DNA from: a virus | Strand: one strand, 5' to 3' | Virus record (IMG/VR): IMGVR_UViG_3300030116_008084 | Coordinates: 1 to 35,203 of that record | Length of the DNA stretch: 35,203 bases | Part shown: positions 1 to 35,203 of the stretch, piece by piece | How the letters are laid out: each line of letters starts with the position of its first letter | Position numbering within the stretch: position 1 is the stretch's first letter | Made by a program: the position numbers and the translations under genes | The notes under the pieces: generated by a model | Seen by the model: the letters and a program-made list of their open reading frames with translations, nothing else | Told to the model about the DNA's origin: nothing | Database searches by the model: none

Positions 1-89
1 ATAGAATACTGACACTCCACACAATTATCTACATCCATAAAATGATTGCAGCTATAATTGTCTGGTATTGTATTTTTTATTTTACTCAT
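1..89 (-). CDS. Cys-containing small protein, cut off by the window start
   Basis: This is the 5' part of the same gene that is complete at 34524-34697. It starts MSKIKNTIPDNYSCNH and continues with a CVEC pair before the sequence ends, so only about 29 of 57 codons are present. An SD-like run of purines with five G lies just upstream. The function is unknown; the Cys/His spacing suggests a small metal-binding fold. Its truncation exactly at base 1, with the full copy at the other end, is part of the case for the contig closing on itself. Confidence 0.7.
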   Translation of the reverse strand, partial: MSKIKNTIPDNYSCNHFMDVDNCVECQYS

Positions 90-101
90 CTTCCCCCTCT
101 A

Positions 102-374
102 TTAAAATTTAATTTCAATTGGATTAAATGTTAAATCATTAATATCCATATCATCTTTATCCATACCATCCTCTAACTCTGATATAGTTATTAATACATT
201 TTTATTTAATATTTTACATATACGATTTTCAAGTTCATTAGCCATTTCTTCAAAGTCATAATGCTTTTCGCCTGTTTCTTCATCTTCGTAAAAATACACA
301 GGCATTGGTATTTCTTGTATATTTCTTTTTGAAATATATTCTTCGTAAGCTTCTTTTATTTTATCTTTTTTCAT
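102..374 (-). CDS. Hypothetical early protein (90 aa), longer allele
   Basis: An acidic 90-residue protein that I do not recognise. Its last 40 or so residues (core ENRICKILNKN...DMDINDL) are identical to the 74-residue protein at 34690-34914, but the N-terminal third differs: this copy has a Lys/Glu-rich extension and ends in IEIKF. The ATG has a good SD (GAGAGGAG) a few bases upstream and overlaps the preceding gene by 14 bases, so translation is probably coupled. It belongs to the minus-strand early operon. Together with its partner it looks like one gene seen as two strain alleles. Confidence 0.75.
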   Translation of the reverse strand: MKKDKIKEAYEEYISKRNIQEIPMPVYFYEDEETGEKHYDFEEMANELENRICKILNKNVLITISELEDGMDKDDMDINDLTFNPIEIKF

Positions 375-603
375 TAGAACTCCTCTCTTTTAAAAACTTT
401 ATATACAATTGATTGTTATCTTGTGGATTTTTTAAAACTCTTAATAGTGATTCAGCATCAAACTTTTTAACATTAACAAGCCACACTAAAAAGTCAAAAC
501 TGCTTTCATTAACATTAATATCAAGCTCCTTATAATTATACATCTCTTCCTCAACTATAAGCTGCATTTCACTATATTCTGGATCATTCATGTAATCTAT
601 CAT
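361..603 (-). CDS. Hypothetical early protein (80 aa)
   Basis: A small acidic protein (starts MIDYMNDPEYSEMQLIVEEE) with no family that I recognise. It is nearly identical to the 76-residue product at 34914-35144, apart from the last residues (SSNEKR here, DK there). The start has a strong G-rich SD (GAGGGGG) about nine bases upstream and directly abuts the stop of the 32-residue gene before it. The constant gene pair with a variable junction suggests recombination or rapid divergence at the boundary with the next gene. The function is unknown. Confidence 0.75.
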   Translation of the reverse strand: MIDYMNDPEYSEMQLIVEEEMYNYKELDINVNESSFDFLVWLVNVKKFDAESLLRVLKNPQDNNQLYIKFLKERSSNEKR

Positions 604-702
604 TTACTTATCCCCCTCAAGACAATCATAACACATTCTTTCTTCTGTGTCCATCATATCTTGACTAAACTTGTGATTACAACATATACATGTGAATTTC
701 AT
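604..702 (-). CDS. CxxC microprotein (32 aa), possible zinc knuckle
   Basis: A 32-residue ORF beginning MKFTCICCNHKF and ending with a CYDCLEGDK tail. Two Cys pairs (residues 5/8 and 24/27) separated by about 16 residues give a minimal zinc-knuckle pattern. An AAGG-type SD precedes the ATG, and the stop codon abuts the ATG of the next gene, so it sits in a tight operon. A partial second copy lies at 35145-35203. No function can be assigned; tiny Cys-pair proteins in phage early regions often bind host proteins or nucleic acid (inference). Confidence 0.6.
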   Translation of the reverse strand: MKFTCICCNHKFSQDMMDTEERMCYDCLEGDK

Positions 703-727
703 TTATTTACCTTTCTTCTTTACTTTT

Positions 728-940
728 TTATATTTCCCAGTAATGTTTTTGTTTTGCATTTGGAAACAATTTAATTACTGCTACATTCAAAATCTTTGCT
801 AATTTTTTTATGATCTCCTGGCTTGGTTTTCTTCTACCATTTATTATATGAGATAATAAACCCTCTGTAATACCAAGCCTATCACATATTGCTTTTTGTT
901 TTAGTCCTGAATCTTTTATAACTTCTTTTATATTGTTCAT
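728..940 (-). CDS. XRE-family helix-turn-helix regulator (70 aa)
   Basis: Residues 1-56 form a Cro/CI-type helix-turn-helix domain: a KQKAICDRLGITEGLLSHII segment matches the recognition helices, followed by the typical GRRKPSQEIIKKLAKILNV stretch. At 70 residues it is a single-domain, Cro-sized protein without an oligomerisation or cleavage domain. The ATG follows a GAGGAAA SD. It is the first gene downstream of a roughly 400-500 base noncoding stretch that carries a candidate promoter and hairpins, so it probably controls the early operon, perhaps including itself. No integrase is present, so its presence does not prove a temperate lifestyle. Confidence 0.85.
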   Translation of the reverse strand: MNNIKEVIKDSGLKQKAICDRLGITEGLLSHIINGRRKPSQEIIKKLAKILNVAVIKLFPNAKQKHYWEI

Positions 941-1337
941 AATTTCCTCTTTTAATAATATACAATTTAGTTATAATAATTTATATAAGCAACAAAATAA
1001 TTTACAATAAATAAATTAAAAGAATATTTGGATAGAAGTATAATATTGTTTATAATATAGTCCTGGTTTTTTTTGGTTAAATACTTTTTGGAATCAGGAA
1101 TATAAAAAGCACTACACAAAAAGGGGATAATCCTAGTATATAGTGCGAAGTAGATTAAACAGGTAAAATACTTTCTAGGGCTGATATGGATTTCGGTAAA
1201 ATAGTTACTCATATTATAATTTCCATAGATTATAATTGCAAAAAGGCTCTATAATGAGGATAATAAGCAGATCTAACCTCTGGAATATACTAGGGGATAG
1301 ATTCTGCTATAGGATATAATAAGGATAATATAATTAG
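941..1337. other. Noncoding structured region with hairpins and GGATAAT repeats
   Basis: About 400 bases without a convincing gene. It holds three inverted repeats: TCCTG/CAGGA around 1063-1098, GCACTA (1109-1114) with TAGTGC (1141-1146), and a long hairpin at 1266-1308. The last pairs AGCAGA-TCTA with TAGA-T-TCTGCT (one bulged base), then CCTC with GGGG (one wobble). The words GGATAAT or GGATAATA recur at 1125, 1258 and 1323, with looser relatives at 1295 and 1312. This could be a replication origin with iteron-like repeats, an operator region or a structured RNA; the sequence alone does not decide. Confidence 0.5.
980..1007 (-). promoter_or_regulatory. Candidate early promoter upstream of the XRE regulator
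   Basis: Read on the minus strand there is a TTGTAA box (1007-1002), a 16-base spacer and a TATAAA box (985-980), about 40 bases before the XRE start codon. The DNA is very AT-rich, so chance matches are easy. The TTGTAAAT word also occurs twice in front of the Gp88-like gene, which supports a shared regulatory element more than it does this exact promoter. Confidence 0.35.
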
Positions 1338-1464
1338 TTAATCATTAATAACTACTAAATTATACTTATCTATTTCTTTAAATCTTTCTTCATCTGTTTA
1401 AACCATTCAACATCTATAATTTCATTTTATACCTTTCTTTTTTTGTTTTAAATAATCTATTCAT
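1338..1464 (-). pseudogene. Broken microgene, paralogue-like start of the next gene
   Basis: The reading begins MNRLFKTKKERYK, closely resembling the start of the intact neighbour (MNRIFKTEKE), then hits a stop. Two single-base insertions, one in the A run near 1425 and one near 1395, would restore a continuous ORF of about 43 codons with segments EIIDVEWFKQ and DEERFKEIDKYNLVVIND. Its ATG overlaps the end of the upstream gene (ATGAATAG). Either the gene has decayed by two deletions or the sequence carries two indel errors here. The function is unknown. Confidence 0.5.
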
Positions 1465-1636
1465 TATAAACACCCCCATCAGCTTCCCATCTATGAAGAA
1501 TCTTACCATTATCTAACTTTTTCCATTCACCTAACTGATAAGAATTGTCAACCAACCATTCATCAGTAGCATCTTCATTAGCATTAATTCTTAAAAAAGA
1601 TATAAGTTCTTTCTCTGTTTTAAATATTCTATTCAT
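1457..1636 (-). CDS. Hypothetical microprotein (59 aa)
   Basis: A 59-residue ORF beginning MNRIFKTEKELISFLR and rich in Trp and acidic residues towards the end (WLVDNSYQLGEWKKL). A GGAGAT SD lies upstream, and the ATG overlaps the previous stop in a TAATG junction, so coupled translation is expected. I do not recognise a family. The following broken gene shares its N-terminal signature, suggesting a small duplicated family. Confidence 0.65.
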   Translation of the reverse strand: MNRIFKTEKELISFLRINANEDATDEWLVDNSYQLGEWKKLDNGKILHRWEADGGVYNE

Positions 1637-1776
1637 TAGTTATTATCTCCTTTTTCTTTCTCTAATTTCTCAACCAACATCACTTTCATGTTATAAGTAA
1701 GATTTTCTGGTATTTGCCCAAAATACATGCAAATATAATCGATTTCACTTTTTGTATAATAATCTTCTATTTTCAT
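1636..1776 (-). CDS. Hypothetical microprotein (46 aa)
   Basis: Begins MKIEDYYTKSEIDYI and ends in a charged helix (VEKLEKEKGDNN). The ATG is preceded by AAGGGGGTTTT, the G-rich SD shared by the neighbouring early genes. Its stop overlaps the next ATG by one base (TAATG). No function can be assigned; the good ribosome site and coupling make it likely to be real. Confidence 0.6.
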   Translation of the reverse strand: MKIEDYYTKSEIDYICMYFGQIPENLTYNMKVMLVEKLEKEKGDNN

Positions 1777-1821
1777 AAAACCCCCTTTTTAATAATAAAT
1801 TGTTACTAGATCAACTAAAAA

Positions 1822-1929
1822 TTATAATAATATTATAAATACATGTATAAATACAGCAAAAAATATAATTGCGAATATAAACAGCAATATAAAACCAAAA
1901 AATTGGATTTTTAGCTTAAAATCATGCAT
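1822..1929 (-). CDS. Single-span membrane microprotein (35 aa)
   Basis: A 35-residue ORF beginning MHDFKLKIQF, followed by about 24 strongly hydrophobic residues rich in Phe and Ile that would span the inner membrane once. The ATG follows a TTAAGGGGG leader that pairs almost fully with the 16S anti-SD sequence. Tiny early membrane proteins of phages may alter host membranes or block superinfection, but that is only inference here. Confidence 0.55.
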   Translation of the reverse strand: MHDFKLKIQFFGFILLFIFAIIFFAVFIHVFIILL

Positions 1930-1942
1930 AAAAAAAACCCCC

Positions 1943-2158
1943 TTAATTAAATATTATGTTCAATAAATCTTTATGTATTAAATAATTTTCTGGTTCGCAA
2001 GTAATTAATTGTTTTGTGTCATGGTAACCAGTACGAACAAAAATAATACTATTTAATGTTTTTTTATTATAACCATTAATACAAGTTATTAAATTAACTT
2101 CTTCTGCTGTTGCTATGTTATTATCTATTATGAAATCAAAAATTAAATCTAATTCCAT
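1943..2158 (-). CDS. Hypothetical early protein (71 aa)
   Basis: An acidic 71-residue protein (MELDLIFDFIIDNNIATAEE...) with no family that I recognise. An AAAGGGGGTTTAA leader precedes the ATG. It sits in a run of small minus-strand genes with the same leader, between the Gp88-like gene and the XRE regulator. No membrane span or metal-binding motif is apparent. Confidence 0.65.
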   Translation of the reverse strand: MELDLIFDFIIDNNIATAEEVNLITCINGYNKKTLNSIIFVRTGYHDTKQLITCEPENYLIHKDLLNIIFN

Positions 2159-2169
2159 TTAAACCCCCT

Positions 2170-2331
2170 TTATTTTAAGTTATGTATTTTTACTAAGTTA
2201 TTATTTTTATTATTTAAATAAATTAAATATGTATCTATTTTTAATACAAAGTATTTGCAGCCACAAAAACCTCCTTTAAATACTTTAAGATTAAGACCAT
2301 ATTTTTTATTTAACTTTTTTACAACCTCCAT
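2170..2331 (-). CDS. Hypothetical microprotein (53 aa)
   Basis: A 53-residue Lys/Asn-rich ORF beginning MEVVKKLNKKYGLNLKVF, with a central GGFCGCKYF motif. An AAAGGGGGG leader lies upstream of the ATG, directly after the Gp88-like gene. Composition follows the AT-rich background, so coding status rests mainly on the ribosome site and the tight gene order. The function is unknown. Confidence 0.55.
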   Translation of the reverse strand: MEVVKKLNKKYGLNLKVFKGGFCGCKYFVLKIDTYLIYLNNKNNNLVKIHNLK

Positions 2332-2350
2332 ATTTAAAACCCCCCTTTAT

Positions 2351-3322
2351 TTAATGTATTGGTATTACTATATCAACATTTTTGAATTTATCCGAACCAC
2401 AAGCATGCCCTGCTAAAGTACAAGTATTGCAAACCCCAGGACATATAAAAATATTTTTACCTTTAAATTTTTGATGTATTTTTCTTTTATCATCATTATT
2501 TAATTTTGTTGTACTTATTTTTTTACCCTCAAAATTAAAAGATATGAATTTACCCCTGTAACATGGGTTATTTAAAATTACTTTATCTTGTTTTAAATAG
2601 TCATATCTAGAACCAGATGACAAATTAAATTTATAATTATCAGGAAAATCAAAGTCCATTAAAGTTAATTCTTTAATTAAGTGTAAACTTTTAGTATAAC
2701 CATATGCTTTAATAAATGGATATTTTTTTAACAAATTAAACCATAAAACCATATTATTTAAGCTGCTAAAATCACCATCATTATAGAGTCTAAAATCTAT
2801 ATTTAAACCCTGTTTTAAATGTTTTTTGTAATACTGGTTCAAATGTTTATCAAGTTCAACTTCTATTAAATTAAAATAATTATCTTCTAGTATTTGATTT
2901 TGTAACCAACTTAAAGTAGCTTTTGGAAATCGCATACTATTTAAACTATAACAATAATTTTCTGTAACACAGGAACCAAACCCAGGACAATTAATTACTG
3001 GTATTGTTGAATAGTTCATAAATTTATGTTTATTATTTCCAGATTTAAACACAGGGAATTTAAGTTCATAATCTTCTGTAATTCTGTTATTAATATGATC
3101 AATAAAAAATATTTTAAATTGATTTAACATTGTATACCAGGATTGATTGCTGTCCCTTTTACAACCTTTTGAACCTTTAAAACCATGACCAGAACAATTA
3201 CTGCAGCAGTTAGGTTTTTTACTTTTAAAATCAATCATTTTATTTAATGTATTTAAAGCCTGTTTGTTTTTATTGTCTTTAATTAGCTTACTTAAAATTA
3301 AAGCCTGTTTTTTTATTTCCAT
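2351..3322 (-). CDS. Gp88-like Cys-rich protein (323 aa)
   Basis: This matches, from memory, the phage 'gene product 88' family of unknown function. The shared marks are CPGFGSC...YCYSLN (residues 112-127), RLYNDGDF (178-185), YGYTKS (207-212) and a C-terminal CPGVCNTCTLAGHACG cluster (294-309). An extra CC..C group lies at 39-43. The three Cys clusters suggest metal or iron-sulfur binding (inference). It is the first gene of the minus-strand early block, transcribed away from the small terminase, and has a CAGGGGG SD. An early role in host takeover or nucleic-acid processing is possible, but nothing in the sequence shows the reaction. Confidence 0.7.
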   Translation of the reverse strand: MEIKKQALILSKLIKDNKNKQALNTLNKMIDFKSKKPNCCSNCSGHGFKGSKGCKRDSNQSWYTMLNQFKIFFIDHINNRITEDYELKFPVFKSGNNKHKFMNYSTIPVINCPGFGSCVTENYCYSLNSMRFPKATLSWLQNQILEDNYFNLIEVELDKHLNQYYKKHLKQGLNIDFRLYNDGDFSSLNNMVLWFNLLKKYPFIKAYGYTKSLHLIKELTLMDFDFPDNYKFNLSSGSRYDYLKQDKVILNNPCYRGKFISFNFEGKKISTTKLNNDDKRKIHQKFKGKNIFICPGVCNTCTLAGHACGSDKFKNVDIVIPIH

Positions 3323-3343
3323 TGTAACCCCCTGTTAATTATG

Positions 3344-3373
3344 TAATTAATTTACAACAAGTAAATTTATCAA
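3344..3373 (-). promoter_or_regulatory. Candidate early promoter for the Gp88-like gene
   Basis: On the minus strand there is TTGATA (3373-3368), 18 bases, then TAATTA (3349-3344), close to the start at 3322. A small inverted repeat TTTAC-aacaa-GTAAA (3351-3365) lies between the boxes, and the word ATTTACAAC occurs at 3350 and again at 3384. This looks like a promoter with an overlapping operator, but AT-richness limits confidence. Confidence 0.35.
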
Positions 3374-3701
3374 ACAATAACTTATTTACAACTTGTATAT
3401 TTAATCTTTTAAAAATTTTTTTCTTTTATCTGGTTTTATTTTGGTTCAATATCAAATTAAATTCAATGTATATTATTTACTATTAATTGTATATCTAGTT
3501 AATATGTATCTTATTTTATGTATATGAAGTTTAAAACAGGGCTTTTTTCGGCACTTTTTTAACATATGCAAGGTTTTTTATTCCAGGTTTTTTATATGGC
3601 TTAATATAGGGCATATAGGGGATAAAAAAATCAAGACCTCTTCAGATAGCATTCCACATAAAATGGTAAAATTAAGTTTCAAAAGGAAAATCCAAAGAAG
3701 T
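3374..3701. other. Noncoding divergent region between early and terminase genes
   Basis: No convincing gene on either strand. It contains four T6 tracts (3543-3548, 3555-3560, 3574-3579, 3588-3593), the last two within an exact direct repeat AGGTTTTTTAT (3571-3581 and 3585-3595). Such tracts can bend DNA. The position beside the small terminase gene fits a packaging (pac/cos) or regulatory site, which is inference only. Confidence 0.4.
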
Positions 3702-3730
3702 TTGAAATATAAGTTTAAAATAGTTATATT
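3702..3730 (+). promoter_or_regulatory. Promoter for the small terminase, predicted leaderless transcript
   Basis: TTGAAA (3702-3707), a 17-base spacer and TATATT (3725-3730) each match five of six bases of the sigma70 consensus. The expected start of transcription, six or seven bases after the -10 box, falls on or next to the A of the ATG at 3736. No SD is present before that ATG, in agreement with a leaderless mRNA. Confidence 0.6.
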
Positions 3731-3735
3731 TAGAT

Positions 3736-4386
3736 ATGAGCAATTTAACTCAATTAAAGAAAAACCCAGCCAAAACTTTAGCAATCGAGCTTTTAGCTTT
3801 TAATCCTGAGTTGTCGCTCCAACAAATAGCAGATAAGGTTGGTGTTTCAAAGTCAGCTATAGTTAAGTGGAAAGCAACACCAGAGTTTATAGATGCTGTG
3901 TATGATCGGTACATGATGCACTTTGGATTGGAAGTCCCACAAGTGTTAGATTCTATGGTTAGAGAGGCTAAGGCTGGTAATGTACAAGCTGGTAGATTAG
4001 TATTAGAACATAGTGGAAAGTTGGTTAAAAATATAAATGTAACTATTGACTCACCTTTTGAAAAGTTCCTTAAAAATGTTCCTGATGCAGAAATAGTTGA
4101 TGATGCAGAAATAATAGATGCTGCAGATGTTGTAGAGGTTTTTGAGGAGTTGCCAGAAAGAAAAATTGAGAATCAAAACGAAAGAACAAAGAAAGAAAAA
4201 GTTGCGACCAAGGATTTAATTAAAAAAGCAGAAAGAAATGCTAAACAAAAGAATTGGTATAAATGGAGGGTAAGGGCTAAGGCAGTAGGCATAGAGCCTT
4301 TAAAAGGTCGCAGACCAACACCAGCTCAAAGAAAAAATTGGGAAAAAAGTATAATTGAAGCAGAAAGATTAAGAGAGTCCGAATAA
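3736..4386 (+). CDS. terS: Terminase small subunit (putative)
   Basis: A 216-residue protein with an N-terminal DNA-binding helix-turn-helix (about residues 24-52, LSLQQIADKVGVSKSAIVKW), a helical middle part (DSMVREAKAGNVQAGRLVLE), an acidic linker and a very basic C-terminal third. This layout fits small terminase subunits, which recognise phage DNA and load the packaging motor. There is no SD; a good promoter places the transcript start at the ATG. Unusually, it lies alone on the plus strand, while the large subunit is on the opposite strand 2 kb away. Its 3' end overlaps the convergent gene by 18 bases. The assignment rests on the helix-turn-helix and the position. Confidence 0.7.
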   Translation: MSNLTQLKKNPAKTLAIELLAFNPELSLQQIADKVGVSKSAIVKWKATPEFIDAVYDRYMMHFGLEVPQVLDSMVREAKAGNVQAGRLVLEHSGKLVKNINVTIDSPFEKFLKNVPDAEIVDDAEIIDAADVVEVFEELPERKIENQNERTKKEKVATKDLIKKAERNAKQKNWYKWRVRAKAVGIEPLKGRRPTPAQRKNWEKSIIEAERLRESE

Positions 4387-4554
4387 AGTAATATATTCAA
4401 TATCTAAATCTTTACATATCTCATCATATACTTCTTCAGGAACTTGAAAAGCACTTTCACTAGGCATAGGCTCTACATTAATAGTATTTTTTTCAATAAA
4501 AGAGGTAACTTTTTTTAACATCTCATACATATCTTTTAATTCTTCATCTGACAT
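4369..4554 (-). CDS. Small acidic protein at the end of the packaging operon (61 aa)
   Basis: An acidic 61-residue protein (MSDEELKDMYEMLKKVTSF...) predicted to be mostly helical. An AAGGAG SD precedes the ATG. It is the last gene of the minus-strand terminase-portal block, and its final 18 bases overlap the end of the small terminase gene in antisense. I do not recognise a family. The location suggests a head-completion accessory role, but there is no direct evidence. Confidence 0.65.
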   Translation of the reverse strand: MSDEELKDMYEMLKKVTSFIEKNTINVEPMPSESAFQVPEEVYDEICKDLDIEYITLFGLS

Positions 4555-4563
4555 AATAACTCC

Positions 4564-5016
4564 TTATATTGATTTAAATAATACTTTCTTTCCACCACTT
4601 GCTTTAATTTCTTTCTTTATTAATTCTAATGCTTTCTTAGATGATTCTTCTGACAATGTTGGTTTACTTTGCCATTTCCTAGCAGGAACTTTTCTCTTCT
4701 CACCAACAAAAAATACTTCATAACCATTTTGATGCTCCAAACCATATGCTTCATAATTTACATTATTCTTATTTGCTTTTATAGAATTATAAAGTTTACC
4801 TGTTGCTTTTAATGGCAAGTCACCAGATATATTATTTTCTTTTCTAATCCTTAGTGTAGATTTTTTTAACTCTGGCTCTAATCTATTGTCAATATTAGCC
4901 TTCCATTGTTTTGCTGTATCTTTTGCAGATAACTCTGAAACTGTTGGATTTATTTTTTTATCAAAGTTTTTTAATAACTTCTCTATATCAAAACTACTGG
5001 TTATTGTTATCTTCAA
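4564..5016 (-). CDS. Neck / head-closure protein, HK97 gp10-like (putative), TTG start
   Basis: A basic 150-residue protein with a pattern typical of gp10/gpG-type neck proteins: an N-terminal region, a central LPLKATGKLYNSI segment, then a hydrophobic YEVFFVGEKRKVPARKW segment that resembles the 'phage virion morphogenesis' signature. It contains no internal Met, and the only plausible start is TTG at 5016, with GAGG nine bases upstream inside the portal gene, which it overlaps by 23 bases. It probably joins head to tail below the portal. The family call is from pattern memory and should be treated as moderate. Confidence 0.6.
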   Translation of the reverse strand: MKITITSSFDIEKLLKNFDKKINPTVSELSAKDTAKQWKANIDNRLEPELKKSTLRIRKENNISGDLPLKATGKLYNSIKANKNNVNYEAYGLEHQNGYEVFFVGEKRKVPARKWQSKPTLSEESSKKALELIKKEIKASGGKKVLFKSI

Positions 5017-6298
5017 CTTGTACTACCTCTTCTTGTGGGTTTACTTGTTCTTGATTGCTTGAAATAATTGCTTCTGCTTCTGATCTAGATAAATCATTAT
5101 TATATTCCATTAATAAATCTGCTCTGTCTATCATAAAATGTTTTAATCTATGCTCATCAAGCATAATTTGATCTTGTACAGTTTTAGGATATTCAGGTTC
5201 TTTAAAATCAAGTTTAAGTTTTTCAGGTAAGTTGATATTATTATAAGCTGCTATTTCTTTTTCAACATGATAGAACATATGTTCATACATTCTCCAAAGC
5301 TCCAAATCATCTTGATAATCTTCAAATCTTTCTAAATCTTTTATCTTTAATGCTATACCACTAGGTGTTTCACCACCATCTTGAGCAAACTGAACATATA
5401 AGTGATTGTTTTGAGCAACTAAATCAACCTGGAATTTAATATTTTCAATAACTGATTGAATATTACCAGCAGGAGATACAATATCAAAAGTCGCACCCTC
5501 TGGCAAATCTATAATCTGGTCAGAACCTGCTCTTTCAATTCTTTTATCACTATCAACACCTGTCATATAAGGCTGTCCAAACATTTGAAACCTTAAACCA
5601 AGTTGCATTTCTGTCATAGCAATATTAACTTGCTCGTTGCAATCTACTATATCATTTGCCCCATCAACAAAAAATTCATCTATTTGTTCTTCTCTGTGAG
5701 TAAATACAAATGGTAAAATACCATATCCATGCTCATATTCTTCGACAATCTCACCATTTTCATCATACTGAGCATAAATCGACTCATCCCAATAGGCATA
5801 TTCTAATTTTTCTGTATAAGAACCATCCTCTGGTTGCATTAGTAATGGATACATAATAGCAGTTGGTGTGAATGGATCAGCAAGATGTACATCAAAATAA
5901 TAAACTGGTCTATAATCAAAGTAAGGCATACCATTTACTTCTTTATAAATAACTTGAGTTGCAACAGTACCAATTAAGCGAGTCATTCTTTCTACATGTT
6001 TCATTCTAGCATCTTTTTTAATTGTAAGCTCATCATATTGTGTATTTACATTTCTAGTCGCACCTACTGTATAGATTCTGCTCATTTTATTTATAAATCT
6101 TCTTGTAAAATTAGCATTATAACAAGGAATCTCTTTAAATGCAGAAGAATTAAAATATTCATCAATATATTGCTCTGTATTATTACCACCATAATAATCA
6201 AGCATTCTTCTAACCCAATTCCTTCTCATTTTTTGATTATATTGTTTGGCTTCTTTGACCGAGTTTTTAATTATTTCTTCTACTGTCATATTAATCAT
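4994..6298 (-). CDS. Portal protein
   Basis: A 434-residue protein directly downstream of the large terminase with a 4-base ATGA overlap. The order terminase-portal, the length, an N-terminal helical region (NWVRRMLDYYGGNN), the central beta-rich part with a PVYYFDVHLADPF segment and the late long helices (DDLELWRMYEHMFYHVEKEI) fit a portal that forms the dodecameric ring for DNA entry and tail joining. SD GAGG lies five bases before the ATG. The acidic Gln/Glu-rich C-terminus is typical. I do not recall a close named relative; the assignment is by context plus overall pattern. Confidence 0.8.
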   Translation of the reverse strand: MINMTVEEIIKNSVKEAKQYNQKMRRNWVRRMLDYYGGNNTEQYIDEYFNSSAFKEIPCYNANFTRRFINKMSRIYTVGATRNVNTQYDELTIKKDARMKHVERMTRLIGTVATQVIYKEVNGMPYFDYRPVYYFDVHLADPFTPTAIMYPLLMQPEDGSYTEKLEYAYWDESIYAQYDENGEIVEEYEHGYGILPFVFTHREEQIDEFFVDGANDIVDCNEQVNIAMTEMQLGLRFQMFGQPYMTGVDSDKRIERAGSDQIIDLPEGATFDIVSPAGNIQSVIENIKFQVDLVAQNNHLYVQFAQDGGETPSGIALKIKDLERFEDYQDDLELWRMYEHMFYHVEKEIAAYNNINLPEKLKLDFKEPEYPKTVQDQIMLDEHRLKHFMIDRADLLMEYNNDLSRSEAEAIISSNQEQVNPQEEVVQVEDNNNQ

Positions 6299-7608
6299 CT
6301 TGTCCTCACTTTAAATTGTCTGTTTTTTATTGGAAATTGATTTATAAAAAAATATCTTATCATATCACATCCATGATCGTGATAACCATCTTTTACAGGT
6401 TCAGGTTTTAAATCTGCACCTTCTTTAGGTTCTGGGTATCTATAATTCTCTAAATCCATCATAATACCTGTACATTTTTCGTCAACATGAAAAAATCTTT
6501 CATTTTGTGCATTTTCTATGAAACTTCTGACATGAGATATGCCTGAAGCTATACTTCTTGATATTTTATCCCTTTTTGTATAGATTTTTATACCTTTTTG
6601 TCTAAAAATCTCAATATCACCTAATCCTGACTGCCCTTGAGCTTGTTTTCCTGCAGGATCACCAAAATATTTATGAACATTGTATTTTTTTGCTAAAATC
6701 ATATCAGCTAATGCATCTGTCTTAATATTTGTCTTATGAATTATCTCATCAATCATATTAATGTGCCAAAAACCACCAACTCTATATATTTGAAACCAAC
6801 CTACTGCTGGCATTCTATATCCAAAGTCAATACTGCAAAAAGTATAAAAGTTTTTATTATATTTATACTTACCTACATCTAAATCTCTTTCAAATGGGTA
6901 TACTCTGCCAGCAAATGAAGTAAATTTAGCTCCATACTCTTGTTCATACACCTCCGATGCCATATTTCTCTTTCTTTCAAGTAGAAATTGGTCTTTTTTG
7001 CCCTCAGGGAAGGCAAAATGATTATCCCACGAGGGAGCTTGATGGGATTCCCATAATTCATCATCTTTACCGAGGAGATATAAATCATAAACCCAATTAA
7101 AACCTTCTGGGGTTGTAATGAATATAGCCTTCCCTTTTCTATCGGACAATGTTGGAGATAGATACATGTCCCAAATTTTTCTTTTTACTTTAGCTGCTTC
7201 ATCTATTATTAATAAATCTAATCCTTCACCAACTAAAGAATCTGGATTATCAGCAGATTTTGCTTCTACTGTTGTATTCCATTTAAATTTTATAATTCTT
7301 TCTTTTTCAGAAGCTCTTATAATATCATTGGAGTGTCCTACAACCATTTTCTGCCAAACCTCCCTAAACATTAGATCAGCTTTATCATATGATAATCCCA
7401 CTAACCATATTCTTTTATTAGGTTGAGATGCATAAAAAGTTGCTTCCATAGCAGATGCTGTAGTTTTTCCAAATCTCCTTCCACAAACCATGACAAAAAA
7501 CCGAGCTGTGCTTTTATCTGGAAAATGTAATTTTTTTTGACCATAATGTGGCTTATAGTCCATAAAATCAAACCACTTTTGTTTATATTCTTGTAATGAA
7601 TTTTCCAA
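6295..7608 (-). CDS. terL: Terminase large subunit (ATPase-nuclease)
   Basis: A 437-residue packaging motor. Walker A is CGRRFGKTT (42-50), Walker B is LLIIDE (132-137) and the coupling motif is ITTP (164-167). The RNase H-like nuclease domain shows the acidic residues SIDFGY (D261), FGDPAG (D317) and DHGCD (D411/D415). The protein translocates DNA into the prohead and cuts it. It heads the minus-strand packaging operon, driven from a divergent promoter at 7642-7682 that also serves scaffold and capsid on the other strand. Length and motifs are complete, so it should be active. Confidence 0.95.
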   Translation of the reverse strand: MENSLQEYKQKWFDFMDYKPHYGQKKLHFPDKSTARFFVMVCGRRFGKTTASAMEATFYASQPNKRIWLVGLSYDKADLMFREVWQKMVVGHSNDIIRASEKERIIKFKWNTTVEAKSADNPDSLVGEGLDLLIIDEAAKVKRKIWDMYLSPTLSDRKGKAIFITTPEGFNWVYDLYLLGKDDELWESHQAPSWDNHFAFPEGKKDQFLLERKRNMASEVYEQEYGAKFTSFAGRVYPFERDLDVGKYKYNKNFYTFCSIDFGYRMPAVGWFQIYRVGGFWHINMIDEIIHKTNIKTDALADMILAKKYNVHKYFGDPAGKQAQGQSGLGDIEIFRQKGIKIYTKRDKISRSIASGISHVRSFIENAQNERFFHVDEKCTGIMMDLENYRYPEPKEGADLKPEPVKDGYHDHGCDMIRYFFINQFPIKNRQFKVRTR

Positions 7609-7641
7609 AATTTGCTTTATTCCCTGTAATTAATTTAAGTT

Positions 7642-7682
7642 ATATAATGTGATTTTGCAAAAATTTGCAATTTACATATATT
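7642..7682. promoter_or_regulatory. Divergent promoter with a shared palindrome (TTGCAAA-N2-TTTGCAA)
   Basis: A perfect 7+2+7 palindrome at 7655-7670 supplies a TTGCAA -35 box to both strands. On the plus strand TTGCAA (7655-7660), 16 bases, then TATATT (7677-7682) leads to scaffold. On the minus strand TTGCAA (7670-7665), 17 bases, then TTATAT (7647-7642) leads to the large terminase. The symmetry suggests co-control of packaging and capsid genes by one DNA-binding dimer. Confidence 0.55.
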
Positions 7683-7704
7683 AATAATTAAAATGGAGGG
7701 CAGT

Positions 7705-8223
7705 ATGTCCGAAGATAAAACAACAGCAGTAGAAGAAACAGTTAGTGAAGCTCCTGCTACAGAAACAACTCAAGATAGCTCTAATGAGGGGTTAATTGCA
7801 GAAAGCAAGAAGTATAGAAAAAGAGCTCAGGATGCAGAAGCTAAATTAATAGAATATCAAAAAAAGTTTCAAGAGCAAGAAGAAGCTAAGTTAAAAGAGA
7901 AAGAAGATTTTAAAACTCTTTATGAACAAGCTGCTTCTAAGATAGAAAGTTTAACTAGTAATGCTGAAAAGTGGAATAGATATGAGGAAACTAGAAGAGC
8001 TAAATATCTTGAATCACATCCTGAAGAAGATAGAGAATCTTTATCTAAATTAGATTTAGAAACTCTTGAGTATATTACTAATAAAATTACAAGTGCAAAA
8101 CCAAATGCACCAGAAGTTGTTGGTAAGGCAAGAGAAGGTGTGATTAAAAAACCTTTATCTGAAATGACCGATGCTGAAAAGGCTGCAAATTGGCAGAGCA
8201 TTTTAAAAGGCTATAAAAAATAG
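7705..8223 (+). CDS. Scaffolding protein (putative)
   Basis: A 172-residue acidic protein directly before the major capsid gene. It has a Thr/Glu-rich disordered N-terminus, a long charged coiled coil (about residues 25-90), and a C-terminal basic helix (AANWQSILKGYKK), the usual capsid-binding tail of scaffolds. The start at 7705 is preferred over an ATG at 7693 because GGAGGG (7695-7700) sits four bases before 7705 and would lie inside the longer ORF. It would guide prohead assembly and then leave. The assignment is from position and architecture. Confidence 0.8.
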   Translation: MSEDKTTAVEETVSEAPATETTQDSSNEGLIAESKKYRKRAQDAEAKLIEYQKKFQEQEEAKLKEKEDFKTLYEQAASKIESLTSNAEKWNRYEETRRAKYLESHPEEDRESLSKLDLETLEYITNKITSAKPNAPEVVGKAREGVIKKPLSEMTDAEKAANWQSILKGYKK

Positions 8224-8244
8224 CTAGAAAGCGAGAAATAAACA

Positions 8245-9282
8245 ATGGCAAATATAAGTGATCCATTAGATATTAATATGTTGCAGGGTGGTGCTTCTGC
8301 TGCTGCAGCTAATTCTGTAGGTCAAGAGTTTGTACCTGAGGTTTGGGGACAAGCAATTCTTGATAAATTCAGAACAAACACAGTAATGTTACCTTTAGCA
8401 AATGATTTATCATCTGAAGCAAATGGTACTGATAAAATACATCTACCACATATTGGTGTTACACCACTTGGAGATGTTTCTCAAGGTACTCCAATAGCAT
8501 CTGATATTGATTCAGGTGGTTCTATGGTAGCAACTGAAACTGCATTAAACATTGACCAGCATAAAGTAACATCTTTATGGATACCTGATGCTTTAAAAGC
8601 TCAATCATCATACAATTTATTCAATATGTATTCTGATCAATTAGCTTATGCAATAGGTAGAGGTGTGGATAATTACTTAATGTATAAAATTGCAGATAAC
8701 TTAAGTACTGCTCATGGTTCAGCAAGTGGTGCTACTCAAGATACTGTTGATATGATTGAAGTTGGAGATGCTTTAGCATCATCTAATATTGATGATATAT
8801 TCAAAGCAGTAATACTTGAAACAGGAAGCACAGAGGGATGGACAATGGTTTTAAGTCCTACTTTATATGCTTCTTTAGCAGCTTTAGATTCAGGTGCAGG
8901 ATTTGTTAGAGGTACAGCTTCTCCATTAGGTTCAGGTTTTGCTTCAACAGGTGTTGCAGGAAACATTTTAGGTATGAATGTTGTGGTTTCACAATCTCCA
9001 TACTTAGATGTTGGTTCTGTATCTGCCGATGCTGACAAAGGTGTTACAGCTTGGGGTGGTTTTGATACTGATGGCAGTACAAATGATGACATATTAAGAG
9101 GTTTCTGTATGCATAGCTCAGCTCTTTATTATGCAGCAGCTCAATCTCCAAGAGTTCAACAGTCATATCAGCACACAGAATTATCTGACTTAATAACTGT
9201 AGATGCAATCTATGGTTGTGCAGTTAGAAATTCTAGTACTGCAGGTGATCGTAGAATTATTGGTTTAACTAAGAATGTCTAA
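8245..9282 (+). CDS. Major capsid protein
   Basis: A 345-residue protein following scaffold and followed by a strong terminator, the classic capsid position. The N-terminal GQEFVPEVWGQAILDKF segment and the alternating beta-rich stretches (DKIHLPHIGVTPLGDV, then DQHKVTSLWIPDALKAQ) resemble the HK97-fold coats of the P22/T7-type groups. It has no prohead protease next to it, and no long N-terminal delta domain, in keeping with a separate scaffold. The SD is weak (GCGAGAAA). High-level expression is expected from the promoter at 7655. Confidence 0.88.
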   Translation: MANISDPLDINMLQGGASAAAANSVGQEFVPEVWGQAILDKFRTNTVMLPLANDLSSEANGTDKIHLPHIGVTPLGDVSQGTPIASDIDSGGSMVATETALNIDQHKVTSLWIPDALKAQSSYNLFNMYSDQLAYAIGRGVDNYLMYKIADNLSTAHGSASGATQDTVDMIEVGDALASSNIDDIFKAVILETGSTEGWTMVLSPTLYASLAALDSGAGFVRGTASPLGSGFASTGVAGNILGMNVVVSQSPYLDVGSVSADADKGVTAWGGFDTDGSTNDDILRGFCMHSSALYYAAAQSPRVQQSYQHTELSDLITVDAIYGCAVRNSSTAGDRRIIGLTKNV

Positions 9283-9304
9283 TTGAACTAATAATCAATC
9301 TAAT

Positions 9305-9332
9305 AATAAAGGGGTGGCAACACCCCTTTATT
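9305..9332 (+). terminator. Intrinsic terminator after the capsid gene
   Basis: A perfect 12-bp stem (AATAAAGGGGTG / CACCCCTTTATT) closed by a GCAA (GNRA) tetraloop, followed by TT and an AT-rich stretch. It lies 22 bases after the capsid stop and directly before the lysozyme gene. It should end or attenuate the scaffold-capsid transcript and protect its 3' end. The stem is symmetric with A-rich flanks, so weak action on the other strand is possible. Confidence 0.9.
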
Positions 9333-9349
9333 TTATATAAAGGAATTTT

Positions 9350-9760
9350 ATGGACATACTCAAAGAAATTAAAAAACATGAAGGTTTTAAATCTAAAGTT
9401 TATAAGTGTACAGAAGGATATGATACTATAGGTTATGGTTTTGCTATTAAAGATTTAGAAATGGATGAAGATGTAGCAGAACTTATATTGATGAAAAAAA
9501 TTAAGAAATTATTAGAAAGAATTATTAAAACCTTTTCCTGGTTTAAAGATAGTCCAAAAGAAATACAATATGTTGTTACCAATATGTGTTATCAACTAGG
9601 TCTTAAAGGTTTTTCAAAATTTAAAAAAACAATATATTTACTTGAAACAGAACAATATGATGAGGCATCAGTAGAGATGCTAGATTCTTTATGGGCAAAG
9701 CAAACACCTAACAGAGCTAAAGAGTTAAGTGAGGTTGTTGCTTCTGTATCCTCAAATTAG
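9350..9760 (+). CDS. Endolysin, T4-type lysozyme (GH24)
   Basis: A 136-residue muramidase aligned along its length with T4 lysozyme: HEGF with catalytic E11, TEGYDTIGYGF with T26, and a C-terminal WAKQTPNRAKEL segment matching the family's QTPNRA motif. The residue at the T4 Asp20 position is Cys20, giving an E-C-T triad, a variant seen in many GH24 endolysins and compatible with activity. There is no signal peptide, so a holin is needed to reach peptidoglycan. The SD is AAGGAA. It is shorter than T4 lysozyme (164 aa), mainly in the middle lobe. Confidence 0.92.
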   Translation: MDILKEIKKHEGFKSKVYKCTEGYDTIGYGFAIKDLEMDEDVAELILMKKIKKLLERIIKTFSWFKDSPKEIQYVVTNMCYQLGLKGFSKFKKTIYLLETEQYDEASVEMLDSLWAKQTPNRAKELSEVVASVSSN

Positions 9761-9811
9761 GTTTTCTCTAAATTCTATACTAAATTATCATTAAAATAAC
9801 TAGGGAATTAT

Positions 9812-10591
9812 ATGGCTTTGAAAGATAGGGGTGTAATCAAACGAGCAATAGTAACTCCTGATAAGCATTTTCCTCTACACGACTCCAAAGCAATTAATGT
9901 ATTATGTAAAACTATCGAGATAGTTAAGCCTGATATATATGTTGATTTAGGGGATGTTGGAGAGTGGAGTGCTTTTTCAGCTTGGAAGTATAAAAGAAAG
10001 AAAGCTCCACCATTAGAATTTTTAATAGAAGATTTTGATAAAGATGTTAGAGATGTAAATGCAGGTATGGATATTATTGATGAATCTCTAGATAAAGTCA
10101 ATTGTGAAGAAAGACATATAACTGAGGGAAATCACGATAATTGGTTAAATATGTCTGTAGAAAAATACCCTTATGTTCCCCAATACAAATTTAAAAATGC
10201 AGTAAAATTAAAGGAAAGAGGTTATAAATATCATCAGTTTGGAAAACATCTTAAAATTGGTAAATTATTTATGTATCATGGTCATCAATATGGTGGTCAA
10301 TATCATACCTCTAACCATTTGAGGAAGTTGGGTTGCAATGTTATGTATGGTCATTGGCACGATTTACAGCAAATGTCTGCAACTCATATGGATGGTGCTA
10401 AATCAGCTTGGTCAATTGGATGTCTTAAAGATATGTCAGCAGAGGCAAATGATTGGTTGGATCATAGGAGAATTAACTGGGCACATGCATTTGCTATAGT
10501 AGATTTCTATGAAAAAGGATTATTTACAGTACATATTATACAAATTATAAATGGTAAAACTTCTTTATGGGGTGAGCTCATAAAGGGATAG
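9812..10591 (+). CDS. Calcineurin-like metallophosphoesterase (259 aa)
   Basis: All metal-binding motifs of the family are present in order: D17-x-H19 (TPDKHFPLHD), GD48 (DLGDVGE), GNHD (106-109), HGH (156-158) and GHWH (180-183). These bind two metal ions to hydrolyse phosphoesters in nucleotides, nucleic acid or protein. The protein is cytoplasmic, with no signal or membrane span. An AGGGAA SD precedes the ATG. It lies between lysozyme and the small membrane genes, a position that gives no clear hint of the substrate. Confidence 0.9.
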   Translation: MALKDRGVIKRAIVTPDKHFPLHDSKAINVLCKTIEIVKPDIYVDLGDVGEWSAFSAWKYKRKKAPPLEFLIEDFDKDVRDVNAGMDIIDESLDKVNCEERHITEGNHDNWLNMSVEKYPYVPQYKFKNAVKLKERGYKYHQFGKHLKIGKLFMYHGHQYGGQYHTSNHLRKLGCNVMYGHWHDLQQMSATHMDGAKSAWSIGCLKDMSAEANDWLDHRRINWAHAFAIVDFYEKGLFTVHIIQIINGKTSLWGELIKG

Positions 10592-10604
10592 TGTATGGAG
10601 ATAA

Positions 10605-10967
10605 ATGGAACAAAGTGTAATAGAGGGTTTGATTGGCGAATATGGCTGGATGGCTGCTGTTGCCTTTGTTTTTATACTTGGTAGAAATACCATTGAAACT
10701 GCAATTGAAGCACTTAAAGTTTTTGCAGGTGATGATTTAAATACAGATGATGTAATAATATTTGATGGTAGACCAGCAAGAGTAGTTAGGGTTGGTTTAT
10801 GGAAAACAATATTATTTGTTTATGAAGTAGGTTGTGTTAATGGTAAACCTTTTGTCAAGGGTGGTAATAAGGTTGCTATTCAAAATGATAAGTTAAAAGA
10901 TCATTTAATTGAAAAACCTTTGCCTATGCTTGATCTTAAAAAATGGGAAGAATGCGACAAGGAATGA
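10605..10967 (+). CDS. Minimal MscS-like membrane protein (120 aa)
   Basis: Residues 13-25 form one membrane span, and 26-42 an amphipathic helix. They are followed by a stretch that fits the MscS beta domain: DDVIIFDGRPARVVRVGLWK (48-67) matches the G-D-x-V-x-x-G-x-x-G-x-V-x-x-I-G-x-x-T pattern, and NKVAIQNDKLKDHLI (88-102) matches MscS 'vxIPNxkLxxxxI'. Only the equivalent of the pore-lining helix and beta domain is kept; the first two MscS spans and the C-terminal cage are absent. It is next to the holin candidate, so a role in membrane permeability at lysis is possible (inference). Confidence 0.55.
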   Translation: MEQSVIEGLIGEYGWMAAVAFVFILGRNTIETAIEALKVFAGDDLNTDDVIIFDGRPARVVRVGLWKTILFVYEVGCVNGKPFVKGGNKVAIQNDKLKDHLIEKPLPMLDLKKWEECDKE

Positions 10968-11173
10968 AAAAGAATTTAAATGAATATAGAGGTGAGGTAA
11001 TGACTCATCTTGAATATATAAAAGAAAAAGTAGATGCTAATTATAAACATTTAGAAAGAGTAAATGGTCGTCTTAATAAAGCAGAAAAAGATATAACATC
11101 TATGAAAACAGCAGGAATTACAATATATACTATAATTGGTATTATATTAACTTGGTTAGGAGTAAGTAAATGA
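10964..11173 (+). CDS. XhlA-like holin-type protein (69 aa)
   Basis: The layout is that of the haemolysin XhlA family: an amphipathic coiled-coil N-terminal part (EYIKEKVDANYKHLERVNG, NKAEKDITSMK) and a single C-terminal membrane span (ITIYTIIGIILTWLGV) ending in a short tail. The start at 10964 overlaps the previous stop (ATGA). A start at 11000 has a better SD (GAGG seven bases upstream) and would give 57 residues. With the leaderless lysozyme nearby it is the best holin candidate. XhlA proteins normally act with a second small holin. Confidence 0.65.
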   Translation: MKKNLNEYRGEVMTHLEYIKEKVDANYKHLERVNGRLNKAEKDITSMKTAGITIYTIIGIILTWLGVSK

Positions 11174-11463
11174 TACAAGGTTTAATAGCAAAGAAAGCAA
11201 TAGACATAATTTTAAAAAAAATTATGGAAAAAAGAGAAGTAAAGAAACTTCGAAAGTATGTCGAAGAAGATAATGAACTAGATATACAAGTAAAACAAAT
11301 GCAAAAAACAATTAACAAACAAGGTAAATATATTGAGGAGCTTGAAAAAAATGTTGCTATCTTAAAATCTGATAGTCATCCTCCTGCTTTTAGTAAAAAG
11401 AGTTACAATAAAATACTTAAAAGATTAAATAAAATAGAAAAGGAGTGTTCATGTTTGAAATAA
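11170..11463 (+). CDS. Coiled-coil protein of the lysis region (97 aa)
   Basis: A very charged, almost entirely helical 97-residue protein with an amphipathic N-terminus (MIQGLIAKKAIDIILKKIM) and heptad-like repeats (VKQMQKTINKQGKYIEELEK). It overlaps the XhlA-like gene by ATGA and the next gene by 13 bases. There is no true membrane span or lipobox, so it is not a recognisable spanin. A regulatory or membrane-surface partner of the neighbouring holin candidate is one option; the function is unproven. Confidence 0.65.
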   Translation: MIQGLIAKKAIDIILKKIMEKREVKKLRKYVEEDNELDIQVKQMQKTINKQGKYIEELEKNVAILKSDSHPPAFSKKSYNKILKRLNKIEKECSCLK

Positions 11464-11597
11464 TAACTAGTAACTGGGAATGGTTTTTATTAGCCTTATA
11501 TGTTTTAGAAAAAGGTATCAAGCTAAGTCCATCTAAAAAAGATGATTTAGTTTGGGATATGGTTTTAAAACCTATCGTAGATAAAATCAAAAAGTAA
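11451..11597 (+). CDS. Small holin-like protein (48 aa)
   Basis: A 48-residue ORF (MFEIITSNWEWFLLALYVLE..., then LSPSKKDDLVWDMVLKPI) with one weak hydrophobic span at about residues 9-20 and a basic end. AAGGAG sits six bases before the ATG, and its stop overlaps the next ATG (TAATG). The pattern 'short span plus (L)(T/S)P(S/T)KKDD' recalls, from memory, small membrane proteins of other phages' lysis regions. A pinholin or holin-partner role is plausible but untested. Confidence 0.6.
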   Translation: MFEIITSNWEWFLLALYVLEKGIKLSPSKKDDLVWDMVLKPIVDKIKK

Positions 11598-13570
11598 TGC
11601 CTAGAAGGTCTTATAAGGGAATTACAAAAGAATATGAGCCTAGAAGAAAAAATCCAATATCTCTAGGCTCAGATTCTAATTTAGATAATGACTTTAAACC
11701 TTTAAAAATAGGTGGAGTATCAACAGGTTTAGAATTTTCATTAGATAAAATAAAATCTTCTGCTTCAGAGTTTGTTACACATAAAGAAAAAACAGAAGAA
11801 TTAAGTGTTACAAAAATAAAAGGGAATCAAATCCCTTCTGTTACACAACCACAATTAATATTTCAAAACAAAAGTCCAGATAGTGAAGTTGCAGGTTTAT
11901 GGTTTAATATTTACTCTGAAGGTACAGTTTTTATAAAAGCCTCTGATTCTTCAGGATCAAATACTGCTCTTATAATGAGTGTGGAGGATTTTCTTATCAC
12001 AGCAGATGAAGGTGTACAAATATTTAATGATACAGGATTTCTTATGGGCATTGGTGGAACAGCCGAACTTGGCGAAACTCAAGATGTAAGAATATTTAAT
12101 ACTTCTAATAGTAATGATTTTTTTAAAGTTATAGTAGAAGATAATGGTGTAACAACAATAAGTACTACTGATGGTGCTACTAGTGGTACAACTGATGCAG
12201 GTCATATGAAGTTTGAGCCTGATGGAAGTTTTTTAATAAAAGAGGTATCAAGTGCAGGAGCAGATGTTGCAGGTTATGGTCAGCTTTGGGTAAAAAATGA
12301 TACTCCTAATAATCTTTATTTTGTTAATGATGCTGGGAATGAAGTCCAAATAACAGATGGCTCATCTCTTGCTGGTGGTGGTGGAGGTGCTTCAGCATTA
12401 AATGATTTATCAGATGTTACTTATTCAAGTGGTGATTTAACAATATCAAGTTTAGATAAAATTATTACATCAGGAACTCTTACATTTGAAATTGGTGGCA
12501 GTACTGATTTTACACATACAAATGCTGATATAACAAATACCTTAACAAGAAGTACAGCAGCATCAAATATTAGAAATGGATTTGCAATAGATGCTAATTT
12601 AACAGGTAATGCACCAGCAAGTAATTTTCCTCAAACAAGAGGATTTTATGCAGATATAGATGATACTGGTAGTCATAATGCTTCATCTTTTCCATTTATA
12701 TATGGATTAAAAGCTGACATAACAGGAAATTCAAGTGGAACATCTTATGCATATGGAGCAGAACTTATAACAACAGGATCTGACAATCAATTTGGAGTTT
12801 ATGTTAAAACAGATAATTCTGCTACAGGTGGAGATATTTATATTGTTAATAGTGCTGATGTAAATGACTACTTTTCAATAAAAACAATAGCTGATGGAGC
12901 TACAACTTTAAAAACTGTAGATAATAATGCAACTGCAGCTCATTTAACATTAGATATTGATGGAGATATAATATTAGATGCAGCTTCAGGTAATATAACA
13001 GCAAAGGATAATGGTGGAAATTATACACCTTCTTCTGATTATCATGTTGCTACTAAAAAATATGTCGATGATAATGCTGGTGGAGGTGGTGGTACTGATA
13101 CTTGGAATTGGCAACAATCTATGAGGTGGTATACTAGATATGGTTATTATTATTCCCCTAGTACAACTTATGGTGCAACATATTATAATTGGTCAAGTGG
13201 TTTTTTAAGTGCATTAACATCTTGGAATGATGCTTATAATCCTTGTATTGTTGTACCCAAAGATATGTCTATAAAATCATATCATTTGTATGGAAATTTT
13301 TCAGCAACAAATACTTATGTATTATGCATAAAAAAAGGAACACCTTCTTATGGTAGTGCTGGAAATACATCATTAAGCACATTAGGCTCAGAGCAGACAT
13401 TAGTTGTTGGTACTTCTGCTATATATGTTAAAATGGAGGAAACAGGATTATCTGTATCTTTATCAGCAGGAGATATTATAATACCGACTTTAAGAAGAAC
13501 AACAAACACAGGTAGTTCGGCTTATGCTTTTTTAGAAGGAGTTTTAAATATTGTAGGAGAGTATACATAA
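11597..13570 (+). CDS. Tail-fibre-like structural protein (657 aa)
   Basis: A repetitive, Ser/Thr/Gly/Asn-rich beta protein. Two Gly5 runs (near residues 258 and 494) separate three blocks, and the motif SDYHVATKKYVDDNAG just before the second run is widely seen in phage fibre shafts at the change from shaft to tip. The final part of about 160 residues is Tyr- and Trp-rich and could be the receptor-contacting tip. The N-terminus is basic (MPRRSYKGITKEYEPRRK), possibly the virion-attachment end. It has no visible SD and relies on TAATG coupling. Confidence 0.65.
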   Translation: MPRRSYKGITKEYEPRRKNPISLGSDSNLDNDFKPLKIGGVSTGLEFSLDKIKSSASEFVTHKEKTEELSVTKIKGNQIPSVTQPQLIFQNKSPDSEVAGLWFNIYSEGTVFIKASDSSGSNTALIMSVEDFLITADEGVQIFNDTGFLMGIGGTAELGETQDVRIFNTSNSNDFFKVIVEDNGVTTISTTDGATSGTTDAGHMKFEPDGSFLIKEVSSAGADVAGYGQLWVKNDTPNNLYFVNDAGNEVQITDGSSLAGGGGGASALNDLSDVTYSSGDLTISSLDKIITSGTLTFEIGGSTDFTHTNADITNTLTRSTAASNIRNGFAIDANLTGNAPASNFPQTRGFYADIDDTGSHNASSFPFIYGLKADITGNSSGTSYAYGAELITTGSDNQFGVYVKTDNSATGGDIYIVNSADVNDYFSIKTIADGATTLKTVDNNATAAHLTLDIDGDIILDAASGNITAKDNGGNYTPSSDYHVATKKYVDDNAGGGGGTDTWNWQQSMRWYTRYGYYYSPSTTYGATYYNWSSGFLSALTSWNDAYNPCIVVPKDMSIKSYHLYGNFSATNTYVLCIKKGTPSYGSAGNTSLSTLGSEQTLVVGTSAIYVKMEETGLSVSLSAGDIIIPTLRRTTNTGSSAYAFLEGVLNIVGEYT

Positions 13571-13698
13571 TGGATAAGATAGATAAAACAACAGAAGATT
13601 ATTTACTTTTAGAAACATTTAATGATGAAAATTCAAAAATTTTATTAATTGTAATAGATAAAATAAATGAAATAGTAGATTGGATTAATTCACAATAA
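13570..13698 (+). CDS. Hypothetical microprotein (42 aa)
   Basis: A 42-residue acidic ORF (MDKIDKTTEDYLLLETF...IDKINEIVDWINSQ) coupled to the fibre-like gene by TAATG. It has no recognisable family. Small acidic helical proteins directly after a fibre gene can be fibre-assembly chaperones, which is only a positional guess. Confidence 0.5.
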   Translation: MDKIDKTTEDYLLLETFNDENSKILLIVIDKINEIVDWINSQ

Positions 13699-13714
13699 AA
13701 AAGAGGGACATAAA

Positions 13715-13870
13715 ATGGATATAGAAAAAGAGCTAAAAGAACAAGAAAAAACTTTAAAGTTAATAGAAGGTGCATACTATGAGTGTGTAGGCACTATTAA
13801 ATATTTAAAGAAAAAATTAGAGAAATTAGAGAAAGAAGATGACAGTAAAGCTGAAAAGAACACAAAATGA
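13715..13870 (+). CDS. Coiled-coil microprotein (51 aa)
   Basis: A 51-residue Lys/Glu-rich helical protein beginning MDIEKELKEQEKTLK and continuing through KKKLEKLEKEDD, a probable coiled coil. AGAGGGA lies about eight bases before the ATG, a good SD. It overlaps the following ORF by 32 bases in another frame. The function is unknown. Confidence 0.55.
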   Translation: MDIEKELKEQEKTLKLIEGAYYECVGTIKYLKKKLEKLEKEDDSKAEKNTK

Positions 13871-13964
13871 TAATATAGAAGAAATACAAGTAGAATGTGA
13901 TAGCTTGTCAGATTTAGGTTGCTTTATAAATCTTGGCTTTACAGTTGTAGAAGATGATGATTAA
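13839..13964 (+). CDS. Hypothetical microprotein (41 aa)
   Basis: A 41-residue ORF beginning MTVKLKRTQNDNIEEIQ and ending FINLGFTVVEDDD. A purine-rich stretch (AGAAAGAAG) lies before the ATG. It overlaps the upstream gene by 32 bases, more than is usual here, which lowers confidence. It has no family that I recognise. Confidence 0.4.
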   Translation: MTVKLKRTQNDNIEEIQVECDSLSDLGCFINLGFTVVEDDD

Positions 13965-13973
13965 TATGTAAAA

Positions 13974-14002
13974 ATGCAAATTAGTTTTATTTGTATTATA
14001 TT
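13974..14002 (+). promoter_or_regulatory. Candidate internal late promoter
   Basis: ATGCAA (13974-13979), a 17-base spacer and TATATT (13997-14002) lie in the only sizeable gap of this part of the late block (13965-14053). The -10 box is the same TATATT as in the promoters at 3725 and 7677, and the -35 box differs by one base from the TTGCAA at 7655. The gap otherwise holds nothing that I can identify. Confidence 0.4.
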
Positions 14003-14053
14003 ATAGTATCTGCAACATCTAATATTTAAAGTTTTTAAAATTAAAGGACAAAT

Positions 14054-14842
14054 ATGGCAAGTTTTACAGGTAATAGTATAAAAAATGTCTATAAAGATAT
14101 TCTTCATACTTCAAATTCTAATACAGGTATTGGATCAACTATAAAGCAGATAACTTGTGGTGATGGCGATACTACTGCATTGTTTTTATCAAACAGAAAT
14201 GCAAAGATACAACCATCAACTGATACTACTACCAATACTGTTATTTATGATGCAGATGGAAATGCTTTATTAACTGTAGATTCTACTAATGATTTAGTAA
14301 AGGCAGGTATAGGTCAGCATAGTGTTAATACACAATATGCACATTTTGGTATTGGGAGTGGTGATTCGGTTTTTGCAGGAGCTTCTGCAAATAATCATTA
14401 TGCAATACCATTCAATGGATATGCTAACCAGGCTTTAGTTACTATGGGTACAGGTACAGAACCTGCAACATCTCTAACTATATCTACAACAGCAGATGAT
14501 ACTACCTGTTGTTTATGGTATGTTATGGATAATATGACTATAGATAGAGTAGTTTGGTGGTCTGGAGCAGATGCTGCAACTGGTGATACTACAAGATGTC
14601 ATTTAATGTCTTTTGATATAGATTCAGGTAATGGAAGTACAGGTGGTGACTTATCTAATGGAGTTGTTTTAGCAGATGGAGCAGATATAACAAATGCAGG
14701 ATATGAACAATCATATTATCAACAAATGACAATACAATCTGCAAATGTTAATGCAAATAAAGCAATTATGTTTATGTTTAGATCAGATTCAGTAAATTCA
14801 GATTTTTCAATTAATGCAACAATTAAATATCATTTAAGGTAA
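14054..14842 (+). CDS. Putative virion structural protein (262 aa)
   Basis: A Ser/Thr/Ala/Asp-rich beta-type protein of 262 residues with no catalytic motif (segments LLTVDSTNDLVKAGIGQHSV and YVMDNMTIDRVVWWSGADAA). Its composition and late-block position match fibre, spike or decoration proteins. The SD is AAAGGACA. I do not recognise the family. The C-terminal half resembles a jelly-roll-like surface domain in pattern only. Confidence 0.55.
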   Translation: MASFTGNSIKNVYKDILHTSNSNTGIGSTIKQITCGDGDTTALFLSNRNAKIQPSTDTTTNTVIYDADGNALLTVDSTNDLVKAGIGQHSVNTQYAHFGIGSGDSVFAGASANNHYAIPFNGYANQALVTMGTGTEPATSLTISTTADDTTCCLWYVMDNMTIDRVVWWSGADAATGDTTRCHLMSFDIDSGNGSTGGDLSNGVVLADGADITNAGYEQSYYQQMTIQSANVNANKAIMFMFRSDSVNSDFSINATIKYHLR

Positions 14843-14853
14843 AAGGAGTAAGG

Positions 14854-16389
14854 ATGGCAACAGGTAATATAAATTTAAGTGTGTTAGATAATGTATTTTC
14901 GACATCAGAAACATATGAAAATGCAATGATTAAAGAGCAAGAGCTTGATAACTCAGATACTTTTGTAACTTTAGTAGAATTTAGCACATCAATAGCTTCT
15001 GGTAAATTAAAAAATGCAAAAGCATTATGTATATACAATGAAAGTAATGTGTGTGCTGAAATTCGATATCTTTACAATGAATTTAAAGATAATTCAAATA
15101 CAGATGAAAGAAATGCTGTTGACTTAGGTGGTGGTGCTACAGGTTTAAGATATAGAACAGAATTATTACCAGCAGGTAAGTTTAAATTTCTTCCTAATCA
15201 TAGAGTGGTGGGTTATAATGCTGAAAATTCAGCAGCTAATGCTACATCTGTTAGCAATGTTGCTCCTGATTCTAATGAATATGTTGTTATAGATTCTAGT
15301 GGTGCTAATGAAGCAATTGATGCTAGTGAAACAGGAATAGATGTCGATGAATTAGCTTTTTATAATAGAGGAGATTTGATTAGAATAGATGATGAGATTA
15401 TGGAAGTCACCTCTTTGAGTGCAACATTTGGAACTGGAACTTTAACTGTTATAAGGGGAACTCATGGTTCTACTGCTGCTTCACATGATATAACTGATGA
15501 TATAAGATTACCATTTTTTAATGCTTATAATAATTTTAATAGATATACTGTTGCTCAAACAAATAAAAATGGAAAATTTAAAGCTATGAACTTTTTTGGT
15601 TATGGTAGAACTGCCGATTTAAATGTTGATGGGATAGTTCCTGGTTCTGTTGCTTTTAAATTTTATACACAAGCATATCAAGAAGTTGGTTTATCAGGTA
15701 TAACTGCTAATACAAATTCAGGTTTGGCTGCTTCTACTACTTACTATTTTAAAATAGCAATTGATGGAGGTAGTGCTTTTGAAGTTGCATTTACAACTGA
15801 CTCTTCTAATGTTAATTTTGGTGGTAAAAATGGTATTATAAATAAAATACAAGACATTTTTGATGCACAATATTATACTGAAGGTAATTTATTTGAAAAG
15901 AGAGTAACAGTTTCTATTGTAGATGGGGATTTAAGATTTACATCAGGTTCAAGATTGTCAACATCTGCTGTATCTTTAACTGCTGGAACAAGTGGTAGTG
16001 CTAATGTAGATGAGCTTTTTGATGGAACAAATCAAATAGGAAGATTTCCTGCAGTAGTTGAATCTGCTGTTGCATCAAGATTAGAAGAAGATACAATCTT
16101 TGATAGGATTTCTCATGTAGAAAAACCAAATAAATCTATTTTTATGTATGATGATGGAAATGGAAATTTATTAGGTGCAGGACAAGGTAGTATATCATAT
16201 GAAACTGGTGCAATAGATTTTACATCATTTCCAAATGCAGAGTTTGTAGTATCTGCAACTTATTTATCTGCCCATAGTGGTGCAGCAACAGTAGCTTCTT
16301 CGGCTTCAACAAATAGTTTATTAAGTGTAGCAGGAAGAAGTACAAATGCAAAATTAAATTCAAAAGTAAAAATTATAGTATTAGATTAA
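14854..16389 (+). CDS. Putative virion structural protein (511 aa)
   Basis: A 511-residue protein with a small-residue-rich, beta-dominated sequence. A central block has a GDLIRIDDEIMEV...LTVIRGTHGSTAASH signature (about residues 175-215) that recurs in many phage structural proteins where an 'irgt.gt.a..H..G' loop occurs. The C-terminal ASTNSLLSVAGRSTNAKL region is Ser/Ala-rich. An AAGGAG SD lies upstream. It may be a head-decoration or tail-shaft component; the exact role is not known. Confidence 0.55.
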   Translation: MATGNINLSVLDNVFSTSETYENAMIKEQELDNSDTFVTLVEFSTSIASGKLKNAKALCIYNESNVCAEIRYLYNEFKDNSNTDERNAVDLGGGATGLRYRTELLPAGKFKFLPNHRVVGYNAENSAANATSVSNVAPDSNEYVVIDSSGANEAIDASETGIDVDELAFYNRGDLIRIDDEIMEVTSLSATFGTGTLTVIRGTHGSTAASHDITDDIRLPFFNAYNNFNRYTVAQTNKNGKFKAMNFFGYGRTADLNVDGIVPGSVAFKFYTQAYQEVGLSGITANTNSGLAASTTYYFKIAIDGGSAFEVAFTTDSSNVNFGGKNGIINKIQDIFDAQYYTEGNLFEKRVTVSIVDGDLRFTSGSRLSTSAVSLTAGTSGSANVDELFDGTNQIGRFPAVVESAVASRLEEDTIFDRISHVEKPNKSIFMYDDGNGNLLGAGQGSISYETGAIDFTSFPNAEFVVSATYLSAHSGAATVASSASTNSLLSVAGRSTNAKLNSKVKIIVLD

Positions 16390-16401
16390 GGAGTAAAAAA
16401 T

Positions 16402-16491
16402 ATGGCTTATGGAAAAATATCTTATGGTAAAAAAAGTAAACCAAAAAGAAAAATGAAAAAAAGAAAAATGACCAAAAGAAGAAAAAGATGA
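16402..16491 (+). CDS. Extremely basic microprotein 1 (29 aa)
   Basis: Twenty-nine residues beginning MAYGKISYGKKSKPKRK, with 16 Lys/Arg and no acidic residue. AAGGAG lies nine bases before the ATG. It is the first of four consecutive small basic genes. Such a composition is protamine-like and should bind DNA or RNA non-specifically. It is too short for family recognition. Confidence 0.55.
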   Translation: MAYGKISYGKKSKPKRKMKKRKMTKRRKR

Positions 16492-16492
16492 A

Positions 16493-16750
16493 ATGGCTAA
16501 GTATAAAGGAAAATCAGTTAGATTAAACAAACCATCAAGAATTACTAAAGGTCAGCCAGGGTATGGTCGTAAAAAATTTAAAGTATATGTAAAATCAGGA
16601 AGCAAAGTTAAGAAAGTAATGTTTGGCGATCCTAATATGAGGATTAAAAAATCTAGTCCTGCTAGAAGAAAGTCATTCAGAGCTAGACACAGATGTTCTA
16701 CAGCAACAAATAAAACAACAGCAAGATATTGGTCTTGCAAAAAATGGTAA
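16493..16750 (+). CDS. Basic phage protein 2, 'FRARH...ARYWSCKKW' family (85 aa)
   Basis: A very basic 85-residue protein with the segments GQPGYGRKKFKVYVKSG, GDPNMRIKKSSPARRKSF and ARYWSCKKW. From memory this C-terminal signature is common among marine phages, where it appears alone or fused to larger proteins; its function is unknown. Two Cys and one His are conserved-looking and could bind metal. It has only one acidic residue. Its start lies one base after the previous stop. Confidence 0.75.
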   Translation: MAKYKGKSVRLNKPSRITKGQPGYGRKKFKVYVKSGSKVKKVMFGDPNMRIKKSSPARRKSFRARHRCSTATNKTTARYWSCKKW

Positions 16751-16753
16751 ATT

Positions 16754-16942
16754 ATGGCTAGAAAAAAGAAAAGAAAAAGTACAGTAAACAAAGCAGGAAA
16801 CTATACAAAGCCTACCATGAGAAGAAGATTGTTTAATAAAATAAAAGCAGGTTCAAAAGGTGGTAGACCTGGACAATGGTCTGCAAGAAAAGCTCAAATG
16901 TTAGCTAGACAATATAAAGCTAAAGGTGGAGGCTATAGATAA
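16754..16942 (+). CDS. Basic phage protein 3, 'GSKGGRPGQWSARKAQ' family (62 aa)
   Basis: A 62-residue protein lacking any Asp or Glu. The stretch KAGSKGGRPGQWSARKAQML followed by a YKAKGGGY end matches, from memory, small proteins recurring in marine phages and in large DNA viruses (possibly the DUF5872 group; unverified). Its stop shares a base with the next ATG. Its fold suggests nucleic-acid contact, but no activity can be inferred. Confidence 0.7.
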   Translation: MARKKKRKSTVNKAGNYTKPTMRRRLFNKIKAGSKGGRPGQWSARKAQMLARQYKAKGGGYR

Positions 16943-17187
16943 TGGCTTTAAAAAAATCACAAAGGTCATTAAAGAAGTGGACATCTCAAAAATGGGACTA
17001 TATAAGTAAAGGTGATAAAAAGAAACCAAAGAGTAAAAGAGGTAGATATTTACCTAAATCTGTTAGGGATTCTTTAACACCTGCTCAAAAGGCTTATGAG
17101 AATAGAAAGAAAAGAGCTGCTACCAAAAAAGGTAAACAAAGAGCTAAATACTCAAGAAAAGTTAGAAAAAAGATGAGAGGTAAATAA
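16942..17187 (+). CDS. Basic phage protein 4, 'LKKWTxQKW' family (81 aa)
   Basis: An 81-residue Lys/Arg-rich protein with KKSQRSLKKWTSQKWDYIS at the N-terminus, a central RGRYLPKSVRDSLTPAQKAY and a basic tail. From memory, similar proteins occur widely in marine phages and viruses with unknown function. It overlaps both neighbours by one base (TAATG), so it is translated together with basic protein 3 and the head-joining protein. That coupling supports a virion-assembly role. Confidence 0.7.
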   Translation: MALKKSQRSLKKWTSQKWDYISKGDKKKPKSKRGRYLPKSVRDSLTPAQKAYENRKKRAATKKGKQRAKYSRKVRKKMRGK

Positions 17188-18158
17188 TGGCTACAGCACC
17201 AACTTATTGCACACACAGAGAATTAAAAGATGTATTTCCACAAGTAGATTCATATGATAATAAAAGACCATTATATGGATGGACTGAAGTAACATCAAAT
17301 AAATATGCTGCACATAATAGTGGTTTAACAACACAATTATTTGCTGATGGAGAAGATTTAGGTCCAGCTCAATCTGCACATACTGATTTAAATGTTGAAG
17401 GAGAATGGTTCTATAATTCTGCTGAAGATATAACCTATTATTATTCAGCAACTGATCCTAATGATAAATTAATGGAAGCAGGAGAAGAGTTTTCTGAATT
17501 AATTACAAGAATTACAGGTAATGCTAGTAGATACTTAGATTCTAAACTTGATCCTAACCTACCAAAAGAACAATTCAAAGATAAATCAGGTAATTATGAT
17601 TATATAATAGTAAGAACAACTGCATTAATAGCAGCAGTATTTCTTATTAGAAGTCATGATCCTACATCAGAAGTTGCTACAGCACTTATGGAAGATGCTA
17701 TGGGTAATATAGATGCATTAAATAAAGGAAGTGCAGCATTATCTTGGCAAACTACTGGGGATTCATCTAAAGGTGTTTTAAGAGATATAAAATACACATC
17801 AGGAAGTATTAGACCTGTAGATACTAGGGGAAGATGGTCAGGCTCTTGGGATTTAGTAAAGATTATAATAACTACAGGAGGAGCACTTGGTACTGCAAAG
17901 TATTCAGTATTTGTTAAAGATTCTGATAAATTAAAAAATGAAGAGGTAGTTACTAATGAAATTATATCAGGTGATTATCAGCCATTAGCAGGTGGATTAC
18001 AAATAAGATTTGGTGCTGTAAATGCTACTGCTTCATCGGCAGCAGGTATATCAGCAAGTGAGGCTACAGTTAATGATGAATGGGAATGTGAAGTAGTAGG
18101 ATATGCAGAAGAAGTAGACAATTCTGCTATAAATTCTGTTAAGATGACTAGAAGATAG
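17187..18158 (+). CDS. Head-tail adaptor protein (putative, 323 aa)
   Basis: The N-terminal portion (about residues 1-180) starts TYCTHRELKDVFPQVDSYD and includes a helical SELITRITGNASRYLDSKL region. This fits the gp6/DUF1320-type adaptor pattern, in which helices pack under the portal. A C-terminal beta domain of about 140 residues is additional. It is followed by a tail-completion-like gene and the tail tube, the usual order for head-to-tail connectors. The fold call is by pattern and position. Confidence 0.6.
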   Translation: MATAPTYCTHRELKDVFPQVDSYDNKRPLYGWTEVTSNKYAAHNSGLTTQLFADGEDLGPAQSAHTDLNVEGEWFYNSAEDITYYYSATDPNDKLMEAGEEFSELITRITGNASRYLDSKLDPNLPKEQFKDKSGNYDYIIVRTTALIAAVFLIRSHDPTSEVATALMEDAMGNIDALNKGSAALSWQTTGDSSKGVLRDIKYTSGSIRPVDTRGRWSGSWDLVKIIITTGGALGTAKYSVFVKDSDKLKNEEVVTNEIISGDYQPLAGGLQIRFGAVNATASSAAGISASEATVNDEWECEVVGYAEEVDNSAINSVKMTRR

Positions 18159-18180
18159 GTGGATTTGGATAATTAGATAA

Positions 18181-18630
18181 ATGGCAGTAAATTTCGTAAA
18201 CAATTGGAAGAATATTTTAGACAAGATAGAATCTGTTCTAGAAAGTGAATTTAAAGGTACTTTGCCTGTTTATGTCGGCAATCCTATACCTAAAGGTGTA
18301 AATCAAGCAATTGAATTAATTCCAACAGGAAGTGTTTTATTAGATTATAATGCTACTTCAGAAACTAGAGAATTTTCTATCACTTTTAGATTTGTTTTTG
18401 CAGAAGTAAATTTAAGAGAAAATGTTTTAAAACATATACTAAGATATGTTATGAGAATAGAAGCACTTATACATGATAATATCTCTATGACATATGTAAA
18501 TGAAAAGTCACAAAATGACAAGATTTTTAATTGTAGATTTGAATCAACAAATTTAGATGCAGTTGACGAACCAGGTATCTATGTTACAGAATGGGATTTT
18601 AAATGTCAACATTTAGGAAACATAAGCTAG
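18181..18630 (+). CDS. Tail completion / terminator protein (putative, 149 aa)
   Basis: A 149-residue alpha/beta protein (N-terminal helix FVNNWKNILDKIESVLES, then strands such as LPVYVGN, FSITFRFVFAEV and YVTEWDFKCQHL). Size, strand pattern and place between the adaptor and the tail tube gene match gpU/gp17-type tail terminators that cap the tail tube and join it to the head. No obvious SD precedes it. It is not recognised by sequence alone. Confidence 0.55.
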   Translation: MAVNFVNNWKNILDKIESVLESEFKGTLPVYVGNPIPKGVNQAIELIPTGSVLLDYNATSETREFSITFRFVFAEVNLRENVLKHILRYVMRIEALIHDNISMTYVNEKSQNDKIFNCRFESTNLDAVDEPGIYVTEWDFKCQHLGNIS

Positions 18631-18637
18631 GAGAATT

Positions 18638-18835
18638 ATGAAAGTAAAACTTAAAAAGGGAGAGCACTTATCATCTATGGATAATTATTGCGATTTAAAA
18701 TATGAAGATTGGTTAGCTCTTGAGCATGGTAAGACAATTGAACTTGATAAGATAAATAGATTTATTAAAGACAAAGTAGAAATAGTGGGTTCTGAAAAGT
18801 CGATTAAGAAACCCAAGACAAAGGAGGAAAACTAA
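18638..18835 (+). CDS. Hypothetical small protein before the tail tube gene (65 aa)
   Basis: A 65-residue basic/acidic mixed protein (MKVKLKKGEHLSSMDNYCDL...) with a GAGAA SD. Its stop abuts the next ATG. In siphophage modules this position is often taken by a small joining or assembly protein. No motif identifies it. Confidence 0.6.
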   Translation: MKVKLKKGEHLSSMDNYCDLKYEDWLALEHGKTIELDKINRFIKDKVEIVGSEKSIKKPKTKEEN

Positions 18836-19837
18836 ATGGCTAATGCAGTATTTTCACCCAAAGATTTTAAGGCTTGGGTAGTAGAAGAGGCTACAACAGG
18901 AACAGCACCATCATTAACTTCTGGTTTATATCAATTAGATGTGGATTCAATATCTTTCCCATCTTTAAATGTAAATCAAGTTGCTTCTGTTAGGTCGCAA
19001 ACAGGAAGAGTGGCACACATAAATGATTTTTTTCAAGATAATGATATGAGAGCTGTTGAAGTTTCTTTATCAGGAACTTGGCATAAAGATGGTGGTCATG
19101 TAATGTTATTACAAAGTGCTTGTGGTAATGATTTAACACCTGATAGTGTTGCAGATGTAGTTGTGGGCGAAACACAAACAACTAAAGCAGGTAAGTATGG
19201 AGTAACAGAAGCTAATAAAACATTCACATTAGCTTTAGCCTCTCCTGATCAAACTGATGGACAAAATATTGTTATGAAAGGTTGCTTATGCACATCTTTT
19301 ACAATAAATGCAGATATGGGAACAGATGGAGGTCAATATAAGTTTAGTGCTACAATAAGTTCTGGAGTAGTTCCTGATTTAACAGAAGGAAGTGCTTGTG
19401 CAGGTAATGCTTATAGTGCAGACCATGTTGATATGTCAGCTCTTGATGTAAGTGAGCTTAGAGTTGCAAGTAAAACTCCTATATTATCATCTTTTAGTGT
19501 AACAGTAGCTAGTCCTGCTGTTTATACAGGAGTTAATGAAGGTTTAGGATATGCATGTTATGGTAGAGGTGAGGAAATAGAGATTACAGGTAGTGCTACA
19601 GTTAAATTAGATAGTGCAACTATGGAATTACCAAGTGAATTTGATACTCAAACTGTTCATGATAATGCTGATTTACTTACTTTAAATCAAACCACAGATG
19701 AAGCAACTTCAATAAGAATACCATGTGGAGTAATGACTAATGTTGCTTACAATGAAGGCGACATAATGATGTTAGATGTTGAAGTTAAAGCATTAAATAA
19801 TGGTTCTGACGATCCTATTACATTTGATTTAGCATAA
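18836..19837 (+). CDS. Major tail (tube) protein
   Basis: A 333-residue protein rich in beta strands and small residues, with an AAAGGAGG SD, the strongest in this block, as expected for a tube subunit made in many copies. It lies directly before the frameshifted chaperone and the tape measure, which defines the tail tube position. An N-terminal half (VFSPKDFKAWVVEEATTG...) and a C-terminal half with a repeated strand pattern may represent two tube-like domains or a tube plus an Ig-like domain. The function is assigned mainly from order. Confidence 0.8.
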   Translation: MANAVFSPKDFKAWVVEEATTGTAPSLTSGLYQLDVDSISFPSLNVNQVASVRSQTGRVAHINDFFQDNDMRAVEVSLSGTWHKDGGHVMLLQSACGNDLTPDSVADVVVGETQTTKAGKYGVTEANKTFTLALASPDQTDGQNIVMKGCLCTSFTINADMGTDGGQYKFSATISSGVVPDLTEGSACAGNAYSADHVDMSALDVSELRVASKTPILSSFSVTVASPAVYTGVNEGLGYACYGRGEEIEITGSATVKLDSATMELPSEFDTQTVHDNADLLTLNQTTDEATSIRIPCGVMTNVAYNEGDIMMLDVEVKALNNGSDDPITFDLA

Positions 19838-19855
19838 TAAAATAAGAGGGAGCTT

Positions 19856-20134
19856 ATGGAAATAAAGTTAAAAAGTAAAAAATTACTTAAAGTTAAAAAT
19901 ATTAGTATAGACGAAAGGGATTCTTTACTAGATAGTGTTGAATATCAGTTTAATGATGATGGCACTTCAAGAGGTGTAAAGATGATGCATTCCACTATGA
20001 CTAAATGGATTAGAACATGTATTGTAGATTCATCTGATGATTTTATTAAGAGTTTATCACTAGAAGATAAAACTAAAATTTTTACTGAATTACAAGGTAT
20101 GTTTTTTAAGGGGGAAGAAAAAGCCTCCAAGTAG
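19856..20134 (+). CDS. Tail assembly chaperone, short form (G-type, 92 aa)
   Basis: A 92-residue acidic/basic mixed protein (MEIKLKSKKLLKVKNISIDE...) between the tail tube and the tape measure, the position of lambda gpG. Such chaperones coat the tape measure during tail assembly. The last codons contain a G5 run and an A5 run followed by a stem, where part of the ribosomes should shift to the -1 frame and make a longer G-T product. The SD is AGAGGGAG. Confidence 0.75.
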   Translation: MEIKLKSKKLLKVKNISIDERDSLLDSVEYQFNDDGTSRGVKMMHSTMTKWIRTCIVDSSDDFIKSLSLEDKTKIFTELQGMFFKGEEKASK

Positions 20135-20167
20135 AACTTAATGTCTTAGGGCAAAGCTGTGGAGGCT
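20108..20167 (+). promoter_or_regulatory. Programmed -1 frameshift site with downstream stem
   Basis: Zero-frame codons AAG GGG GAA GAA AAA GCC carry a G5 run (20110-20114) and an A5 run (20118-20122). An 8-bp perfect stem follows, AGCCTCCA (20122-20129) with TGGAGGCT (20160-20167), enclosing a 30-base loop that contains the zero-frame stop. The -1 frame is open only after 20109, which confines the slip to this window. No ideal X-XXY-YYZ heptamer is present; slippage on AAA or GGG in the P site is likely. Confidence 0.75.
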
Positions 20168-20562
20168 GTCCTTATCATAAATTTCCCTACTATGCTATCC
20201 CACCTATACTAATAGATGGAAAAAGAGAATCTATTTATTTTAAAGATAAACAAGATGTCTGGAATATTGTAGATTTATTAATAGAGGAAGTATATGAAAG
20301 TAATAGAAAAGGTAAGGAGTTTGATGTTGCAAGGTCAATCAATGCTCAATTACCTTTTTTTTCATGTACCAACTTTTTTATTGATGATGAAATTCAAAAA
20401 GACATTCAAAGATATATCTATTGCAAGGATAATAATGTGCCTCCCTATGAGGGAGCATATGGTGATCAACCTGCTTTATGGGTTGAAACTTATTTTTTAA
20501 TAAAATCAGCTTTTGCTAAAAAAGAAAAGTCAATGATTGACAAAACTAAAGAGAAGAAATAA
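20110..20562 (+). CDS. Tail assembly chaperone T-domain, made by -1 frameshift
   Basis: An open -1 frame runs from 20110 (just after an in-frame TAA at 20107-20109) to a TAA at 20560-20562 and has no usable start codon at its beginning. From 20131 it reads VELNVLGQSCGGCPYHKFPY and goes on for 143 codons, with a CGGC metal-binding-like pair and a charged C-terminus, so it is clearly coding. A slip at the AAA codon (20120-20122) would join 89 residues of the short form to 146 residues of this frame, about 235 in total. Its stop overlaps the tape measure ATG (TAATG). The T part normally recruits the tail tube protein. Confidence 0.8.
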   Translation, partial: GGRKSLQVELNVLGQSCGGCPYHKFPYYAIPPILIDGKRESIYFKDKQDVWNIVDLLIEEVYESNRKGKEFDVARSINAQLPFFSCTNFFIDDEIQKDIQRYIYCKDNNVPPYEGAYGDQPALWVETYFLIKSAFAKKEKSMIDKTKEKK

Positions 20563-22949
20563 TGGCAACAGAAACATTAACCATAAATTTTAAAGCAAGT
20601 GGCGATAAAGCATTGATAGATGCCTTTAAGGGTATTGCTAATGCACAAAAAGTAGTAACTGCAGCAGCTAAAAAGAATGATAAAGCTACTAAAGCATTGG
20701 TGCATACAGTTAGGAATGCTAGTCCTGCTTACAGAAGATTAACAGCACAAATACAAGCAGCAGGAAAAACCTTTAAAGATATTGGAATTAGTAAGGAAAT
20801 TGCTACAAAAGCAGCATTAGGCAATAGAGTTGCTATAGAAAAATTAAGAAATGCACATAAAAGAGCTACTGCTCAAACTAGGATACTTGGAGGTGCATTC
20901 TCTGTTCTTCGTTCTAAATTACTTATATTTAGCTTTGGTGCTGGTTTAGCAAGTAAAGCAATATTAGATCAAGTAAAGGCTTTTGGTATACAGCAAGATA
21001 GTGTTGAAAGGTTAGCTGTTGCATTTGGGCAAGATGGAGCAAGAGCATTAGATGATTATTCATCTGAACTTCAAAAAGTAACTACATTTGGTGATGAAGT
21101 GACTAATGTAGCTATGGCTACTATTGGTATGTATGGTGCAAGTGCAGAAGCTACTATGAAACTTACAAAAGGCACAATGGATTTAGCTACTGCATTAGGT
21201 ATGGATTTAGTAGGTGCTTCTCAACTTGTTGCTAAAACTATAGGTAGTAGTACAAATGCATTATCAAGATATGGAATTACTATAGATGCTACTGCTTCTC
21301 AAGAAGAAAAAGCAGCTCAAGCTACAGCAGAATTAGAAAGAGTTTTTGGTGGTTTAGCAGAAGCAATGGCTAGAACAACTCAAGGTCAAATTACACAAGC
21401 ACAAAATGCTTTAGGTGATTTACAAGAAGTTGTAGGTGGATTACTAGCACCTACAGTAGTATTTTTTGCAAAAGCATTAAAACTTATGGCAGAGGCTTTA
21501 CAGAATCCAATTATACTTGGAGCATCAGTAACATTTGCAGCTATAGCGACATCAACAGCATTAGCAAGTGCAGGTGTTACAGGATTTACAGCAGTTACTA
21601 AACTTGCTACAATAGCACAAACTGCATTTAATGTTGTTGCAAATGCAAATCCTTATGTATTATTAGGTTCTGTTATGCTTGGTGTAGCTGCTGCTGTTGG
21701 AACTTATATGGTTGGAACAAGGGAACTTACAGCAGAGCAGAAAAAACAAATAGAAGCAACAGAAGCTGCAGCAAAAGCAGATGAAGAAGCAAAAAAAGCA
21801 GCAGAGGATTATGCAAAGTCACTTGAAGATGTTGAAAAAAGTTTAGAGAAAAAAATAGCATTATTAAAAGCTGGTACAGAGATTGAAAAGTTTGCTATTG
21901 AAAATGATATAAAACTAGCAGATGTCAATGAAGATTTGTTTAATGAGTATCAAGCCTTAAATGCTGAACTAGAAGAAGAGCAAAGGCTTCAGAAGTTACT
22001 TGCTAGTGCATATAATAGCACTTTACAGGCTAAAATATTAAGTTTAGAAGCCGATGTTCATGAATTGCAAATTAGAGAGCTAAATGGCGAATTAACAGAA
22101 AACCAAATAGCAGGTTTAAGAAAGTTAGAAAAAAATCTTTATAAACTTTATGATGCACAAAGAACTGTATCTGAAGGAAGTGAAGAATTAACATCTCTTA
22201 CACAACAAGAAGTTGCATTATTTAATGAGTTTGCAGAGTTATTAACTAATGTTGCTGATCGTAGAATAGAATCATTGCAACAAGAATTTCAAGCTAGATT
22301 AGAAATATCTAATGCTACTATATCTCAAATAAATCAAGAAAAAGATGCAGAATTAGCAGCTATAGATGATATTTTTGGTAGAAGAGCTTCTACACATGCT
22401 AAAAGATTAGAATTAGAAAAAGAAACTATTGCAAAGCATAAAGAAAGAGTAGATGCTGAACTTGCAAATCAAGAAAAATTAAGAAAAGAAACTAATAAAG
22501 CATTAGTAAAACAATTTAGAATTAAGCAATCAGCAGATATAGCAGGTACAATTATAGCCACACAGAGAGCCTATATGGAAACATTAGGTAAAACAGGGTT
22601 TTTTGGTATTCCTTTAGCTAAAATAGTATTAGCACAAGGTGCATTAGCAGTTGCAGCTATAGCAGCTCAAAAACCACCTAAAATGGAACAAGGTGGACTT
22701 ATTGGTGGAAGAAGGCATTCACAAGGTGGGACTATGATAGAAGCAGAGCAAGGTGAATTTATAGTAAATAGGAATGCAGTACAAACAGTAGGACTTGAAA
22801 CATTAAACAGAATAAATCAAGGGCAATCTCAAAGAAGCATAAACATTTCTTTCCAAGGCAATGTAATGTCAAAAGATTTCTTAGAAGATGAAGCTATACC
22901 TCAAATAAAAGAAGCATTAAGAAGAGGTGGCGACATTGGAGTTAATTAA
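20562..22949 (+). CDS. Tail tape measure protein
   Basis: A 795-residue Ala/Lys-rich, mostly helical protein directly after the frameshifted chaperone. It has hydrophobic segments near residues 113-130, 310-340 and 365-390, long coiled coils (about 395-480 and 555-650), and a C-terminal GGLIGGRRHSQGGTMIEAE motif of the type seen in many tape measures. It fixes tail length during assembly. At roughly 0.15 nm per residue, the tail would be about 120 nm. The GGRRHSQGG..I.AE..EFIVNR segment closely follows a common pattern in phage tape measures. Confidence 0.92.
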   Translation: MATETLTINFKASGDKALIDAFKGIANAQKVVTAAAKKNDKATKALVHTVRNASPAYRRLTAQIQAAGKTFKDIGISKEIATKAALGNRVAIEKLRNAHKRATAQTRILGGAFSVLRSKLLIFSFGAGLASKAILDQVKAFGIQQDSVERLAVAFGQDGARALDDYSSELQKVTTFGDEVTNVAMATIGMYGASAEATMKLTKGTMDLATALGMDLVGASQLVAKTIGSSTNALSRYGITIDATASQEEKAAQATAELERVFGGLAEAMARTTQGQITQAQNALGDLQEVVGGLLAPTVVFFAKALKLMAEALQNPIILGASVTFAAIATSTALASAGVTGFTAVTKLATIAQTAFNVVANANPYVLLGSVMLGVAAAVGTYMVGTRELTAEQKKQIEATEAAAKADEEAKKAAEDYAKSLEDVEKSLEKKIALLKAGTEIEKFAIENDIKLADVNEDLFNEYQALNAELEEEQRLQKLLASAYNSTLQAKILSLEADVHELQIRELNGELTENQIAGLRKLEKNLYKLYDAQRTVSEGSEELTSLTQQEVALFNEFAELLTNVADRRIESLQQEFQARLEISNATISQINQEKDAELAAIDDIFGRRASTHAKRLELEKETIAKHKERVDAELANQEKLRKETNKALVKQFRIKQSADIAGTIIATQRAYMETLGKTGFFGIPLAKIVLAQGALAVAAIAAQKPPKMEQGGLIGGRRHSQGGTMIEAEQGEFIVNRNAVQTVGLETLNRINQGQSQRSINISFQGNVMSKDFLEDEAIPQIKEALRRGGDIGVN

Positions 22950-25900
22950 TGATAGATTTATCCTCATATAAAGGATTTGAACTAGATATAAAATCTAGAA
23001 CAGTATCGGCTTATCCTTTAATTATTATTGGCAAAGACACAGACAATCCTATCTATATATCAAGTGTAAAGGAAACATTAGCTGATAATGGAGTTCCTTT
23101 AAAATTTAAAGATTATAATTTAAAAATATCTAACATCAAAGAATCTCTCAATGTAAAAGCACATACAATAAAAATATCTAATGTAAGTGTTTCTTTAAGT
23201 AATCCTGGAGATATTAACTCAAAACTATCAGACACATTTATAAACTTAATAAATACTAATGTTGAGATTTATTATAAAACACAATCATGTAAAACATTGC
23301 AAGATTGCTTACCATTGTTCAAAGGTTTAGTTAGAAGATATGACCATAGTTTTAATACTATAGATTTGGTAATAGAAGATTTAACAGATAGTACTTTTCA
23401 TAAAGATGTTCCTATAGCAAATCTTGGAACAAGAAAAGAATGTTTTAGCAAGAAGTATTTTAATAAATATATTCCTATGGTGTATGGAAGTGTGGATAAA
23501 TCACCTATAATACCATATGTTGATAATGTAGGTGATCAAGGTCAATATTATCTTTCTTTAATTGCAGATGATGTTGAGGATGTGACTAAATCAGGAAGAA
23601 ACCTATCTATATATGGATTTGGTGATTCTGAATTAAATCCAGAAGATAGAATACTTCCTACAGGAGCAACAAATGGATTAGAAACAAATCATCCATTATA
23701 CATTTATAAAGGTGATTATTTTAAAGTTTTACAAAACTATGAAGATTCACTACATGATGTAGGTGTGATTGATGGTGTGGAGGCAGTTATATATAATGAT
23801 CCTGAACAATATAGAATAGATTCTGGAAACAATTTTATAAGCATTAGAAAAAAATATGCAAGTGGATACTTTCAAAACCCACCTGCTGCGAATGAATTAC
23901 AAGCATTTAAAGTCCATCATCCGAATCAGTTAGAAATTATGAGAACTGACTTAGAAGTTAATCCTGAAGGTATTGTAGGATTAGAAAGTAGTGTTATAAA
24001 TATAGACACAAGTGTTTATAGACCAGAAGCATCTTTTGATAATAAAGATAAACCATCTTTATTTTTTGATGACATAGTATCTAATGAGTTTGATACTTAT
24101 TCTGAAATACCATATAATGAGTTGAATTTGGAAGATATTGAAGAAGGGTTAGAAGAATTTGAGGTGAATGGTTTTGAAACTAGTAGAATAGACCATCATG
24201 GAGGCATATATTATCCAAATGATACTTCTCCTGCTGTTGATGGATTTAGAAGATGTAATTTTTTATGGACTATCGCTGGATGGATTATAAATAATGCACA
24301 TATATTAAATTCTGTTGATGCATTAGAGTCGGTTAGATTTGTTTCTTTACCTTCAATACATGATATATCATCAAAATTACAAGATTATATTAATAATTTT
24401 TCTAATGGAATTTTAAGTGAAAATGGTCAAACCAATGTATTGTTAAACGATTCATCATTACCTATAGAAATAGTACCACAATATCAAGCAGATATGATGT
24501 TTGCAGGTTCTTGGGCAGAATCTAGTGGTATAAATACTGATTCAAGCGAATTTGTTAAATGTTATTTTAATGGGACTATGAGGTCTAACCCTCCTAGTAC
24601 AGGAAATGATTGGCAGACAAATTCATATGATACAAATGAAGATGGAAGCATTTTAGGGGCACATATGTATTTACCTAATGGAGAAGGTGAAAATACTGAA
24701 ATTTTTGAAGGATTTATAGATGTCACCCCTAATGGTGGTTATGATCCTTTTAATCAGGAATCTCCTTTTACAGAGCAGTATACTGGCACACCACAACAAG
24801 GATTAATACATAACTATTTTAATCCTGAAAATCCTAAAGACAATTTAAGAAGCAGGTCTTATGAAGCAAAATGGAGGCATTATAATACACATGATGGTTA
24901 TGCTAGTGGTACAACATATACTCAGCAGATTCAATATACTAATAGGAAAATATTATCAGGTGGTTTTAGTGAAGGAACAACACCTGCTAAATTTCCAACA
25001 ACAATATTTAAATTTAAATTAGATGAGAATCATCCTGGTAATATTCATGGATACACACATATTTATGTAGGACAATGGATTGAAGAAACAATGGGCACTT
25101 ATCAATCTAATTTTATTAATACAGAAAATAATTTAAAAATCAAATGGATTAATTTGTGGAATGATAGCGATTATGATGTAGATTCTTTGTATAGTTCTAT
25201 AGATGAATTTCCTGTATATACCCCAAAACAACAAATATTTAAAAATTATGCTACAAACAATACCAACTTAGGAACAAAATATATATGTGATTGGAATGGA
25301 ATTTCATTAAATGAAACAACTTCAGGAGCTAATCAAGAATCTATAGTTTCAGATTATATTTATGGAGGTGGTAATTATGGGAGAGGATATGATGACCAAA
25401 CAAGACAAAATTTTATTTGTGAAAGTTATATTGAAGGAGAGTTTGGTGCAAGTTGGTTTATATATTTAGATGATAATATAACTGCTGATAAAACTGGTAC
25501 TGAACTTGCAGAAAACATAAATATAGGTGAACTAAATATAGGTTTTCAATCTTATAATGGCACTAAAGTTCCTAAAAAATGTTTAATTCCAATGAACCAT
25601 ATTGCAAATACTCAAAGTTTTTTAAGTGCAGATGGTTATGGTGTTTTTGGATTAAATACAGGTATTCCATCTTTATTTGGAGATAATAAAAGTAGTGAAA
25701 CTATAATAGCAGGAGATAGCTTAACTGCTGAGAAAAGATTAAGTTTATTATTTCCTTTTTCTGACATATCTAGTACAGATGTTATAGAAAATGAAACAAA
25801 TATGTATGTTTATGGAAAATTAAAATTATATATAGATGCAGACGATCAAAATGATAGCCTTATTGTTAATTCTCTTACAAGTTCCGATAATTTATTTGTA

Positions 25901-27685
25901 CAAGCACTACCTGCAAGTGGAGAAAATGAATCAAGTATTAATTTTAATGTAGAAAATGTTGGTAATAGTAGTGTCAATCTTTTAAGTGTAAATGGTAGTG
26001 AAAATGATTTTATTTCAGGAAACGAAAGGTTATGGCAAACAATAAGTGGTGAAGAGCAAGAAGGTGTTGTTGAAGAAAATGAATATACTTCTATAAATGA
26101 TTTTTTAATTTCAGAGTGGTCAAACCCTGATGATTTTAATGCAATTGCACTTAATTATAGGGTTTTTGGAACTGTAGGAGCACAGGCACAAATTTCTACA
26201 GATATTCATAGCTTTGGAATAGTTCAATTTTCTATTTTTGAAAAAGCATTAGATGGAAATCTTTATGCAGATGTTTTTGGAAGAGCTAATAACTCTGAAG
26301 ATATAGTTGATAATAATTTAAAATACACATTTGATAATCCTACATCTGGAATCTCTTTTATAAAAAAACCATCAGATATTATATATCATTTTATAGAAAA
26401 AGAATTAGAACAAGTTGATGTAGTTAACAGAGATTCATGGCTTCAATCAAGGATTGATGATGTATTAAATGAAATGTCTTTTACTATAACTAATAAAATA
26501 AACTCAAAAAAACTTATAGAAGATATATGTAAAAACACATCTTTATATCCTAAGTTTTCTAATGATGGACAATTTTATTTCAAACAAATTAAAAAAACAT
26601 ATAACTCATCAGACATAACTATTAAACAAAATGATGTTATTTCATTTAATTTTACAAGAACACCTATAGAAGATGTGGTTACTATGGCTAATGTTAAGTA
26701 TAAAAAAGATTATGAATCTAAATCTTTAACTAGACAAACAGGATTTTGTGATGCACATGATTTTTATGGCAATGGTGATAATGGTGCTATTTGCTTAAAA
26801 GAAAATAATACTCAAGTAAATGGATATGATTATAATAGTATGCAATTAACTAGAACTAGTAATATCTTAAATTTTGAATCTCATTATATAAGAAAATATA
26901 GTGAAGCACAAAAACTAAGAGATTACTTGTTAAAACTAAATTGCAATCAACACACAATTATTAAATGTACTCTTCCTATAAAATATATAAATTTAGAAGT
27001 AGGAGATATTGTTGAGTTTGACAAATTATATAATAACACAAAAGCATATGGTGAGGATTATACTAAAAATAATACAAGAAATAATCAAGAAATATATAAA
27101 TATTTTATAGTCACATCTGTACAAAAGTCAATGAAAGGGATTGCAATAGAATGTTATCAGCTTCACAATTTAACTAGTAATTTTTTTCCTGGTTTAGGTA
27201 GTTTATCAAGAAGAAGTGAATTAGGAATATATGGAGCTATAGTTGAAGAAGGTGAGACAGAATTATTTGGAGAGCAATATGAATATACATTAATTCCAAA
27301 TGGACATTTTACATTTGACGATATTGCTATTTTTGAAAATATAGTCGCAAATGATGTAAATTATATGACATCATATCAAAAAAGAAATGCTGATATAAAT
27401 GGTAATGGTTCTATAGATCAATATGATTTAAATAATATTATAGCACTATTTACACCTATACTTATAGATGATGATGTGGACGAAGGTATATCAGAAAATA
27501 TTACTTTAGGCGACATAACTGGAGATGGCATAGTTAATGTAACAGACATAATTGCATTAGTTAATTATATTATGGGATCTGGTGATTTAGAAATATCTCA
27601 GTTAATTGCAGCAGATTTAAACGAGGATAATATGACAAATGTTTCAGATATAGTAGCACTTACAAATCAAATTTTAGGACAGTAA
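22949..27685 (+). CDS. Tail-tip / hub protein with C-terminal dockerin-like repeats (1578 aa)
   Basis: The largest gene. The N-terminal 230 or so residues (VKETLADNGVPLKFKDYNLK...) resemble a tail-tip attachment domain. A long variable middle (about 230-1140) is Asn/Ser/Tyr-rich. Residues about 1150-1430 (INSKKLIEDICKNTSLYPKF..., later KYINLEVGDIVEFDKL) resemble hub domains of tail-associated proteins. Three EF-hand-like dockerin repeats follow at about 1481, 1521 and 1554 (DINGNGSIDQYD, DITGDGIVNVTD, DLNEDNMTNVSD), each a Ca2+ loop plus helix. It probably forms the adsorption apparatus at the tail end. It overlaps the tape measure by one base. Confidence 0.7.
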   Translation: MIDLSSYKGFELDIKSRTVSAYPLIIIGKDTDNPIYISSVKETLADNGVPLKFKDYNLKISNIKESLNVKAHTIKISNVSVSLSNPGDINSKLSDTFINLINTNVEIYYKTQSCKTLQDCLPLFKGLVRRYDHSFNTIDLVIEDLTDSTFHKDVPIANLGTRKECFSKKYFNKYIPMVYGSVDKSPIIPYVDNVGDQGQYYLSLIADDVEDVTKSGRNLSIYGFGDSELNPEDRILPTGATNGLETNHPLYIYKGDYFKVLQNYEDSLHDVGVIDGVEAVIYNDPEQYRIDSGNNFISIRKKYASGYFQNPPAANELQAFKVHHPNQLEIMRTDLEVNPEGIVGLESSVINIDTSVYRPEASFDNKDKPSLFFDDIVSNEFDTYSEIPYNELNLEDIEEGLEEFEVNGFETSRIDHHGGIYYPNDTSPAVDGFRRCNFLWTIAGWIINNAHILNSVDALESVRFVSLPSIHDISSKLQDYINNFSNGILSENGQTNVLLNDSSLPIEIVPQYQADMMFAGSWAESSGINTDSSEFVKCYFNGTMRSNPPSTGNDWQTNSYDTNEDGSILGAHMYLPNGEGENTEIFEGFIDVTPNGGYDPFNQESPFTEQYTGTPQQGLIHNYFNPENPKDNLRSRSYEAKWRHYNTHDGYASGTTYTQQIQYTNRKILSGGFSEGTTPAKFPTTIFKFKLDENHPGNIHGYTHIYVGQWIEETMGTYQSNFINTENNLKIKWINLWNDSDYDVDSLYSSIDEFPVYTPKQQIFKNYATNNTNLGTKYICDWNGISLNETTSGANQESIVSDYIYGGGNYGRGYDDQTRQNFICESYIEGEFGASWFIYLDDNITADKTGTELAENINIGELNIGFQSYNGTKVPKKCLIPMNHIANTQSFLSADGYGVFGLNTGIPSLFGDNKSSETIIAGDSLTAEKRLSLLFPFSDISSTDVIENETNMYVYGKLKLYIDADDQNDSLIVNSLTSSDNLFVQALPASGENESSINFNVENVGNSSVNLLSVNGSENDFISGNERLWQTISGEEQEGVVEENEYTSINDFLISEWSNPDDFNAIALNYRVFGTVGAQAQISTDIHSFGIVQFSIFEKALDGNLYADVFGRANNSEDIVDNNLKYTFDNPTSGISFIKKPSDIIYHFIEKELEQVDVVNRDSWLQSRIDDVLNEMSFTITNKINSKKLIEDICKNTSLYPKFSNDGQFYFKQIKKTYNSSDITIKQNDVISFNFTRTPIEDVVTMANVKYKKDYESKSLTRQTGFCDAHDFYGNGDNGAICLKENNTQVNGYDYNSMQLTRTSNILNFESHYIRKYSEAQKLRDYLLKLNCNQHTIIKCTLPIKYINLEVGDIVEFDKLYNNTKAYGEDYTKNNTRNNQEIYKYFIVTSVQKSMKGIAIECYQLHNLTSNFFPGLGSLSRRSELGIYGAIVEEGETELFGEQYEYTLIPNGHFTFDDIAIFENIVANDVNYMTSYQKRNADINGNGSIDQYDLNNIIALFTPILIDDDVDEGISENITLGDITGDGIVNVTDIIALVNYIMGSGDLEISQLIAADLNEDNMTNVSDIVALTNQILGQ

Positions 27686-28411
27686 ATGTATATTAAATTA
27701 ATAAAAGCATTAAGAAAAGCAACAAAAAGTAATTCAATAAGAAAAAATGTTACTTATAATGCTAATTTAAATATTCTAGATAATGAAATAGAACTAGAAA
27801 TGAATGGTATTGTTTCAACAATGTTGATACAATTTCAAGGTGCAGTTTATTTTGAAAAACTTTTACCTGTAACCACCAGAGTTAGATATTCAAAAAACAC
27901 ATTACTTATAACTAATTTATTTAGAAATAAATTTGATAAAATTATCTTTAATTATTATGGTGATTTAAAAATAACACATTGTAGAATTATAAACTTTAAT
28001 GGTGAATCTGTTATTCCAACTATAAATAATAGGCAGCAAGAATCTATTATAGATTCATCTAATACTGGATTTGAAGATGATACTTTAATTTTATATGATG
28101 ATAATCAAAAAGACATTCAAACAAAGTCATCAAGAGGTGTTTCTGGTAATTATGTGACTCAAGAAGGTTTTGAAAGAATATCTAATAAAGCACAAACAAA
28201 AAAAAGAGCTAATGAAGCTAAAAGAGTATTGAAAAGAAGTATATCAAATTTATATAACAAAATAGCAGAAAATGCTAATTTAACTGCACCAAAATCAGAA
28301 GTTGCAAGACCAACAGGGACTACTATAAAAGCTCCACCCAAAGCACCAGCAAGAGCAGAAACTAGTGGTAGTGGTGTTGGCAGATCAGAAAGAAGGAAGG
28401 AAGGATATTAA
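27686..28411 (+). CDS. Tail-associated protein of unknown function (241 aa)
   Basis: Begins right after the tail-tip gene (stop then ATG) and overlaps the next gene by one base. Residues 1-125 are beta-rich (NLNILDNEIELEMNGIVS...). The remainder is basic, with an Ala/Pro-rich low-complexity end (APPKAPARAETSGSG) that looks disordered. It could be a small baseplate or tail-tip component. No family is recognised. Confidence 0.55.
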   Translation: MYIKLIKALRKATKSNSIRKNVTYNANLNILDNEIELEMNGIVSTMLIQFQGAVYFEKLLPVTTRVRYSKNTLLITNLFRNKFDKIIFNYYGDLKITHCRIINFNGESVIPTINNRQQESIIDSSNTGFEDDTLILYDDNQKDIQTKSSRGVSGNYVTQEGFERISNKAQTKKRANEAKRVLKRSISNLYNKIAENANLTAPKSEVARPTGTTIKAPPKAPARAETSGSGVGRSERRKEGY

Positions 28412-29586
28412 TGGCTTATCAAAAAGTAAAAACACCAAGGTTTTATATTGACTACTTATCTTATTGGAAGATGTTAGGGTTGATAGATGATATTACAATG
28501 TTACATAATGGGGAATTTGAAATTGATAACATTTTAGATTTAAACCCTACAGAAGTTTCAAAGTTTTCAGGAGTATCAGAAGAAAATGGATACACCATAC
28601 AGATAACTCTTAATAAAGATTTATCATACAATGATTTATTTCCAACACATACAGATAATGGTTTTGTTGGTTTGTTAGGTCATAATATATCGACACCAGA
28701 TAGTGGTGATTATGCTGTTAAAGTTGCATTTAGAAATATTACAGATGATGATGATACAGCTATAGGAGCTTTTTCAGTAAAAGAAATATCAAATCCTTCA
28801 ATTTTAAACTCTGAAGTTCATGAATACAATGAGCATACACAAATAAACAAAAAAGGATGCAGTTTATATAAAGCAAAACCTAATGATTATACAGATGAAA
28901 CTTTAACATTTAATACTATTTTATTAAAAATAAAAAAAATGGTTGCTAATGAAACTACAGGTGATATAGAACCTGCAGAAACACATGAGGGTAATTTTAA
29001 TATAAATTCTTTTTGTATGGGGCACTATTATGATATGACTAATAATCCTGATTTAAATGTAAAGGTTACAACAGAGTTTGATGGTTTTGATGTTACAAAT
29101 ACATTAGGTGGTTCAACTATAACTAACATTAGGTATATGGGTGCTCCATATTGGTCTGATTATGATGGTAATGATTTAGAACCTTGGGCAGTTGGTGAAA
29201 GTTCTGGATACTCAAAAAGAAATGGAAGAAAATCTTGGCAGCTTAAATTCAGTTATGTAGATCAAAAAGATTTAATATCATCAAACTATATGTCTAATAC
29301 TTATGCTGAAAACACATCTTCTTATGATTCTGGAGATATATTAACATCAGTAGATGGTGAAACTGAAGATACAGGGTTTTTTCACACAATAGATTCAGAT
29401 GAATCTTTTTCATCAAGAGTTTTAAATCGTATTGGAAATGGTCAAAGATTTATATTTCAACCAAACAAAGATGAGAATAACCCATCTGACTTTTACATTG
29501 CAATGCTTGATCAGGACTCTGTTGTATTAGACCAGGTCGCTAATGGTGTTTATAATATTTCTTTGACAATAAAAGAGGTTTGGTAG
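28411..29586 (+). CDS. Putative tail / receptor-contact protein (391 aa)
   Basis: The last gene of the late block, 391 residues, rich in Asp/Asn/Tyr and beta strands (RFYIDYLSYWKMLGLIDDIT..., later AVGESSGYSKRNGRKSWQLK). It has no catalytic motif. Its position after the tail-tip genes suggests a fibre or tip accessory protein. An AAGGAAGGA SD lies upstream. Its stop abuts the stop codon of the convergent early operon with no spacer. Confidence 0.55.
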   Translation: MAYQKVKTPRFYIDYLSYWKMLGLIDDITMLHNGEFEIDNILDLNPTEVSKFSGVSEENGYTIQITLNKDLSYNDLFPTHTDNGFVGLLGHNISTPDSGDYAVKVAFRNITDDDDTAIGAFSVKEISNPSILNSEVHEYNEHTQINKKGCSLYKAKPNDYTDETLTFNTILLKIKKMVANETTGDIEPAETHEGNFNINSFCMGHYYDMTNNPDLNVKVTTEFDGFDVTNTLGGSTITNIRYMGAPYWSDYDGNDLEPWAVGESSGYSKRNGRKSWQLKFSYVDQKDLISSNYMSNTYAENTSSYDSGDILTSVDGETEDTGFFHTIDSDESFSSRVLNRIGNGQRFIFQPNKDENNPSDFYIAMLDQDSVVLDQVANGVYNISLTIKEVW

Positions 29587-29802
29587 TTACCATAAAGGAT
29601 TATTCTTTATAGCTGCTCTTCTTTTTTTGTTGAATTTATTTACTTGCTTTGCTATACAAGGTCTACATTTTTTCATATAACCTGCATATGATGAGTATCT
29701 TACCCTATTTTCCTTAGTTATTTCAGTTTTACATATGTTGCATAGCCCATGGTCTTTTTCGCTTGTTTTTGCAGGGAATCTGCTTGTTTTTAAATACTTC
29801 AT
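29587..29802 (-). CDS. Zinc-finger-like small protein (71 aa)
   Basis: A 71-residue basic protein with CNIC (21-24) and CRPC (46-49) pairs around a YSSYAGYMKK segment, the pattern of a treble-clef or zinc-ribbon fold like those in phage HNH-associated and DNA-binding proteins. The start at 29802 is chosen over a GTG at 29814 because AGGTGG lies eight bases upstream and the ATG overlaps the preceding stop (ATGA). It lacks HNH catalytic histidines. It is the last gene of the early operon. Confidence 0.7.
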   Translation of the reverse strand: MKYLKTSRFPAKTSEKDHGLCNICKTEITKENRVRYSSYAGYMKKCRPCIAKQVNKFNKKRRAAIKNNPLW

Positions 29803-30245
29803 ATTGTATTCCACCTAATTTTATAACATAATTTATTATCATATTTATGTGAATCATTTAGATTCATAGTTTCACATGAGGGTAATACATTTAATAAATC
29901 GTTATGTGTTGTTAGTTTTATCTCATTTCTTGCTTTAGAATAAAAACAATAATGTACTGGCATTATTTTATTCCAAAACTTATATGCATTAAAATCTTTT
30001 TCTTTTAATTTTACATTATTTACACATCCTTTAACCTCTACTAAACAAGTTATATTACCCATTATTATATAATCAGGTGTGCATCTAATAAGTTTATTAA
30101 CCTTCCAAAATTTATTTCCAAAAGGATGATTATCAATTCCAAACTTGTAAAACATAATATCATTAGATTTACAGAAATCCTCAAACTTAGATTCTGCTTC
30201 ATTACATTTTATTCTATCATTAAAACCTTCCTTATGATTTGGCAT
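29799..30245 (-). CDS. PD-(D/E)xK nuclease-like protein (148 aa)
   Basis: Carries CTPDYI (55-60) followed by CLVEVKG (67-73): PD58, then E70-x-K72, the catalytic core of PD-(D/E)xK nucleases, with a helix containing E18 upstream (AESKFEDFC). The start at 30245 (MPNHKEGFND) is preferred over an ATG at 30281, which would overlap the previous gene by 50 bases and has no SD. The fold fits restriction-type or recombination nucleases acting on DNA. Which structure it cuts cannot be told. It neighbours a resolvase-like gene. Confidence 0.65.
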   Translation of the reverse strand: MPNHKEGFNDRIKCNEAESKFEDFCKSNDIMFYKFGIDNHPFGNKFWKVNKLIRCTPDYIIMGNITCLVEVKGCVNNVKLKEKDFNAYKFWNKIMPVHYCFYSKARNEIKLTTHNDLLNVLPSCETMNLNDSHKYDNKLCYKIRWNTI

Positions 30246-30546
30246 CTTTTTCTCTCGCTTTTTCAAATAGCCAATCTTCATATCTGATCAACATTAAAAT
30301 CTCACCTCTATCTTGTTTAAATACTACAGCATCTACTTCATCTGATGGTATTAAATACTTCGGCAATGTTTTTCTTACTTTTGCTTGAATTTTATAATCA
30401 TTTACAAGGCAATCAACCTCTGGATGCTCACCTAAAGCCATACCATTGCTGCCCCAGGCTCTTTTAGCATCTAAACCTCTGTCTTTAGCTTTATCAACTA
30501 TTTCTCTTTCAAACCTATTGCCTTTTTGTTTACTTGGGTGTGACAT
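30232..30546 (-). CDS. Holliday-junction-resolvase-like nuclease (104 aa)
   Basis: A short Hjc-type pattern: KGNRFEREIVDKAK (8-21, E14), KRAWGSNGMA (28-37), then EVD (43-45) and QAK (54-56), where many relatives have ExK. The Gln in place of Glu is found in phage versions as far as I recall, so activity is still plausible. It would trim branched DNA before packaging or in recombination. An AGAGGAGA SD precedes the ATG. It overlaps a CxxC microgene by 49 bases. Confidence 0.7.
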   Translation of the reverse strand: MSHPSKQKGNRFEREIVDKAKDRGLDAKRAWGSNGMALGEHPEVDCLVNDYKIQAKVRKTLPKYLIPSDEVDAVVFKQDRGEILMLIRYEDWLFEKAREKDAKS

Positions 30547-30647
30547 TTGCTCTCCTCTTTTAGTTTCTTATTAAATCTTATAATTGCTTCTTTAGAATCT
30601 TTTATTATTTTTTTTATTTTTCTTTTTTTACATTCTTCACAAACCAT
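30498..30647 (-). CDS. CxxC microprotein (49 aa), full-length copy of a duplicated start
   Basis: Begins MVCEECKKRKIKKIIKDS and is very basic. It starts directly after the MT-A70 stop (TAA then ATG) and runs 49 bases into the resolvase gene in another frame. Its first 13 codons match the 18-residue ORF at 31217-31273 almost exactly, since both lie in a 35-bp direct repeat. A single CxxC alone would not make a full zinc site. It is probably expressed, but its role is unknown. Confidence 0.5.
   Translation of the reverse strand: MVCEECKKRKIKKIIKDSKEAIIRFNKKLKEESKCHTQVNKKAIGLKEK
30609..30643. repeat. 35-bp direct repeat, copy A
   Basis: A 35-base perfect match to 31235-31269. It covers the start of the CxxC microgene and lies immediately after the MT-A70 gene (in gene direction). 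The two copies are 626 bases apart and bracket that gene. T-rich on the plus strand, but it contains the unique ACATTCTTCACAAA segment, so it is not simple low complexity. Confidence 0.85.
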
Positions 30648-31220
30648 TTAAAACTCCATGTAGTTTTCACCATCATAATTCAGGTCATATTCATAAAAAT
30701 TTGATCCATCAACTTCTATTCCAAGAGATGTCCATCCTGGTCTTTCTTTTCTAGCAAATAATTCTATATATCCAGGGTGTGAAACTCTTTCTATATATTC
30801 ATACATTTTAACAGGCTTCCTGGAATGTATTGTTTTAGGTTCTTCAATGATTGTTTTACCTTGCTGCCTTTTACCATCTTTGGTTTTATATGGTAAAGCA
30901 TTTCCTTTTCTACCAAACAAACAATGCTCTGTGATACCCCTATAATATTGACCTAAACCTGCCCTATCTTTAAGCCAGGTAATAGTAGTTATATATTTAT
31001 ACCCCCAGGCATCCATAACTTTCAACCCATCTAACAAGAAATTATTAGTAACCCATAAATATAAATGAGAATCTTCATGCATAAATTCATTGATTCTTTT
31101 ATTCATAGCCATTATATCTTTTGTAGGCATTAATTCGTAATGTTTATCAGCACCTCTCTTTATTTTACCACCACCAACTTCTTTCCATGGAGGATCAGCA
31201 TATAATGTTCTAAATTTCAT
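30648..31220 (-). CDS. MT-A70 family DNA adenine-N6 methyltransferase
   Basis: A 190-residue protein with the catalytic DPPW at 9-12 (TLYADPPWKEVGGG), an SHLYLWVTNNFLLDGLKV segment, a TEHCLFGRKG segment and the late helix and strand (KMYEYIERVSHPGYIELFAR), all typical of MT-A70 enzymes of phages. It would methylate adenine in phage DNA, protecting against host restriction or marking the DNA. No cognate restriction gene is present. It overlaps an 18-residue ORF by ATGA and is bracketed by direct repeats, indicating insertion. Confidence 0.92.
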   Translation of the reverse strand: MKFRTLYADPPWKEVGGGKIKRGADKHYELMPTKDIMAMNKRINEFMHEDSHLYLWVTNNFLLDGLKVMDAWGYKYITTITWLKDRAGLGQYYRGITEHCLFGRKGNALPYKTKDGKRQQGKTIIEEPKTIHSRKPVKMYEYIERVSHPGYIELFARKERPGWTSLGIEVDGSNFYEYDLNYDGENYMEF

Positions 31221-31273
31221 CTTTCATTATTCCATTTTTTTATTTTTCTTTTTTTACATTCTTCACAAATCAT
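31217..31273 (-). CDS. Truncated CxxC micro-ORF (18 aa)
   Basis: An 18-codon ORF beginning MICEECKKRKIKK, starting inside the end of the C5 methyltransferase gene and ending by ATGA overlap on the MT-A70 start. It duplicates the first 13 codons of the microgene at 30498-30647. It may be the remnant left when the MT-A70 gene was inserted, now serving as a coupling leader. Protein-level function is doubtful. Confidence 0.35.
   Translation of the reverse strand: MICEECKKRKIKKWNNER
31235..31269. repeat. 35-bp direct repeat, copy B
   Basis: The partner of 30609-30643, placed just upstream of the MT-A70 start in gene direction and overlapping the last codons of the C5 methyltransferase. The copies differ only outside the 35 bases (CCAT or TCAT next to the end). 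This supports gain of MT-A70 by recombination between or at these sequences. Confidence 0.85.
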
Positions 31274-32387
31274 ATATTTTCCTAACTATAGCTTCTATTA
31301 CTGGCACACTAACTGCATTGCCTAATTGTTTGTATCTTTGGGTATCTGATTGTTCATCTGTCCAACCATCAGGAAATCCTTGCAGCCTTTCACATTCAAT
31401 AGGTGTTAATCTTCTAATTTTAGTATTATCTGTATAATAAGGCTGCTGAGATTGACTAGTAGATATAGCACGAGATAATCCATTATTGCTTTCTAGAACC
31501 CTTTCTCTTGGCAACCAATTACCTTTTGGTTTATCAGATTCAGGTAAAATGCCATAAGTTTTAAAAGTAACATCATATAACCCTGTCTTAGCACCTCCTC
31601 CACCACCATCAGTTATAGTTTTAGACACTCCATTTGTATTATAAACTCTGTTTGCTTGATTATCTTTTCCAAGGTTTCCAATCTGCTTTAATACTTGTTT
31701 TGGCTGTTTATAATCAGTTGCACTTAAACAAAACATTATTCCATCTATAGAATGTATATCTCCTCTCTGACCACCTGTTCCAGAATGTCCAACAATATTT
31801 ATTTCTTTAGAACCAGCTTTGATGTCATTTTTTCCGATAGGAAATACTTTTCTTCCACTTCTTCTTCCATTATATCTACCAAAGATAAAGATTCTTTCTC
31901 TATTTTGGGGGAGAAACCAGCGAGTATTAACCACTTGGCATTCAAGGGTATAATTAAGGTCGGCAAGAATTTTGTATATTGTAATAAATGTTCGCTTATT
32001 GTCATGGCTAAGTAAACCTTTAACATTTTCGAGTAATATACAGGGTATGGGTTTTCCATTTTTAATGTAATCTTCGAGAATCCTTGCGATTTCAAAAAAG
32101 AGAGTACCTCTGGTGTCTTCAAATCCTCGTCTTTTTCCTGCAATACTGAAAGCCTGACAAGGAAATCCTCCTGTGAGTAAATCGATTTTTTCTCCTTTAA
32201 GTTTTTTGTATGAAACACTTTCAATTGATCCAAGTTCTGTTGCATTTGGAAATCTCCTTTTATAAGTTTTGTTTGCATATTTATCTATATCAGAAAAATA
32301 ATGTTTATTAATTTCAATACCTGTTTTTTCTACACCTAAACTAAAACCACCTATACCACTAAATAAATCTAAAATATTAATCTTCAT
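31263..32387 (-). CDS. DNA cytosine-C5 methyltransferase
   Basis: A 374-residue enzyme with all main motifs in order: DLFSGIGGF (I, 7-15), GGFPCQAFSIAG (IV, catalytic C77), LLENVKG (VI, 118-124), QNRERIFI (VIII, 161-168) and, near the end, RRLTPIECERLQGFPDGW (IX) and QLGNAVSVPV (X). The variable target-recognition region lies at about 175-300. It transfers a methyl group from SAM to cytosine in a specific site, probably protecting phage DNA. It is complete in length. No partner endonuclease of a restriction system is adjacent. Confidence 0.96.
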   Translation of the reverse strand: MKINILDLFSGIGGFSLGVEKTGIEINKHYFSDIDKYANKTYKRRFPNATELGSIESVSYKKLKGEKIDLLTGGFPCQAFSIAGKRRGFEDTRGTLFFEIARILEDYIKNGKPIPCILLENVKGLLSHDNKRTFITIYKILADLNYTLECQVVNTRWFLPQNRERIFIFGRYNGRRSGRKVFPIGKNDIKAGSKEINIVGHSGTGGQRGDIHSIDGIMFCLSATDYKQPKQVLKQIGNLGKDNQANRVYNTNGVSKTITDGGGGGAKTGLYDVTFKTYGILPESDKPKGNWLPRERVLESNNGLSRAISTSQSQQPYYTDNTKIRRLTPIECERLQGFPDGWTDEQSDTQRYKQLGNAVSVPVIEAIVRKIYDL

Positions 32388-32607
32388 CTAATACTCCTTC
32401 TTTTTTTTTCTTTCTCCAATTCTTTGATCCATAACATTCTCTGTAAACACAATCACCACAAACCTCTTTCATATGTTTTGGAATATATCCCTGGACATAG
32501 CTTAAAGGTTTATATTCATATGCATGTTGATACTTTGAATCACCACACATTTGACATTTAAATTGTGTTTTATATGTTGCTTTTTTTACTAAACTATACT
32601 TCGGCAT
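32377..32607 (-). CDS. Zinc-ribbon-like small protein (76 aa)
   Basis: A 76-residue protein with CQMC (18-21) and CGDC (50-53) pairs plus a further CYGS region, followed by a basic run (KNWRKKKKEG). Two CxxC pairs about 28 residues apart suggest a zinc ribbon with DNA or protein binding. It overlaps both neighbours (11 and 14 bases), so it is co-translated with the methyltransferase. No family name can be assigned. Confidence 0.65.
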   Translation of the reverse strand: MPKYSLVKKATYKTQFKCQMCGDSKYQHAYEYKPLSYVQGYIPKHMKEVCGDCVYRECYGSKNWRKKKKEGVLDED

Positions 32608-32827
32608 TCATATCAATTAACCATGCTTCATATTTTTCTTCTGTAATATCAGAAAAATCATCAGAGCCACCAAGCTCTATATACCTTTCCAGGCAGCACT
32701 TAATCATTTTAGGTGTTATTATTACTTTAGAACCAAATAAACCAGATATATTCCCAATACCTCTGGTTAAATAATGGTGTATGGTTAGTTTATAGTTTTC
32801 AACGATGTTTTTTGTCGTTCTATCCAT
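32594..32827 (-). CDS. Hypothetical early protein (77 aa)
   Basis: A 77-residue protein (MDRTTKNIVENYKLTIHHYL...) with a helical N-terminus and an acidic end (DFSDITEEKYEAWLIDMNAEV). The SD is AAAGGACA. It lies just after a short intergenic hairpin within the early operon. It is not recognised; no metal-binding or membrane motif. Confidence 0.65.
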   Translation of the reverse strand: MDRTTKNIVENYKLTIHHYLTRGIGNISGLFGSKVIITPKMIKCCLERYIELGGSDDFSDITEEKYEAWLIDMNAEV

Positions 32828-32860
32828 TTTGTCCTTTGATGAGTTGATAATTTTGCATTA

Positions 32861-32886
32861 GGGCAGGAAGAAAGGTAGACCTGCCC
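32861..32886. other. Intergenic hairpin (GGGCAGG/CCTGCCC)
   Basis: A 7-bp perfect inverted repeat with a 12-base loop in the 93-base gap between two early genes, unusual for its GC content in this AT-rich DNA. A TTTGCAT word flanks it on both sides. No T-run follows on either strand, so it is not a standard terminator. RNA processing, attenuation or an operator are options. Confidence 0.5.
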
Positions 32887-32920
32887 CTTTGCATGTGCAC
32901 ACATTTACCGAAAACTATAA

Positions 32921-33109
32921 CTAAATTTCAGTTTTTGGTGTGTCTATTTTTTTTATTTCTTGCAATGTTTTAGCTGCAACATTGTATGTATCTGAACCAT
33001 CTGAAATTAATAATTTAAGTCCAGTTTTTGCAACCTCTAATTTCTTTTTTAATAAAATTAGCTGAGTATGTAAAACATTGTTTTCGCTTTCTAATAATTG
33101 CTTATTCAT
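32921..33109 (-). CDS. Coiled-coil small protein (62 aa)
   Basis: A 62-residue helical protein (MNKQLLESENNVLHTQLILL..., KKKLEVAKTGLKLLI) with Leu heptads over its first half. It overlaps the upstream gene by ATGA. Its place next to replication and recombination genes suggests an accessory subunit, without direct evidence. Confidence 0.65.
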   Translation of the reverse strand: MNKQLLESENNVLHTQLILLKKKLEVAKTGLKLLISDGSDTYNVAAKTLQEIKKIDTPKTEI

Positions 33110-33585
33110 TTCTTTGTCATTTTATTTTTTAAATCTACTAATAAATCGTTTACCCATTCCTGTGGAGCAGCCTCCTCTTCTGCTTGTTTAACATATAGCT
33201 TCCTTTTGGCAATTTGTTGATCTAATTTCTTATCCGACATATCAACAGGAAGCTGCCCCCCATTTTGCATGGCTTTTGCTAACCAATTATTTGAAAATCT
33301 TCTAAAATCTTTTTTAGCCTTATTTGTATTACTTAATAGCCAGGCTTTGCATTTCATTAATTCTTGTTTTATATCCACATTTGGATATGCTTCTTTCCAG
33401 GTATCAAGTAATGCTTGAGGAATGTTTGAGTAGAACTTATCTATACGAGTAGTGTAGGGATCAATTACTTTACCTTTGTAATTGACTTTAGAGTACTCCT
33501 CAAGCAAATACTTGAATACTTTGTGTCCATCAACATACTTTTCTTCACCATTGACACGAACCTGTATTTCAAAGAACATTGGCAT
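33106..33585 (-). CDS. Putative replication accessory protein / helicase-loader-like (159 aa)
   Basis: Residues 63-105 follow a pattern common in phage replication proteins: W..AYPNVDIKQELMKCKAWL, then a KKDFRRFSNNWLAKA segment. This is the type seen in DnaT-like or O-protein C-terminal regions that recruit host helicase (from memory). The N-terminal third is a small alpha/beta domain. No polymerase, primase or helicase gene is present, so the phage likely borrows the host replisome and this protein could do the recruiting. It is coupled to the 27-residue gene by TAATG. Confidence 0.5.
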   Translation of the reverse strand: MPMFFEIQVRVNGEEKYVDGHKVFKYLLEEYSKVNYKGKVIDPYTTRIDKFYSNIPQALLDTWKEAYPNVDIKQELMKCKAWLLSNTNKAKKDFRRFSNNWLAKAMQNGGQLPVDMSDKKLDQQIAKRKLYVKQAEEEAAPQEWVNDLLVDLKNKMTKK

Positions 33586-33668
33586 TAAAATAAACCAAAT
33601 CCTTTAATAAAAGTCCATACAATAAAACCCCAAATGTATGTAGATGTTATTAATTCAACATATTCCAT
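33585..33668 (-). CDS. Single-span membrane microprotein (27 aa)
   Basis: A 27-residue ORF beginning MEYVELITSTYIWGFIVW, hydrophobic through most of its length. It shares TAATG junctions with both the upstream SSB-tipped gene and the downstream replication-like gene, filling the gap exactly. That precise fit makes it likely to be translated. A membrane anchor or a coupling leader are both possible. Confidence 0.55.
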   Translation of the reverse strand: MEYVELITSTYIWGFIVWTFIKGFGLF

Positions 33669-33919
33669 TAGAATGGCATATCACCATCAAATTGAGGTGG
33701 TGTAGTTGAATTTTTATTAGTTTCTTGTTTTGGCTGCTTATCAGATATTTTAAAAGAATAGTTTTCTTTTTTATTATCTTTTGCAGGGTTATGCCAAATT
33801 GCAATATCTTTAGTTTTACCATCAATATTACATGTTCCTGTAAAGTCAGGATGTCTATCTTCTTTTTTATAATCGTTCTTAAAAAAAGAACCACTATTTG
33901 GTTTATGTTCGTATGCCAT
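33668..33919 (-). CDS. Single-strand DNA-binding-like protein (83 aa)
   Basis: A small basic N-terminal domain (HPDFTGTCNIDGKTKDIAIW) of beta character, a polar linker (KQPKQETNKNSTTPPQ) and an acidic end FDGDMPF. This end closely resembles the DDxIPF tip with which bacterial SSB recruits partners. Next to a Rad52-type annealing gene, an ssDNA-binding or partner-recruiting role fits well. The core is shorter than a normal OB fold of about 110 residues, so this is not a standard SSB. A good AAGGAG SD precedes the ATG. Confidence 0.55.
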   Translation of the reverse strand: MAYEHKPNSGSFFKNDYKKEDRHPDFTGTCNIDGKTKDIAIWHNPAKDNKKENYSFKISDKQPKQETNKNSTTPPQFDGDMPF

Positions 33920-33929
33920 TTATATCTCC

Positions 33930-34394
33930 TTATTTTTTTTCTGGCTTCCAGTTTCTATCTTTTAAATAACCTTTATCATTTAGTTCAGCAACCATTGACC
34001 ATGGATCACTAGGAGCTATGTACAAGTCCCTTGCTAATCCAAAATGAACTGCACATCTTTTAAATGCATCAGATACTTCTCCCTTTTGCTGCTCAACATT
34101 AGATTCGGTTCCACAATCAGTTTTGCTTATTGTATCTATTACTCCATCTTCTCTCAAAAACGATATAGTTATAGTACAAAACAAAATACCTTTTTCATCT
34201 CTAAAAAAAGTATTACTCCAATTTGCAACACCAACTATTTTATCTAGCTTATCCTGAACATACCTTGCATCAACATATGTAAGCATTCTTGCATATTTAG
34301 TGCCATTACTTTGGAAAGTACTTCCAGGTCTATATTTCTTTTCAGAATCTGGTGTTGGTAAGTTTAGTTTTTGTAACTCTTCTGCTTTAAGCAT
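33930..34394 (-). CDS. Rad52-family single-strand annealing protein
   Basis: A 154-residue protein matching the conserved core of Rad52/Rad22: TYVDARYVQDKLDKIVG (39-55) and GEVSDAFKRCAVHFGLA (105-121), with the strands between (ILFCTITISFL). These proteins form rings that anneal complementary single strands, giving phage recombination and repair independent of RecA. An AAAGGAG SD is present. It is shorter than eukaryotic Rad52 but has the size of phage versions, which lack the C-terminal partner-binding part. It neighbours the SSB-tipped gene, a typical pair. Confidence 0.92.
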   Translation of the reverse strand: MLKAEELQKLNLPTPDSEKKYRPGSTFQSNGTKYARMLTYVDARYVQDKLDKIVGVANWSNTFFRDEKGILFCTITISFLREDGVIDTISKTDCGTESNVEQQKGEVSDAFKRCAVHFGLARDLYIAPSDPWSMVAELNDKGYLKDRNWKPEKK

Positions 34395-34527
34395 TGCTGC
34401 TCCTTTCTTTTATTTGATCAATTAACTTATCATGTCTTCTGATTATATCCATTACACATTCATATTCAACATATAAATTGCCTTTATTAATATGCAACTT
34501 AACATCAGTTTCTCTTATTTTCTTCAT
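34387..34527 (-). CDS. Hypothetical microprotein (46 aa)
   Basis: A 46-residue ORF beginning MKKIRETDVKLHINKGNLYV, with a charged helical end (RRHDKLIDQIKERS). Its start overlaps the previous stop by ATGA, and its end overlaps the Rad52-type gene by 8 bases. The coupling supports expression. No family is recognised. Confidence 0.6.
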   Translation of the reverse strand: MKKIRETDVKLHINKGNLYVEYECVMDIIRRHDKLIDQIKERSSNA

Positions 34528-34697
34528 TTTTTAGCCTTTCTTTTTACTTTTTTATTATACCAATTCTCAAAACTTGGTGTAAACTTTTCTGGAAGGTGTG
34601 CAGTTTGCATAGAATACTGACACTCCACACAATTATCTACATCCATAAAATGATTGCAGCTATAATTATCTGGTATTGTATTTTTTATTTTACTCAT
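34524..34697 (-). CDS. Cys-containing small protein (57 aa), complete copy
   Basis: A 57-residue protein starting MSKIKNTIPDNYSCNHFMDV with a C-x-H then CVEC arrangement (C14, H16, C23, C26), followed by a basic Lys-rich end. The spacing could bind one zinc ion. A GAGGAGGAAG SD is shared with the end of the upstream gene, which it overlaps by 8 bases. A partial second copy begins the window (1-89). The function is unknown. Confidence 0.65.
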   Translation of the reverse strand: MSKIKNTIPDNYSCNHFMDVDNCVECQYSMQTAHLPEKFTPSFENWYNKKVKRKAKK

Positions 34698-34914
34698 CTT
34701 CTTCCTCCTCTATTGGATTAAATGTTAAATCATTAATATCCATATCATCTTTATCCATACCATCCTCTAACTCTGATATAGTTATTAATACATTTTTATT
34801 TAATATTTTACATATACGATTTTCAAGTTCATTAGCTATTTCTTCAAAATCATAATGTTTCTCATTTGTCTGCTCATCTTCCCAATGATATAGAGGTATT
34901 TTTATTTCTTTCAT
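34690..34914 (-). CDS. Hypothetical early protein (74 aa), shorter allele
   Basis: The short version of the protein at 102-374. The core of about 40 residues is identical, but the N-terminus reads MKEIKIPLYHWEDEQTNEKH and the C-terminus ends EEEEDE, overlapping the next gene by 8 bases. Its ATG overlaps the previous stop (TAATG). It is acidic, with no known family. Confidence 0.75.
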   Translation of the reverse strand: MKEIKIPLYHWEDEQTNEKHYDFEEIANELENRICKILNKNVLITISELEDGMDKDDMDINDLTFNPIEEEEDE

Positions 34915-35144
34915 TACTTGTCCCTTTCTTTTAAAAACTTTACATACAATTGATTATTATCTTGTGGGTTTTTTAAAACTCTTAATAATGATTCAGCATC
35001 AAACTTTTTAACATTAACAAGCCACACTAAAAACTCAAAACTGCTCTCATTAACCTTAATATCAAGTTCCTTATAATTATACATCTCTTCTTCAACTATT
35101 AGCTGCATTTCACTATATTCTGGATCATTCATGTAATCTACCAT
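34914..35144 (-). CDS. Hypothetical early protein (76 aa)
   Basis: The near-identical counterpart of the 80-residue protein at 361-603, differing in a few substitutions (for example NESSFEF for NESSFDF) and a shorter end (ERDK). A GAGGAGG SD lies before the ATG. The function is unknown. The pattern of mostly conservative changes is what strain variation would give. Confidence 0.75.
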   Translation of the reverse strand: MVDYMNDPEYSEMQLIVEEEMYNYKELDIKVNESSFEFLVWLVNVKKFDAESLLRVLKNPQDNNQLYVKFLKERDK

Positions 35145-35203
35145 TTACTTTTCCTCCTCAAGACAATCATAACACATTCTCTCTTCTGTGTCCATCATAT
35201 CTT
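35145..35203 (-). CDS. CxxC microprotein, cut off by the window end
   Basis: The 3' end of the counterpart of the 32-residue gene at 604-702. It reads DMMDTEERMCYDCLEEEK then stop, with the start beyond the window. It is the last element of the diverged terminal repeat. Confidence 0.6.
   Translation of the reverse strand, partial: DMMDTEERMCYDCLEEEK

Follow-up and report, generated by a model that had tools for sequence, protein, structure and literature searches.

The mechanosensitive channel MscS is the standard model of membrane-tension sensing by proteins. Much smaller proteins of related design have been described. The microsporidian MscS2 proteins consist of TM3 and the beta domain, some of them comprising only 73-95 residues with ambiguous transmembrane (TM) prediction, and MscS2 is a heptamer in vitro, as seen by cryo-EM (PMC11262690). 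TcMscS of Trypanosoma cruzi, a heptamer gated by tension, has neither TM1 nor the alpha/beta cage (PMC12334622), and it serves osmoregulation (PMC12334622, PMC8282336). On the viral side, gp51 of Paraglaciecola phage PANV1 (MW805361) combines an HHpred match to MscS (6RLD) with an uncertain TM helix (PMC9239159), and eukaryotic large DNA viruses encode putative channels, either MscS-like with 261 residues and three TM helices or MscL-like with 101 residues (PMC6163359). A full-text search of open-licence papers returned nothing on phage-encoded MscS with holins.

Here we analyze a 120-residue protein, mini-MscS, encoded in a viral window of 35,203 nucleotides (the whole stretch of DNA under analysis). 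By prediction, a TM3-type pore helix is followed by an Sm-like beta domain, a plan previously described for microsporidian MscS2, and we judge the protein to be a minimal and divergent version of the MscS fold. MscS2 is likewise reduced to TM3 and the beta domain, with the alpha/beta cage absent in part, but it comes from eukaryotic intracellular parasites, its sequence is recognizable as MscS and it has no phage or lysis-gene link. TcMscS shares the missing TM1 and alpha/beta cage as well as short membrane helices; in contrast to mini-MscS, it is a protozoan protein that retains TM2 and for which tension gating has been shown. These two precedents indicate that a protein built on the mini-MscS plan can assemble and that a slightly larger one conducts. 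PANV1 gp51 is also a phage protein with MscS resemblance and an uncertain TM helix, but it belongs to a myovirus of a cultured host and HHpred detects it directly. The channels of the large DNA viruses are similarly virus-borne and putatively mechanosensitive, whereas their carriers infect algae and protists.

A conserved gene of uncultured phages

The first-pass annotation of the window had proposed this open reading frame on the + strand, and it is present as described, with an ATG start and a GGAG ribosome-binding sequence at positions 10597-10600 (Table 1). IMG/VR was scanned three times, the queries being the window protein, one of its distant relatives and an alignment of both, and the family was extended by a pattern scan and by a walk from a divergent member (L263). 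Relatives occur on ~150 stretches in IMG/VR and, once duplicates were removed, comprise ~100 distinct homologs with identity to the window protein down to 59%. The homologs are conserved along their full length, and the median dN/dS is ~0.29 (149 pairs with unsaturated dS). Positions 10605-10967 constitute a real, conserved gene, which is carried by a family of phages that are uncultured and mostly marine.

No relative was found by tblastn in 50,697 named phage records. Foldseek comparison with the viral structure library BFVD gave matches at E <1e-3 to three unnamed proteins of 104-138 residues (A0A1B1IQW5, A0A516MLU7 and A0A516LVN0), so that further viral relatives probably exist. One relative resides on QCPL01000010.1 (46,061 bases), a contig of the single-cell genome Prochlorococcus sp. 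AG-436-M02, and this contig was the sole match when 194 cyanobacterial genomes were searched with the mini-MscS family HMM. Because phage DNA from elsewhere can accompany a sorted cell, Prochlorococcus is a host lead rather than a proven host. The same contig is also listed in IMG/VR and belongs to a phage group without cultured members. Elsewhere in the window, the major capsid protein (8245-9282) has as its sole named-phage relatives the podoviruses of filamentous cyanobacteria Pf-WMP3, A-4L and LPP-2, at 22-28% identity, and a DNA methyltransferase gene lies on the - strand (31263-32387; phrog_116, E 1e-92).

Table 1. Features of the mini-MscS region of the window
Feature	Position	Strand	Basis or description
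Endolysin (Phage_lysozyme)	9350..9760	+	Pfam PF00959, E 2.5e-8; phrog_7 endolysin, E 8e-14
Metallophosphoesterase	9812..10591	+	phrog_221, E 3.8e-20
Mini-MscS protein, 120 aa	10605..10967	+	N-terminal pore-helix-like segment (TM3a/TM3b-like) and Sm-like beta domain
Mini-MscS residues 3-40, predicted long helix	10611..10724	+	AF2, hhalign, hydropathy
Mini-MscS residues 49-94, predicted beta domain	10749..10886	+	AF2, Foldseek, hhalign, family alignment
Small coiled-coil protein with one C-terminal TM, holin candidate	10964..11173	+	Sequence; homologs form cluster 18
97-aa protein, N-terminal amphipathic segment and coiled coil (cluster 2)	11170..11463	+	
48-aa single-TM protein (cluster 6)	11451..11597	+	Sequence, synteny

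Resemblance to the MscS pore helix and beta domain

Mini-MscS has no match in Pfam, PHROGs, NCBIfam or PADLOC, and none among PDB sequences (phmmer/hmmsearch); in Pfam, PHROGs and NCBIfam there was likewise no match to a holin profile. The first-pass annotation had proposed a profile search against MscS families as a check; the curated profile PF00924 matched neither the window protein nor 27 homologs nor 11 records at E up to 10, while the same profile gave matches in 14 of 14 control genomes. A search of PHROGs with E. coli MscS and YnaI found no MscS-type family. Three leads were dropped along the way: a weak match to phrog_21414, which matches just one control genome, as evidence for MscS; an origin in anti-phage defense, PADLOC being without a match; and the matches of E. 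coli MscS in the phage collection as true phage channels, since these are mostly unannotated fragments or host-like contigs.

To compare families rather than single sequences, the mini-MscS alignment was set against a cellular MscS profile of 32 proteins from E. coli and cyanobacteria using hhalign. The resulting alignment is gapless, starting in the pore helix TM3 and continuing into the beta domain, and places residues 14-68 of the window protein on residues 99-153 of E. coli MscS (EcMscS). The P-value improves as divergent members are added, from 9.9e-4 with 27 members to 7.4e-4 with 97 and, with 99, to 5.7e-4 for the full length and 3.8e-4 for the core. A reversed MscS control gave P ~0.1, and the best P between mini-MscS as query and 37 other families of the same phages was 0.039. 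However, the best of these 37 decoy families reached P 1.5e-3 against MscS, and thus the sequence evidence alone is moderate. Scoring with the family HMM points in the same direction. The 33 cellular MscS ORFs outscore 454 long non-MscS ORFs (Mann-Whitney p 2e-14, a value that is too small given the relatedness among the MscS sequences), and 17 of the 33 align in one register, which is the hhalign register. Against 120 shuffled profiles, in which columns were permuted inside blocks of ten, the real profile has a mean score on MscS of 0.49, above all of them (-2.16, sd 0.54), and its register count was attained by one of the 120.

The AlphaFold (AF2) model of the window protein, built from 27 sequences (pLDDT 69), contains a long helix (residues 3-40) and a beta domain, and its Foldseek matches in the PDB are weak, with MscS channels mixed among SH3-like ribosomal proteins. 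The model of a relative that is 61% identical to the window protein (L215; 54 sequences, pLDDT 79.6) gave a more uniform result. Each of its top 36 PDB matches is a bacterial or plant MscS-family channel; among them are EcMscS, TtMscS, HpMscS, MscK, a YnaI chimera, MSL1, MSL10 and Flycatcher1, and they have a Foldseek probability of 1.00, TM-scores up to 0.53 on the query and E-values of 0.007 to 0.06. No individual E-value in the PDB comparison falls below 1e-3, and these values are insufficient alone; it is the uniform match list together with its agreement with the sequence register that sustains the MscS-fold resemblance. The first-pass annotation had made its reading depend on a predicted MscS-type barrel, and MscS-family structures occupy all 36 top places for the L215 model. 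Its proposal that the protein corresponds to the MscS pore helix and beta domain and nothing else is likewise supported, as a prediction, by hhalign, the family HMM, the shuffled profiles, AF2 and Foldseek.

Within the helix, residues ~14-26 are hydrophobic and residues 27-40 are amphipathic and charged; hhalign pairs this helix with TM3a/TM3b of EcMscS, residue 14 falling on 99. The open reading frame begins 13 residues ahead of the hydrophobic part, so a single helix precedes the beta domain, after which only ~25 residues follow. The beta domain ends in V-A-I-Q-N, at the place of the MscS I-V-I-P-N, and the D-V-I, V-x-x-G-x-x-x-T and I-x-N positions are common to both proteins. The patterns V61-x-x-G64-x-x-x-T68 and V90-x-I92-x-N94-x-x-L97 agree exactly with those first proposed for the gene, and the leading D48-x-V50 is there too, but the spacing to G55 is four residues rather than three. 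In contrast to MscS, mini-MscS is without TM1 and TM2, the alpha/beta cage with its side portals and the C-terminal barrel, and its beta domain is one hairpin longer. Two features count against the MscS reading. The kink proline P129 and the glycine G113 of MscS are replaced by D44 and N28, and the hydrophobicity of the helix is borderline (mean best 19-residue Kyte-Doolittle ~1.5). Since PF00924 does not recognize the protein and the canonical extra domains are absent, we refer to it as MscS-like, a divergent minimal variant. The C-terminal tail is polar and strongly conserved (IEKPLPMLDLxxW), which suggests a partner beyond a simple pore.

Gene neighborhood

Mini-MscS lies two genes after the lysozyme, as the first-pass annotation had it, the upstream gene being a Phage_lysozyme match, and its overlap with the next gene consists of an ATGA at 10964-10967. 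Another ATGA overlap marks the start of the gene at 11170, and the small gene from 11451 precedes a long gene at 11597; these successive overlaps and the small gene indicate that mini-MscS opens a tight run of coupled genes. The XhlA-like holin candidate suggested for the overlapping gene has the coiled coil and C-terminal TM of that layout but no XhlA match in Pfam. The cluster 2 gene is found downstream of mini-MscS in 47 of 66 loci, and in other lineages cluster 19 takes the position of cluster 6. More generally, a small TM ORF lies within 600 nt downstream at 71 of 87 mini-MscS loci, often with an ATGA overlap, compared with 153 of 551 other genes on the same contigs (28%). One such group, cluster 4 (L002:3690-3884 and similar), comprises proteins of 57-64 residues (MKDTLRVLxxxPEIG...NPILTFISLSIGI...) with two hydrophobic stretches and no family in Pfam or PHROGs. 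The cluster 4 gene usually follows with an ATGA overlap, and the group is possibly an undescribed holin family.

Upstream, the most constant neighbor is the metallophosphoesterase, which 46 of 78 loci have directly adjacent; 5 more have another metallophosphoesterase (cluster 33) at this place. The presence of two different enzymes of this kind in one place hints at a functional link with mini-MscS. In the L060 clade, a 398-aa exonuclease-type metallophosphoesterase (L060:4795-5991) replaces the type seen in the window.

An endolysin-type gene occurs within five genes upstream of mini-MscS in 34 of 70 loci. Phage_lysozyme itself is present in just two of 26 related records. A second type is an M15 L-Ala-D-Glu peptidase related to the T5 endolysin (phrog_465, E 6e-38; PDB 2mxz, E 1e-9), and a third corresponds to phrog_3108, which its E-T-G and G-F-x-Q motifs, rather than a profile match, suggest to be a transglycosylase-like endolysin. 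Three unrelated endolysin-type genes occupy the same position in different lineages (L097:4648-5043, L010:3444-3890 and the lysozyme gene of the window). That mini-MscS stays constant while the type of endolysin nearby changes speaks in favor of a lysis setting. The lysis region that was first proposed holds for about half of the lineages, which have a lysis-type neighborhood; the other half have no recognizable adjoining endolysin, which counts against a lysis role. In these remaining lineages, mini-MscS sits between adaptor- or decoration-looking genes and a long tail-type gene, roles that were read from the size and order of the neighbors and not from profile matches. Of the features of a holin, position is the only one that mini-MscS may share, and then in part.

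Proposed role and alternatives

We give an even chance to the reading that mini-MscS is a divergent MscS-fold pore acting in lysis or late turgor control. Its gene belongs to the late operon, where genes for tiny membrane proteins accompany it and, in roughly half of the lineages, an endolysin gene closely precedes it. In the proposed mechanism, one short pore-lining helix would cross the membrane with its N terminus out and its C terminus in, followed by a cytoplasmic beta domain; the negative N terminus and the presence of R27 and K38 after the hydrophobic part would place the C terminus in the cytoplasm. Mini-MscS would insert into the inner membrane of the host and, by analogy with MscS, MscS2 and TcMscS, would oligomerize there, probably with seven subunits, into a ring that makes a conducting pore. 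A late membrane leak or tension-relief pore of this kind, the most likely role, would help to time lysis or to carry it out, and it could collapse ion gradients, release osmolytes or limit turgor until holin and endolysin act. A function of the pore in lysis, through leak or tension relief, as opposed to osmotic protection, DNA entry or scaffolding, is speculative, and the least certain element is the preference for lysis over osmotic control of infected cells. A lysis pore may be redundant, given that separate holin candidates are encoded directly downstream. Tension sensing and superinfection exclusion by mini-MscS are speculation. The more specific proposal of an MscS cut to its smallest conducting core and used as a tension-reading lysis pore or timer, a holin mode not described before, we consider doubtful.

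Several alternatives bear on the same data. The hhalign and Foldseek evidence for the fold would equally fit an osmotic valve or host-takeover channel, a pore that counters hypo-osmotic or metabolite-driven turgor and is not a lysis protein. Many lineages have no adjoining endolysin, the similarly reduced TcMscS serves osmoregulation (PMC12334622, PMC8282336), and the Prochlorococcus single-cell genome in which a relative occurs encodes a single native MscS, to which phages could add another. However, that host gene also means that an MscS is already available, and the late structural operon, small holin-like genes and frequent translational coupling are a better fit to late action; we regard this valve as unlikely. 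A non-conducting, MscS-derived scaffold ring that regulates a holin in an antiholin-like manner, recruits the metallophosphoesterase or excludes superinfection is unlikely as well. It would account for the strictly conserved polar residues and C-terminal tail and for the metallophosphoesterases upstream, but the latter argument is one of gene adjacency, which is weak by itself.

A virion component, namely a membrane-inserting protein that is delivered with the DNA and makes an inner-membrane ring or channel as the genome enters, would suit the position of the gene: in many lineages it is flanked by genes of head-tail adaptor or decoration type on one side and by very long genes of tail- or fiber-like character on the other, and elsewhere it follows the gene for a 1500-1800-aa protein (cluster 43). 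Lysis genes occupy that place too in these phages, and the coupling is with small membrane proteins and not with virion genes, which makes a virion role improbable. Finally, any helix joined to a small SH3/Sm-like barrel might yield such matches by convergence, with no relation to MscS. Indeed, ribosomal L6e and eIF5A barrels are among the matches of the window model, and the sequence-only P-values are modest beside the best decoy. Nevertheless, sequence register and structure agree independently on the same gapless alignment, the block-shuffled profiles fall short of the real mean score, and with the better L215 model barrel-only matches rank below the 36 best MscS matches. Convergence is thus very improbable.

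Collectively, the findings suggest that a reduced channel is put to use by phages in late infection. As a pore acting in lysis or late turgor control, mini-MscS would add a channel fold to this stage of phage biology, and a possible tie between lysis timing and turgor becomes directly testable in laboratory E. coli without channels of its own. A natural one-helix MscS represented by ~100 sequences would also show which parts the pore needs, complementing MscS2 and TcMscS.

Follow-up and report, generated by a model that had tools for sequence, protein, structure and literature searches.

This locus raises the question of how an open frame that has no start codon, and that fills the gap between two tail genes, could be translated. 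The window, i.e. the whole stretch of 35,203 nt analysed here, comprises positions 1-35,203 of IMGVR_UViG_3300030116_008084, and the features of the locus all lie on its + strand. In order, they are a putative major tail protein gene (18836-19837), which has no PHROG match and is named by its position; G, a short zero-frame, tail-chaperone-like ORF of 92 aa (19856-20134) that ends in TAG at 20132-20134; T, a -1-frame domain of 150 codons plus TAA (20110-20562); and the tape measure protein gene (20562-22949), which matches phrog_27166 (tail length tape measure protein, E 1.1e-8). An earlier note had described T as a 453-base open frame without a start codon between G and the tape measure gene, and had read G and T as a pair of the lambda G/GT type. 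Its coordinates and lengths were right to the base: the 453-nt frame begins at 20110, overlaps the 3' end of G in the -1 frame relative to it, and closes with a TAA (20560-20562) that overlaps the tape measure ATG at 20562. The 427-nt gap that the note had placed between G and the tape measure gene was likewise confirmed (20135-20561). Furthermore, the first 109 codons of T contain no ATG, GTG or TTG. As set out below, G and T very probably encode a pair of tail-assembly chaperones, expressed through programmed -1 ribosomal frameshifting similar to that of lambda G/GT, a reading drawn from comparison of sequences.

The T frame has the properties of a coding sequence. At 30% GC, the chance of 150 stop-free codons is ~4e-6. 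Across the gap, T scored +0.126 per codon and was the only one of the six frames to score as coding, in line with the coding-like codon use seen earlier; the other five frames scored -0.2 to -0.9 and held 9-20 stops. Searches of IMG/VR with single sequences and alignments returned 1, 14, 25, then 304 and 336 confirmed stretches, and the T translation is conserved in >300 IMG/VR stretches, with 66-75% identity between the window and its nearest relatives and about 45-60% for many others. Homologues of G were found in 25 IMG/VR loci. From the best 80 of the 304 and the best 80 of the 336 stretches, together with the window, 131 distinct contexts were obtained after removal of identical 150-nt contexts; these are related to one another, so that counts across them are not independent. 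T lies in the -1 frame relative to G in 131/131 contexts. An error in sequencing or assembly, or decay of a gene broken by a frameshift mutation, would account for the split frame itself and for nothing beyond it. However, the same split recurs in all 131 contexts, and both G and T are conserved as protein across relatives from many metagenomes; the relatives thus refute this explanation, whose probability is negligible. The surrounding gene order is conserved as well, with a homologue of 18836-19837 upstream in 119 of the 124 relatives with enough sequence at the locus and one of the tape measure gene downstream in 127 of 129. At the sensitivity used, the INPHARED phage records yielded no relative of G, T or the upstream gene, and a scan of GTDB genomes yielded none of T.

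Several observations concern other parts of the window. Its ends (1-662 and 34609-35203) form a direct repeat of about 600-660 nt with 84% identity, each copy carrying the same small-gene pair; the repeat may have arisen by gene duplication or be a terminal redundancy that has diverged. A presumed tail protein of 1578 residues (22949-27685) carries a C-terminal type I dockerin domain (PF00404, E 8.8e-13, residues 1520-1576), seemingly an uncommon feature among phage tail proteins. Other genes encode a gene product 88-like protein (2351-3322), an MT-A70 methylase (30648-31220) and a C-5 cytosine methylase (31263-32387).

T could in principle be translated independently of G, from an internal and possibly non-standard start after the G stop. 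Some ATG is present near the beginning of the T frame in 36/131 contexts (among the first 90 contexts, 14 have it 11 nt downstream of the G stop), and T-like entries in BFVD are only 89-116 aa long. However, these ATGs occupy variable sites, often after the CxxC motif, and those inspected had no clear Shine-Dalgarno sequence before them. In 72/131 contexts, including the window, there is no ATG, GTG or TTG between the upstream stop and ~75 nt past the G stop. The earlier note had named an in-frame start in relatives, or loss of their open -1 frame, as findings that would speak against a frameshift; no conserved start was found, and the -1 frame remains open in every context. An independent start would also leave unexplained the fixed heptamer, the G-ending codon before it and the stem described below, and is very improbable.

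A slippery heptamer, G GGG GAA (zero frame AAG GGG GAA), lies at 20110-20116 in the window, and a slip heptamer occupies this one fixed position, the first of the T alignment, in zero-frame phase in 131/131 contexts. It reads GGGGGAA in 110, GGGGGAG in 15, GGGAAAC in 5 and GGGAAAA in 1. The third base of the preceding codon is G in 130/130 contexts in which that codon is complete, even though third-position G amounts to 6.6% in the genes of the window; ten codons for nine amino acids occur there (TTG, GTG, CTG, ATG, ACG, GAG, CAG, GGG, AAG and TCG). The -1-frame stop reported earlier at 20107-20109 is indeed present, a TAA, and it adjoins the slip site and marks the upstream bound of the shift. 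Such a stop adjoins the 5' side of the heptamer in 8/131 contexts (the window, L061, L097, L106, L107, L108, L109 and L192), and in L097, L106, L107 and L108 it is TGA; the automatic count was 9, from which L086 was excluded because its record begins there. In 36 other contexts, a zero-frame stop adjoins the 3' side (GGGGGARTAG; GGGGGAATAG or GGGGGAGTAG). Assuming one mechanism throughout, stops that abut the heptamer on either side leave only the heptamer itself as the site of the shift. The contexts with the stop directly after the heptamer form a clade (L112; e.g. L125, L142 and L163), in which slipping may compete with termination. Among relatives, the distance from the start of the heptamer to the end of the G stop is 25, 31 or 10 nt.

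The earlier note had pointed to runs of G5 and A5 in the overlap and had called the slip sequence non-textbook. Both runs are present in the window (20110-20114 and 20118-20122), but only G5 matters: relatives have GACAAA, GGGAAA or GGCAAA in place of A5, which was rejected as a slip element. The runs nevertheless suggest a second route to the fusion, in which RNA polymerase would add or drop bases on G5 or A5 and GT would be read from a mixed mRNA. Runs of five are short for polymerase slippage. Moreover, the A5 run is not conserved, the run at the site always has the same zero-frame phase, and in six relatives (L086, L097, L102, L106, L107 and L108) the lambda-type GGGAAAC or GGGAAAA replaces GGGGGAA, where slipping on a G run is not expected. 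This switch to a lambda-type X XXY YYZ sequence argues for ribosomal and against polymerase slippage. The six heptamers conform to the classical pattern of tandem slippage. GGGGGAA does not, since GGG re-pairs fully but GAA to GGA requires a central G:U pair, and the description as non-textbook is thus formally right for the A site; the same central G:U explanation has been given in PMC10885494. Even so, GGGGGAA is a documented tail-chaperone slip site, with about a thousand motifs in SEA-PHAGES annotations (PMC10885494), and has also been reported for tail genes of corynephage phi16 (PMC5506516).

Downstream of the heptamer, the 8-bp stem proposed earlier is real. Its 5' arm (AGCCTCCA, 20122-20129, with an extension to 20132) begins 5 nt after the heptamer and pairs with a 3' arm (TGGAGGCT, 20160-20167, with an extension at 20156-20158), giving 8 bp plus 3 bp beyond a bulge. 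Its folding energy in the window is -17.9 kcal/mol, with a z of -2.12 relative to dinucleotide shuffles. Because the 3' arm also encodes part of the conserved CGGC residues, conservation alone proves little, and we therefore shuffled the codons downstream of the overlap synonymously while holding the 5' arm fixed. Compared with the shuffle mean, the native fold was stronger in 130/131 contexts, with a mean z of -1.85, and in 89/90 contexts of a smaller set. Across 68 distinct aligned rows, 87.7% of cells were paired, versus 45.9-51.9% for slid versions of the stem. The covariation score was 0.200, versus 0.150 +/- 0.008 for shuffled alignments, none of 500 shuffles reached it, and sliding gave at most 0.062. 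Compensatory changes are present: both sides had changed in 33 cells versus 14.7 +/- 4.6, pair 14-57 is G-C in 41 and C-G in 15, and pair 22-48 takes five types. In the L070 group, in which the CGGC residues are replaced by CQGC, the usual 3' arm is unable to pair, and GAGGCT slightly upstream takes over. A spaced, covarying stem is what ribosomal slipping needs, and polymerase slippage is, on all these grounds, a very unlikely source of the fusion. A pseudoknot between GGG in the loop and a downstream CCC was considered and dropped, since loops such as that of L022 have no partner, and inspection by eye revealed no conserved pseudoknot.

Upstream, a tentative third element may contribute to ribosomal frameshifting. 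In the window, AAGG at 20094-20097, 16 nt upstream of the slip site, could act as a stimulatory Shine-Dalgarno-like sequence. Such 4-mers occur at -20 to -7 (12-19 nt before the slip site) in 57/130 contexts (44%), versus 16.5% in control stretches of these genes, which is no more than suggestive given that the sequences are related.

Taken together, the gene order, the slip heptamer, the covarying stem and the open -1 frame in 131/131 contexts support the lambda G/GT-type reading, and the heptamer and stem proved to be conserved in relatives, where the earlier note had suggested looking for them. Most ribosomes would read G and terminate at 20134. A minority would pause when they meet the stem (20122-20167), while tRNA-Gly and tRNA-Glu occupy GGG and GAA, respectively; these ribosomes would then move back by one base on GGGGGAA (20110-20116) and translate the T frame as far as 20562. 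With the shift at GGG GAA, the predicted GT fusion has 235 residues, in agreement with the length of roughly 235 expected earlier. On the lambda model, the partner of G would be the tape measure protein, and the T domain would recruit the tail tube subunit. We infer slippage itself, its efficiency and the chaperone functions from these features and the lambda precedent.

In lambda, gpG and gpGT are tail assembly chaperones produced by a -1 frameshift at GGGAAAG; G exceeds GT by about 30:1, and both are absent from virions. The locus resembles this system in its short ORF, the -1 shift near its 3' end, the T domain without a start codon and the position of the pair between tail tube and tape measure genes, the major tail gene of the window being named by position; six relatives additionally have GGGAAAC or GGGAAAA at the site. 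It differs in that the window has GGGGGAA followed by a strong covarying stem, and in that no resemblance of its proteins to known families was detected in sequence or fold. The lambda mechanism and gene position are widely conserved among phages despite low sequence similarity (PMC5009743). Actinobacteriophage frameshift genes of the SEA-PHAGES set ('fivetwo' motif, PMC10885494) have the same heptamer in the same kind of gene; however, they belong to high-GC phages, whereas the window has 30% GC and G5 is rare, and their proteins are unrelated to those of the window by any search made. In corynephage phi16, the predicted gp14A frameshift (PMC5506516) likewise involves tail assembly genes, GGGGGAA, a proposed internal Shine-Dalgarno sequence and a downstream RNA structure, but the latter is proposed to be an H-type pseudoknot rather than a hairpin as in the window.

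The mechanism is thus a known one, and the protein families are previously undescribed. The search of T against tail chaperone profiles that the earlier note had proposed gave no relevant match in PHROGs, Pfam or NCBIfam, and comparison of G and T with these databases and with PDB sequences gave no significant relevant match; weak NCBIfam integrase matches (5/23 members, best 7.9e-4) were judged spurious. AlphaFold2 gave confident models of T and G, with a mean pLDDT of 89.5 and 84.1, respectively, neither of which matched a PDB fold at E <= 0.001. T matches three viral entries without a name in BFVD (89-116 aa, E 7e-8 to 5e-5), and their short length fits truncated annotation. Homology of G or T to known tail chaperones was thus found neither in sequence nor in fold, which genes of this kind do not require; since no known family or solved fold matches them, they are assigned to this kind by architecture and mechanism. 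The cysteines at T residues 17, 20, 86 and 105 are invariant or nearly so, and we guess that T binds metal through them.

One proposition, which we regard as evenly balanced, is that a large group of uncultivated phages carries in T a tail-chaperone domain not described before, which may bind metal through CxxC and residues 86 and 105, and that GGGGGAA, GGGAAAC and stop-abutting slip sites interchange within one lineage. In a group of >300 viral contig stretches, annotation that depends on start codons overlooks the T domain or cuts it short, and Pfam, PHROGs and NCBIfam contain no entry for the family with a known function. It also provides a natural experiment on slip sites, in which one set of orthologues has two types of heptamer at a single position, together with stops that bracket it and a covarying stem.
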